64,000 bases of DNA. Source: Golubevia sp. BC0850 (lineage: Eukaryota; Basidiomycota; Exobasidiomycetes; Golubeviales; Golubeviaceae). Below the pieces are notes generated by a model. The model made no database searches. It was given only the letters and a program-made list of their open reading frames with translations, and had not been told where the DNA came from. The position numbers and the translations under genes are program-made. Below are positions 1 through 64,000 of this stretch, piece after piece. The stretch covers positions 496,001 through 560,000 of the forward strand of contig JAAVVG010000002.1 in assembly GCA_012976225.1 (NCBI GenBank), in the 5' to 3' direction. Positions within the stretch are counted from its first letter, which is position 1, and the number at the start of each line of letters is the position of its first letter.

Positions 1-1
1 A

Positions 2-3000
2 GAAGATCAAGAAGCATCAAGGATCAACTCTCCGGACCTGGAAGGATCTACCTCTGCAACTCGATCAGCTCTCTCTTTGAGATGTTTGATTTGCTCTTCC
101 CTCGTCTATGCTGTCTCTCGAGCTCTTCCTCCAGCACCTACTCGATCCCTCGGATTCTTCGCTGCTGGGCAAGAGAACGGCAAGGTCGCTTCCGGAACAC
201 AGACTGCATCTCCTTCGAGACCTAATCACAGCTCATCAGCAAGTTCTCAGGATTCTCTTCTTCGCCCGGCAGATGGGACTGTCTGGCTACTACCAGGCTG
301 TACTATTACTTCAGAGGAAGAGGTCTCTCAAATGAAGAAGAGCGAAGGATACTCGGAGACCTTCGGAGTGGTGATGAAGGATCCAATCGGCTTAGAGTCT
401 TCTACCGGATCTTCAACTGCTGAGAAAGACTCTGTCAGATCTCCTACCAGCAGACCAGGGTTCGGAGCTCAAAGGAAGTCTTCCTTCGGTCCGCTTCACA
501 TGTCCGCTGCCACAGGTTTACCCTCTCTTCCGCTTTCTCTCTTCTCTTCCTCAAGCTTGGCCACCCCACCTCGATCTCCTAGCATTGGTACGACTTCTCT
601 CAAATCTCCACTTTTCTCTCCAACCCTTCAAGCCTCATCTATCTCGACTTCGACATCTGCCGATCCTCTTCTGTCTCACATCGATTCCGTAGGCTTGGAC
701 TCCCTCAGGAAGAGAAGGGGAGACGCCGAGAATGAAATCGCAGCTTTCATCTCGGCGAAGCGGAGAGAATTGGAAGGATACGAAAAGTCTACTAGGGAAC
801 AAGGAGAAAAGCTTCTGGCGCTGGGTCAAGCTGCTCAGAAGGGCCCTAAGCAGAATCAGGCCTTCAGAACCTTCAAGACTCGGAACCAAAGCCCCAAAAC
901 CAACCCTGGTTTAGCAACTCCCAAGGCTGATTTACAAGCAACTCCTCCAAGCCACACCTCAAGAGAAGTCTTCAACTCGTCTGAGGAACCAGACGAATCG
1001 CTCCTCAGCTCAACCCTTCCATCTTCGGTATTCGAACGTCGCCGTCCGCTCTCTCCATCCAGGTACTCTCAATCCATCACAACGCCTCCAGATCAACTCT
1101 CAGCTGCTTCATCTGCGAGTGGAGATGGGATCCCCTCCAACTTCAAACCTTCATCCATGAGCGTCACCTCGCAGTCGCTTTCAGCCCTCTCTGCCTCTTT
1201 CGCTATGCGAGGAAGAGATCCACCTCAAGAATTGGAGGCTTGGGCCAACAAGAGGAGGCTGATGGAACGTTATCCGGAAGGAGATCACTCTGCTCTCAAC
1301 TCTGCTGAACCTAGTGGTGATGAGAGAAGCGAGGAAGATGATGGAGATGGAGAAGAGGAAGGCGGAAGGGGCAGAGGACGAGGAAGGGACAGAGGTGCTA
1401 TCAACGCTGCCAAGGAAAAGCAGCTGAGACAGGAAAGAGAGAGAGAGCGGCTAGCCTACGCTCAAGGAGAAGGAAGAAGCTTACCTATGACAGTCGGATC
1501 TCAAGTGAGAGGTGGTATTCCCAGTGCTCCTGGAAGTCAATACGTTCAGTCTCAACAACCTCGCTCCTCAACGTCTGCAGCCAATAAGCAGACCACTCAA
1601 GTCCAAGCAGAGTCTGAACAAGAGGTGGGAACTCCCAAAACCAATCAAGGATCTTCTTCTTCTTCCTCTTCTCAGGGACCTCTTCTCAATCGAGGTCGAT
1701 CCAAACGAACCAGCTCGTCCTCTCCTCTCCGCAGCAACGATATGGAGGACGCAGAATCAGTGAATTCAGGCTCGACAGCTGGAGAGGCTATTCCTTCGAC
1801 TGCCTCGACCTCTGCTCCCTTCGCTCCTGGATCTCTCTCCGCACTCTCTAAAGCACCTGCTCTCACTCGGGTCGATACAGGGCCTTCTGCAGACGACAAA
1901 GAAGCTCCGAGAGCTGGCGGAATTCTGTCAGCCCATCCAGAAGACGCTCCTACCCCTAGTGCCGAGGTGACCCTTCGACCAAGACCGCCTCCAGAGAACA
2001 GCAGCGCAGGATCAAGTCTCAAGCCAGCCGTCAAAGGCTCTACTACCACCTCTTCAGGTTCTTCAGCGTCCACGACGAAGAAAAGCAAGAAAGGGACTGT
2101 CAAAGCCAAGAAGGTCGCCTTCGCCGAGACCACAGAGAAGGTGGAAGGAGCTGCCCATCTTCCCGAAGAAGAGAGCGAGGGAGAAGAAGATGTCGAAGAG
2201 GTCAAGAATCTCGTGGACGAAAGGGAGGGAGCTGTCTTCGACATCGACGAGGAGGTCGATCAAGACGAAACTGAAGAGTCGGATGGAGAAGAATCATCAG
2301 CTGGACATCAAGCTCTCTCTGATTTGGCTTCAGACCCGGCTTACCGAGGACGATCTTCAGACAGTGGAGACGACCAATCCGCTGATTCGTCTGATGAGGA
2401 CAAGGATCTCGAAGTGGCAGCTTCAATGGCGTCAGTCGGCTCTCTCTCTGCCCTGGCGAATCAACAGAACTCCCTCCGAGGAACGACTTCCTCTTTCGCT
2501 GGAGACTTCGATCCTGCCTCTTTGAGATTGGATGGAAGAGTAGTGGATGCTGGCTCCTCTCTCGCCAAGCGAGGCGTTTCAAGCTTCAGTCACTTACCTT
2601 CGTCTGGAGCCATGCCGTTGAGTGAAGGATCTCGATTGACTGATGGTCCTTCTGGAGCTCGAATTCCCATGGCGATTGGAGAAGCTGAGGCTCGACTCAG
2701 CGGTCTTCTAGCCCCTCAAGCTCCAAGTCATCGAGGTTTATGGACGAAGAGCGGTTCTCAGTCCAAGAAGAAGAACAAGTATCAGCTGGGAGCCGATGAC
2801 GACGAGAAGTGGGAAGCGTGGCAGCAGCGAGGTGAGCAACTCACGCGGAAAAGCCGAGATGTGATTTTGTGGAGTTGCTGACAGACTTCACTCCTTTTTC
2901 CTTCACCTTCGCAGTCCGATCTCAAGAAGCCAAAGCTGCTGAGAGCGATCGCTCCTCGCCTCTGTCTTCCTCCTTGGGAGGAGCAGCTGCCCTTCCCACC

Positions 3001-4355
3001 TTCATTCGATCTACCGGACCTGGTTTTGCTCATTCTACAACTGTCAAGGACGGAAACTCTGGATTCGATCGAGAGCCGAAAACGAGCTTACCTTACGGAG
3101 AGAAGCTATTGGTACCTCCTCTTCGACAAGCAATTAGAAGGACGAACAGCGCTACGCCGAAGTCTCCTGCTCTTCCGACCATTGGCGAGAGCTCAGGAGG
3201 GTCTTCAGATACCAAGCTCGTAACCACTGCTTCCAGAAGGAGTTCAAGTGGCGGCACTCGATCGCCAGGCAGTAAAGGTGCTCTACCTGGCAGCGTTACT
3301 CTTCGTGGCTTCAACACGGCTTCTCCTCAAGCTTCCTCATCTTCTTCTCCTGCTCATGCTACAGAGCCTCTTATCGCCAAGGTTGGAGGTCGACGATCTC
3401 CTCGTCCACCTTATATAGCTCCTCCGCCACCACTGTCATCAAACACCGTTCTAGAACCCAACGCAGCAAATGCTCCTGAGCCATTGCACTTGTTCGACGT
3501 TCCAGTCGACAAGACTTTCCAAGAGAACGAAGACGGGGAAGAGGAAGAAGAGGACTGGGAGAAAGTCGTCTTGTTCATGCATCGACTCCAGAGACTCAAG
3601 ATCAACAAAAGGACGGGATGGCTTCATCATCGAGTCAAGGATCCGGAATCGATCTCGGATCATATGTATAGGATGGCTGTCTTGGCCATGCTGTGTCCTT
3701 CCACCGACGTCGACATTGGAAAATGCATGATGCTGGCGCTCGTCCATGATCTTGCTGAAGCTGAAGTTGGTGATCTCACTCCTTTGGACAACATTCCTAA
3801 AGCTGAGAAGACCGAGAGAGAGAAGCAAGCTATCGAGTACTTCGTCCACGATCTTCTAGGAGACAGTCCGGCTGGGAAACGAATCTTGAATCTCTGGACG
3901 GAGTACGAAGAGAGGCAAACTAAAGAGTCTAGATTGGTCAAGGATCTGGATAGGTTCGAGCTTTGCCTTCAAGCCATCGAATATGAAAGATGTGAGTAGC
4001 TGAGTGAATACAGGAAGTCTTTCTCAAAGCGACCCTCCCTCTGATCTCAACTCTTTCACTTTTCCCTTCTCTCACCCTCTCTCACAGCTGACGTCATTAC
4101 CGATCTACAGCCATTTTGGAGAACCTCTATCGGCCAGATATCTCACGTAAGTCATTTCAATTTCTCAAAAGACAACTTCCTCTTTTCTTACCGCCCTCTC
4201 TCGCACATCCCCCTCTCACTCAGCCTCGTCAAAGGAAATGGGCTGTCCAGTTAGCTTTAGAAAGAGAGCAACTCTGGAAATCTAGAGGAGTCGCCTACGA
4301 ACAAATGATCAAGCCCGAGGATTCCATTGCAAGCACTCCAAAATCACCACCTTAA
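2..4355 (+). CDS. HD-domain nucleotide phosphohydrolase with giant disordered N-terminus (5' partial)
   Basis: The reading frame is open from the left edge, so the start lies outside. Exons: ..2831, 2915-3991, 4088-4146, 4224-4355; phases agree at all three GT-AG introns, giving at least 1,365 residues. The last ~190 residues are an HDDC2/yeast Ygk1-type HD domain: SISDHMYRMAV carries the first His, LALVHDLAEAEVGDLTP the HD pair, and KDLDRFELCLQAIEYE the final Asp. This family hydrolyses 5'-deoxynucleoside monophosphates with a divalent metal. The preceding ~1,100 residues are Ser/Pro/Glu-rich and look disordered, with a short coiled-coil-like stretch (LRKRRGDAENEIAAFISAK), an RGRGRGR run and a thrice-repeated SLSAL motif. 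I do not recognise this N-terminal part. Family members are usually ~200-250 aa, so this is either a fusion or two merged genes. The HD part is sure; the join rests on one clean intron. Confidence 0.8.
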
Positions 4356-4694
4356 TCTTTTTTGCCCTTTGTAATAGTTCACAACCACAAGTACTCTAGC
4401 CATACACCATTCGAAACCAAATCAATTCACCATATGCCTCCCCCTTCCCCTTCTCTTACGGTGTCTCAGTTTGATTCTTCTTAGATCTGAACATCTCAGG
4501 AGTCACGTCAGCTCCTCTCAGTAACGAAGTAGGCCTTCTTTTGATGTGCCAATAGTATAGAGGCTATGAAAGGCTGATCAGAGATCTAATACCTGGGAGT
4601 CGCGGCTACGAAGGAAATAGGGGCCCAGAGGGTTGTAGACTACAAAAGGCAAAAGTGATTCCTCAACTTCCTTTTTCCTACTCCAACCTCCAAG
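4356..4694. other. Intergenic spacer without a gene
   Basis: This 339-bp stretch separates the HD-domain gene from the first copy of the decayed twin family. It should hold the 3' end of the former and the promoter of the latter. A CT-rich tract lies just before the downstream ATG. I see no open frame or RNA gene in it. Confidence 0.5.
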
Positions 4695-5928
4695 ATGCAA
4701 GATAAATCTCCGATCCCTTCAATCCCTCGTTGTATCACACCTTTGATCGCACCACCTTCCGAAAGGATCAAGACAGTCTATGTTGAAGGGACTGGCAATC
4801 TCGAAGGAGCATGGATTGAAATCCTTCAAGACACTGATCCAATCGACATCCCACTTCCAACTGACGTCTCAATGGACCTAGATCTATCAAAATATGAGAT
4901 TTCTTCTGGTGAAGAGGAAGGACATCCACTGGTAGACATTGAAGGTCTCGCAGGTTGCTTCCAAAATCTAGATCTGGATGCGGATCAACACTCCGGGAGC
5001 GAAGCTATCGGAGATTCCTCTTCCATCCAAGGTGTGTATCAGAATTCTGAATGTGAGGATTTTTTTTTCAGATCAGATGCTTGGACCTTGTTACACGGAA
5101 AGATTGATAGCTTACAGCCCTACCGTTTCCTCCAGATTCTCATTCAACCAACGATCTCAACTTCCCGCCAAGTACATTCAGTCAAGTTCTAAGCTACAAT
5201 GTCCCAAACAGCAAAGGATCTGACAGGGAGGTATACAGAATCGACAAAAAGAAGTTTGGAGCTTTACGTTCTCACTTCCAGGATCCTCAGGCTTCCTCCT
5301 CATTCAAGATCCATTCAATCTTTTACAACTTCTAGAAACTGATCCCCTACAAGTTTATCTGATATCAATATACTCAAGCGTTTTACTCGCTTCACTCAAA
5401 ATAATTGAAATACAAAAGCTGAGTCTTTCCAAACGTCAAGCAGAAGGAGATTTGGACGTTTTCACTCATCAATGGATCTGTCCGCGTTCAATGATTGAGA
5501 ACTTCATTCAAGTCTTTGGGTTCCAAAGATTAAAGAGTAGAATCTCTCATCTTTCAGAAGAAGATTTGAAGAACATCAAAGAGGAATTTGCCAGACTGGA
5601 CTTCAGTTCTATCGGTGGAAATGCAACTAAGGAGTTACTTTTCAAATTTTTACCGGATGGAGAAGTGTCTGAGAAGGTCTTGGGAGACAGCTCTGTCGAG
5701 ATTCTATGGCCCCAGAGTAGAATAGATGGTCAAAGAATGAGGATGGAGATGGAAATGAAGAAAGAAGAAGTTTTTAAGCAGGAGGATGGGAAGAAGATTT
5801 GGCGGTACCAGCAAGCAAAAGAAAAACAAAGAAGGATCCGAAGGATAGGACGACAGGTAGAAGGAGAGAGAGGTTGGCTAGGAGCGGAAGACAGAGTAGA
5901 GGAGAACAGGCTGAAGAAGTGGCGGTGA
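4695..5928 (+). pseudogene. Decayed unknown gene, tandem copy 1
   Basis: I do not recognise the family. An ATG exon (4695-5031) encodes ~112 residues rich in acidic and Ser residues, starting MQDKSPIPSIPRC. An intron of 104 nt (5032-5135, phase 1) leads to an exon with DSHSTNDLNFPPSTFSQVL and GALRSHFQ. The homologous reading then continues in another frame near 5290 (LETDPLQVYLISIYSSVLL, IENFIQVFGFQRL, LDFSSIGGNATKELLFKFL) and runs to a stop at 5928 after a basic, Lys/Arg/Glu-rich tail. Comparison with the copy at 6062-6710 shows which frame is ancestral in each part. One apparent frameshift separates the halves, so it is probably a pseudogene, although an unrecognised small intron is possible. 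Pairwise homology of the two copies is clear; function is unknown. Confidence 0.6.
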
Positions 5929-6061
5929 TGTCAGGTGAGAATGCTCCTACTGGGCATCAAGGTGAGTTTTTCGCAATAACTGGAATACTGTAACAGTAGG
6001 CTATTACATGTTCAAGAGCTGACTGACCAGTGATATCTCTTCTTCTCTTCCGTGGGTCCAG

Positions 6062-6710
6062 TCAACAATTCTCCCAATCCTATCTTCTCCCCTAGTCCAC
6101 TCAGTCAACTCCTGAGTCACGATCGTCCAGCTAGCAAACTGACTAGCGAGAGCTCCAAAGTCCTCAATCAAAGGAAGTTAGAGGCACTTCGTTCCCATTT
6201 CCAATCGTCTCAAATCCCTCTCGATTTAGATCTTTCAGAATTTCTAGCAAGTGATCCTTTGATTGCTTATCTAGCATCTCTTCACTCCAGTGTATTAACT
6301 ACGGTTTCTGACCTAATCGAATCAAAACCACTCAGGAGGAAGGCTTCCGCAGCTCAATCGAAGAGAAAAGTTGGATTTTTCATTTATGAACTTCTTCATC
6401 CTTATGTGACGCTTGAAAACCTGATTAAGGTTTACGGATTTTAAAATACAGGACCAGAGTACATCAGCTCAAAAAGGGAGAATTGAGGATCATTAGAAAG
6501 GAGTTCTCTCCCTTGGATTTCAATTCTATCGCTGGTAAAGCAACCAAGAGCTCACTTTTGAGATTTTTACCAGATGGAGTTCTCTTCAAGAGGGTCTTGA
6601 TTGAAAGTTCTACCGTCGCTCTTTATGATGAAACCAGATTAGAGATTCAAAGAGAGAACCAAAAAGCAAGAACAGCGAAAGGAACGAAAAGGTTAGAGAT
6701 GAATAGTTAA
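6062..6710 (+). pseudogene. Decayed unknown gene, tandem copy 2
   Basis: This is homologous to copy 1 over its whole second exon: LSQLLSHDRPASK, KLEALRSHFQ, LASDPLIAYLASLHSSVL, LENLIKVYGF, LDFNSIAGKATKSSLLRFL. It begins after an acceptor at 6060-6061 that pairs with a GTGAGT donor at 5962, in the same phase (caa-g) and the same place as the intron of copy 1, so the intron was duplicated with the gene. Only a basic, highly charged remnant stands where exon 1 should be. A stop follows VYGF at ~6442, and the homologous reading resumes in another frame (RIIRKEFSPLDF...), ending at 6710. It could also be the second half of one two-repeat gene with copy 1. Several breaks make expression of a full product unlikely. 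Confidence 0.6.
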
Positions 6711-8456
6711 ATCAAGCAAATCAGAATTTGGAGACAACGAGATTGTACGAGGAAGAGAGGAGACAGAGAGAGAATGAGGCCGAAATAGAAAATTTGGCAG
6801 GGAAGGAGAGCCTAACTTACGTTGATAAATGGAGACTGGCCGAGCTTCAGAGACCCGTGCAGCTCAGAAGCGACAGACAAGCGGGTCCCTCTAGCTTACG
6901 TCGTTAACGACCTTTTCCGTAATTCTCTACTTTCTGTACTTTGAATCTCGACTTTCCTTCACTCCTGTAGCTGTTCCCGTGTCCCAATGAAAAATAAGAT
7001 CTCTCTTTCATTCTGTTCCATTTGTATCCATTCCACTTTTCACTCTTCATTCCATCTTCTGTCCACCAACAAATCAAATGGCCTCCTCTTTTAAACAGAG
7101 CATCATCAATTCAATAAACCTTCTCAATCAACCAAGTCAAACCGCAACAGCTCTTCGGGGAGATGTCGCAAGAAGATGGAAGGGGCGAGAGCTGAAGACT
7201 TGAGAAAAGGACTCAAACATTTCCAGAGATCGTTCGATCATTAGGCCGGTTGAGAAAAAGTAGGATCCCCTTTCTTTTCAAAGCTATTCAAAGCGTTGGA
7301 GCTCTTTCATTCTTGTCGTCTGTTTCCAGTTCAGAACTGGCTGGCCTTTGTCTGAACGAATCACTTACTTATCGCCTCACAGAACCTGCTTTCAATGGCC
7401 AATAAAGCTTCAGGTTCAATGATTGTAGAGCGAGAAATTCTCCTTGCAGAGGTTGCTATCATCCGTCTGCGTAACAGGAGAGCTCACCTTCACTTTCTTC
7501 TGGTTGAAACTGGAGTCTCTACAAGTGAAGAGACACAGCTTCAACCAAAGGTATCGATTTACAAAGCGACAAATTCGAAAAGAGTGAAAATGAGATGGAT
7601 GTCCGACTTTCGAATCTTATGCGGCCATGAACCTGATTTCCAAGTCTCTTGATCACCCAGCATCCCTCAGTCCTAGAGAACGAAACTTCAGTTGGAAATT
7701 ATAGTATCTCGAGTGGGAATAGCAAGGAGATGGTATCTGAAATCAGGTCGAAAGAGACGGAAGGAATATGGTGACACGGCCATTGATCGGAGACTTTGTA
7801 ATGAGATGGATGGAACCAGGATAGAGTGCGATTCGAAAGTGGATGGGAAGAGAGTGAGAGAGCGAGAGAGCGGGTGTTTGTCTGTGAGAAAGGAGGAGAG
7901 AGAGAAAAGAAAAGACTCTGAAAGACCTGTTGCATGAGGGAAGAAGAAGAAAGTTGAAGGAAAGGGAAATGAAGAAGAAAATTTCTTGTGAACTTCTCGA
8001 CTTCTCAGATGTGCACAACCCGATACCTCCTTGTCTTCCCTTTGATCTCCCTAACCTAAACAAAATGTTTCGGAAATTCTAGCCAAAAGAAACGAGGAAA
8101 CAAAGCACGGAGCAGGATCGAAAGCAAAGATATGGTGACATGTTATTCAGGCAGATAGACAAGCTCCCAACTCTCGATAATCGGCACAAACTTTGTGGAA
8201 AGATATTTCGACCACTAGGAATCAGATAATAAGGAGCGAGAGTCATCTTGACATCGTATGGCCTGTTGAATCAAGAAGAAGCCCTTCTTTCCTTTTTTCA
8301 GTCTCATCACGCTCAGCGAGAGCGTGAAAGAGTGATGAAAGAAATGCAACTGCAACACAAGACAAATTAGTAAAATTCTGGTTGAAGAAACTAGACTAGC
8401 AAAACAGCGGTCTCAACATTGCTTGAAGTGGTCCAAGTTTCCCAAACACTGCAATT
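6711..8456. other. 1.7-kb region without a convincing gene
   Basis: Only short frames occur here. The best is 7395-7652 (+, 85 codons, starting MANKASGSMIVERE), which has no recognisable motif, no conserved-looking core and no spliced partner. A strongly purine-biased tract at about 7,830-7,990 (repeated GAGAGA/GAAAGA) produces open frames on both strands by composition alone. The right part must hold the 3' UTR of the minus-strand gene ending at 8457. I see no RNA gene or repeat array. Confidence 0.4.
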
Positions 8457-9964
8457 TTACCTCAGCTTCTCCTCCGGGTTGGATCTCTTCCACACTTCAA
8501 TTAACGACAAAGCTCTGTCTAAATCAGCCGGAATGACATGATTAGAAGATCTTTTCTTTCCCCTTGTGTTTTTGCTCCTAGCGGTCTTGCTATCGTGTAC
8601 AATAATCCTTTCCAAAATGGCTCTTCGAATTGCTTTCTTAAAGATGACGGGATACCCTTGAAATTGACCTTCGTTTTCGGCAGCAGTGAATTGAGCTGCA
8701 GACTTCAATCCAGTCAGAAGCTGGTTGCTTCGAAGAGAGATCGGAGGGAAATGAGGAAATAGAAATTCCGAGATCCAATCTTCGTTCTTCCAATGTTCTG
8801 AAATCCTTTTCTTCAGGTTTTCCCAACCTGAGTATAATTCTGGCTTGGATCGTGATTTCATCGCTTTCGTTTCTTGAAGTCCAGAAATATTTTCGACCAG
8901 CGAGTCGGGGACTTCGTCAAATGAGTCTGAAGAGGAGGCGATGAAATAGAGACAATTCAGCTCTCGAGTCGTAACGAAATGGTCATTATTCGAAAATCTG
9001 ACGAGTGATATGTATACTCACATTTGGTAATCTCCTCCGCGATCATCTCCAGTCTCTTTGAGTGAAGTACCTCCTCTGCAGCTTCCAAATCAGCTAAGGC
9101 TACGTTCTGGCCGCCGTGCCCTCCTACAAGTGTAGAATGCCTTTCTAGCGCCGCTCTCTCTACCTCCAGGCATATAGAAGGAGGATAGAGACCATCTCTT
9201 CGTGCTGATGAAGGTTCCAAAGAGAGAGCCGTAAAGCTGAGCCTTCTGACTGCGTTGCAAGCTCTAGGCATCTTGAACTGATAAGGAGGAAACTTTCCCA
9301 TCGGCTGAAATAGGAAAGCATCTCCTCCCAACAGTGCTTCGACATCCTCCCTTGTCCGCTGAGCTTTTGTGGCTTCGTAAGCTTGATGGGTAGGGGCAGC
9401 GGAAGAAGAAGTAGAGCTCTTGCTTTGGAGGATCATCTTGGCCAGCCTGAAATCATCCAGACTGATTTGTTTTCTGATAGTTCTGTGCACTCCCTTGCCT
9501 TTTTGGCCAGCTCCTTGAATCCTTTGCTCGGATGCTTGTCGTAGAGCTTCGGAGAGAGTTCGCTCCCAGTTCTGTTGATCAACGGCCTGGGCTGCTTTGA
9601 TTGCACTCTTGATTCCCGATAAGAAGACCCTCCCGAGTATAGCTGAGGGATCCAAGGTCTCACATCCTCCTATTGATTGTTGAAAGATGGAACTTCCGTT
9701 GAGAAGAGCGTTGATTTCTGCTCGAAGTCGATTGACCTCTGATTGGTAGAATGAATTGAGAGAATGAGAAGATGAGGAGGATTGGTTCGGAAGACCTTTG
9801 ACTAGACTGTTAGATTCAATTGAGGTTGCGAGTTGAGAGATGAATCGTACTTGAGGCTTTTTGGAAAGAAGAGGAGTTGGTGGAAGTGAAGAAGTTATTG
9901 GTTTGGAGGAGGAGGAGGATGCTGGCTGCGATTGCAGAATGCTACCCAAGAGTGATCTCCTCAT
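8457..9964 (-). CDS. Conserved-looking protein with putative mitochondrial targeting, function unknown
   Basis: Exons 9964-9022 and 8926-8457 are joined by a 95-nt GTGAGT-CAG intron in phase 1, giving 470 aa. The start MRRSLLGSILQSQPASSSS is Arg/Ser-rich and lacks acidic residues, as in a mitochondrial presequence; the next ~50 residues are also basic and Ser-rich. The body has helical, charged segments (LRAEINALLNG, TIRKQISLDDFRLAKMIL) and an aromatic/Pro patch (FQPMGKFPPYQF). The C-terminal exon carries SGWENLKKRISEHWKN and ends Lys/Arg-rich. I do not recognise a family. Mitochondrial location is inferred only from composition of the N-terminus. It is divergently arranged with the F-box-like gene, with 186 bp between the start codons. 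Confidence 0.75.
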
Positions 9965-10150
9965 CTACTTGCATTTCAGATCACTGCTTAGGAAGAGCTT
10001 ATTCGAGGAGAGGCAGAAGGTTGTGTAATATGTTGATAGACATTTGGGATTTTGAATCCGTCTGAACTCTGAAGACCTCCTCCGGTGAACCAACCTTACC
10101 TCATCGCTTAATCCTTCAATCTCTTCAATGATTCGCTAAATCTATTCAGT
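9965..10150. promoter_or_regulatory. Divergent intergenic promoter region
   Basis: This is the 186 bp between two start codons on opposite strands. Both genes must be controlled from here or from within each other's 5' ends. I see no clear TATA box, and the plus-strand side is CT-rich before the ATG. Confidence 0.45.
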
Positions 10151-11810
10151 ATGGATCAGCTGAGCTTAACAGAAGCCTCTCTGCCTCGATTACCACCTGA
10201 GGTCTTAGAGGCAGTCTTGACCAATTTCAATCCATCAATTCCAATTTCCATCTTCAATCAACCTAATTTACTCTACAATCTTTCAGCTTTATCTCAAGTT
10301 TCTCAATTATTCCGTCACTGGTCTCTTCAAATCCTATATGAAATCCTCATTCTCCCTCGAACTGTCAGAGACTTCAAAACGCTCTATTCCAGATTGAGAG
10401 AAACTCATCCACCTTTCAACTGTTCAGGCTTCACAAGAGCCATCTTTTCTGGGATTCCAGATATCGGTCAATTGACTTCTATGTCTGCCGGCTGGGAATC
10501 TGATCTACTGAGACTACTTCATTATTGTGGTGAGCGGGTGGAAATTCTATCTCTTTGGGATTCAGAGAGTCGAGTTCTTCTAAGGGATACAGGTCAGGTT
10601 AGGGGAGGTAGAGAAGGTGTCAAAAAGAGATTGGCAGATAGAAAGAGGGGGAAGCAAGATGGGGATGTAGAGGCAGGAGACGTCAAAAGGAATCAGAAGA
10701 GCAAAGGTGGAGTTGGCACTTCGCAACCCTTACTTCTCTGGGGAGAAGAATCCTCCTCAGCTTCCTCTTCTTCCTCCTATTCTGATTCGGATTCAGACTC
10801 TGATTCGGAATCCAATCTGTCCAACTCTTTGACTGGTTCAAATCTACTATCCAAAGAAGAATTAGAAGCTCAACTAGAAAGAGAAAGGCAAACCTTACCA
10901 AACTGGTTGAGACACGAACTTGAACATTCAGATCAAAGTAAAGTAGTCAGGAATTATAAAGCTCATTTGACTCCTACAGTTCAGATGAGGGAGCAGTCCA
11001 AGAGAAGGTTGGAGGAACTTAAAAGGCAGAACGGAAGAGTTCCCAAAGGTTGCAAACCAAAAAGAATGTCTCTTATGTTCCAGCTTCCTCTCTTTGAGCA
11101 TGAAGATAGGGAGCTGTTTCGAAGAATGCTTTGTTGGAGAAAGTGCGAAGAACTGGACGTGTGAGTAATCTTCAGGATGAGCTCGCATTCTCTCGAGATC
11201 CGCTTTGTAAGGTCGAGCTAATCTTTTACCTCCTCTCTCCCACAGCCATGTGCCGATCACAACCCACGTCTCAAAAGCTCTTCAACTTTTCTCATCCCTC
11301 CACTCTTCACCCCTTAAGCGCCTTCGAATCTCTTCAATCCATGCCTCTTTAGTCCTAGCCCTAGGTCCTTTCTCTCGCTCAAACGCCAATGTTCAAGAAG
11401 AAAGTCAAGACTATCACTATTCCTATCATTCTCAAGAGATATCTAGCCCCAAAGGAAAGACCAAAGAGAAAAAGAAAAAGTCGTTGAATCTGACTAAGAT
11501 TTTAGAGAAGATCTTGAAATCTTCGCTATTAAAAGAGAGTTTGATGAAAGAGTTCTTGAACTCGCCTATTGCTGAAGTGGAAATGCTAGAAAAAGCTCTG
11601 TTGGATGTCGCTTTGAGAACGATCTATTCAGAAGAGGAAATGGAATACAGAGAGAAAAGGAAGGGAACAGAATTGATTAGGATTAAGATCATCCAAGGGA
11701 AGCAACAAGCCAAATGGGGGAAGCTCAAAGAGAGACTCAATGATTTCAATGAAAGAGCGCAGGGGAAAGGTGAAGGTAGCTGGAAGACCTTAGGGGTTTG
11801 GGACGATTAA
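10151..11810 (+). CDS. F-box-like protein with acidic Ser/Asp insert
   Basis: Exons 10151-11160 and 11246-11810 give 524 aa; the 85-nt intron is GTGAGT-CAG. Residues ~13-75 read like a diverged F-box (SLPRLPPEVLEAVLTNF, then LSQVSQLFRHWSLQILYEIL), the Skp1-binding fold of SCF ubiquitin ligases. After ~110 residues there is a long low-complexity insert with Lys/Arg and a Ser/Asp run (YSDSDSDSDSES). The C-terminal half resumes with LFRRMLCWRKCEELDV and THVSKALQLFSSLHS, followed by a Lys-rich coiled-coil-like tail. The ordered parts resemble basidiomycete F-box/substrate-adaptor proteins. The F-box assignment is by pattern only, and the protein could be an unrelated helical family. Confidence 0.7.
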
Positions 11811-11963
11811 GGCAGAGAGGATGGAGCTTTCTCAAGATCGTCAAATACACAGTTTTCGCCATCTATTCACACTCATCAGAGTCAAGAACCAGTCATGTAC
11901 TTATTTCTCGTGTACGATATTTAACATCAATTTCCAAGGTTTGCAAGTTCTGTTTCCTCTTCC

Positions 11964-13463
11964 TCACAGCTTCGAATTCTTTGGCTTTTTCGCTATGACA
12001 TACCCATGACGCGGGAAATGGACGTGTAGAGACTTGTTTCTTGAAGTCTTCACTTCTAGCGTTCCCGTCTCAGGAGTCAAACCGATCAAGATGCCGGCTG
12101 TGAAGAAGGGAGGGAAGTGGGGGAGGCAAAACGACGTCAACAAGCTGCAAGCTCGAAAGTAGCTGACACTCGATCTTGCTGAAATGTTGAAGATATTCTT
12201 TGGAATTCGATCGGCTTGAATTGACTCACACTGAGGATGAGTTTTTCCAGTATCATCAGGGGTGACAATCACTTCATCCCCTTTTTTGAACCAACCATTA
12301 GCAACGAGAGCCTCGTGTTCGTCCACCATTCTCTCGACCCTTTTCCCACTCTCCAGTAGCCTTTGAGCCTCTTCTGAATCGATCTTTTGACCTCCGAGAG
12401 AGCTGTCAGGTCCAGGACTAGGTCCATAGTAGCTCAGTTTTTCAAAGACTTGATCCATTAACTTCATCCATTCGATAACTTTGATATAACTCTTTCTTCT
12501 GAGATCTTGGCTAAACAGTTCAGTAACCAGTGAATCTTGATCATCTCGATGTGCATTCCTTATCACCGCTAGCAGCCAATAAAAGGAGATGTCTGCATAG
12601 CTGGGCTGGTTTCCAAGCAAGAACTCTCCCTCCGAAGCCTTCAGTTGCTTCTCTAAGTCTGTCATGTGATGCTGTAGCAGAGATAAGAACATAGGAGCTA
12701 AAGTCTTCAACTTCTTGGGGTTGATATTTGCGCCATTGAAGAATTCTCTATCTTTCCTAAATGTGTCATCGGAGAACACTGAAGCTGGTAACAGAGCTCC
12801 GATTGCTTTGAAGATGGGTTTATCTCCTACGAATCTAGATGCTTGTAGTGCCAATGGAGCCAGAGCTTTGTGTGAGGATTGGAATGGGAAGTGGGAAAGA
12901 GAAAAAGTAATGGGTGTCAACAAGAAGGCGAGGGAGATCTCAGAAAGAATTTGATCTCACCAGCAGTATTTCCTGGCCAGAGAGTTTTGAATCCATCTTT
13001 CACTGTGAACCTTTTCTCCAGCTCTTCTACCATTAAGGATGTATCGAGGATGATATCTCCATCGATTGCCAGAACTGGGATTCTACGATAATTCAGGCCA
13101 AGCTTTTGAAGAGCAGGTCTTGGAGGCATCCTTTCTACTGTGACTGTTTTGAAGGCTGATTGAGATGACAGAAGGAGAAAGAGGGTAACTAGGATGAGGA
13201 ATACACAAAAAGAAAAAGAGGGGGTGGGCGGAATGTTGGCTTGCATGAGCTGAATTCGCCAGTAAGAGAGACTCACGAATCTTCTTGAAAGTAAGAACTA
13301 ATGCTATTTTCTCTGCGAAGGGAGAGTCTCCATAACTATACGAAGTGTAGAGAAGGAATCTATCTTCAATTCGAAGAAATACAGCTAAAGTCCGACGCAC
13401 TCAAACGAGAAAGAAGCTCTCCGAGACTCACCAATACAAGATGGCAGTTGAAGGCGATGCCAT
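11964..13463 (-). CDS. Glutathione S-transferase-like protein with C-terminal extension
   Basis: There are five exons (13463-13432, 13335-13277, 13155-12961, 12865-12230, 12097-11964), summing to 351 aa with all phases consistent. The thioredoxin-like GST N-terminal domain is clear: ILYCYGDSPFAEKIALVL, FKTVTVERMPPRP, the cis-Pro strand YRRIPVLAIDGDIILDTS and LMVEELEKRF. The helical C-terminal domain includes FLLGNQPSYADISFYWLL. After that lies ~110 residues absent from ordinary GSTs (~210-240 aa), including WFKKGDEVIVTPDDTGK and GTLEVKTSRNKSLHVHFP, which look like a small beta domain. Possible roles are detoxification or protein-specific thiol transfer; the substrate is unknown. A TATA-like CTTATAATAG lies about 90 bp upstream. 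Confidence 0.88.
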
Positions 13464-13992
13464 TTTAAAGATGTTTGGATATTAGAATAATGAATGGGTT
13501 TGGTGAGAGGAGAGTTGGGGAGGCAGGAGGATGAAGAGATCTCTCTCCCTCTTATAATAGCTACCCGGATCTTTAATTTCCGTTGACCGTATTTGCTGGC
13601 GGACTCGGTCTCTTCTTGTAGTCCGGATGCCTTTACCTTTGGTCTCCAGAAAAGAGGTCAAAGACGGTCGAAGGGGAAGGAGATCTGGACGTGAGAGATA
13701 TTCCTCTTCGACACATCCCTATTAAGAACGAACCCAAAAGGCAGGTTCAAAGACGTAAAAAGGTGAGCGATTTTTTTTCGAAGAAACATAGAACATTGAA
13801 AGGAGAGAAAAGTACAAAATGAGTCTATGGACAAAATGGCGTCGAACAGAATCAGGGGTCAATTAGAGAAGTACAATAAAGATCGAGCATGGGTCTCGAC
13901 GCAACGAAAGTGAATGGTTTATGTGAAAAGCTTAGAAGTTTGGCAGTTGAAGATTCCAAAGATCGGAAATTTGGTAAAAGGGGGCGGCCATC
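13464..13992. other. Intergenic: GST promoter and HUL5 3' region
   Basis: This 529-bp stretch lies between the GST start and the HECT-ligase stop, both on the minus strand. CTTATAATAG at about 13551-13560 is a plausible TATA box for the GST gene. No reading frame of interest is present. Confidence 0.45.
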
Positions 13993-16900
13993 TCAGCTCA
14001 AATCGAATCCAGCTCCACTATCGATAGCATAAGCCAACTTCTCTTGACACTGTTTGAGTGATTTATATCTTGGAAGCTTGAGTAGATTTACACAAGTACT
14101 TGCAGTTGGAAGTCTTGTATCATCTTCTCCTGCCAGACGAATTGCGAATTTAGGATTGAGCTGAGAGAAACCGAGTAGAGGTGGTGAAGGACAAGAAGTT
14201 ACGAATTTGAGGAAAGATTTCCTTCGTTCTTGATTGAAGGTCTGAATGAAAAGGAAAAAAGAAGAAAGGAATCAAACAACAATCAGCAAACGAAGAGTAG
14301 GGAAGTCGGAGACTCAACATTAACTCTACTCACCCTCAAAGCTTCCCAGAAATATTCAACAGAGGCATCCTTTTCGTGATAGCCACCATAGACAGTGTTA
14401 GCTCTCAAATCGTCAATATCGATTGGTTCTTCAGTTCCAGCAACTAAGAAACGGAGCTCTTCTCTATTTAACATCCTTAACCATCTTGGGTCAATCATTT
14501 CTGAAAGTCCAGCGAAGAAAGCTTGACATTGCTTTGAGATTTGAGTTGAGAGACGCTGTTTGAGAAAAGAAATGAGAATGAAGAATAGATTGAGGATCAA
14601 ATGGGGAGTCAAGGGGGCTTGAAGAAGCTTCATCCTTCCCACCTGAAGAAACTAAAACAAGGCCTTCCTAAAACATGAATACTCACATAATGACTGACTC
14701 TATAAATATAGCTCAATCTATTCTCTCTAGTTACAGCAATTCCAGCACCACCAGGAATTAATTCAGTAGTTTTAGTCTCACCAAATTCATCATCAGTAAC
14801 AGTGAAATTCAAAGCTAAATCCTGTTCAACATTCCCTTGATAATTCTTCAGATAAATCAAGCCTTTATAAAGTTCTTTATCTAAACTATCCAAACTAGCT
14901 AAATCATCTAAATAACCACCTTTACCAAGCCATTTACTTAAAAAGAACCCAGCGAATTTGATGTCAACTAAGATACCTTCATAAAGAGCTTTACCAAGAA
15001 CTCTTCCTAAGAAAGTATACCATTCCAAAGATTCTCCTTGAGTAGAATAAGAATGTGGATTTGGATAAAGTTCTTGATTTTCAGTTGCTTTCCATAAGCC
15101 TCTGTTCGTATCGAAGGCTTCTTTAACTAGTGAAGTCAAAAATTCTTTGAAAACTCCTCCACCATCAATTCCAGCTTCTTCTTCTCCGAATTGATCAATG
15201 AAGACGATTTCTACTGTTCCTTTGAGAGATGAACCTAGAGAGTTGAGCCTCAAGAATCCATCGTTGGCGATGTGATCTCTACGAATCGTAACTCGATGAC
15301 GCTGTTGACGTGAGAAGTTGTGACGTTGGATACCGAGCCTGGTGATAGCAAGAGTAGGATCAGTGACGGTGACCTAGGGAGAAGAATTGCCCTCGAGGTT
15401 TGCCTCTCAGGCAGTTCTTCGTCTGATACTCACTTTTGTGCATCATTCCTAATGAATTGCCTAAAGATTTCAATCCTAACCTCGAAAGGAATAACAAACG
15501 GAATGTTGTTAAGGACTCCAAGTCTAGGACTCAAGAACGCCAGATTCTTAGCACTCAGTCCTCTAGTAGTACCAAGATTTCTCAATCTATTAGAAATCGG
15601 TAGAGCTTCACTTAAATTCATTCCATCATCTTCATCATCGACGACGATTCGATTTCGATTTTGAATTCCGTGACCTGCACCTGCTAATCTACCAGTAGAA
15701 GTTAAAACCTGTCTACCAGAAGCAGTCGAAGGGGGGTCTAAATCCATGGAAACCCCATTTCCATTAGAAGTTAGACTTGGATCAGATTGATCTTGATCTC
15801 CATCATTCAAAGATAACTCTTGTTCTTCCAATACAACAGTTTGAATGAAAGCTCCTAAATCCATTTGAGAAACCATTAACCAATGACCTTCAGGTACAAA
15901 ACTTTTTCTGGAATCTCTGGAATGGAATTGCTGTAAGACTTTGGTGACTAGATTTCTGAGTGAAAGGATTGATTGTTTCATTCCTGGTAACCTTAATTCC
16001 TTCCCACCATTGCTAGTGTTGGGATGCTTGGATTGTGAAGGTTTAGATTGTAAATTAGCCAAGATCCCAATTCCTTCATTCCAATAAAGACTGAAAGCTA
16101 AATTCCTTAGCACTCCACTTAAGCTGATGATCTCATCTAAAGATAAAGGATTCCTTGAAACACTGGTAGCTGAGTTGTTTGAAGAATTGAGTGAGGAGGT
16201 CGCTTTGGGATAAAACTCATCATCTCCAATAGTTAACAAAGCTCTTGAATAAAGTTCCAAAACCAAAATCAAAGCTGACCAATCCTCTTTATAATTCTCA
16301 TCTACCAAAGTACTCAAAACCTCTCTTGCTCCATTTCCAGAAGTTGCAGAAGAAATCTTTCTACAAAGTTTAGAAGTTCTAATGTAAGATCTATAAATCT
16401 CTCTGATCAAACCTGAAGAAGTTGGAGCTGCTGGACCTTTTGGAGCTTCTAAATTTTTTGATAACCCTTGAGAATTGGAAGTAGAAGAAGGAGGAACTTG
16501 AATTAAACCATACATGATAGAACTTAAAACCTTTTCTCTGACATTGTTATTCCAAGAGCTCAAAATCGAGCAAATGAAAGAACAGAATGCGATTCTAGTG
16601 GTTGAAGGAAACTTGTTCGAAGCACTTAGAAGTGATGATAAATGAGCTTCAGAATGAACAGTTGATAGCCATTTGTAAGTTGAAGCGTCTAGTGGTAAAT
16701 CAAAACCTTCTTCTCCATCTGCTTGGATTTCCTTTCGCATCGAATGAGTTTCTCTGGTTTCATTAATCTCTTCATCAATTTCCATTTCCATTCCCAATTC
16801 TTCAGCTCTTTCTTTTCCTTTGCCCTTTGCATCTCCCTTTCCTTTGTTTTTCAACTCGATAGGTTCCATTAGAAACACTTCATCTTCCAAACAATCCATT

Positions 16901-18391
16901 CCAACAGTGACAGCTTCCAAATATTCCTTCAACCATTTCCCATCCAAGCTTCCAACTCTCTTAGAACCCAATGCCAAGAAGTTAGCCAAAAGGTATGGAT
17001 TCTTCAAAGGATTGTTCTTTAAAACTGATTCACCGTTTTCTAAATTCACGTAATTCCCTAAAGCTTTGATGTGAGAGAGGGTTTCTAGAAATGGAAAGTT
17101 TGTAAGAGTTGGAATTGAAGAGATTGGGATTCTGGAGAGTAGATTTGGGATGGTTAGGATTTCAGAAATGAAAGTGGAAAGTGCAAAAGATCGGGTTGGG
17201 ATTTCTAAATTGGAAGAAAGTTCTTCTGAATCGATGATGATGGGTGTAGAAGAGCTATTACCTGGAAGTATTGAAGTTGAGAAAAGTTTGAAAATTGAAA
17301 GGGAAAGTGAAATGGTTGGGGAGAGAGTTGAAGAGGATTTCCGGTCGATTGGCTGGAGAGAGATGAGAAGATTAAGATTAGCCTCAAATCGATTTCTCTC
17401 TCTCTGTTAGCAGTATTCCTCTTAAAGAAACCCTTTTGAAACTCACAAAGTTCAACAGATGCCTCCTCAAACTCGAGTGAAAGCCATTCCTAATGAGCTT
17501 ATCAGCTAGAAACTGAGCTACATTGATTCCGGTCTGACTTGGCAGAGTTGTCTTCGAAGCTTGACCGTTGGAGGATAAAAGGATGTCTAGTATTTTGATG
17601 TAGGAAAGAGCTGAAGATTGAGATAGAATGGAAGGTTGAGTTGAGAGTTGAGATAAGAGTAACTTGAGGATTAGAGGTAGTAGAGTTGAGTAGGATGAGG
17701 TGATTGAAGGAGCAGAGAATGGCAACAGCAGAATGGATTGTGAATCTGTTTGGGAAAATGGGATGGAAAAAGATTGGTTAGTCGAAAGAGATGAGGTTGG
17801 GTGGCGAGAGGTTTGGGTTAAGACCGAGGGTGTCACTTGCACTGGAGTTGGACTTGCACTTCCGGACAAGGACTCGTTCAGTCGCTCCTAACTAAAATCC
17901 TGAAGCAGATAAACTGCTGTCATTCTACTATACTCACCTGTTGTAAACTGGGAAGCAATCCGACACCAGTTATCAAGTCTTGACTGAACTGATTGCATGT
18001 CAGCTTTACTTTTACTCCCCCACTCAGCTCTGCTTGACACCTGCCCACTTGAGAAGACGAGTAATCTAGTGAGATGAACCCAACCGATCAAGATCTGATG
18101 ATCCAAGTCGCTGCCTGTCTCTTGGAATCCGGCTTCCAGTTGAATCAACTCCTCATCGAATTGAGTTGCCCAAGATTGTCTGGTGTTCTTTGCTGAAGCA
18201 GTTGATCTGAACAAAGATTGAAGTTTCACTGCAGCTGAATTTTGATTTCTGATTTCTTCTCTGTTGGCTCTTTCTTGTCGAGCACTGGCAGCCAGTTGGG
18301 ATGGAGTTCGATTACTTGAATTGGAAAAAGTTGAACCACCTAAATTAATCTTTCTAGCTCCGAATCCTTTTCCATCAAAGTTGAAATCCAT
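13993..18391 (-). CDS. HUL5: HECT-type E3 ubiquitin ligase, Hul5/UBE3C type
   Basis: Six exons (18391-17938, 17842-17447, 17352-15434, 15338-14697, 14555-14334, 14241-13993) sum exactly to 1,293 aa. The start matches the family: MDFNFDGKGFGARKINLGG, then a basic helix and an IQ-like SAAVKLQSLFRS. The middle is helical and poorly conserved. The HECT domain begins near HRVTIRRDHIANDGF and contains FIDQFGEEEAGIDGGGVFKE, LGRVLGKALYEGILVDIKF and, near the end, LPTASTCVNLLKLPRY with the catalytic Cys that carries ubiquitin. Hul5/UBE3C adds ubiquitin chains on proteasome-bound and misfolded substrates. Human UBE3C has 1,083 residues and yeast Hul5 910, so this one is long through low-complexity insertions. 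The intron at 17843-17937 removes an in-frame TAG. Confidence 0.95.
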
Positions 18392-18591
18392 CTTGCACGT
18401 TGAATTCTGATTTAGATTGAATCGGTTGATCAAACTAGAAAGATTTAAGCCGGGTGTTGTGGTGGAGAACTGGAGATGGAGATAAGAACAAGCTGAGCAG
18501 CGCTTGCGTGTACCAACCAACCAGCAGATCTTCTAATCAGCGTTTTCTTCTAGAAGCCACCATCAACATCAACTCATAACTCAAGTAAAGT
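18392..18591. promoter_or_regulatory. Divergent promoter of HUL5 and the FAD oxidoreductase gene
   Basis: This is the 200 bp between the two start codons. No sharp TATA box is visible, and the plus-side leader before the ATG is A/C-rich. Confidence 0.45.
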
Positions 18592-20987
18592 ATGCGAATA
18601 GCAGTTATCGGAGGTGGTGTATCAGGATTGAGTGCCACTTGGGCTCTGAATGAACATTCCAATCATCAAGTTCATCTTTTCGAACCTGGAGAATACGTCG
18701 GAGGTCATACTCATACAGTGAAATTCGATCGACAGGGGAAACCACCCGCAATGGTAGACACGTGAGTAACAATAGAAATGGAGTCAGCAGATGGAGTGGG
18801 AGGCAGAAAGCCCCTTTGGTGAAAGAAATAGCCAAAGGGGTGCAGAGGGAAGAGGAGAGGGTAGAAGATCGCAAGATCGACTACATGGGATGCTTTCTAA
18901 GCAAGTACAATTCAGCCTCATCCCTCTGCTTCTGAAGCTGATAACTTCCTACTCTGAAGCATATCTGGGACTCAGCCTCTCAATTCCGGGCCCAGAGAGT
19001 CGGCATGCTGGTATCAGCGACAGCACTCTTCGAACTTCTTCCCGTCTCAACCCCTCTAACCTTTCAATCTCCACCTTTTGCCCTCCATCTCCATCCCGTC
19101 CTATCCTTACAGAGGGTTCATCGTCTTCAATTCAGTAACCTACCCAAACTTCCTCCGATTTCTAAACCTAGTAAAAATTCCAATCTTAGAATCAGACATG
19201 TCCTTCTCAGTCACCAGATCTACTTTCCCAAAGTTTTCTTCTCTATTCAAATTTCCTTCTTCATCTTCATCCACCAAGGAGGAAGCTCTTTTGAAGAGAG
19301 GTGGATTCGAATGGGCAGGAGGTTCTCCAATCTCTCTCTTTTGTCAAAAACGTAACCTTCTAGATCCAAATCATTGGAGAATGGTTTTCGACATTTTGAA
19401 ATTCAATATTCAAAGTTTAGAGACTTTGAGGAAAGCTAAAGGGAAAGAAGATAGGAGAGAGAGAATTGGAATCAAGGCGGAAAATGGAATCGAATTTGAT
19501 GATGAAGATGAAGAAGAAAGTATTGGAGATTGGTTGGATAAAAGAGATTATGGAGAATATTTTTGGAAAAACTATTTGATAGTGAGTTAGGGAAATTCAC
19601 AAGATCAATTCACAAGATCAGAAGACTTTTTCCATGGGTTCGAGAGATACTGACATTTCTTCTTGCTATTTCTCGACACCAATTTATTTATCTGGTTCAG
19701 CCAATGACTTCTTCGATTTGGTCAACTCCACCTTCAGTTGCATTCAGATCATTCCCAGCCATCACACTTTTAAGATTTATGCATAATCATCATTTATTAC
19801 AAATCCTAAATCGACCTCAATGGTTAACAATCAAAGGTGGTTCTAAGAACTATGTCGCTCGGATTCTTTCAAAGGTACCTCCAAAACAACTTCACAGAAA
19901 TGAAAAGGGCAGAATCATTTCTGTTAGAAAACAAGATGAAAAATGGTTTTTAAGAGATGCAAATGGAAATGAAGGAGAAGGATTTGATAAGATTCTCTTT
20001 TCAACTCATGCTGATATTACCAAGGAGATTTTGGAAGATTGGTTGGAAGATGGTGAGGATAGAGGTGATGCTAAGACTTCGGAGAAACAAGAATTGTCCA
20101 AAGTTTTGGGAAATTTCGGCTTTAGTCAGAATAAGGCGGTTTTACATTATGATGAAGAGGTGAGTTTGGAAGGATCGAAAAGCCTCCCCCCCCCCCACAA
20201 AGAACCGTTTCTTGGATCTGCCTGACCTCCATTGCCTATCGCTTCCATTCATTTTCCCCTTTCTTCTTCAAAGCTAATGCCAGTTAAGAAATCCGCTTGG
20301 TCAGCCTGGAATTTCCTAGCTCAAGAAACCTCGAACAAATCCTCAACTTCTCAAACCGACAAAGATTCAGTTTCCCTAACCTATTGGATGAACCTTCTTC
20401 AATCTCTTCCTTCATCTCTACATGGTCCAATTTTAGTAACTCTAAACCCTCCAAAAGGTTTACCTTCTCCTTCAAAAACTCTTGAATCTTACACTTACGA
20501 ACATCCAATTTACACTTCCAAATCAGTTTCAGCTCAAAAAGCCTTGGCTAAATTCCAAGGTTTCGAAGGCTTAGGTTTCTCTGGTGCTTGGTTAAATTAT
20601 GGTTTTCATGAAGATGGATTTTCTACAGGTTTGAAATCTTCAGTTCAATTTGGTGCTACTTCTCCTTTTGAAATCAAAAATGCTGAAAGAGAGTTACCGA
20701 ATTTCTTTGAATTATTGCTTCAATCTATCGTTATTAGGGTTTGTGATTTAGTTAGGAGATGGATTGCTTTCTTTACTATGCCCATGATTTTGATTCCTTT
20801 GATTTTCTTTAGTCTTTGGATTGAGTTTGGAGTTACGGTTGTACAAGGATTGATCGGACAGATTAGAAGTTTGAATGGGTTTAAAGAATTGGTCATGGAG
20901 AGAAGAGCTATTTGGGAAGATTCTTTGGGTTTGAATAAGAAGATTTTGGGAGCTAAGAGTTTTTGGAAACTGGAGAAAGAGGAATGA
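18592..20987 (+). CDS. FAD-dependent amine-oxidase-like oxidoreductase
   Basis: Exons 18592-18761, 19113-19581, 19701-20159 and 20274-20987 sum to 603 aa in frame. The N-terminus is a Rossmann dinucleotide fold: MRIAVIGGGVSGLSATWAL followed by the acidic strand end HLFEPG and YVGGHTHTV. The next exon starts the conserved block VDTGFIVFNSVTYPNFLRF, later YLIPMTSSIWSTPP, ILFSTHADITKEILED, then LMPVKKSAWSAWNF and GFSGAWLNYGFHEDGF. This is the flavin-amine-oxidase superfamily branch of predicted NAD/FAD-binding proteins (COG2907 type), whose substrate is not established. A hydrophobic segment near the C-terminus (MPMILIPLIFFSLWIEFG) suggests membrane attachment. Intron 1 (351 nt) is longer than the others, and the last intron holds a run of 11-12 C at about 20186. 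Confidence 0.93.
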
Positions 20988-21417
20988 AGGAATGGAAATT
21001 CTTAGAAATTAAAGATACCCCCTTTGACGTGCGTCATTGAACACTTCTACTTTATTCATAACCATCTCGAGAGCAACTTATCAAACATGGTGCTTTGTGT
21101 GTCGGGTGAGATTGAAAAAGCCAAATGATCGACCAGGAATCGCTTGCCGACTTCACTTCTCGAAATGTTGCGAGATCACACTTCAGACTCACAAACTTTC
21201 TACAAGGATAGAATGAAGATCTACCGAGATTCAAATTACATTATATTAGATCACAAGTCAAACTGAGCTTGAGACGATGAGCAAGTAGAGACAAGAATAA
21301 GTGAGAGAGGGGAGCCAAACAGAAAGAGATTTAGGAGACAAGAGAGATGAAAGAAACCTGTCTGAGTGGATCAGAATGATCCCATTACAAAGCTTAGAGT
21401 AAGTTATTCGACAGTTT
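20988..21417. other. Convergent intergenic region
   Basis: This 430-bp AT-richer stretch lies between two converging genes and presumably holds both 3' UTRs and polyadenylation signals. The short frames on the minus strand are not supported as genes. Confidence 0.45.
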
Positions 21418-23659
21418 TCAGTAAACTGGAACTTTGATGGCATCGAGGTTGTAGATCCAGGAGTCGTATGAAGCTTGATCGAAGACGCATTCTTCTGACT
21501 CTGATTCTGAGTCGTACAAAGGTCTCAAAGGCCAGGTACAAATCTGTCTGTTATGTCCAATGTTGTCTCCTTGTAGAACAGTAGCGTTCAGGGTTGTTGG
21601 AACGGTTCCGCTTTCCACCCAGTCGATGCTGATAGAGTAGGCAAGATTGAAATGGATAGAAGAGAGGAGATCAGAGAAAGAGGGGACGAGATGAGATTTG
21701 AGAACAATCCGACATTTTGTCACTCACAGAACGTTCAAGTTAGTCTGAGGGAAGGATCCATTGACTTGATTAGTGTTGGGGGCGCAATGCTCTGCTCCTG
21801 GTACCAAGAATAGCCGGTACCAACCGTTCAATTGAGTGAAACTGTCGTTGAGAGAGAGTTGAGGATACATAACACTACGAACGGAATCTTGATAACGGAC
21901 CGAGGAAGCAGGTGGGATTGAGGAATCGAGTTCTCCATGGTAGTGCTTCCAATGGAAATCAAGGGGTGAAGAGTGAAAGATGGTCAGCAAATGAGCTCGG
22001 CAACTCTGGCTTTTCTCGATCTTTCCCTAAATCTTGTTGCTACTCACAAGGATCTTTCCACCAGCCTCTTGAAAGTCGGTGAGATCTGGCCAAGTAGTTT
22101 GAAGTGAATCTTGATACTTGTGAAGTCCTTCTACCATCCAATCTCTCAAAGTATCATAGGTGATACCGTCCAGACTGTCGAAGTTAGTGGCATTGATCTC
22201 CTTCAAAAAGATGTTGACGAACTCGGCTCCGAAAGAGCTGATGCTCAACTCGTACTCTCCAGAGTCTTCGTTGTAAGCAGTGGCTGCGTCTGCGAACTTT
22301 GCACCTGGCTGATAAGACAAATAAACTTGCTTCCCATCCGAATCTTGAAGTCCGTTCAAGATTGTTTGAGCAACTTCGGTAGCTTCTTTACTGACAGTTC
22401 CGTTTGTAGCTGGAGTTGCAGACTGAGTCATCATTTGTCTTTTCTTCAAGTTGATAGTTGAAGAACCGGAAGCTTCACAGGAATAGGAATTACCAATTGA
22501 AGAACTGACGTTATAGTTTAGCTTGCATAAATCTGTCCTACTAACCACACCATCCTTCTTTCCATCCAACTCATCACATGCATCAATAAGATCGGTGTTG
22601 ATCTGAGCAAGCTCACATGGAGATGGGAAATAATTCAATGTTTTCTCCACTAGATTGCCTTGGAGATGATTAACTTGCTGAAACGAATATCTTAAAGCTG
22701 GAGCTCCAATGGCGACTCCATCAAATTGAGATCCATACCTTTGGACTTGACTGAATCCTTCTCTTCCTCCTTCTGAGCAAGCTTGATAGTAAGAATAAAT
22801 TTTAGTTGAGTTGAAGAAGTTCTTGGTGAACTGCTTTCCAAGTTGAGAAAGTTCGTGGATTGCTTTATAGCTGAAGGAGAAGAGATTAGGGTAGTTCAAA
22901 GTTCCATTATTGATGAGCGCTATGGTGTCGTAGTCTGTTGAGAAGCTTCCAAAACCCCCGTCAGTAGCACCTGTCAAGAGGAGATCATGTCAGGTCAGTG
23001 AGATGTTCTTGAGGCTTCGACCCCTTGCAGATCGTCGACTCACCTGCAACTGCTCCATAGATGATCCCACCGGGAAGAGAGCGCTCGCCAGAGTTGATTG
23101 CATACCTAGATAGGTAATCCAAGGTTTCGGAACAAGTCGTAGAAAGTTTGGAGAAGTCAGTCGTGCATACACGAAGATGCTGATCTCAAGCCTTCATCAT
23201 ACTTACCCTCCACCTCCAGTTGAAAGATACCGATTCTGGAAGTCATCCGGACTTGGAAGCCAGTACTTGACAGTTGTCTGTTAGAAGGTAGGATAAATTG
23301 TCAGTGAGAGGTAGTCATCCCTTCGAACCCTTTTTCAAGATGAAGCTCACAGAATCCGATGTTCCAGTATGACTGTAGGCGAATGTAACGTTGCAATAAT
23401 CGATAACGGCATCTGGGAAATCATTTTCTCCAGAAATGGTGACATTGGTGACTGTATTGGCAGTGACCGAGTCAGATCTTACCGTCACTCCATCGATAGT
23501 ATCATCTGATGGGAGGACGCTCTTGACGTACTCGGTAGTGCAGACGTCATCGAGAGAAGATCCAGTAGCACTTGACACTTGAGAGAGCGCAAAAGCTAAA
23601 CTTGCGGCTGATCCGAGAAATTGAGAGGTAGAGGAAGAGGATGAAGAGAGGAACTTCAT
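21418..23659 (-). CDS. Secreted tannase/feruloyl esterase family protein
   Basis: Six exons (23659-23351, 23277-23207, 23105-23044, 22970-22048, 21945-21728, 21628-21418) sum to 597 aa. The start MKFLSSSSSSTSQFLGSAAS runs into a hydrophobic stretch ending near SSATG, which fits a signal peptide. Family landmarks are RYLSTGGGGYAINSG, the nucleophile elbow YYQACSEGGREGF (Ser between Cys and Gly-Gly), GGKILHYHGELDSSIPP carrying the likely catalytic Asp, and VPGAEHCAPN with the His followed by Cys. In tannases, Cys next to Ser and Cys next to His form a disulfide joining the triad; both are present. Six or more N-x-S/T sites fit secretion. Fungal members hydrolyse gallate or hydroxycinnamate esters of plant material; the exact substrate cannot be read from sequence. 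Confidence 0.95.
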
Positions 23660-24206
23660 CTTGAGATCGATCAGAGAGGCGAATGAGGAGTTGAGGAGAG
23701 AGAAGAAAGTTGATTTTACTTCTCCATTTATGTACCTGAGTGATCCTCTGGGATTTCAGATCTCATCTTCCCTTATATTAGATTGAGGGAGCGATACTGA
23801 TGGATAGGAAGGATCTCATTCAAGCAGTGTTTTGTCGGCGCACAGCTTTGGAGCGCGGCATCTTTTGCGATCGTTCTTCAAATCTTCTGGTCGATCCTGA
23901 GATCCTGAGAGATCGACTCCCCGCGGTCTATTCCAAAGCAGTTCGCAACCTCAAATGAGGAACGTGGCAACAGATTTTTGAGGCAGAGAAACTGCGAGAC
24001 AGGCAGAGGTTCATTCTTCCTCATGCCGCTCCCATCAATTCAGAATGGATTCGATGGAAAGCTTAGCAGGAAACAGTTCAAAGATCGGCTGCGACTCCTT
24101 GTCCAGAGACAACATCGAAATAACAAAGCCACGACAATAAAAAAGGGACAGTGATGCAAACAATCACAGTACTAATATACGGCTTCTTTGAAAGATGATG
24201 TCCCAT
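23660..24206. other. Upstream region of the esterase gene
   Basis: This 547-bp intergenic stretch contains the esterase promoter (minus strand) and the 3' end of the promoter-distal AlkB-like gene. A TTATATTAG-like AT-rich element lies about 120 bp above the esterase ATG. No gene is seen. Confidence 0.45.
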
Positions 24207-27200
24207 CTACACCTTTGACTTCCCTCTGTTGATCTCTTCATCTATATACCTGGCAGTGACTGCGATTCTTTCACCGCAAGGCTCGACGGAGTGCTCAAGG
24301 TAGGTTTGCAACGCTGCTCCATCCTGAATAACGATCGATCCGTGCCTCAGCCTGAACTGCAAGAGCAGTCTCTCATCTTGCTCGGCAGGATCATCAGACT
24401 TGACGTTCGATTTCGTCTCCTTGAGCCTGAATCTCATGATGGCATCCGAGCCCAACGATAGAGAGGAGACAATTGGACCTGTTGATCGAAGAACGAATCG
24501 AGAAGATAAGGTGAGTCGAAATTTGAATAAATCAGAATGCCAATCGTATCGTAGCTCACCTAAGCCTGGTTGACCGTCATCGTGCCAGTGCATGGACTGA
24601 GACTGGAGATAGAGAACCGGATAGAGCTCGTTGAAGCTTTGCGAATCAATGAGAGGGACCTTCGCGAGAAGCGTCCTCTTGCGAATCAAATCCAGTGTGG
24701 TAGAAATGACTGGCGGAGATTGATCGAAAGGAATGGTTGACATTTGGACCAGATGCTAATGAATTGAGAAAGTTTTGATAGAGAGAAGTGTCAACAAGAC
24801 TGTCTTGGTTCCCTTTCCCTTTTCCCATCCACTGACCTTGTACGGCGTTCCGTAATTACAAGTAAACTGCTGACAGAGTAGTCTACCCTTCAAATGATGC
24901 CTTCCAAGAGGATGCCGACGGAACGGAACCTGGCTACTTTGAAGATCTCTCAAAAGCCCGTCCGCCTCCAAATCATCTGCTAGAGCCTCGACGATGTGGA
25001 CTCTTGAGGATCCTGATCCGAGATGCAGAGTGTAGGTGGTCACGTAGAAATTGTCGACAACGAAACTAGAGACTTGAATTTTATCATCCAGAACCTCGGC
25101 GTCGGAGATCAAGGCTGTGTGTTGAGGTCGAGGTGGAGGTAGGAAGGGAGAAAGGTTCGGTTGGAGGCTATTGAAACAGTGAAGACACGACCAGTTTGAG
25201 TAAAGCTCCCTGCAGTTGAGCCTACCGCAGTCCAAGCAGTGCCACCCTTGGAGAGCATCGCTCGTATGAGATTCCGAAGAGTTGAGATCGGGTTGAGGCG
25301 GAGAGAGGGAAAAGGGAAGCCCACTTGATTTCTGGGGCTGGCGTCTGACGAGAAGGAAGTCTTTGCAGAATGTGAGATCCTCTTCAACTGGAGGCTTTCC
25401 TGCTACCTGACAGAACCGAAAGGGAAGGAGAGAAAGTCATGTTTAGATCGACCATGGCAAAGCCAAAAGGATTCTTCGGAGACTCACCTTCCAGAAGTTC
25501 GGGCACGTCTTCGACAAGCACATCCATCCGGCCATGTAGATTTGAGGAAAACGACTACCACAGACCAAGCACTGAGGCTCACCTCCAGGCGCGACAATTC
25601 TCTCGTACACCTTTGGGTTCTTTGGAAGACAGCTCACCAAAGAGAGTAAGCGCAGGCTGGGTCTTCTATACCCTTTCTTATCTTCCCTCTTTTTTCTCCT
25701 GATAGAGAACCGGCTAGAAGACGACGAGTCCGTTGAGGCCTCGGCTTGATTTAGAAGTTGACCGCCTGGGCTCCTAGATCTCTCAACACGAACGCTAGGA
25801 TTCCAGAGGGGTTCTCTGGTGGGAGTAGGGTTGATTTCTGGATCTGAGATCCACCATGGAGGTCCTTGAGATTCGAGATATTCAAATCTGAACTTCCAGC
25901 GAATGAAGCTTTGTCCTCCAGAAGATTCTTTCTCCCCCCAGGCATCGGTAACGAGGTACCTGTTGTGAAGTAAGAAAGGAGATAGCAACGATTACGAAAC
26001 TTTCGTGAAGCTGTCTTACCTTTCTCTGTCTCATTCTCAAGAGCCTCAAGACTCACCAACCCAAGACCGCGAATCCACAATTGAGCGAGAACGGGAGGAA
26101 GTCGTATGTGTCGCCTACGAGCAAAGGTAGAGGATGGCCGGTGTTCATAGCATTCACTAATCCAACGATCGAAGAAGAAGACACATCTTGATCTCCACTA
26201 AGGCTGTACGAACCAGGACCGCTCGTGATTCCTACCGCAGCGTTTCCGGAGGATTTTCCTCCTCTGCAGGAGAGAGGAAGTGGGAAGGAGGTCAGAGGAA
26301 AACGTCAGTCTGAATTTGCCTTGCGGTCCCCTTTGACAGAAATGAGAAAGATTCATCGCAACCTGAACCTTTTGTATCATAAATTGCGACGTCATCTCAC
26401 GCTAGAGGTTTGGTGAGATGATCGATAGCTGGCAGCCTTCTGGCACTCACCCGTGGCTGATGATGACCCTGCCGCCTTCTTCAAAAGCATCTCTCACACT
26501 ACCCCAACCAGCCACGAGGTATCCGAAGACAGAGCAGTCCATCGACAGATGATCGTCTCTGCTCTTGAGACGAGTTGATAAAGAAGAGGATGCGAATTGA
26601 CTCGCTCCTTGAGTGTAGATTCCTCCTTGATAGTTTACGAAATAATTCAGACTTTCGGCGATTTCTTGTCTATTGTCAGTCCAGATTGTTGGAGATCTAG
26701 GAGGTCCAGCAGCTTTAGGAATGGCGGCAGTGACTGCAGTAGTTGAGGCTGAAATTGAGGATGAGGTCGAAGCCGATGATTCAGCAGAGGTCTCTGAGAG
26801 AATGACTGGATCAGCCGGGACTTCGACAGATTGAAGAGGCAGTAATTGAGAACGTTGGAGAGGCAATCCAGTGCCTCCAGGCTGCACAGGAGCGACTTCT
26901 ACTTGCGAATCCTTTTGAAGATCTTCCGTCTGAATTCCAACTTGCGAACTCGGTGTTCTCTTTCTCTTCTTCGACGGCTCTGGAACAAAATCCCCACCAT
27001 CCGTTGATTGTGATTGCTGACCCTTACTTCCGGCCTTCAGCGTTGGCTGAAAGGATGTGAAGATGAGCTTCTGCGCAGGAGTCCGTCTTGAATTTTCTGA
27101 ACTGGACGAGCGCTTGATAAGACTTGTGTCCGGGTTGGTTGTGGTACTCAGTTCAATGGATTCCAGATCAGGATCCGCAGATTCAGAGACTGTAAGATCG

Positions 27201-27947
27201 ACGGAATGGTTCGATTCTGTAGCCTTGACTTGCGTCTCGGCGAGGATAAGTTGAGAGACGAGTCCGGGAGAGCTCCTTGCGTTCGCCCTCGAGGGTTCAG
27301 CCTCTATTGCGGCCTCTATCGAAGTGGAATTCATTGCTTCTGAGATAATTTCGCCTTGAAGAAGACTCGGTAGAGATTCTTCTGGACTCTTTTGTTCGTC
27401 ACGTCGAGGGAGAAGAAGATCCAAGTCTGAATCAGAATCGGTCTCCGCGGCCTTCTCCACTGGAGTAGATAGCATTGATGTTGAAACTAGATCAACTTGG
27501 AGAGGATTCGGGAGAGACTGTCGCTGTTCTGGACCTTTGTGATCGTCGAGGAGAGGTAGAAGATCCAAGTCCAAGTCTATGTCTTCTGGAGGAGGAGTGC
27601 TCAGATCCGATCCAGAAGGCGAGGAGGGGGGAAGATGAGTCGCTCCCACGTCCTGTGATACATTCTGAGGTCAGTGTAGGGGCGAGAGAAGGGTAGATTG
27701 GTAAGTGGAGAGAGCGGACATTTTGGTGAGAAGTCACTCAAACAAGACTCACCTCCTCCGCCTGCAACGAGGTAGATTCCTCCCAATCATCTTTGGAAAG
27801 AGAGTATGAATTGAGTGGTCGAGCGATAGGATTGGAAGAGATCGATTCCTTGAGGACGGATTTAAATTTTGAGGTTGTTCTCGAGGCCCTTGGCTCATCT
27901 GCCTGATTGACTTCTCCTTCGGAAGTCTTTGCTGACGATCTATTCAT
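24207..27947 (-). CDS. AlkB-like Fe(II)/2-oxoglutarate dioxygenase with N-terminal fungal domain and Cys-rich zinc sites
   Basis: Seven exons (27947-27753, 27652-26451, 26263-26057, ~25959-25488, 25406-24837, 24755-24560, 24478-24207) give about 1,037 aa in frame. Residues 1 to ~350 are disordered and acidic. A conserved domain follows: IAESLNYFVNYQGGIYTQG, GRVIISHGGGKSSG, FLPFSLNCGFAVLGWYLVTDAW. Two Cys clusters come next, CLVCGSRFPQIYMAGWMC with CPNFW, and WHCLDCGRLNCRELYSNWSC, probably zinc-binding. The C-terminal ~250 residues are the AlkB fold: HWHDDGQPGLG gives the metal His-x-Asp, LEHSVEP the second His, and RIAVTARYI the 2-oxoglutarate-binding Arg. AlkB proteins remove alkyl groups from nucleic acids. 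From memory this layout also occurs in other basidiomycetes. Substrate is unknown. Confidence 0.92.
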
Positions 27948-28098
27948 CCAGGAATAGAGTAGTTATGACTAAAATGGCAGAGACCCGAAAATTCTGCAAA
28001 GAGTGAGCGACTTGGAATTTGGACGAGTGGAAATTGGAACGTCACGTCGGATCCTTCTCTCCCACCACACCCTCACCAAGTAACTCAAAACTCTAATA
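27948..28098. promoter_or_regulatory. Divergent promoter of the AlkB-like gene and SUMO
   Basis: Only 151 bp separate the two start codons. The segment next to SUMO includes CCACACCCTCACC-type C-rich sequence. No TATA box is evident. Confidence 0.45.
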
Positions 28099-29136
28099 AT
28101 GTCAGACCAAGAAGGATCAGTCAAACCAGAAGGAGGTGAACAATTAAACATCAAAGGTGAGAAGCAACAAACAAAGAGAGAGGGCTTCTCTAGAGTAGCG
28201 TGGATCACAACTTTTTGCTCACCTCATCTCCTCATCTCAACTTCTCACAACCAGTCCGTGATGCCGATGGACAAGAAGTCTTCTTCAAAGTGAAGCGCTC
28301 TACCAAACTGTCAAAGCTAAAGAAGGCTTACGCTGAGAGAATGGGAAAGCCAGGTAAGCTCTTCTTCGAAAGCTCAACTTCTTTATCTTTCCTGGCAATG
28401 CTTGGCTGACTAGTTCTCTCCCCTGCTTTCGCTTCCTCCTAACATTTTATTTTTTTCCATTTGATACCATATTTGCTTCCTATAGAGAACGCGTGAGTGC
28501 CGAAGCTTAGAGTTGGGTCGACCTTATTTGGTTGTTGTCCAGATTGAGTGCTGAGTTCTACCATTTCCTCCCAAACTTTGCGCTCTCATTCACGCAGCGT
28601 TCGTTTTGTTTACGAGGGAAAACGTATCGGAGATGAAGATACTGCCGATTCTGTGAGTTCCGCTACTGAGAAAAGGTCGGAGAAAAGGGCAAGGCATGGT
28701 CGTGAGGAGAGAGCGTAAGCTCAGAGCGGGACGTGGAGGAAAGGTGCAAAAGCGATGCAAACGCATGCAGCAGAATAGCATAGGCTGGTTGGAAATCAAA
28801 CTTGCTGCCCAGGTCTTTGATCGAGTCCGATTCTGAGATGGTGTGGCTGGAGGAAGCTCAGGGAGAGAAAGGGCCCTTTGACAGCCCTTCCGTCATTACC
28901 CTTTACTGATCTCTCCGTACATTTCCCTCAACATCCAACCAAACTCTAATTTACTCTACAATATAGCTCGACATGGAAGGTTAGTAGCACTTTCTTCTTT
29001 TTCTTGTTCTCACCGAAACCCCTTCGATTACACTGTGAAGCTCACCTTTTCTAACTCTTGACCTTACTTCTCTTGCACAGATCAAGATGAAATTGATGCT
29101 ATGATTGAACAGCTGGGTGGATCAAGGTTATGCTAA
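28099..29136 (+). CDS. SMT3: SUMO (small ubiquitin-like modifier) precursor
   Basis: Six exons (28099-28156, 28255-28353, 28486-28492, 28598-28652, 28967-28979, 29081-29136) sum to exactly 288 nt, or 95 aa. The product begins MSDQEGSVKPEGGEQLNIK, continues with the SUMO core (GQEVFFKVKRSTKLSKLKKA, ERMGKPENAVRFVYEGKRI, SLDMEDQDEIDAMIEQLGG) and ends with a four-residue tail, SRLC, after the Gly-Gly that Ulp-type proteases expose. SUMO is conjugated to lysines of nuclear proteins. KPE near the N-terminus lacks the classic hydrophobic-K-x-E context. Two exons are extremely small, 7 nt and 13 nt. The family assignment is certain, and the model is supported because only these junctions restore the conserved protein. 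Confidence 0.97.
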
Positions 29137-30250
29137 ACGGATCAAGCCAGATTGATATTCCTTTTCTTCGATTCTTTTAATTTCTAATCCTCTTTCAAGT
29201 CACCTCAAGTATCTCCCACACTGCCCCCCTTTACGAGCTTTCATCATTTAGACCTTACGATTCCTTCGATCATGTTCATTCTTTCAATTCAACCCAAAAA
29301 TGGAAACGAGCTTTCTTCTGCTTTCAATCTTCCCTGAAGTGGATTGAATCCGAGCAAAGCTCTAGTTCTCTTCTCTCCTTGAATTTGCCTTACCACAAAT
29401 TCAAGTCAAGACTTATTGACTAGGCAAACGTCAACAAATGATGGGTTACATAGACTAGGAGAGTTCGAGAGGCATATAGTCGCTCCCTCTTTCAAGTTTC
29501 CTCGACCCCTCTCTATCTCTCTCTCGTTCTTCTCCTTCTCCCTTTCTTCAACTTCATTCGCATCTCCCGATCGCTACCTCCGGGTTCTTATGTCCTAGTC
29601 GGAAGTCCATTCAACCTATCTTTCTTTGTGCTCGACCCCTCTTGTACATGGTTGTTTTGGGCAAGCCTTCTTTTCTCACCCATTCCATTAATATTCTATC
29701 TCCTTCCCTCTTCTCCCCTCTTTTCCTTCTAATTCTCTGCTACTCTTTCTGGTTTGTGTATTTAGCCAAACAATGTACTATGTATCCCTTTTTGTAGCTG
29801 AGGCCTCCGACGTCAATTCCCTTGCCCTGCTCAGTGCTCAGGCTGTCAGTCAGATCTTCGTTGAGCACAAATTTCGGTGGAGAGGTCTTATTAGATCAAT
29901 TCTATCAAAGCTCAGTGAAAAGTTCAAACTTTACTACGATATACGACGAGCTAAAATTAGGAGTTCTGGTAGGCAAAGTTCCGATCTTCCAACCTCTCAC
30001 CCAAAGTTATCATCATTTCCACCTTCAAACAGTAGTCCTCAATCGTTACCACTCAACCTGAGCTCCAAACCCATCTGGAAGCTCATCAAGCTAAAGCTTA
30101 TCGGAAGCTGGGCCACTAGTAGAGGTCGTGTGCTTCCTCATCTGTATATCTCTCTTTCTTCCATCTCAACTTCTCCTTCATCTATTCCTCAAGATTTCGA
30201 ACTCAAGTTACGAATTAACAGAAAGGCTCGGTGCTCTACGTCAAGCCTAA
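29137..30250. other. 1.1-kb spacer between SUMO and the RhoGEF gene
   Basis: It is rich in C and T (long CTTTTCTC/CTTCTCCC runs around 29,480-29,740), typical of a fungal core promoter with long leader. Frames from 29773 to 30270 (+) and 29822 to 30061 (+) overlap in different phases. The first ends 20 nt inside the RhoGEF coding start and might be an upstream reading frame. Neither encodes a recognisable protein. Confidence 0.4.
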
Positions 30251-33200
30251 ATGAAGAAGTTCTTCTCTAGGTTCTCCAATGGCCCAACCTCACCTTCCTC
30301 AAGATCCACTTTGGAAGGTCAGTCCTTTGGCTCAACAACAGAGAAGACTTCTCCTAATGGCAAAGAAAGGAGTAGAGAGAAGGAAATGCTGGAAAGTGGA
30401 GATAGGGTCAAGTCTTTAACAGCTAAGTACGAAGCAGCAATCGGTCCTCCCACCTCCTCTTTGGTAACCTCAGATGGGAATGGCCATGCTAGAGTTGGGA
30501 ACGCTCCAAGGCGATCGCTCACCGGAACGAAGGAGGACAGGATATCTGAAAAGCCAGCAGCTTTCAGAGGGAGGCACTCTGATTCACCGAACATGGGGTT
30601 CAAATCAACTTCAAGATCTGCTTCTATCATCTCTCCTATCACCACCTCTTACCCTTCTCCGGTCCCTCAACTCGCCGGTCTCGGAGTCTCTCAACTGCCA
30701 TCTCCATTCAATGAAACAAGCTCTCAGAAGTCGGATCCAGCTTCTACTGACGTCATAGAGAGCCCTTCTTCAGTTCAGTCACCTGCCTTAGGTCTCAGCA
30801 GTGACTCTCAAGAGGAAGGACCAATCGAAGGAGAAGCTGTCATGACACCTGGACTAGGTGTTCCAGGAGGCAAGAAGCACCTGAAGGAGCAGAGGGACGC
30901 AAGTGGAGGAAGCTCGAATAGCGGAGGAGGACAGGTCAAGACTGTCGCCTTTGCTCCATCTCCAAAGAAGCATTCTCAAAACGCGAGTGGAAACCGAGCT
31001 CCCTCTCCTTCTCCTCCGGTGCCGAATCCCAGCAGGAATGCACCAGCCTCATCTTCATCATCTGCAAATGGAGGTCAAGAAGAAGTCTCTAATTTCGCTA
31101 GGCCAACAGTGGCAAGTACGGCTAGAGCCAGAAGTCAGCAACAGAAGGCTGGTAGCATGTCGGACTCGCTGGGTAGTCCACCTACCACCTACTCTCATCT
31201 TCAAGGAGGAAGCGATCGAATCCCTTCTGGAGCAAGCTCCAACAGCGCTGGAAGGTCGAACTCGATCTCGGCAGCTGGAGGGCAGCTGACGCAAAGCAGG
31301 TTGTCGAGGAACGCTTCCCTAGGTGCTGCAAGCAGGAGAGGTTCTTCAGGAGTCTCAGATGCCATCTTTCCTACGATCTCTCATCCGATTTCAATCAGCT
31401 CAGCTCCTCCTCAATCGAATGCTGGAGCGAGTTCTTTGTCTCTATCTCATGGAGCTGGTGACACCTACACGCACCTCCCCAACAGCATTCCTTTCGCAAG
31501 CTCTCATCTCACTGCTGCTCCTCATCTGAGGTCAGCAAGTCCGATGTCATTTGCTACTGGCTCTTCCTTCGCTACTCCCGCATCAAGAAGGAATAGCAAT
31601 GCTCTCAGTAGGGATCCGGCTGGATCTTCGGCTGGTTGGGCGAGCGCTGGAGCAAGAAGCGTGGGTGGTCCGAGCTGGACGGAAATGACAGAGGAAGATC
31701 TGGTGATGCATCTTGGTCCGAGAGAGCGGACGAGGCAGGAAGTCTTGTGGGAGATCGTCGCTAGTGAGGAGAGGTAAGTGTTGTCGGCTCGCATCACTTT
31801 CCAGCTTTACAACTTTCCCACTTTCCAGCATCGCCTCAGCGCTGAAATTCTCTCCCTTCTTTCTTACAGATACGTAGCAGAGTTGGAGAAAACGAAGGAT
31901 CTCTACATCGACGCTCTGCTTCATCCCTTAAGATTCTCGCCACCATCATCTCCCTCTCCAAATGGACCGCCGACTCTTCCTGATAGTTCATCCCATGGAA
32001 AGAGTAGAGCTAGTTTCTCAGCCTCGCACAATCCCGGAAGTAGCAGCGCGGAACTTCCGATCGCAGCTCGATTCATGTCTAGCACGAACACTTCTCAGAC
32101 AACTACAGAAGCAGCTTCAAAGGATCAAAGTTACGCCACCGCTCAAGCAGCCGCTCAAGCCGAAGCTCATCGAGAATTTGGCGGCAGAAGCCCCTACGCT
32201 GCTGGGCTGGCAGTTGGAAATCAAGGCTCAACGGGCAAGAGAGCTAGCACGACGAGTGTTAGACCTCCTAAAGTCAGAGAGAGTGCCTCTCAATCAGGTT
32301 CTGCTCCCCTCAAGAAATGGACAACCAAGAGATCTGGCTCTTCTTCGGAAACTAGGGCTCCAATGCGACCAGATCCTTTCGACCTTCAAGTTCCTCTCCC
32401 AGTGTCTCTTCGAGCTGTCCTAGAAGCCATCTCGGATGGATTGACGGAAGGTCACGCGCTTTTGTCCGAAGCTCTCAAAGCGAGATATGAGGAGCAGTGG
32501 CCATTGGTAAGAAGCTTAGCAGACGTCTTCCTCAAATACTCTTACATTCTCAAGCACTACGCAACTTACGTCTGCCATCTCGAGAGAGCTTTAGAGATGC
32601 TGGAAGAGGCTGCTCTGATGGAAAGAGCTATGAGAGGGAAAAGGATCAAGAAGGAAAGGTTGACTCAAACTGTCGGATTAGGTCGAGCTGTAGCAGCTTT
32701 GGAAGCTGTTGCTAACGAACGGGGGGAATCTGGACTCTCAATCTTTTTGTCCAAACCCTTCCAGAGACTCCTCAAGTATCCACTGCTGTTTCAAAATCTT
32801 CTATTTCACACCGATCCCTCAACTTACGAATTCGAAAGCACAGTAGCGATGGTGGTGGAAGTCGAAAGGATAGTCAGGTCCATCGAAGACGAGAAGATCA
32901 GTACCGAGGAAAGAGACAAGACAAGAGATGCTTTCGCTAGGATTGAAGGGATCGTCGACAGGCAAGTTCTCAAGCCAAGGCAGGATCGAATGCTCATCGA
33001 GGAGAGGGCTCTGTACGACGAGAATCCAAGACGAGCTGTCTCCGAAAGTGCTCCCAAGAATGAAGATCAGCGTCCCAGCTCTGCAAGCGGGCTTCCGAGA
33101 GGAGTCCGTGCCGGAGAGATTTCCTCGAATGCCAATTCTACTCCTTCAAGTGGTGGCATCCCATCTTCACTTCCCGGAGGCAGTGGAAGCACTGGAAAAG

Positions 33201-34597
33201 CCGCTCCCAGTGGGCTGAGGGCAGCCATCAAATCGAAGAGATCCTATCGCAGACTTTCCGATTTCCTCAGTACCGACGACAAGAGCTCGAAAGCTCCTTC
33301 GATGGGAAGCAAGAACGATCTATGGATCATCAGATTCTCTGATGTCGAGATCAAATGTCAGAGAGTTGGGGTGACAGCTCTACCGATGGCAAGTTCCGCT
33401 GCTCTGAACCCAATTCTTCCTACTCAGTCAGGATTTTCTGCTACCTCGAGTCCCAACGGACTGCGCCAAACTGCACCTGAAGAAGAGGAGCTTCCTGCGC
33501 CCGACTTCTCCAGTCGTTCTAAGGACAGCAAGGAACGTCTGAAAGCGCTCAGAAACACCACACTCCGAGCGAAGACTAGAAATCTCTATAAGTTCATCGG
33601 AGTCACGTCTTACAAGGCTTCAAGGCAGCAACATCAACAACAGCAAGGAGATCCTAACGAGGTCGAAGGTGGACTATCCACTTCTCACGAAGTCGACGAA
33701 GAGGACGAAATGGAAGAGGAAGACGATGAAGATGACAGTAGTGATGATGGAGATGATGAGGTCCTCAATCCTGAAAGGTACATGCGTCAGAGTAAATTGA
33801 GCTTCTCGGTGAGTTCGCCAGCAAAGACTTCCAAAAAGAAGTAACTCCCGCCCAAAGCTAACATCTGTTCTATTCTACTCCACTTTCTCCTTCTCGATAA
33901 TTGACAGTACTGGGGTGCAGACAAAGTCGAACCCAGAATCCCACCTCCATCTTCAGTCTCTACGCCAGTTCATGCTTCTTCTGTGGCCGCTTTCAGAGCA
34001 AATGCACGCTCTCCTTCAATCGGAAGTCCTTCCATGGGTTCTACTACCACCTCCCCACCTCTCTCAAGCCAAGGTCATGGTTCTTTCAACGCTTCGTCCT
34101 CTGCTCGATACGAGTCCAACACTACACAGAGCTCCAAGCGTAGCTCAGCTCAATCCGATCCAGCTTCTTACGGAGTCGTTTCATCCTCTCACACCAAACC
34201 TCGAGTTGATAAATTCGCTGGAAGACTACGCTCTGAGTTTAACTCCAACTCCGCCTCTCCCAATGGAAACCAAAGCTTTAGCAATCTAGCTTCAAAGAGA
34301 TCCGCTTCCAGAGCAGGCTCCGCTTCGGCTGTCGACATTAGAGGAGCAGAATTCGGAGTGATCCGTCCAGGATCAGGAGGAAGTCGAAGCATTAACAACG
34401 CCTCTAGTAGGCCTTCAACTCTAGGAACCAGAACTCCAGCGCAGAGTAATTCGCAGGCAGCTGCTGCGAACGTCGCTGTGGCTCGGAATCCTTCAGCCTC
34501 TCCTAGCGCTGACTCGGCGCTCGCAAATATGGCCCCTTTTATCGATGCTTCTCTTCCTTCAACACCGAATCCCTCTGAGAAAGCACCCTGGAGATAG
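30251..34597 (+). CDS. Rho guanine-nucleotide exchange factor (DH domain) with long disordered flanks
   Basis: Exons 30251-31773, 31870-33808 and 33908-34597 sum to 1,383 aa with matching phases. The first ~475 residues are Ser-rich and disordered (KKFFSRFSNGPTSPSS start). The DH domain begins with RQEVLWEIVASEERYVAELE, is interrupted by a ~130-residue Ser/Ala-rich insert, and continues through VPLPVSLRAVLEAISDGL, YILKHYATYVCHLERALEML and the conserved helix SIFLSKPFQRLLKYPLLFQN. A PH-like segment may start at NDLWIIRFSDVEIKCQRVG and continue as LYKFIGVTSYK after another insert. An acidic run and the motif KLSFSYWGADKVEPR precede a final Ser-rich tail. DH proteins load GTP on Rho/Cdc42/Rac for polarity and wall growth; the target GTPase is not predictable here. 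Confidence 0.92.
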
Positions 34598-35190
34598 CTC
34601 CAATTACCATCCCTCCCTCTCCCTCCACCCCATCCAATTTCTTCTTTTCCATCTCTTAAATTCTTTTTTTTTTAAAATTTCTACCCATCTCTCCGTCTTC
34701 CTTTCTTCTTCAGACCCGTCTCTCTAAGCGTTTCTGTATCTCCCTTTAGATCTCAAGTCGATCAAATCCTCACATGAACAAAATACCCGCTCAACATACT
34801 TTCCACCTTCACTTATTCATAGCTCCCCTTCAGAAAAAGCACAAGGTCTATTAGAACTTTGCCACTTCATTCCTCTCGGAGCCCCCTTGCGTGACCGCTT
34901 TCGCTTTCTTCTCGCTTGTTGCTTTACGAAAATCTGAAACGAAGAATCCATCATGACTACTTTCGTCGTGACTGAACTGGTGCCCTATCAGGAAGAAAGA
35001 CAAATCGTGATTTAGAGTAATTGGGGAAGCCAGTTACAGTTCTAAGAGAAGGAGAAACGTAGTACATTCTAAAAAACTAGAAAAAGACCTTGATGAAATC
35101 CTTCTGCTTTTCTTTCTCTTCCATTTCCAGCCCAGGTCACTCATGCCGCCCATTCTACCCCTTTCCTAGCCCTGAAACCTGATTCACCAT
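34598..35190. other. Convergent intergenic region
   Basis: This is 593 bp between the RhoGEF stop and the SEC13 stop. It contains a pyrimidine-rich run with a T8 tract (~34,665), consistent with the RhoGEF 3' UTR. No gene is seen. Confidence 0.45.
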
Positions 35191-37199
35191 CTACGAGTCC
35201 ATCTCACTAACACATTCCCAAGCTCCCTTCAAGTTCTCCTTCCACAAACTGATCTTACCATCCCCACAGCTGACAGCCAACACGTTTCCTGAAACGCTCC
35301 AGCTGACTCTCCAAACGGTATCTGGGAATTTTCCAATCCCAACTGGTGTCGTCGAAGTTGCGTTTGAAGTTGAAGTGCTAGAAGGATTGAGAGAAGTTTT
35401 CGTCCAAGGAGAATTTGGAGTGTCTTGAGTCCAAATTAAAACTGTGCGATCTTGAGAGGCTGTGGCTAGATAGGATCTTGGTAATCCAATGTTTGGAGCG
35501 AAGGAAACATCTCTGACCCAGTCAGAATGACCATCTAACTGTTCTACATCGACCCAGCGATTCTGTTCCGTACTTTTGGTAGAAAAGTGGTGGGTGGGAG
35601 AAGATAGAAGATCAGCATCAGTAGAGGAAAGAGTTGCTCAGACTTCTCTTCGAGTCCTTGATTCTTACCTATATTCCCAAATCTTGACCAAGTTATCACA
35701 ACCTGCAGTGGCGAATCTCTGGATCAAAGGCGTGTTGTTATCAGTTGGTTGAGGGACTTGGCCTGGAGCAGTTGGAGCTTGAGGCTGTTGAGCAGAGACG
35801 AGAGAACCTGGAAGGACCGCTGGAGCCCAAGAGACAGCATTACAACCGATTGGATGCGCTTGAACCATGTCTACAGCCCACGTTCCATCGTCTGAGATTT
35901 GGGGAGAAAGACACGACACAAAATTAGAAACGAGGAGAGAGTTGGTTAAGATTGAGAAGATTAGAACTCACTGTTGAAGGTTAACACTGAAACCTGTCCA
36001 TCTGAGGATGCACACAGTAAGACTGATCCTAGCTCATGAGGTGCCCATGCAATAGAATTGACTTGGAAGAAGGAAAGGAGGCAAGGAGAGGAGAGGGAGG
36101 GAGAGATTAGCATTTTGAGCTCCAACCTGAGGCCTGTCTCGGAGGAATCCATTCTTCATATAAGAATTATTGTTTAGCTGGTTCAGACTTCCTCCTGAGG
36201 AAATTCAATCAGACGAGAGAAGAAGCTATCTCTGAAATCTTCTCACGAATTCCTATAGAGGGACATCGTTCATGCCCTGTCCCGCCACCCTCCCCCTCTG
36301 ACTGCCTGCCCTAGACCTTCTTATCGCTCTGTTATCTGTCGCTTGATGTTCGAACACTCACCACTGGCGCTGTGAAGAGCGTGTTCCTTGATCTTTGTCC
36401 ATTCATTCCCTCCTCCCACCGCTGACCCGTACTGCTGAGATCTGTATCCTCCAGCTCCAGAAGCTGCTGCATTCGATTGATTCCCACTTCCGGTATCCTT
36501 CCAGATGATCACTTTACCATCGTAAGAGCAAGAGGCTAGGATTGGACCAAAGGATGGGTGAGCCCACGCTACCTGCCAAACTGGACCTTCATGTCTGGAG
36601 ATGGCGAGCGATAGTTCGAAGATGAGGTCATGGAAGAGAAAGATGTCAGATACGTCTACAACAAACCTCACAGTCGGGAAGGTATAGAAAGAAGAAGATG
36701 AAGGATAGGGATACTAACCCGGTCAAAGTCTGAGGTTGACCACTTGCTGCACCGTCCACTACGTCAAAGACCTTGATGGTTCGATCAGAAGAGCAAGTAG
36801 CCAATCGTTTTCCATAGTAGTCCAGCTGAGCATCATGCTAGAGGTGTTATGTGGGATGTTAGGTTGCGATTAGCATTTAGGATGGGGTATAACCTTCTAT
36901 CCAGCAAGCATCGAGCATCCTCTCCCTTCAAATAGCTCTTCGATGATAGAGCCTGTGGAAAGAGTAATTGAGAAGACAGCTCATCCTGTAGATTAGATAC
37001 TCACGATCATATCCTCATGAGAAGTTTCGATTGAACGTGGAGCTTCAACGGAAGCTGAAGGTAGAGTAGAAGCCTGGTCGGTGCAAGTAGCGAAATAAGC
37101 TCATCGACGTCAGCTCTTGTTGGTAATTGAGTTGGACTCCTTATTCACTGATTCAGATAATCTTATCTATTTGCATCAAACGAGACTTTGACTTACCAT
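35191..37199 (-). CDS. SEC13: COPII coat and nuclear pore WD40 protein Sec13
   Basis: Seven exons (37199-37197, 37073-37005, 36837-36719, 36594-36362, 36061-35972, 35891-35669, 35572-35191) sum to 372 aa with every phase consistent. The first coding exon is only the ATG. The product starts [18 protein letters not shown], then [20 protein letters not shown], followed by WD40 blades: [107 protein letters not shown]. This pattern and order are diagnostic for Sec13, which forms the outer COPII cage with Sec31 and also sits in the nuclear-pore Y complex. It is ~70 residues longer than yeast Sec13 (297 aa) because of loops rich in Gly/Ser/Pro/Gln. Confidence 0.96.
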
Positions 37200-37394
37200 G
37201 ACTATGATTTTAAGGATAGTCGTCGTGGTCTGCTGCGAAGCTGCTTCATCTATCGTTCTCCTTCTCGACCAACACTGCGAAGCTGCCACTTCGACGAAAT
37301 GTAAGTTCCGCATCCTAGATGGCCCTCTTTCGTCTTAAATCGATCTGATTCAGTCAAAGTGCTTACCGTTTACAACTTCCACTGCAGTTCAACG

Positions 37395-38503
37395 ATGAGC
37401 TCTATCAATGACTCTCTCCCTTCCGAGACTCTCTTCTTCGCTTTCAGCTGCCTGCAAAAATTTCAAGTCGTCAAAATAAGAAGAGTGAAAGAGGAGATTC
37501 TCTGGAATTTAATCATTCGGTTCTGGAGCTGTTCGATGAGAAGAGTGGATCAACTCTCAAGGAGGTTTCTCTCAAGTTCAATGGATCCGCATTAGAAATA
37601 GAAAGAGGGAAGTATCTATCTATTAAGTGAATTAATTGCAATCCTTACATCCTCAAAAGCAACTCTTCGTATTCTCTCAATCGAAATGCACTATGTTCCT
37701 TTTGATTTACTGGATCAACTGATGATAGCATTTCCTCTGGACTCCTCCAATTTGGTAGATTTCAGACTTCTCGAGGCTAACTTCATGGAGATCGGAATAG
37801 TGAGAAAGACTTTGAGTAGAGGAGTTATTGGACAGGGAGGGTGCCCTCTGGAAGTACTTTGGACTAGTCATTTACCCAGTAATCTTATCATAAACCCTTC
37901 TAACTTCAAGAACTTGGTCTCTCTTAAAGTAGACGTATTCTATAGTCAACCAGAATGGAGAAGAATTTTGAAACACTCATCTTCAGGTTTAAGGCATCTG
38001 GGCATTTCATTTTATAGCCATGAAAACGAAGTCATTGAATCACTTCAATTTCCAAAACTAGAGATTCTGGAATCACTGGAAAGGGAAGTAGAGGATCAAA
38101 CATTCCCGGGTTGGATTCTAGTCCCCGAGTCCTTAAATTTGGGCTCTTTCGGTTTCCTCCGCAATTTACCTTCAATCACTGAACTGTTAGTCAGAACGAT
38201 AGAGGACTGTCAACTACTTTCTGGAAGATGCCCGCGGTTGCAAAGACTGAAGTTTAGGGACTGAAGTTGAGGGTTTGGAATAGTGACGAATCTCTGAACT
38301 TAACAAGTCTAACGAACCTGCTCGTCGAAAGAAGAACCCAAGTTCGAAATGAGGTAGAAGTAGATGGGGTTCAGATGGAAAACACCAAGACTTTATTTCT
38401 ACCATGTAGATATTATTCTACAGAAAAGCTGGAAGAAATCAAAACTCTGATCGAAGTGGTTGACTTCGATCTGGAGCCAGAGAGTTGGGAACTTGAGATT
38501 TGA
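37395..38503 (+). pseudogene. Decayed F-box/LRR-like gene
   Basis: The stretch starts with an ATG frame (MSSINDSLPSETLFFAFSC) that looks like an F-box beginning. A well-formed peptide in another frame follows (VLELFDEKSGSTLKEVSLKF), then after another switch YLLSELIAILTSSKATLRIL and a 193-codon frame (37686-38264) with leucine-repeat-like texture (LRHLGISF, LEILESLEREVE, LPSITELLV). A last frame (38267-38503) continues the same texture after one more switch. I found no good splice sites that would join these frames, so three or so frameshifts make a pseudogene the simplest reading. F-box/LRR families in basidiomycetes are large and turn over quickly. An unusual multi-intron gene cannot be excluded. 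Confidence 0.5.
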
Positions 38504-39419
38504 ATTGCCAGTTTAATCTCGTGAGTTGATGAACCTTGTTATTTCTTTCAGTGCCAGCATCTCTCTAACCAGCCGTTTGGCTAACTCGACCTGAAAGACC
38601 TTCTTTTCTATCGTCAGATCTCTGTTCCCTCTTATCCAGGGTTCCTTCTTACGAGACTATCTCTCGAACCCGATCGGTAAGTTGGATTTAGTGCATAGGT
38701 TCTGATTTGAGTTCGATGGCCTTCTTCTCAAAAATCACTAGGTTTCAACTGAAAAGCTATCAAAAAGAATGATATGATGATTCCAAGTGTATAGTATGAA
38801 AGTGTTTGCGAAAAATTGAAGAAGTGAAAAGGAAAGAAAACTTACTTGCCAATTCAGGCCAAGGAAAAACTCAAGACCGAGGTAAAAATGAAAGAAACAG
38901 AGTAGAGGAGTCTCCAAGAAGAGCTCGCCAACAGAGAAGAAGAAGAAAGAGAAGAGAAGAAAATGCAGAAGATTGAAAAAGTTGGGGAAGTGAATGAATG
39001 AATAAGCGAACGAGCCATTATTGAATGAAGGATCAGAGGAAGGAGACCAGATTTTACGAAACCGAACTGCTTGAAGCAGCTCAGAAAAGAAGGAAAGGGC
39101 TGTCGCGAGATGGCAGCTTCGAGGAAGCTCTACTCGACAATTTTTGATTGAGAGCGAAAGAAAAGAGTGGAGTTGATTGTCGATCCTTTACTTGTAATTG
39201 TTCCACAGAGACGAGGGTTAGAATTTTGCGAGAAAAGTCTACACGGAGAAGAGGAAGAATTTGACGTTTATGATGAGACGCAGAATATTGTTTTGATGAG
39301 ATGAGTTGTGAACTTGAGATCTATATGAAGAGATGATGTGAGAAGTTGAGAAAAGATAAACCCTATGTTGTACGAACCAAAAAAAAGCGGAAAAGAAAGA
39401 GAGAATAGGGCTAGACTTT
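38504..39419. other. 0.9-kb intergenic region without a gene
   Basis: The right half is purine-rich on the plus strand (GAAGAAGAAAGAGAAGAG around 38,930-38,990). It probably contains the 3' UTR of the minus-strand gene ending at 39420. No supported reading frame or RNA gene is seen. Confidence 0.45.
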
Positions 39420-42400
39420 CTATTTAGAAATTTTACCTCTTCTTCCGACGCTACCAGTAGCATTGAGATTAGAGGCAGATTTTCTCTTCTTAGCAGCTCT
39501 TCGATTCTTAGGAGTTGGAGTATCTTCATCTTCATCTTCTCCATTTCCTTCCATTCCAAGTTCCATTTCCTCTTCAGATTCATCTTCATCTGAATCGCTC
39601 GACTTCTTCCTACGAGACTTTACAGACTTTCCACCTTTACTCTTTCCAATAATCGAATCTCTGTTTGCCAAAGGAACCTTGTAGGAACCACTTGGAGTGA
39701 CAGCAGCACACAACTCATCTGCATCTTCAACACCGAAGTTGAAGAATTCAAAGGTCGCTCCATTTCCAGGAGTTGATGGGTTTCTTTGATGGCCGGCACC
39801 AGAAGAAGCATTGATTCCTGAAGGTTTTGGTGACTTCAAGTTCCTGTTGATCGGAGAAGCTGTGTTGAGATTTGAAGTGGAAGTCGTAGCCGATCTCGAA
39901 GGATTGGAACCAGAATTGCCTCCAGCTACAATTCCGCTGGCGAGAGCAGACGAATTTGACTCTGATCCAGCGCTTGGATGAACATTGATTGAAGGAGATG
40001 AATAGAGCGAAGCGCTAGAGATGTTGAGTTGTTGACCCTGAACTTGATTTGGGAATGCTGGGACTGATGGAACTTGACCTTGAGTGGGCGAAGCCATCAT
40101 TGCATCAGACTTTCTCTTCTTCAAAGAACTGATTCTCTCTGGAGTTGGAGGAGTCATTGAATTTCTTCCCTTCATGGGAGCCTTTCCTTTAGCACTTCCC
40201 TTTGAAGCGTTGGAGGTGGCTCTACCACGAGCTGCGATTGGTCTTCCTTCTGCCAAATTGGAACCTGCTCTCAATTCGGGAGAAGATCTCATCTTTTGAG
40301 GTTGAGGTTGAGACTGAGCAGCCGAGTAAACCCTTGGAGAGATGCTCAAAGCTCTATTTGCTCTATTTTGCTCTTCTGATTCTTGAGGCCTGCTTCCTCC
40401 CTGCATTCCGGCTGCTTGCGGGTGTGGGTAGGGATAGTAAGCAGGAGCGCTTGGAGCTTGAGATCCAAAGGTTTGAGACCTAGGTCGGATCATCGATGGG
40501 AATTCATAGGCCTCCTGGAGTTGTGAAGAAGAGGAAGTAGATCCTGCAGCTGGCATTCTACCCCAAGCTTCGTTGGCACCTGGAGCTGTGAACTCGGTGA
40601 AATTGGAGGATGGATGTCCATAAGGATAGTAAGCCTGTTGAAGCTGCTGAGGTCTTCCGTCAGCTGTTACATTCAGCATCAGGCCTCCGTTTCCACTCGT
40701 ATTGGATTGAACGTGTCTCATCTCTTGATCTTGGGGATGATGAGGAATTGGTCCGCCGTGTCTCTCAGCCGAATGAGGGGGAGTTGGATTGTTCTGGTGC
40801 TGTTGATGCTGCTGGTATTGAGGATAAGGAGCGTATCTACCTCCGGATCCGACAGAGGAGATGGAACCAGATCTAGCCTTGAAAGCAGAAGGAAGAGCAT
40901 GAGTGGGAGTGTTTGGGGTGATTAATTCCCTCTCGATCTGTTCGATTCCTCCTGGATCGGCAGTGATGCTCTTTCTTCTAGTTTCAGGAGTTCCAGTTCC
41001 TTGCTCCATTCCGTAGAGAAGTGCTGCTCTGACGGCTCCAGCTGCTCTCTGATTGTTGACGTCGTCTCTGAATTGATGGGCAGGCAGGACGAAATCTTGT
41101 TTTTCACCCAGCCTAGAGACTTGTTGAGCGGCATGAAGAGCGTGAAAGTTGGCTAGAGATCTGACTCTTGAGACAGTAGAGGTGTTTGGAGAACCGAAAG
41201 GATCGTTTAGATCAGAGGCAGACGATGCGGCGGTGCTGTTTCCAGACAGAGCGACTGCACCGTAGATTGCGGAAGGAGCTGAAGAGTACCCTCCGGAACC
41301 CAATGGCATTCCAGATGTCATGGTTGCTGCTCTTGATCTTTGAAACATTTGGGCTTGCTGTTCAGCGAAGCTTTGACTTTGAGCTCCAGCCGAGGCCGGC
41401 TCGTTTTGAGGTTTCAAAGTCATGTTTCTCTGTCCACCTGGAGCGGAAGCTAATCCTGGATGTCTTCTCGATCCTCTGGCTGGGTAGTCGTCTGAGAAAG
41501 CCATCGCCATTCCCATTTGAGAGGTTTCGTTCCCACTGCCACTTCCACTTCCACTGGCTCCTGAGTTTCCTGAGTCTTGAGAACCGCCAGTCTCTCTAGA
41601 TGAACGACGTCGGTAGATGGAAGAGGAGTTCATCTGAAGGTCTGCGGATGGATGAACAAATCTGCCATTGTTTGCTTGACCACCATAATTGCCGGAAGGG
41701 TAGGAAGGTGCCGCCGCACCTCCATTTCCAGCACTTTGATGATTTCCTCCGCCTCCTCCTCTTTGCTGTCCACCTCCAACCATTCCCATCTGTTGGAGTA
41801 GTCCTTCGTAGGCAGAGTAGTTTGCTTCGCTGCTTCCGTTGTCGTTTGCCAACTTCTGTTGAAGTTGAGGAGAAGAGACTGTGGTTCTGACTCTGTGAAC
41901 TGGAGTTGGTAGATCTGGAAGGATGTCCTTGGTGGTAGAATCGGAGTGTCGAGTCTTCCTGGTAGTCTTCCTTCCACCCTTGCTCTTGGCCTTTGGTTCC
42001 TCTTGCTGAGCTCCTGGAGAAGAAGGTTTGGCTTGTGATTCTTCCATTCCTTCTCTGCTACCTCTCTGTTGGGCTAGCAATGCGAACCAGACACCGTCTG
42101 GGCTTGCACCTTCACCTTCTGGTTCAAGAGCTCTTGCTTTTCCTTTCGATGGGCTTGAAAGGAGTTCTTCTGCTGAAGCGGGGAGAGGTGGATAGCTTCC
42201 CATCATGACGCCAGCGCCAGTGAAGGAGATGGTCGATCTATCCGAGGAAGAAGGAGAAGCTGAATCCCATAGGAGATCATCTACATGTAAAGAGGAGAAG
42301 TTTCCGGTCGGTAGACGAGCTCCTGGTGTGAGTGAGAGGGCGGTAGGAGTGAATTGACCTATTAGAGAAGGGGGTAGGGTGGAGAGCGTGATTGGGCGTT

Positions 42401-42794
42401 TAAGTTTTGAAGATCCATCATAAGACAACCTCTTATGGTTCGCCTAGATCATCACAATAATTGAACCATCCATGGAACCCATCGACTAGCTTGTCATTTC
42501 CATGCCTTGTATCCCATCCAAGTACTCACCTGCAAGACTGCTGAACCCTCTGGCATCATTCCCCTCTTCCATCCCCATTCCACTTCCCTCAGCATCCGCA
42601 AAGCTAGCCCAACTATAGTTTGGAGTAGTCTTTTCAATGATTTCATTTGCTTCTGGAAGATCTGAGAGATTCATTGTAGATCTCTTGCTGTTCTTTTTGT
42701 TGTGTTGGTTTTGGATTGAAGACGTTGAAGAGTAAGAATGAGATGATAACCAAGAATCGATTGTTGAATCAATGTTGGATCTAATGTTTGACAT
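39420..42794 (-). CDS. Large disordered Gln/Ser-rich protein with basic, acidic C-terminus; possible nuclear regulator
   Basis: The proposed exons 42794-42530 and 42358-39420 sum to 1,067 aa; the 171-nt intron is GTGAGT to AATAG in phase 1. Most of the protein is low complexity (Gly, Gln, Ser, Asn, Pro). Near the C-terminus a small ordered-looking block, FEFFNFGVEDADELCAAVTP followed by SGSYKVPLANR, precedes a basic stretch (KSRRKKSSDSDEDESEEEME) and KNRRAAKKRKSAS, likely nuclear localisation signals. The block resembles, from memory, an F-x-N-F...G-V-A-P-S-G-S motif seen in other fungal regulators, but I cannot name the family. The N-terminal exon assignment is less certain; the second exon is open throughout. 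Confidence 0.75.
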
Positions 42795-43819
42795 TCCAAG
42801 AAAAGAAAGGAGTAGTACGAGAAATTTAAGGAGGGGATTGCGAAAGGTGAGCCTGCACCTGGCTTGGATTGGACCTTGAAAAAGACTGAAGCTTCCCTTG
42901 GTCTTGAAACGGCTGCAGAGTTTAACGAGTTCAGTTTCAAGGTTAAAGATGAATCAGGCAATGATGAAGCAAACCAGGTTAGACGAGAGAAGAGAGAAGA
43001 ATCAGGATCGGAAAGCTGACCTTCTACTCCAAGCTAGTCTGGATTTTTGACAGCTTTTCTGTTTCACTTTCTCTAGGCCCTGTTCCTATCCTCTATCATG
43101 TCCGATTTTGGTCGGAATTTTCACTCACCTGTCCAGTAATTTAAAAGAGTGTGATTTTGGAAATGAAAGTGACGTTGAACTTGGAGAGCGTACCTGCGCT
43201 CTATTTGAGTGGAGCTGAGTCGAAAGGAGAATGAGGTCTTTCTCTCTCTGTTCGATGACCACTCTTGTTCGATGAAGGCAGAAAGTGAAGAAGAGGATAG
43301 GGAAGAGGAAGAAAAGGAAAGGGGAAAGTCGGAAAAGTAGAAGTGTTGAAGAGGGGAAAGAGGAAAGAAAGATAAAGCTACAATGTGTTGGTTGACGTTC
43401 TACTGGGCCTGTGTACCGCGTCACCGCGTCACCTTTTCGCGTTTGGTCATCTTCCTCGATTCCTCTTCACCTTTTCCTTCTTTTTTTTTTCTGCCGCGCT
43501 TCCCATCGAGATCTACAAGAGAAATACAGGCTTGAGAATCTTACGCCTTCTACTTACTCAGAGGCTTGGTTGGACTACCTGTGGTTGTCCACGAAGGCCA
43601 CTTGTATTTAAAAAGTTCCTCCACCCTTTGTTTCTATTTCATGTATGGCAATTTGATACCCAATCTGAAAGTTTCTACATTGATACTAGAGGAAGGAAAG
43701 ATCTCAGTGCCTCACCAGGGGAGAGGTTTTATTCTCGATTCCTACTGAATTACTGATCTCTTGCGAAAATCTCATCGCTTCCAGCAACTTCTTCCCAGAT
43801 CCCACAACTTTCGATTCTG
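42795..43819. other. 1-kb divergent intergenic region
   Basis: This is upstream DNA for the disordered-protein gene (-) and the ubiquitin-like array (+). It has a CTTTTTTTTTTCTG run near 43,480 and a direct repeat ACCGCGTC ACCGCGTC at about 43,417. Short frames (43411-43611, 43385-43756) have no recognisable content. Confidence 0.4.
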
Positions 43820-45668
43820 ATGCAAAAGATGCCAACTTCAGGAGAATACTTTGACTCTTATTTGGAAGGAAAGGTAGATCCAGATGCTATCTTGATTTCC
43901 GTCAAGCTGCCAAACGATTCCATCCTGACATCTGAAATCAGACTTCAAGTTGAACTGAGCGATGGTGAGTCTCAATCTTTACCTCTTGCTGCATAGTTTA
44001 CTCTGAGATACTGTTCTGAGCTATCTATCACTCAGTCTGTACTTGTAGCTACCAGCGGCTCCTCCTGATTGACGTCCATCCCAACTTCTCGACTCCGGCA
44101 GTCTTCGAATCCATGGAGCTAGAGCAAGATATCAAGGATCTGAAGATCTACTGTGGAGCACGCAGGTTATTTCCAAACAAAAGTTTAGGTGAACTCGGTC
44201 GAAGACAGGAGATCGAATCGATCTGTTTGGGAGGAGCGAAGAGGTTCTCATCCAGGTACTGGAGTTTGGCCTCGGCCACATCGCCACTCACGATTTCAAG
44301 GTGGGGCTTGACCGCTTCTTTACAGTCCAAAGTCGTCAGTCCTGTGCTGTGTTCAGATCCATTGTTCTTCGAATCGCTGCGTAGTATCTTCTGGCGCTCA
44401 GTGCTGGTATGCTCCTCTCTCCGACAGTGCTTTGGCTGTAGAGAATCGAAGGCCGATTCCAAGGAACTCTAGCCTACAAGAACATCAATGTCTCATCGAA
44501 TCCAGCTTTGACTCTTCACTCGCTAGGGATCAAAGGACCTGCCACTCTGAGCTTCTACCACAAACTTGTTAAACTCAACCTTTCTATTCCTCGCCTGGAC
44601 GGTCTTAGTCCTTCGAACAAGAAGATCAAAATCTCAAAAGCTGACAACATCAACAAATTCAAGGTCAAGATTCTCGGGACCCAGAAACCCTCCCTCAACC
44701 CCATATTCTACCAACTGACTAACGGCGGGTATCTGAACGAAACATGTCGATTCGGTGAAACGGACCTCAAAGATGGAGACACTTTACATTTAAAGAAAGC
44801 ACCTGACGAAATCCTTCTTCGTATCTTCGTACCTGATCTTTCCTTCTTCTTTGAGCGTGTGAAGCTCGCGAGCACGGTGAAAGCTCGTGAGTCTTTTGAA
44901 ACCAGATCTTAATTTGTCAGTTTTACCAATCCACTCTTCTCCTTCCCTTCAAATGTGGCAGTCAAGGTTCTGGTCTTGAAAAGAGATATCCAGTCTCTCA
45001 ACGCAGATCTTGAGGTTCAAGTTCAAGGCGACGCTGAGAGACGAGTCCTACATCGCTGAAGCTCTCCAGACCTCATCCGGCGAAGAAGTCAAGGTGCATG
45101 TTGTTCTGAAGAAATTCAGCATCTCCATCTTCAATTCAATCCCCTCTAAAGAGCTGAAGATCGAAGTCAACTGTGCTGATACGATCAGGCAGGGTGAGTC
45201 AAAACAGGGCTCAAAACTTTACCCTCATCTGCTGTGTTGACATTTTGCTCCCTCTCCTTCTCTTCAGTCAAAAACAAAAATCCTGCTCAGATCGAGATAC
45301 CTAGAACCGCCCAAAACCTTGATCTTCGCGGAAAAGTTTTGTTAGACGAAGACGTTCTCCGTGAGAAACGGATCGGAGAAAGAAGTCATCTAGGTTTAAC
45401 TGATGGTTATGAAGAACATTTCAAGATAATTATCAGACATTGCGAAACTAGAGAAACGTTTCACTCCGAAATTCGTCCGAGCACCAAGATTCATAAACTC
45501 AAGATCGCAGAAGTATTTCGTTTGCAAGGTTACTTTACTTTATTGTTTGAGGGAAAAAGGGTAAACTGCAATGACACTCTGCTGGATCATAACATGGAAG
45601 ATGGTGATTTGATTGACTTGTTTCCCCCTCAAGAGCACACGGCGGATGCAGGTGCAATTCTAAAATGA
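43820..45668 (+). pseudogene. Array of about six ubiquitin/SUMO-like domains, frame-broken
   Basis: It begins MQKMPTSGEYFDSYLEG in exon 43820-43964; a phase-1 intron to 44036 restores DVHPNFSTPAVFESMELEQD. I see repeated beta-grasp halves. Opening strands recur as ILISVKLPNDSILTSEIRL, EEVLIQVLEFGLGH, LVKLNLSIPRLDGL, EILLRIFVPDLSFFF, VKVHVVLKKFSISIF and HFKIIIRHCETRETFHSEI. Closing halves are KSLGELGRRQEIESICL, ALTLHSLGIKGPATLSFY, CRFGETDLKDGDTLHL, LRDESYIAEAL, LLDEDVLREKRIGERSHLGL and LLFEGKRVNCNDTLLDHNM with EDGDLIDLF. Further introns (44887ish, 45195ish) fit. At least two places (~44,230 and ~45,010) need a frame change without good splice sites, so I call it a probable pseudogene. No Gly-Gly conjugation terminus is present; it ends GAILK. 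Confidence 0.55.
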
Positions 45669-45929
45669 TGCGGAAAGAAGCAAAGGTGTAGACAGTCTTC
45701 GTACGGTTTGAGCTAAATGCTCCTTTCTCTCTTCTGTACTCATATTAAATATACCCCGACTTTTTTCTGATTCGAGAGTTGAGCCGAGTACTGAGACCTA
45801 CTTCTATCCTTCCCGCTTGAACGTTTCACTCAGTTAAGTGAGGAAAGTCTATAATTTCTGTTGGAGTAGATCAAAGAACACTAAGGTACAGGACTCGGAC
45901 TCTGTCATCCAACACTAACTCGGCTCCTA

Positions 45930-49062
<3,133 letters not shown>

Positions 49063-49322
49063 CTTGGCCGTGGTTGGTTGGCGGATTGTGGGTTGAGGAC
49101 TGGGTTGAGAGAGAGAAGATTTTGGAGGCGACTTTCTCTCTTCTCAAAGCAAAGGCGAACACAGGATCGCAGGAGTAACAGCGTAGGAAAGGAGTGTTGA
49201 TATTATTAGGGGTTTGATATGATCTAAAACGTATCTAGGCCAAATTGCAAGACATTAATTAGGAGGAAATGCGATCCGAAAAGGTTCCAGAGCCAAAACA
49301 ATAGAAAGTAAGGAGCTTTGCC

Positions 49323-50067
49323 TTAGGCAAGAGCAAGTCCACTCTTGATAAAGAGGGTGAAGCAGATTCCAATTCCAGTTAAGAAAGAGACTGAACGAAG
49401 AGCGGCTGCAGAAGGAGAAGGAGTGAGGAAGGGAAGTAAGTGAACCACGTTTTCAAAGAGTCTCCTTCACCCCATCTACTCACCAAGTGCGTCAGTAGTG
49501 TTGTTGATGTAAAGGAAATTGTAGGCAACTCTTGACAATAAGTAAGAAGCAGCCATGGTCTTTAAGAAGACAGGGTCAAGCTTAGCGACGTTTCCAGCGA
49601 CGACGGCGCAACTGAAGAAAGCTAGATTTTCGAATCCGTTGGCATTAGCTGCCTCTGCACGAATGAAAGTTCCTTCATCGATTGACAACTTCTCCTTTTG
49701 TGAGAGTTTGGCGAGGAAGAGACGTGGGTTCTCTGCGGTGTTTGGGAAGAGAGACGATTTGAGATGAGTTGTGGGGGAGAGAGAAAGAGCGACTACCTAT
49801 TGAACTCACTGTTGTCGAAAGGAGTCTTGAACTTTTGAGAAACTGAAGCAGCGTAGAAGTGAGGAAGAATAGCTAGAACCCAAGCAGCCTGAAGAGAAGG
49901 GAGGAGAGAAGGAGAGGAAGAAGAGAGTGGGAAGGTCAGCGTTGGACGCTTGCGGGGAAGGGAAAGTGAGATAGAGGGATAATAGATGAGCAATAACTTA
50001 CTGGGATTGCCAAAAGAGAGTAACCTCCAGTTCCAGGGTTGGTAATGTGATTTAGGTAAGAGGCCAT
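49323..50067 (-). CDS. MAPEG-family membrane protein
   Basis: Four exons (50067-50002, 49888-49810, 49732-49484, 49405-49323) sum to 158 aa, the usual MAPEG size. It starts MASYLNHITNPGTGGYSLL. Hydrophobic segments are AAWVLAILPHFYAAS, LAFFSCAVVAGNVA, an MAASYLLSRVAYNFLYI helix and LTGIGICFTLFI. The family signature is the sequence around RAEAANANGFENLAFF, where Arg, Asn and Glu contact glutathione in related enzymes. MAPEG proteins are ER-membrane glutathione transferases/peroxidases or eicosanoid enzymes; in fungi most are uncharacterised. It shares its upstream region with the Rab gene. Confidence 0.92.
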
Positions 50068-50324
50068 TTTTGGATGTTGAAAGAGATGTGGGAGGGAAGA
50101 GGAAGAGAAGACCAGAGGTGGAGATGGAACCTGTTAAAACCTCAACTCTACACCAAAGCATCACCAAAACAAAGTTCAAAATTCATCGCCTTCAACCCAT
50201 TATTTGCCTTGTCTATTCATCAACTTCCAAACTTACCACTAACCAGTCCATCGAGAGAGAGAGAGAAGACCTTTAGATAGAAGCATATTCTCTTTCAACT
50301 CAACCTTCATACTCTCCTTCAATC
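50068..50324. promoter_or_regulatory. Divergent promoter of the MAPEG and Rab genes
   Basis: This 257-bp interval lies between two opposite start codons. It includes a GAGAGAGAGAGA tract at about 50,252-50,264 and an A/C-rich leader before the Rab ATG. There is no clear TATA box. Confidence 0.45.
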
Positions 50325-51455
50325 ATGACAACTCCAGTTCCCACTCTCAAAATTCTTCTAATCGGATCAAGTTCAGTAGGAAAGAGTTCTCTTCTTTTAC
50401 GTTTCACAGATGATGAATTCCTTTCACCGGAAGAGACGTCGGCAACCATTGGAGTTGACTACAAGATCAAATTCATAAATGTTGGTGGAAAGAGATTCAA
50501 ATTGAGTGTTTGGGACACTGCTGGTCAGGAGAGATTTAGAACATTGACCAGTAGTTATTATAGAGGAGCTCAGGGAGTCATTGTAGGTGAGTTGACCCAC
50601 AGAAGGAGAAGGGACATAGCGATCTCAGGAGATCAGCAGATGGAAAAGGCTGAGGACTTCAAGTGTTGGAAGGTATGTCCTGAGAGTACACAGATAATCA
50701 ATGTGCGCTATTCAGGCGATAATTCGTACCACCTGTTAATCCGATACGATGCATTTCGTATGAGTTTGTTGGAGCTATGGCATGCTGCGCTTATCACAAG
50801 ACCAGGACATGCACTTTCTCTCTCTAGAGAACTCGAATTCGCCTATACTTTACTTTTGAGGCTCTCATAACTTGTTTCCGTTATCAAAAGCTCAACTGAT
50901 CGTACCTTGTTCCCTCTCCTTCCTCAGTCTACGACATTACCTCTCGCGCCTCTTTCTCCTCCCTACCGACTTGGTTCCAAGAGCTAGAAACCTTCACAGG
51001 AAATACTGAGGTGGTCAAGATTTTAGTTGGAAACAAGGTCGACAAGGAATTCTCAAGGGTGGTCTCCGAAGAAGAAGGTAGAGCCTTTGCTGAAAGAATG
51101 AATTGTTTGTTCGTAGAGAGCAGTGCTAAGAAAGGTGAAGGTGTGAATGGTGCTTTTGACGAACTTGTTAACACTGTGAGTGATTGAGATCTGTGGAGGT
51201 GACAGAGCTTCCTCTTGGACAGCTAAGAAATCGGGTCACTCATCTCCAGTCTTCTGTCTATCTCTCTCCTTTCGCTCTTCTCAGATCGTCTCGACTCCTT
51301 CCCTATGGGCTTCCCCAGAAGGTCGACGTCCAGGAGATCGTATGCCAGGTGGAACACCTGCTGACAATTCTTCGAGTTCAGCTGGAAACGTTTCTCTTCG
51401 AGATGGATACGTGGGGAGCGCAATTGGAGCTGCTCGAGATGGTTGTTCATGCTAG
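50325..51455 (+). CDS. RAB18: Rab18-type small GTPase
   Basis: Exons 50325-50586, 50928-51175 and 51285-51455 sum to 226 aa. GTPase motifs are complete: P-loop [11 protein letters not shown], switch [38 protein letters not shown] and [10 protein letters not shown]. The C-terminus ends DGCSC, a C-x-C double-cysteine site for geranylgeranylation. The switch and interswitch sequence most resembles Rab18, which acts at ER, lipid droplets and autophagy membranes; neighbouring Rab subfamilies are the alternative. The hypervariable tail is Gly/Asp/Ser-rich. Intron 1 is 341 nt, well above the usual length here. Confidence 0.94.
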
Positions 51456-51929
51456 AAGGCTTTTTAGCTTCCTTTAGAACAGATCGCTCTCTTTGTCTCT
51501 CTTTCCCAGAAACAATCTCCGCTCGTTCTCTCTTCTCTCTTTTTTCTCCTGAAGATTCAAAACTTTCGTCCAATCGAAGCAAGAGAACCTCGATTCTCTA
51601 CATTTTGTACATAGTGTAACATGTCTCTAGTAGCAGTATTTTAATGATTAACTATCTCTTGTCTGACTGGGAGGCGAAATACATAAGTAGTCACGATTTC
51701 GACAGACTCGTATTAGTGACAGATTCTTGATTTAGATATTTATATTTCAGGGGTGCTCCTTGGTGATGGCATGCTGAATGAATAATGACAGGGAGCTCCG
51801 ATAGCGACGTCAACTATTCCTTCGGAAATCGCACAGAGAGGGAAAAAGCTTTGGAAATGAGACGGAATCGAAAAAGAAAAGGGGCAGAACTTCTCTTGGT
51901 GGCACCATTGCTTGAAGAGTCACCAGAAG
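51456..51929. other. Spacer downstream of the Rab gene
   Basis: This 474-bp stretch starts with the CT-rich 3' region of the Rab gene, followed by AT-richer sequence. No gene is seen before the ubiquitin-like relic begins. Confidence 0.4.
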
Positions 51930-52235
51930 GAGTTCTTTAGGGATCAAGGGCTCCGTAACTCTCTGCTTCTATCATCAGGTTATCAAGCTAAGCCTTTCCA
52001 TTCCTTGTCTTGAGGAAACGTTTCCTTCTAACAAATAGGCCAGAGTCTCGCTGGGAGACAGACTTGGTGATTTCAAGATCCAGATACTCGAAAGATACTC
52101 AAAACGCATTGCCCTGCCCTTGATCCGATTTCCTATCGTTTGATAGTTTGATTCGCCAGACGGGGTTCGTCGATCTGGATGAAGCTTCTCGCTTTGGTGG
52201 AACAAGTCTCAAGGATGGAGATGCGCTGCTCAGTC
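51930..52235 (+). pseudogene. Relic of one unit of the ubiquitin-like array
   Basis: Translated pieces match the third unit of the array at 43820-45668. LCFYHQVIKLSLSIPCLEE parallels LSFYHKLVKLNLSIPRLDG, PSNK is shared, DFKIQILERYSKR parallels FKVKILGTQK, and ASRFGGTSLKDGDALL parallels TCRFGETDLKDGDTLHL. The nucleotide match is also visible, for example TAGGGATCAA at the start of both. The pieces lie in different frames with stops between them, so this is a dead partial duplicate of the host array and is more decayed than the array itself. It covers about one domain plus the end of the previous one. Confidence 0.65.
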
Positions 52236-52885
52236 GAGAGCGCAGTGTCGACGCTTCGACGCTCGAATCTTCAGGCTTCGTTTTCTCCTCCTCCTCCTCT
52301 CTACTTCCTCCTCAAATCGGATTAAATCATGGTCATCAGTATCTGCTTCGACGTGCTCTCCTCTTTCCTGGGTGGTTGTTCTTATTGGCTTTTCGATTCT
52401 CGACCAGCAGTCGTTTGTCGCCCGGTCTGTTCAAGTGAGTGAGTTCTCCTTCGCCAACGCCACTCTGACTTTGGTTTCTTACTGTAGTTTCAATTTCTCC
52501 TCTGTAGGTAGCAGCACTCTTCTGGATCAGATCTGCAGCTGCTGCTTCTGCGATTCTTATGGCGACATCTCACAGCAACCTCAAAGAACCTCGGCTTCTT
52601 TCGATATCTCTTCTTTCGTTACCTCCCAACCTGCTTCGCAAGAGATGTTCTATGGAGCTACTTCTGAGACATGCCTCCTAGGCCCATCGAGTTCAGGGAA
52701 AGAGATGGAGTCGCCCGGCGGGAGAACTGAGCGAAGGTGGAGCGCATTAGAGACTTTGAAAGGCAGAGGAAGGTTTCGACCTAGTTGAGAGAAAAGATCT
52801 ATTTGGTTGATGATTTTGTAATAGGTGACAGGATCTTGTAGTTACAGGATCTAATTGGATTTCACACGAGAAGTCTACCCTTTCC
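52236..52885. other. Region without a supported gene next to the GH15 stop
   Basis: This 650-bp stretch holds only Ser/Cys-rich frames (52372-52788, +) with no recognisable domain. It may be further decayed sequence of the ubiquitin-like relic, but I could not match it to the array. It includes the 3' UTR of the GH15 gene. Confidence 0.35.
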
Positions 52886-55091
52886 TTAGGCTAGTGGAGC
52901 CTCGTGCCCTTCTCTGGCCTCAATGGCACTTAGTAAGGAAGCGTAGGACCAAGAGAGCTCACGAGCACCTGATAAAACGAACAAGAAGAAGAGATCCAAG
53001 CAAGAAGTCAGTCAAGGAGCAGACGTTTTCGCATCTAAAATCAACTTGTGGACTCACCTCTTTGAGTTCCCTTGTTTCTCTCAATCTGCTCGTCCATTCT
53101 ACCGTCCTTTCCAACATATTCCCCAGCAGTTCTCAAATATCCATCTGCCATTCTTCTTAATCCTTTCAGAGCTTTCTCGTATTTGATATCACCTTTGAAG
53201 AGAGTTTGAGTTCCTTGAACGTCAATGAAGCGTTTAAATAGAGGAAAGTTGATCGGAGTAACACGGATCTCTCCAAGTTTGGAGAAGTGGTGATAAGAGA
53301 GGTAGAGAACTTCTGCGATGACGTGAGTGCAGATGAACCAAGGATGACCGATCGAAGTGACAACTCCGTCATAAATGTCCTCAGGATATCTTCCGGCCAG
53401 GACTCCGTCTTCGACCTTTCTTGCGTTGTTGACCTTGTAGACTCCGGAGAACACCTCTGAAGAAGGGGAAGTAGTAGAGAGGGAGAAGGTGGATCAGACC
53501 AGAAGTAAAAGTGACACGAGGTGATGGGTGAAATGGGGACGAACAAGAGAAGAAGGAAGAAGCAGAGGTGTTTTTCCGATTTCGATTGATCGACATTGCC
53601 TCTTGTCTCGAACCATGCATCTTTGAAACCTTTGAAACTCACCAGCGATACGATCCAAACTAGCCAAGCTTCTCTCTCCCCAAGGTTTCCAAGTATCATC
53701 TTCCTTGACTCCCAACTTTCCATTCCAACCATGAGTCAAAGCCAAAAGAGTAGCAGTATCCACCTGGGTAGGTTTGTTTTGACCTCCCACTCTAGATAAA
53801 GTAGGTAGGATATGAGGTCTTTGTAGCTGTTCTTTGGGAATAGACCCTAGGACTCTTCCATCATTCCAATCGACTCCAGGTTCTGCCGGACCTTCCTCCC
53901 TCTCTAGACTACCTTCAGCATTCCAGAACTTTTCCAGATGTTTTTCGATTTCCCCTGCAGTCTTCTTCCATTCCTCAGCTTCATGGTAGTCAGAGGTAAT
54001 TTCGTGTTTGAAGACGAATTCGGCTCCACTTCTTAGAGTAGTCATTTGACAAGAGAGAGCGTAGAAGTGCCCTCCAGTTGATTGAGCTGCTTGAACCTCT
54101 TCCCATAGGTCAAAGGTGTTCTTGTTCCATTCTCTGGCTACGTAGTTGAGGTCGTTCTTGATCAGTGAAGCAGACTCGGAGGGGTTCTTTCCTCTTCCAT
54201 AAACCACGTCTAGAACGTAGGAAGTGGATTCGGAAGATGGAGCTCTGGTGCTTAGTATGTGATTTGCATAAGTGAGCAGAGCGATAGCTCTGAGAGCTGG
54301 TCCGTCCTGAGGAGAAAGAACATCGGAATTGGGACAAGAGGGGAGAGAAAGCTCAGAGACAAATTAGAGGGCAGTATCAATCAACGACGAACCTACATTC
54401 TGAGGACGACCCCAGCTCTCTTCAAAAGGTTTACCATTAAGAAGCAGCTTGGGTTCACCGATTCCTCCAGTCGAGAAAGAGCCTGAAGGGTTTTCCGTGT
54501 GCTGGATCTGCAGATTCATCGAGACGAAATCTTTGATGATCTTCTCAATTGCTTGGGATGTCTCGTTGTTCTGTCCAGTTTCTTGACCAAGTTCTGCTTG
54601 CATGAACTTCCTGATGACCATTCTCAAACAGATTCCACCGCTGGAGCCAGTCGGAGAGAGAGAGGTGGAGGGATCGTCAATTTCATCTTCTTCATCGATG
54701 AACAGTTTCACTTTACTCACTCTCTAGACCACTGGAATTGGTAGTTCTCGTTCTCATTCTTCTTATCCAAACGTCCCTTTCCTCCGACAAGACCTGGACC
54801 AGAAGGGGAGGCTGTCATCGCACCGGGAGAAGTTCCAGGTGGACAGTTTGCACCATCTGGACCAAAGGCAGACAACAAAGAAGTGAAAGCGAGAGGAGAG
54901 CGCCTAGAGAGTTCCGAAGTAAGAGAGGCGGACTTTGAAGATTGAGAGGTTGATGAAGAGTGAAAGGGTATGAGCGAAGACCTTTTGGAGGAAAGTAAGT
55001 AGATTGAAGTTGCTAGGAGAGCAGTTGAAGCAGCCCCAACTACTAGAAGCTTTCCTTGGTTTGAGTTTTGAATTAGAGAAGAGGAACTCAT
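52886..55091 (-). CDS. GH15 glucoamylase-type glycoside hydrolase with N-terminal membrane anchor
   Basis: Five exons (55091-54721, 54640-54397, 54306-53643, 53456-53058, 52968-52886) sum to 586 aa in frame. Near the N-terminus GKLLVVGAASTALLATSIYL is a hydrophobic helix preceded by polar residues, looking like a signal anchor. The GH15 (alpha/alpha)6 barrel follows: NYQFQWSRDGGICLRMVIRK, KPFEESWGRPQNDGPALRAI, VAREWNKNTFDLWEEV with the general-acid Glu, VGGQNKPTQVDTATLLALTH, LAGRYPEDIYDG, and DEQIERNKGTQRGARELSWS with the likely base Glu before SYASLLSA. GH15 enzymes release glucose from the non-reducing ends of starch or glycogen-like glucans. I see no C-terminal starch-binding domain. Cell location (surface or vacuole) is inferred from the anchor only. 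Confidence 0.95.
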
Positions 55092-55297
55092 TGTGTTGGG
55101 TGAACAGTTCGAAAAGAAGAAGTGAAGTGGAGTTCGCTCTTGAGAAGGAGGGTCTGGATCCAGCCACGAGGAGCAGAGCTTCACACACAAGTCACAACTT
55201 GAATCTTTCTTGACATTTCATCTAGCTCACTCCAACAGTGTCATCCGATTTCCAACGAAACTCGACAACTCCCCCATCCACTCAAAGTCAATTGATC
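55092..55297. promoter_or_regulatory. Divergent promoter of GH15 and NC2-alpha genes
   Basis: This 206-bp interval lies between opposite start codons. No strong TATA box is seen. Confidence 0.4.
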
Positions 55298-56779
55298 ATG
55301 GGAAGACGTTCAACTGTTTCCAAGTTCCCAGTAGCGAGGATCAAAAAGATCATGCAGGCAGATGAAGATGTTGGAAAAGTGGCTCAAGCTACTCCCGTAG
55401 TCGTATGTGAGTAGCACCAAGTAGCTGTGGCAGAGAGCTTTCTCAGAGAGATGTTCCTGTCTAGCACTTGCCTGGGGTTCCGAGTGGACAGGCTGCAACG
55501 CAGCAGAGAGCACGTCGGAGGGAGACGACTCATTCTCCATGGACACTGTTCTTGACCAGAATCTCTTGAGGTTCTGTTTGGATTGAAGCTCTGCTTATCT
55601 TAGTTATTGCATGAGATCGAATGGCGAGCAGTCGAAGAGAGCAGCGGGATGAGTTGGCGAATAGGAGACTTAGATTAGGAAGAAGCTCCCACTCCCTTTC
55701 GAAAGTCCAGGACTCCTGGTCTCTCTTTTGGCCGACATTGTGAGATTGAGTTGAAGGTTTCCCAAGGGAAAACAGATCTAGCGAGAGGTGGCAAGGTTGT
55801 CTTCCCTTCTCCTGACTCACACTCCTTCCTCCTTTCACTTTCCAACCACCTCAGCCAAAGCTCTAGAGCAGTTTCTGACAGCACTAGTAACCGAAACTGT
55901 GAAACAAACCGAATCCTCTCAATCTCGTAAGGTCACAACATCTCATCTGTGAGTTGGTTCATCTAAACTCTCGAATGTAAGCGTCTTTTTTTTATATTGC
56001 TCTCTGACAGCATGCCCTCTTCAACTCCCTTTCGAATTCACAGAAAACGTACCATCAACTCAAACGAGCAATTCGACTTCTGTAAAGACTTAGTAGAGAA
56101 AGTTCCAGACGTTGCAGATGTACCTTCAACTTCCTCAGCTCCAACTACAATTCGTCGTAGAGGACCAGCAAAAGACAAAGACGATTCAGAAAGACCAGCC
56201 AAGAAACCAAGAGTCTACAAAAAGATGGTCAAAAAGGAGGATGAAGATGATGATTTGGTGACTGAAGATGAAGACGAGGGAGAAGGAGGGTCTGGGGCTA
56301 AATATGAGGATGAGGAGGAAGAGGAGGAAGAGAAATTTAGACCTGGTTCTGGATCAGTTCCAATCGGAAATATGATGATGAGTAGCAATACCAGTGCAGA
56401 TTATGAAGAAGCCACTTTACCTAATTTCAATGGCGGTGGAATGATAAGACATTCTTCGAATTATATTCCTCCAGGAGGTCCTCCTTCTGTTCCTTCATTT
56501 TCGAATCAAAACAATTGGGGGCAAAGGTCTTCTTCTTCTTCCTCTTCTTTTACTTCAAATCATCAAGCTCAGCATACCTTTTTAAATCCAGCTGCTTCAT
56601 CTCAAATTCCACCTCAACCATCTTCTGCCTCTTGGGGCAGCACACCAAGTCCTACCAAACCTCTTGCTCCGAAAGCACCTACTTCTGTAGGATTTGGAGC
56701 TGCTTCAAGTACTGTCTGGGCTCCTAAGACTGGTGGTCTACCTCCTCCTAGGTTTGCTCCTGGCGGGGGAGAAAAGTAG
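55298..56779 (+). CDS. BUR6: NC2-alpha (Dr1-associated corepressor, Bur6) histone-fold protein
   Basis: Exons 55298-55406, 55855-55948 and 56044-56779 give 312 aa. The histone fold reads [20 protein letters not shown], then [20 protein letters not shown], then [19 protein letters not shown] followed by [12 protein letters not shown], matching NC2-alpha/DRAP1 helix by helix. NC2 binds TBP on DNA as an alpha/beta dimer and blocks TFIIA/TFIIB. The C-terminal ~200 residues are acidic then Ser/Pro/Gly-rich and disordered, longer than in yeast Bur6 (142 aa). Another acceptor 33 nt upstream (exon start 56011) is also in frame and would insert 11 residues into the fold, so I prefer the downstream one. 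Intron 1 is 448 nt, the longest in the window. Confidence 0.92.
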
Positions 56780-57022
56780 GAACCGAAAGTATAGGAATTC
56801 GAAAGGAATGAGAACATAATGCTGTCTTTCCCTCTTTGTCTTTTCTTGATTCTCTGCTTCTGTGTCTCTTCTTTCGATCTGTAGTTATACCCCGAAATTT
56901 CTGTTGCATTCTTTGTTCAGCTTGAAGCGTGCTGTTCTGTTTTCTGGCACTCGCGGGAGCTCCATTCCTTTATCTTCCTTCCACATCAATCTTTCTTCTT
57001 CTCCATCGAATTCCTGCTCAGT

Positions 57023-59874
57023 ATGAGCTCATCAAAAGCCCCGGCTCCAACATCAACCTCAACCTGGAAGTCAATAGAACTCTCAGAAGGAGGTTCACCT
57101 TCCACCGTCACCCGCACCTTTCAGACTGAGAAGGATGGTCAAGAGCAAATCTCAGAGAGCTTCTCGATAGGCACAGCAGTCTACGTCCAGGCCGCTGTGG
57201 GAGAACCACAACCCGCAGTCATAACTTCTATTTCGAAAGTCCAGCCAGGTTCGGGAAAGAGCGCAGACGAGGGTGATTCTCCTTTCATGATGAAGGTTAG
57301 ATGGTTCGTTTGGCCACAGGACAAGCTGGACATCTTCGAGCAGCAGGCGATGGGAAGTGCTATCAGAGAGGTGAGTATTCAAGCCGAGACTGATTCTCTT
57401 GGTATAGGCAGTCCCATGTGTGAGGAGAAGGTGGAGCTGGACGAGACTCGAGAGGTCAAAGGTTGACCTGTAGAAGATTGCCATGTTGCTGTGGGAAATC
57501 ACAACTGTTGCCAGATGCTACGGTACTTCTGAAAATCCCTTTGCTCTGCTTGAATCAACACAGCTTGGATCCGAGAGTCAGCTTTGACTCTCTCCCCTCC
57601 CTCTTCCTCATCCCTTTCAAACCTCTCTAGAACGAGATCTACTACACTCACAAAGGGCCACCTCGTAATTCTAGGTCTCAAGTCCGTTCTCGTGAAGACA
57701 TAGAGCAAGAGGTCAACATGCACTTTGTATTCCGCCCTTTCACTCTTCATTCTTCAGAAGCGGCCTGTACTTCAGCTCTCAAGAATTTGGACGAGTCAGA
57801 GAATGCCTACTACGACTTCGAAGATGAAGAACTATCCACTCATCTCTTCTGCATCTACGCCATGGATCCCCGTATCAAGACCATGTGGGAATGTGATTGG
57901 GATTCAGTCTACAGGAATGGGATGAGAGAGGAGGATCCGAATTGGACGATGATGGATCCCAATTCCGACCCGGAGGAACCTGAAGAGCTCTCTTTGCCTG
58001 GAATGGATCCTAGAGCCTTCGCTGTCATCGTCAATGCCTCTCTTTATGGTGAGAAGAGACCCGGGAGCGCGAAGAAACCAGTCCAAACTACAGGTCCTCG
58101 CAAGCAACAGCACAAGCCAAAGGTCATCAAGGCTCCAATAGTCAGAAGACGACGCCTCTCTGATCAGAGTGAAGGCTCTGGAGACGAGGAGGAAGAAGAA
58201 GAGGACAGTGACGGTTCGGATCAAGACGACTACGATGAAGATGAGGACGAGGATGACGCTATCACTTCGGAAGAAGAGATTGGTCCAGATTCGGATGACG
58301 ATGACCACGTTCCTCGAACTCCTTCAAAGCGCAAAAAGCCGTTCTCTTCTTACGGAACACCTTCGAAACGTTACGGTCCTTCGAGCTCCACCAGCACTCC
58401 CAGAAGTGCCGCTTCCGCCCTCTTCACTCCTCGCTCTACTTCCAGAAAGCGGATTCTAGATCGATACGTAGCTATGCCTTCTCTGCCAGCTAGACCACCC
58501 AAGATCTCGTCATTCTCCACCTCTGAGCTGTCCAGTCTCTCTCCTCAAGAAAGAGCCAAGCGCCTCCTTCACGTCGGAGCCACGCCAGATCAACTGGTCT
58601 GCAGGGAGAAGCAATACGCAGAGATCTTCAATCTGGTTCAAGGAGCGGTTAACGAAGGAACTGGATCCTGTGTCTACGTTTCTGGAGTTCCAGGAACAGG
58701 AAAGACAGCAACCGTCAGAGCTGTCGCTAGAGCCTTGACGAGATCCGCAGAGTTGGAGGAGATGGATCCTTTCACTTTCGTGGAGATCAACGGGATGAAG
58801 CTACCCGATGCCGCTCAATCTTACAGTGTACTATGGTCTGCTGTTTCTGGAGGCGAGAGGGCAGGTCCCAAGCAAGCTCTTGCCAACCTCAAAGCTCGCT
58901 ACGAAAAGACTGGTCCAAAGGGAGCTCCGATGGGAGCTGGTCGAGCCGCTACCGTCGTGCTGGTGGATGAGCTGGATCAACTGGTGACAGGAAGGCAAGA
59001 CGTCATGTACAATCTCTTCAGTTGGCCAAACACGTACGGAAGTAACCTCGTCATCATCGCTGTCGCAAACACTTTTGATCTACCCGAGAGACTTCTGAAA
59101 GAGAAAGTTCGAAGTAGGTTGGGAATGCATCGAATTCCATTCTTACCTTACGAATACGCTCAACTTGAAGACATCGTCCGTTCCAGATTAGGCATGAAGA
59201 GGACGATCGAGCCAGACGAGTCTGGAGAGATGGATAACGAGATGGAAGAAGTCGATAGAGCAGCTACTCGAGGCTGCGACAAGCTCTTCAATATAGCCGC
59301 AATCACGCTGGCTGCGAAGAAGGTGGCAAACGTCACTGGAGATGCTAGGAGGATGTTGGATGCCTGTCGTAGAGGGCTGGAGATGGCAGAAGAGACCAGG
59401 ATCTCCGAAGGAAATCAAGAAATGACACCTGTCACTGGCGAAGTCATTACCAAAATTTTCCAGAACATCTCGAAATCAGGGAAGGTGGCTCACATCAAAG
59501 CTCTACCTTTCCAAGCCAAGATGTTGCTTCACAGCATCTTCACGATCTTCAAAACTCAAGGGAAACCAGAAATCGATGTCCGCGACGTCTTACTTCACTT
59601 CGCTAACAAGTACAAGACAGGAACCAACAATCAAAGACACCGACCCACCTTCAAGAGAGACGGAACCGTCGAATTGACTCGAGTTACGAAGTTTGCTAAC
59701 GAAGAAGTTCTGAGGTTACTAGCTAGGTTGACTGGCCTCGGTTTAATCGTCTCTGTTGGAGTGGGATGTGGGCCTGCAAGGGCTGGGGGTCATGCTAGAA
59801 TTATGTTGGGTTGTGAAGAAGCTGATGTCAGGCTGGCGATCGAGGGGGATGATAGATTGAGAGAGCTTTTTTGA
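57023..59874 (+). CDS. ORC1: Origin recognition complex subunit 1
   Basis: Exons 57023-57370 and 57631-59874 give 863 aa. An N-terminal BAH domain (~residues 45-230) includes FMMKVRWFVWPQDKLDIFE and ENEIYYTHKGPP, and ends near LFCIYAMDPRIKTMWEC. A basic/acidic linker (EEEEEDSDGSDQDDYDEDED) follows. The AAA+ core has Walker A SGVPGTGKTATVRAV, Walker B VVLVDELDQLVTGRQ and sensor 1 VIIAVANTFDLPERLL, followed by a winged-helix region (IDVRDVLLHFANKYKTG) and VTKFANEEVLRLLARLTG. Orc1 is the ATP-binding subunit that loads Mcm2-7 with Cdc6; Cdc6 itself lacks a BAH domain, which settles the choice. The intron is 260 nt. Confidence 0.96.
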
Positions 59875-60086
59875 AGAGTGGATATCAGACTTTTCCTTTC
59901 CATCACTTTCGCTGTGTTCTCTCATTGTTTCACCTGTGCTTTACTGTCTCCTTTGCCTCCGCATTGTTCATCTCAATCTCTCCTCCAACTCCTTTCCTGT
60001 TCTTGTCAAATCATGTATCAGTATCATCATCGAAATTTCAATTGCTGTTGTACAAGTGTGCTACTGATGATGTGTTAATTGAATCA

Positions 60087-62711
60087 TCATTCATTCTCTA
60101 AGATTCCCGTCAGCCCCTTCTTTTTCAACAAACAGAAATCTCCCCATTGATTTTGTTTCTTCCAGCTTCCACCAGGTAACCAAAGAATCCTAGCCAGAGT
60201 AGACTTGATCTTTCCGATTCTAGTTGAGGCAGTAGTTGGTCTTGATGAAGAAGAATCCAAGAAGTGATGACAAGAAACTGGAGTGAAAGTTGGAGGAGCA
60301 GGAGATTGAGAATCCGGTTCTCTAGCTGGGAAAGATAAGTGAACTAGGTAATCGCAGCTTGAGAGTGGTACCTGGGGTTTCAAGGAAAAGAAGAGGCGGT
60401 GGAGTTCGTCAAAATACTCAAACCGGCAAAGCGAGGTGCGACGAGAGAAACGAAGGAGAAACTCACGTATCGATCCACTTCCTCTCGATTTAACTCGTTG
60501 AATTTCCCACCCAGAGCTCTGGTTTCTTCTTTTCTACTCCAACCTAGCCCAAATTTCTCTGAAATCAGATCTAAATTTTCAATTAGATAGCTCTTTCTTC
60601 CAACTTTGTTTTCAGAATTCAACTCTCGTTCCCAACCAAAGTGAGCAGGAAGGATCCCATCGAAATCCGATCGAACAAATTCAGTTCTAAAATTTTGGGG
60701 AAGTAGGAAATGAGATGGAAACCTGTACCATTCTTGTCCATAACAAATCGTAGAACTTGATTTCGTGGGATTGGACTTCTCTAGATTGTTCAGATCTTTC
60801 AAGACTTGAATTGGAGCTTTGTAATAAGTTGAAAGTGCCAAGACTCTAGATGCTGAAATGAGTGAGGTAAGGATCAGAAATGAAGGGAATATAAAACCAA
60901 TTGAGGTAGGAAGACTTGTACTCTGATTAGAACTTGTCCCACTCTGCTTCGAAATCGTCCGCCAGAGCTTTTCGATGATAGAATGAGAAGCAGCTAATCC
61001 AACAGCAGCATTCAAACACAGCATCGGATAAGCAGGGAAGACGAACCTTTCTTCTTTATGCGGTTGAAGTGAAAGTAAAGCTATCCAGAGATAAGATGGA
61101 GCTAATCTGACCAGTAGAAGTAAGAGTGGGGAAGAGCCGTCCTTAGGATTTTGATCCTTCTTGTCTTTCACCTGTTTCATAGACGAAAGACTGTTGATCC
61201 AACTAGAAGATGTAGCCCAAGAAACCAATACCAAAGGAATAGACAAAGCAGCTAAAGGCAGAATGAAATTGAAACCCAAAGTCAAATTTGAGAAGTAATA
61301 ATACCAAGGTTCAGTTCCATATAATTCAGGTCCAACTCCTCTTTCAGAGCTCAATAGATTATAAGAGATGATGTTCAAAGGAACTAGAGTGAATTTTCCA
61401 TAAGCTACGGAATCAATTGAGAGTAAAATCGGTAAAAGAATCGAAGCTGATGAAATTGCTGAGACGATGAAACCTTGAAGCCTTGAAATGAATAAAGAGA
61501 ATTTAGAGTTGGCTAATAGATTCACATCCCCAGAAGGAAGGAACAGTTCTTCGAAAACGAATGGGATTGAAAGTAGGATTGAAAATGGCCAACCTGCTAA
61601 AGCTCCTAGTGCGAAGATCAAAGTTGCTTGGAAAGTTCGATCTGGAATCGTTCGTGGAAGTGTTGTTGAAGAGATGAAACCTTTTGTTCCTTTCCAAGTG
61701 GAGGAGAGATTGTAATTTGAGGATAATCTTGAAGGGTAGATTGCGAATGACATGGCCAAGGTCGTTGTGTACATCGTGAAGGTGGAAGGTAGGAGAGCTG
61801 CGAGCAGAAGAGGCTTCCTAGGTCAGTGGAAGAAAACGAATCTCAGGAACTCAGCAAAGATAAAGATTACACTCACCTGTTGAGGCAGTATACATCCCAG
61901 CGCTGGTGATCAGAATGACGAGAAGATACCTTCCAACTCTAGGACTGAGAACTTCCACTACCGAACGATACAGACTGGCTTCCACGAATGCAGAAGTAAA
62001 AGCCAAGACTAGTCTGACCGAGATGAAAGCCTTGATCTGGTAAGCATATCGTGTGAGAGGGATTGAAGGGCGAGGTCAATCAAAACTTCTGAAGAAGATG
62101 AGAACAGCAATTCTAACTGTCTGTCTTTTTCTAGATCTCTTGAGATAAGCTCAGAATCAAGTCCTGGTAGCTTATACAGCAGTTCAGAGAAGCTACTTCG
62201 TCCCTTGTGACTCTCCAACCTTGCAATCTGCCACATCATCTACTCACCTTTCCTCCACCCAGCAGCTTCACGAGCTCTACGACCCATCTATACTGTAACA
62301 AATAAGCCCAAGATCGAATCCCAAATTCAGGAGCATTCTCCCAAGTCTGAAAACTTGGGTCTGACCTAGTGAGATCTTTGGAAGGATAAGAAAGTAAATG
62401 TAAAGGTTCCCAATAGTTGAACGTCTCGTCACAGTCCGAGATGATCGAGAACCTTGCTGCTAGAGCTCTTGAAGCAAAGAGTAGAAATAAGGCTATAGGA
62501 AAGGAAGGGGTGGAGCTGGGAAGGGAAGAGAGAGGAAAGTTTGGGAGGAAAAGAGCAACACTTGCTTATCAGCTCTTTCTTGCCTTCTAATCTCCTCTCC
62601 ATTCTGTTGGCATGCATCCTGTGCAAGGTGATGTCTCACATTTCTGAACTTTCTTGAAGTAGACTCTGCCGCTGCTTTGAAGAAGTCTTGACCATTCTCT
62701 TTGGTGGTCAT
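60087..62711 (-). CDS. ALG9: ER alpha-1,2-mannosyltransferase Alg9
   Basis: This GT22 membrane enzyme adds mannoses to the lumenal dolichol-linked oligosaccharide precursor. The signature SIISDCDETFNYWEPLHLL lies near 62,430, followed by PEFGIRSWAYLLQYRWVVEL, KAFISVRLVLAFTSAFVEAS, and SAGMYTASTALLPSTFTMYT formed across an intron with acceptor at 61798. Many hydrophobic segments follow, then LQPHKEERFVFPAYPMLCL, the hallmark HKEERF. The tail ends with PLSSCDYLVHLSFP and KIKSTLARILWLPG. Exons 3' of ~62,500 join cleanly (a long one ~61797-60467, the last 60371-60087). The 5' end is unresolved: an ATG frame at 62711 (MTTKENGQDFFKAAAES) is the natural candidate start, but I found no canonical intron joining it in phase to the ASRALAARF segment. 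Confidence 0.9.
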
Positions 62712-63067
62712 TTACGAAGGGAAGAAAGAGAATAATCGCGTTGCAACTCATGCTCATCATGGCGATATGGCGACCCTATAGTTTCTCACGCCGCTAAAAG
62801 GCCCTGGCAAAAGTCGTTACCGAGACAATCTGAAATATTTACAATGAGACCAGCTGGAAAAAAGAAGCGCTGAGATGTACGTTGATTGGAGGGAAAGAGA
62901 TTAGAGAAGAAGTCAAACATGTTGTCATTCTTTGACTTTGCATAATGAATTTCAGTTCTTAAATGAATTTGATCTTGCGGGTTTTCTTTGGTTGAGACTT
63001 GACACAACTTCAATGGAGACTTGACATGTATGTTTGACGGATGATAATCTGAGAAACCTCTTCCCCT
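62712..63067. other. Intergenic region between ALG9 and the Sec14-type gene
   Basis: This 356-bp stretch contains the ALG9 promoter (minus strand) and the 3' end of the next minus-strand gene. Nothing else is recognised. Confidence 0.4.
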
Positions 63068-64000
63068 TTAAACCTCCAAAGTCTTCAACTTGTCCTCCAC
63101 CTTTCCCTCATCATCTTTCCTATCTTTTTCCAAAAACTCTCTTCCATGTTCTACTTTCCCTATCCCATTCACCTCCCCACTTCCCATTCCACTTCCACCA
63201 ACCACTTGACCTTTTAAATCCACCTCATTTTCAATTCCATCCGCAAGCAATTCAGGTTTCGAATGACTAGGAGCCAATTCCTTAAGTTCCAAATTCTTCC
63301 TCCTTTCCAATTCTTCTTCCTCCTTTTGAAATTTCTCGTTCTCCAAGAATTGAATCCAAGGACCCTCATCTGAGGTTTCGCATCCCCCTTCTTTCGAGTG
63401 TGGACAAGTACAAGTTCCTCCCATGCTTAAAGGTAAATTCTCTGGTTCTACAAATTCTAGTAGAATCGATTGATAATCCGATCCTGCTATGTCAATTTTC
63501 TCGACGGCTGATAGGGAGAGGAAAGAGAATGAAGGGTACAGGGAAAAATCAGATACTGAGAAAGTCAACTCAAGAAACATAACTGACTCACTTCCAACAG
63601 GTAACCATCCTTTCAAAGTTCCCCAAACCGTAGCAAAGATCCAAGGAGCATTGATAATTTGGACTCTTCCACTTAATTCAGGATAGCTAACACGTCCGTC
63701 AAAAAGGAAAGGACAAGAAGTTCAGCAAACCCTGTCAAGCCACCCTCTTCTTGCTTTTGATTACTCACTTAGCATCCAAAATCCCCAACAACCCCTGCAA
63801 TTGATTCTTAAAACTCCAAAAGGTTCCGAGTCCAAGTCCTTCTATATTCAAAATCATGAGATTGTCTTCTATCAAATGACCAGCTACTTCAGTTGAAGCT
63901 CTATACCTATATCGAATGGCCTTCTCTAAAGTCACTGCGAATTCGTTGATGATTCGTTCTGGAGTGGTTTTTTGAAAGACTTGGGTTGTGTTGATGTTGG
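63068..64000 (-). CDS. Sec14/CRAL-TRIO lipid-transfer protein (5' end beyond the window)
   Basis: The gene enters from the right edge. Visible exons are ~64000-63770, ~63690-63597 and ~63510-63068, with GTGAGT donors and phases that fit. The CRAL-TRIO lipid-binding domain shows IDEN-like EDNLMILNIEGLGLGTFWSF, YPELSGRVQIINAPWIFATV, then TVEKIDIAGSDYQSILLEFV and LPLSMGGTCTCPHSKEGGCE followed by SDEGPW, the C-terminal gate/end signature of Sec14-like proteins. A charged tail of ~100 residues (EEEELERRKNLELKEL) follows. Members exchange phosphatidylinositol and phosphatidylcholine at Golgi/ER membranes. The N-terminal helical part lies outside. Confidence 0.93.

Follow-up and report, generated by a model that had tools for sequence, protein, structure and literature searches.

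Ubiquitin ends in Gly75-Gly76, and genes encoding ubiquitin arrays are a standard example of repeats that stay alike. Diverged polyubiquitin-like genes are present in Arabidopsis, the ubiquitin folds of OASL act without Gly-Gly conjugation, and ISG15 and FAT10 are fused pairs of such folds. Hub1 is described as a ubiquitin relative that works by non-covalent binding (PMC8431670, PMC4141198), human UBC as being spliced at sites between its units (PMC10809524), and Plasmodium as carrying diverged ubiquitin in ribosomal fusions and a polyubiquitin gene under concerted evolution, with no pseudogenes detected (PMC10457151).

The stretch of DNA analysed here (the window, 64,000 nucleotides) is part of a 1.88-Mb contig, denoted C22, of a 25.77-Mb assembly in 64 contigs. 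At window 43820-45668 on the plus strand, i.e. 541 kb on C22, reading of the sequence of this copy gives a five-exon gene with six diverged units and an ATG at 43820. An earlier note on this DNA had proposed an array of about six diverged ubiquitin-like domains, and six units were indeed read at this place, each of ~70-80 residues; the in-frame pieces of this copy comprise 478 codons with 0 stops. The gene, and the second family member within the window, are composed as follows.

43820..43964, plus strand: exon 1, with the start, a 21-residue leader and the first half of unit 1; the start region is kept in the 293-kb paralogue (dN/dS 0.21)
43965..44101, plus strand: intron 1, phase 1, GTGAGT..CGGCAG, within the Val26-equivalent codon of unit 1
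44102..44324, plus strand: exon 2, the remainder of unit 1 and the first half of unit 2, with a frame break at ~44200; the 293-kb paralogue has one frame through this spot
44325..44441, plus strand: intron 2, with the weak donor GTCCAA; the 293-kb paralogue has GTAAGT at the same spot
44442..44886, plus strand: exon 3, the second half of unit 2 (to ~44567), unit 3 (~44568-44804) and the first half of unit 4
44887..44961, plus strand: intron 3, phase 1, GTGAGT..TGGCAG, in the Val26 codon of unit 4
44962..45193, plus strand: exon 4, the remainder of unit 4 and the first half of unit 5 (from ~45115), with a frame break at ~45014
45194..45267, plus strand: intron 4, phase 1, GTGAGT..CTTCAG, in the Val26 codon of unit 5
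45268..45668, plus strand: exon 5, the remainder of unit 5 (to ~45416), unit 6 (from ~45417), the tail and the stop; the tail is without Gly-Gly or Cys-x-Cys-Gly
51934..52228, plus strand: decayed fragment of units 2-3 (the 548-kb copy), with four lesions against the better query

Three of the four introns of the 541-kb copy are thus GTGAGT...AG introns in phase 1, with lengths of 74-137 bases. The introns fall inside the units, whereas the earlier note had placed them between units, and in this respect the gene differs from human UBC as described in PMC10809524. Part of the string KSLGELGRRQEIES, quoted in that note as a closing half of a unit, had been read past a frame break.

Like polyubiquitin genes, the array has predicted ubiquitin-fold units head to tail in one frame, with introns at a repeated position within the unit. 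Unlike polyubiquitin with its near-identical repeats, units of the array are highly diverged, as had been noted before, with a mean identity within a copy of only 17%; moreover, those internal units that were read end without Gly-Gly, and residue 76 is Cys in 8 of the 9 last units that are readable to the end. The array resembles the Plasmodium case in escaping the usual conservation of ubiquitin, and differs in that a six-unit diverged array is not described in the available part of that paper (PMC10457151). With Hub1/UBL5, the array would share a ubiquitin fold acting without Gly-Gly conjugation, but Hub1/UBL5, ISG15, FAT10 and OASL have one or two units, not six.

Our best explanation, with a probability of about 0.7, is that the array gene is likely a dead copy of a multicopy family, itself likely derived from tandem ubiquitin genes, whose intact members would have encoded an uncleaved six-domain chain that likely bound ubiquitin-recognising proteins and was not attached to targets.

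Matches to ubiquitin were obtained for units 3-6 by profile comparison, and those of units 1 and 2 were weak. In the 541-kb copy, unit 6 matched Pfam Rad60-SLD at 8e-7 and ubiquitin at 1.2e-6, both passing the curated cut-offs, and spliced unit 5 matched ubiquitin at 7e-7, which also passes the cut-off, without a Rad60-SLD match. Unit 5 exists only after splicing; the other six pieces of this copy matched no Pfam family. When compared with linear polyubiquitin chains, exon 5 gave an in-register alignment spanning the junction of units 5 and 6, with a value of 3.8e-14 summed over repeats, no stretch passing alone, and 1.4e-6 for tetra-ubiquitin. In hhalign comparisons of family profiles with ubiquitin, unit 3 reached 90.0% (9 rows), unit 4 89.6% (7 rows), unit 5 98.0% (9 rows) and unit 6 94.0%, the last with a profile built from the three most diverged copies only, and the ubiquitin score was reached by 0 of 60 column shuffles for each of these four units. 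An earlier profile set containing some assumed residues gave 89.5-99.9%, with 0 of 100 shuffles reaching the score. The profiles of unit 1 (8-9%; 0 of 100 and 0 of 60 shuffles reaching the score) and unit 2 (2.4-8.5%; 0 of 60 twice, once only just) matched ubiquitin weakly, and unit 1 matched the unit 6 profile at 85.6%.

At E up to 1, Pfam ubiquitin and Rad60-SLD were matched by 5/9 and 4/9 rows of unit 3, by 6/8 and 6/8 rows of unit 4 (one of the eight being canonical ubiquitin), and by 9/9 and 1/9 rows of unit 5. Among five rows of unit 1 there was no Pfam ubiquitin match, and one gave another ubiquitin-like family, Ubiquitin_5, at 0.19; three rows of unit 2 gave no Pfam match. A Crinkler N-domain match in one of eight rows of unit 4 (0.022) was too weak and was dropped. 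AlphaFold2 predictions from single sequences were unusable for exon 5 and most of exon 3 (pLDDT 34.1 and 37.3). For units 1 and 2, position in the array and introns suggest that they share the ubiquitin fold, and all six units likely descend from ubiquitin.

The earlier note had called the folds SUMO-like and considered a functional scaffold built of them. Unit 6 of the 541-kb copy does score slightly better with Rad60-SLD than with ubiquitin, and unit 6 of the 293-kb copy ends in EQTG, as in SUMO. However, ubiquitin is the family with which unit 5 and the majority of paralogous units score; inspection by eye identifies ubiquitin in the last units at 240, 830 and 916 kb and in the single-unit copy at 651 kb, and scores agree for 830 and 651 kb; the introns fit a ubiquitin gene, and the reading frame is broken. 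A functional SUMO-like scaffold at this locus is therefore very improbable, and as an ancestry SUMO is less well supported than ubiquitin. For the once-intact protein, a non-conjugated scaffold function would be plausible.

The introns give a second trace of ancestry. A phase-1 intron in the Val26-equivalent codon was found at 20 of 26 array junctions tested; in the six misses, one peptide was not found and five had no fitting pair of phase-1 sites. In the 541-kb copy, unit 2 has an intron that cannot clearly be classed as Val26 phase 1, and unit 3 has none. A further phase-1 intron, in the Tyr59 codon, is common to the last units of seven copies (240, 758, 830 and 916 kb, C34, the single unit at 651 kb and C1). 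Among the ubiquitin genes of this genome, a ubiquitin-ubiquitin-AN1 gene (C11:2096-2097 kb) carries Val26 phase-1 introns in both of its ubiquitin units. In the main polyubiquitin gene, which has four units and lies on C33, the introns are in phase 0 and follow Gln62, and residues 2-71 of the ribosomal fusion at C11:1301 kb are free of introns. The simplest account would be descent from ubiquitin units with Val26 introns, for which the ubiquitin-ubiquitin-AN1 gene is the best candidate donor in this genome, but the Val26 intron could also reflect descent from any ubiquitin gene bearing it. The AN1 gene differs from the array in that its ubiquitin units are at least 99% canonical and an AN1 finger stands at its end (Pfam 9.4e-11); Pfam detects no AN1 finger in exon 5 of the array, which runs to the stop.

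Genome searches found at least 14 places of the six-unit type, full or partial, of which 11 are on C22 and the rest on C34, C32 and C1. On C22 they lie at 240, 283, 293, 344, 541 (the array gene), 548, 758, 830, 878, 916 and 919 kb. These counts are lower bounds, as only the best candidates were scored and a few weak matches were left aside. C22 makes up 7.3% of the assembly, and by random placing 11 of 14 would fall there with P 9e-11. The array gene is 72% identical in DNA to its nearest copy. The 49 readable units come from 13 of the 14 places, and each of them is closest to the unit of the same position in another copy (49/49); left out of this count were all of the 548-kb copy, single-unit copies and units too decayed or diverged to be read, e.g. 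unit 4 of 293 kb, units 1, 2, 4 and 5 of 240 kb and most of C32. Unit identity averaged 0.34 between copies at the same position, 0.17 between units of one copy and 0.16 for all other pairs. These relations indicate that the six positions had diverged before the whole gene was duplicated, and that the units were not homogenised. A whole six-unit array has thus escaped homogenisation, its positions staying distinct over at least 14 places before decay.

Single-unit relatives were found on C22 at 651, 752 (a truncated gene copy) and 831.7 kb, and their upstream sequences look alike by eye. The 651-kb unit ends in LLGCACGQ followed by the stop and carries no lesion, and the 831.7-kb unit ends in ECPYGQ. 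At 878 kb the copy breaks off within unit 4 and is followed by DNA like that flanking the 830-kb copy on its 3' side; this arrangement hints at an internal deletion within a larger duplication. Weak ubiquitin or Rad60-SLD matches below the Pfam cut-offs were seen at C22:1064 and 1074 kb and at C63:69.5-70 kb.

The ends of the units bear on cleavage and conjugation. It had been noted that no Gly-Gly end is visible; the tail of the 541-kb copy lacks Gly-Gly, and none was seen at the ends of units 1-5 in the pieces read. Last units end in Gly-Cys-x-Cys-Gly at 240, 293, 344 and 830 kb, in the single unit at 651 kb and on C1, and the 916-kb last unit ends in Arg-Cys-Ala-Cys-Gly. Cys-x-Cys-Gly is thus present in 7 of 9 copies whose last unit is readable to the end; of the other two, the 831.7-kb unit reads ECPYG, with Cys retained at residue 76, and the 758-kb copy, reading GGACG, is the only one of the nine that keeps Gly-Gly. 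In the 541-kb, 283-kb and C34 copies the end was reached without the Cys-x-Cys-Gly motif. From known ubiquitin biochemistry, a chain without internal Gly-Gly would not be cut into monomers, and a last unit without Gly-Gly could not be conjugated through Gly76 unless processed. The Cys-x-Cys-Gly tail of the last unit may have had a role, with metal, disulphide or lipid as candidates, and near-canonical last units with this end look like natural non-conjugating ubiquitin variants. The copies at 240 kb and C1:498 kb, on different contigs, have beyond the Cys-x-Cys-Gly-Cys end a common longer tail with DLPWE.

In the proposed course of events, a ubiquitin gene bearing Val26 introns would be duplicated in tandem to form the array, and loss of the Gly-Gly ends would stop both cleavage and conjugation. 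The unit positions would diverge before the whole gene was copied with its unit order fixed. An uncleaved chain of six ubiquitin folds in fixed order would offer several ubiquitin-like faces to ubiquitin-binding proteins, the last unit being the nearest to ubiquitin in several copies, and the chain may act as decoy, adaptor or scaffold. The family would thereby be a testable case of ubiquitin units that lose cleavage and conjugation and gain a fixed-order use in a single chain.

The 541-kb copy itself probably no longer makes such a chain. The earlier note had reported at least two frame changes that lack splice support and had raised the possibility of a dying gene. Both frame changes were found, at ~44200 and ~45014; the 293-kb copy reads through the former and the 283-kb copy reads through the stretch homologous to the latter. 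Together with the weak donor of intron 2, these breaks agree with a dying gene, and lesions extend to the family. In a census of 13 places by frameshift- and intron-aware alignment, with the better-scoring of two queries, 12 places had at least two frame breaks or stops (10 of 13 with the other query); the exception, the 344-kb place, begins only within unit 4 and holds just the 3' part. Places with any lesion had 2-6, and in-frame stops numbered 0-4 per place. From copy to copy the lesions are of different kinds, mostly at different positions, and include in-frame TAG, TGA and TAA; the 916-kb and C34 copies have a common lesion call at the junction of exons 3 and 4. The 541-kb and 830-kb copies were aligned to their own models, with X at the breaks, so that their breaks rest on hand reading, and at 283, 344, 548, 240 and 919 kb, C34 and C32, with 33-38% identity to the better query, false lesions are possible. 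As controls, canonical polyubiquitin, compared at 37% identity, produced a single false frameshift, which lay at the edge of the alignment and not inside a unit, and the ubiquitin-ubiquitin-AN1 gene gave 0 lesions. The C1 copy, outside the census, had 0 and 3 lesions with two queries, and by eye its units 4 and 6 are out of frame with the preceding sequence.

Small lesion numbers and the strong purifying selection between copies described below could be taken to mean that the gene is intact and working, and that its apparent breaks stem from errors of sequencing or assembly or from splicing that escaped notice. We regard this as unlikely. Two queries, at 84% and 74% identity, revealed no lesion in the adjacent Prp43 gene, with 779 and 726 codons aligned, and long open frames are present nearby, with 1007, 959, 747, 688 and 658 codons in the window and 902 codons around the 293-kb copy; moreover, the lesions of the family vary in kind between copies and mostly do not coincide in position. 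In all likelihood the 541-kb array gene is a pseudogene. According to PMC7066184, functional variants are expressed from UBBP4, a ubiquitin pseudogene of humans, and broken-looking ubiquitin genes should therefore not be called silent on sequence alone.

The copies of the family were under purifying selection. Twenty pairwise comparisons of in-frame segments were made, of which four with saturated silent sites were set aside, and in 15 of the remaining 16 dN/dS was 0.14-0.41 (dS 0.62-1.92). The outlier is the comparison of 541 kb with 293 kb over 40 codons of units 1-2, with dN/dS 0.87 (0.28-4.04). These values bear on the idea that only ordinary birth and death of ubiquitin pseudogenes took place, without any novel protein ever being made: dN/dS in this range at dS of 0.6-1.9 indicates that the protein was kept in use while copies diverged, and the six-unit layout in common and the position-specific divergence argue in the same direction. 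Such an origin is accordingly improbable.

Many broken copies on one contig and a long past purifying selection would also suit a sequence store, in which decayed copies feed an expressed copy by gene conversion. This reading is the least probable of those considered. No intact full-length copy was found in the genome searches, the compared segments are 43-78% alike in protein, and dS is at least 0.6 save for one short segment (0.16); with paralogous segments so divergent and dS so high, recent conversion is not evident.

Under the preferred reading of a dead copy in a once-functional family, long purifying selection sits oddly with lesions in nearly every copy, and the timing of decay was estimated from stops. 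Neutral simulation of a 541-kb-like sequence at 0.31 substitutions/site, half the silent distance from the 541-kb copy to its nearest relative, gave 10.5 expected stops (95% range 5-16), and at 0.01-0.05 substitutions/site 0.4-2.1 stops were expected. Compared with 10.5, the 0-4 stops seen per place indicate a late loss of constraint that affected nearly all copies. Thus most or all copies appear to have lost function recently, most of them by stop count within roughly 0.01-0.05 neutral substitutions/site; either this lineage or strain ceased only a short time ago to need the family, or the search missed a working copy.

The unusual part of this history is the combination of position-fixed divergence, expansion on one chromosome and near-total recent decay. 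We tentatively consider a more specific version, which is possible but on balance doubtful, in which a non-conjugating six-ubiquitin family with a Cys-x-Cys-Gly tail spread on one chromosome, stayed under selection as its copies diverged to dS near 1, and lost nearly all its copies at about the same time; as part of this doubtful version, rise and death of such a ubiquitin-mimic system in one lineage would be as expected of conflict with a parasite, a mating partner or an incompatibility partner. More generally, it is likely that even ubiquitin, among the most conserved proteins known, can give rise to a new gene family that is later lost.

The earlier note knew of no named protein with this layout, and within the limits of the searches this held for both proteins and literature. 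With the 541-kb model, 0 of the best 7995 candidates (those with most shared words) reached E 1. With residues 1-400 of the 830-kb model, 2 of the best 5755 candidates reached E 1, at E 0.05 and 0.35; both are multi-ubiquitin proteins and were rejected as orthologues, so that no intact orthologue was found among the best-scored protein candidates. Only proteins with five-residue words in common with the query can be found in this way, and broken genes escape annotation; near kin are represented, as the database includes Exobasidium rhododendri. An unnamed database protein of 498 residues, P0002, resembles the array in length and in having several diverged ubiquitin-like units in a row, but at E 0.35, with 24% identity over 43% of the query, it gives no orthology; diverged multi-unit proteins do, however, occur elsewhere. 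Literature searches found no fungal diverged ubiquitin array.

Rfam gave 0 matches in the window. Directly downstream of the array gene lies the control gene mentioned above.

~45930-49062, minus strand: Prp43/DHX15 gene with six introns and no lesion

Among the best 120 of 7636 matches of Prp43, the named protein of highest identity is that of Exobasidium rhododendri (86%), followed by other Ustilaginomycotina at ~80-82%, and the two best rows by E-value are an insect protein (64% identity) and a fluke protein (62%). Placed by identity rather than by E-value, the source of the DNA is probably a fungus of the Exobasidiomycetes related to Exobasidium. A SUMO-type gene (...FFKVKRSTKLSKLKKAYAERMGK...VRFVYEGKRIGDEDTADS...) lies at window 28084-28633 on the plus strand and corresponds to the 524-kb match of the Rad60-SLD search.
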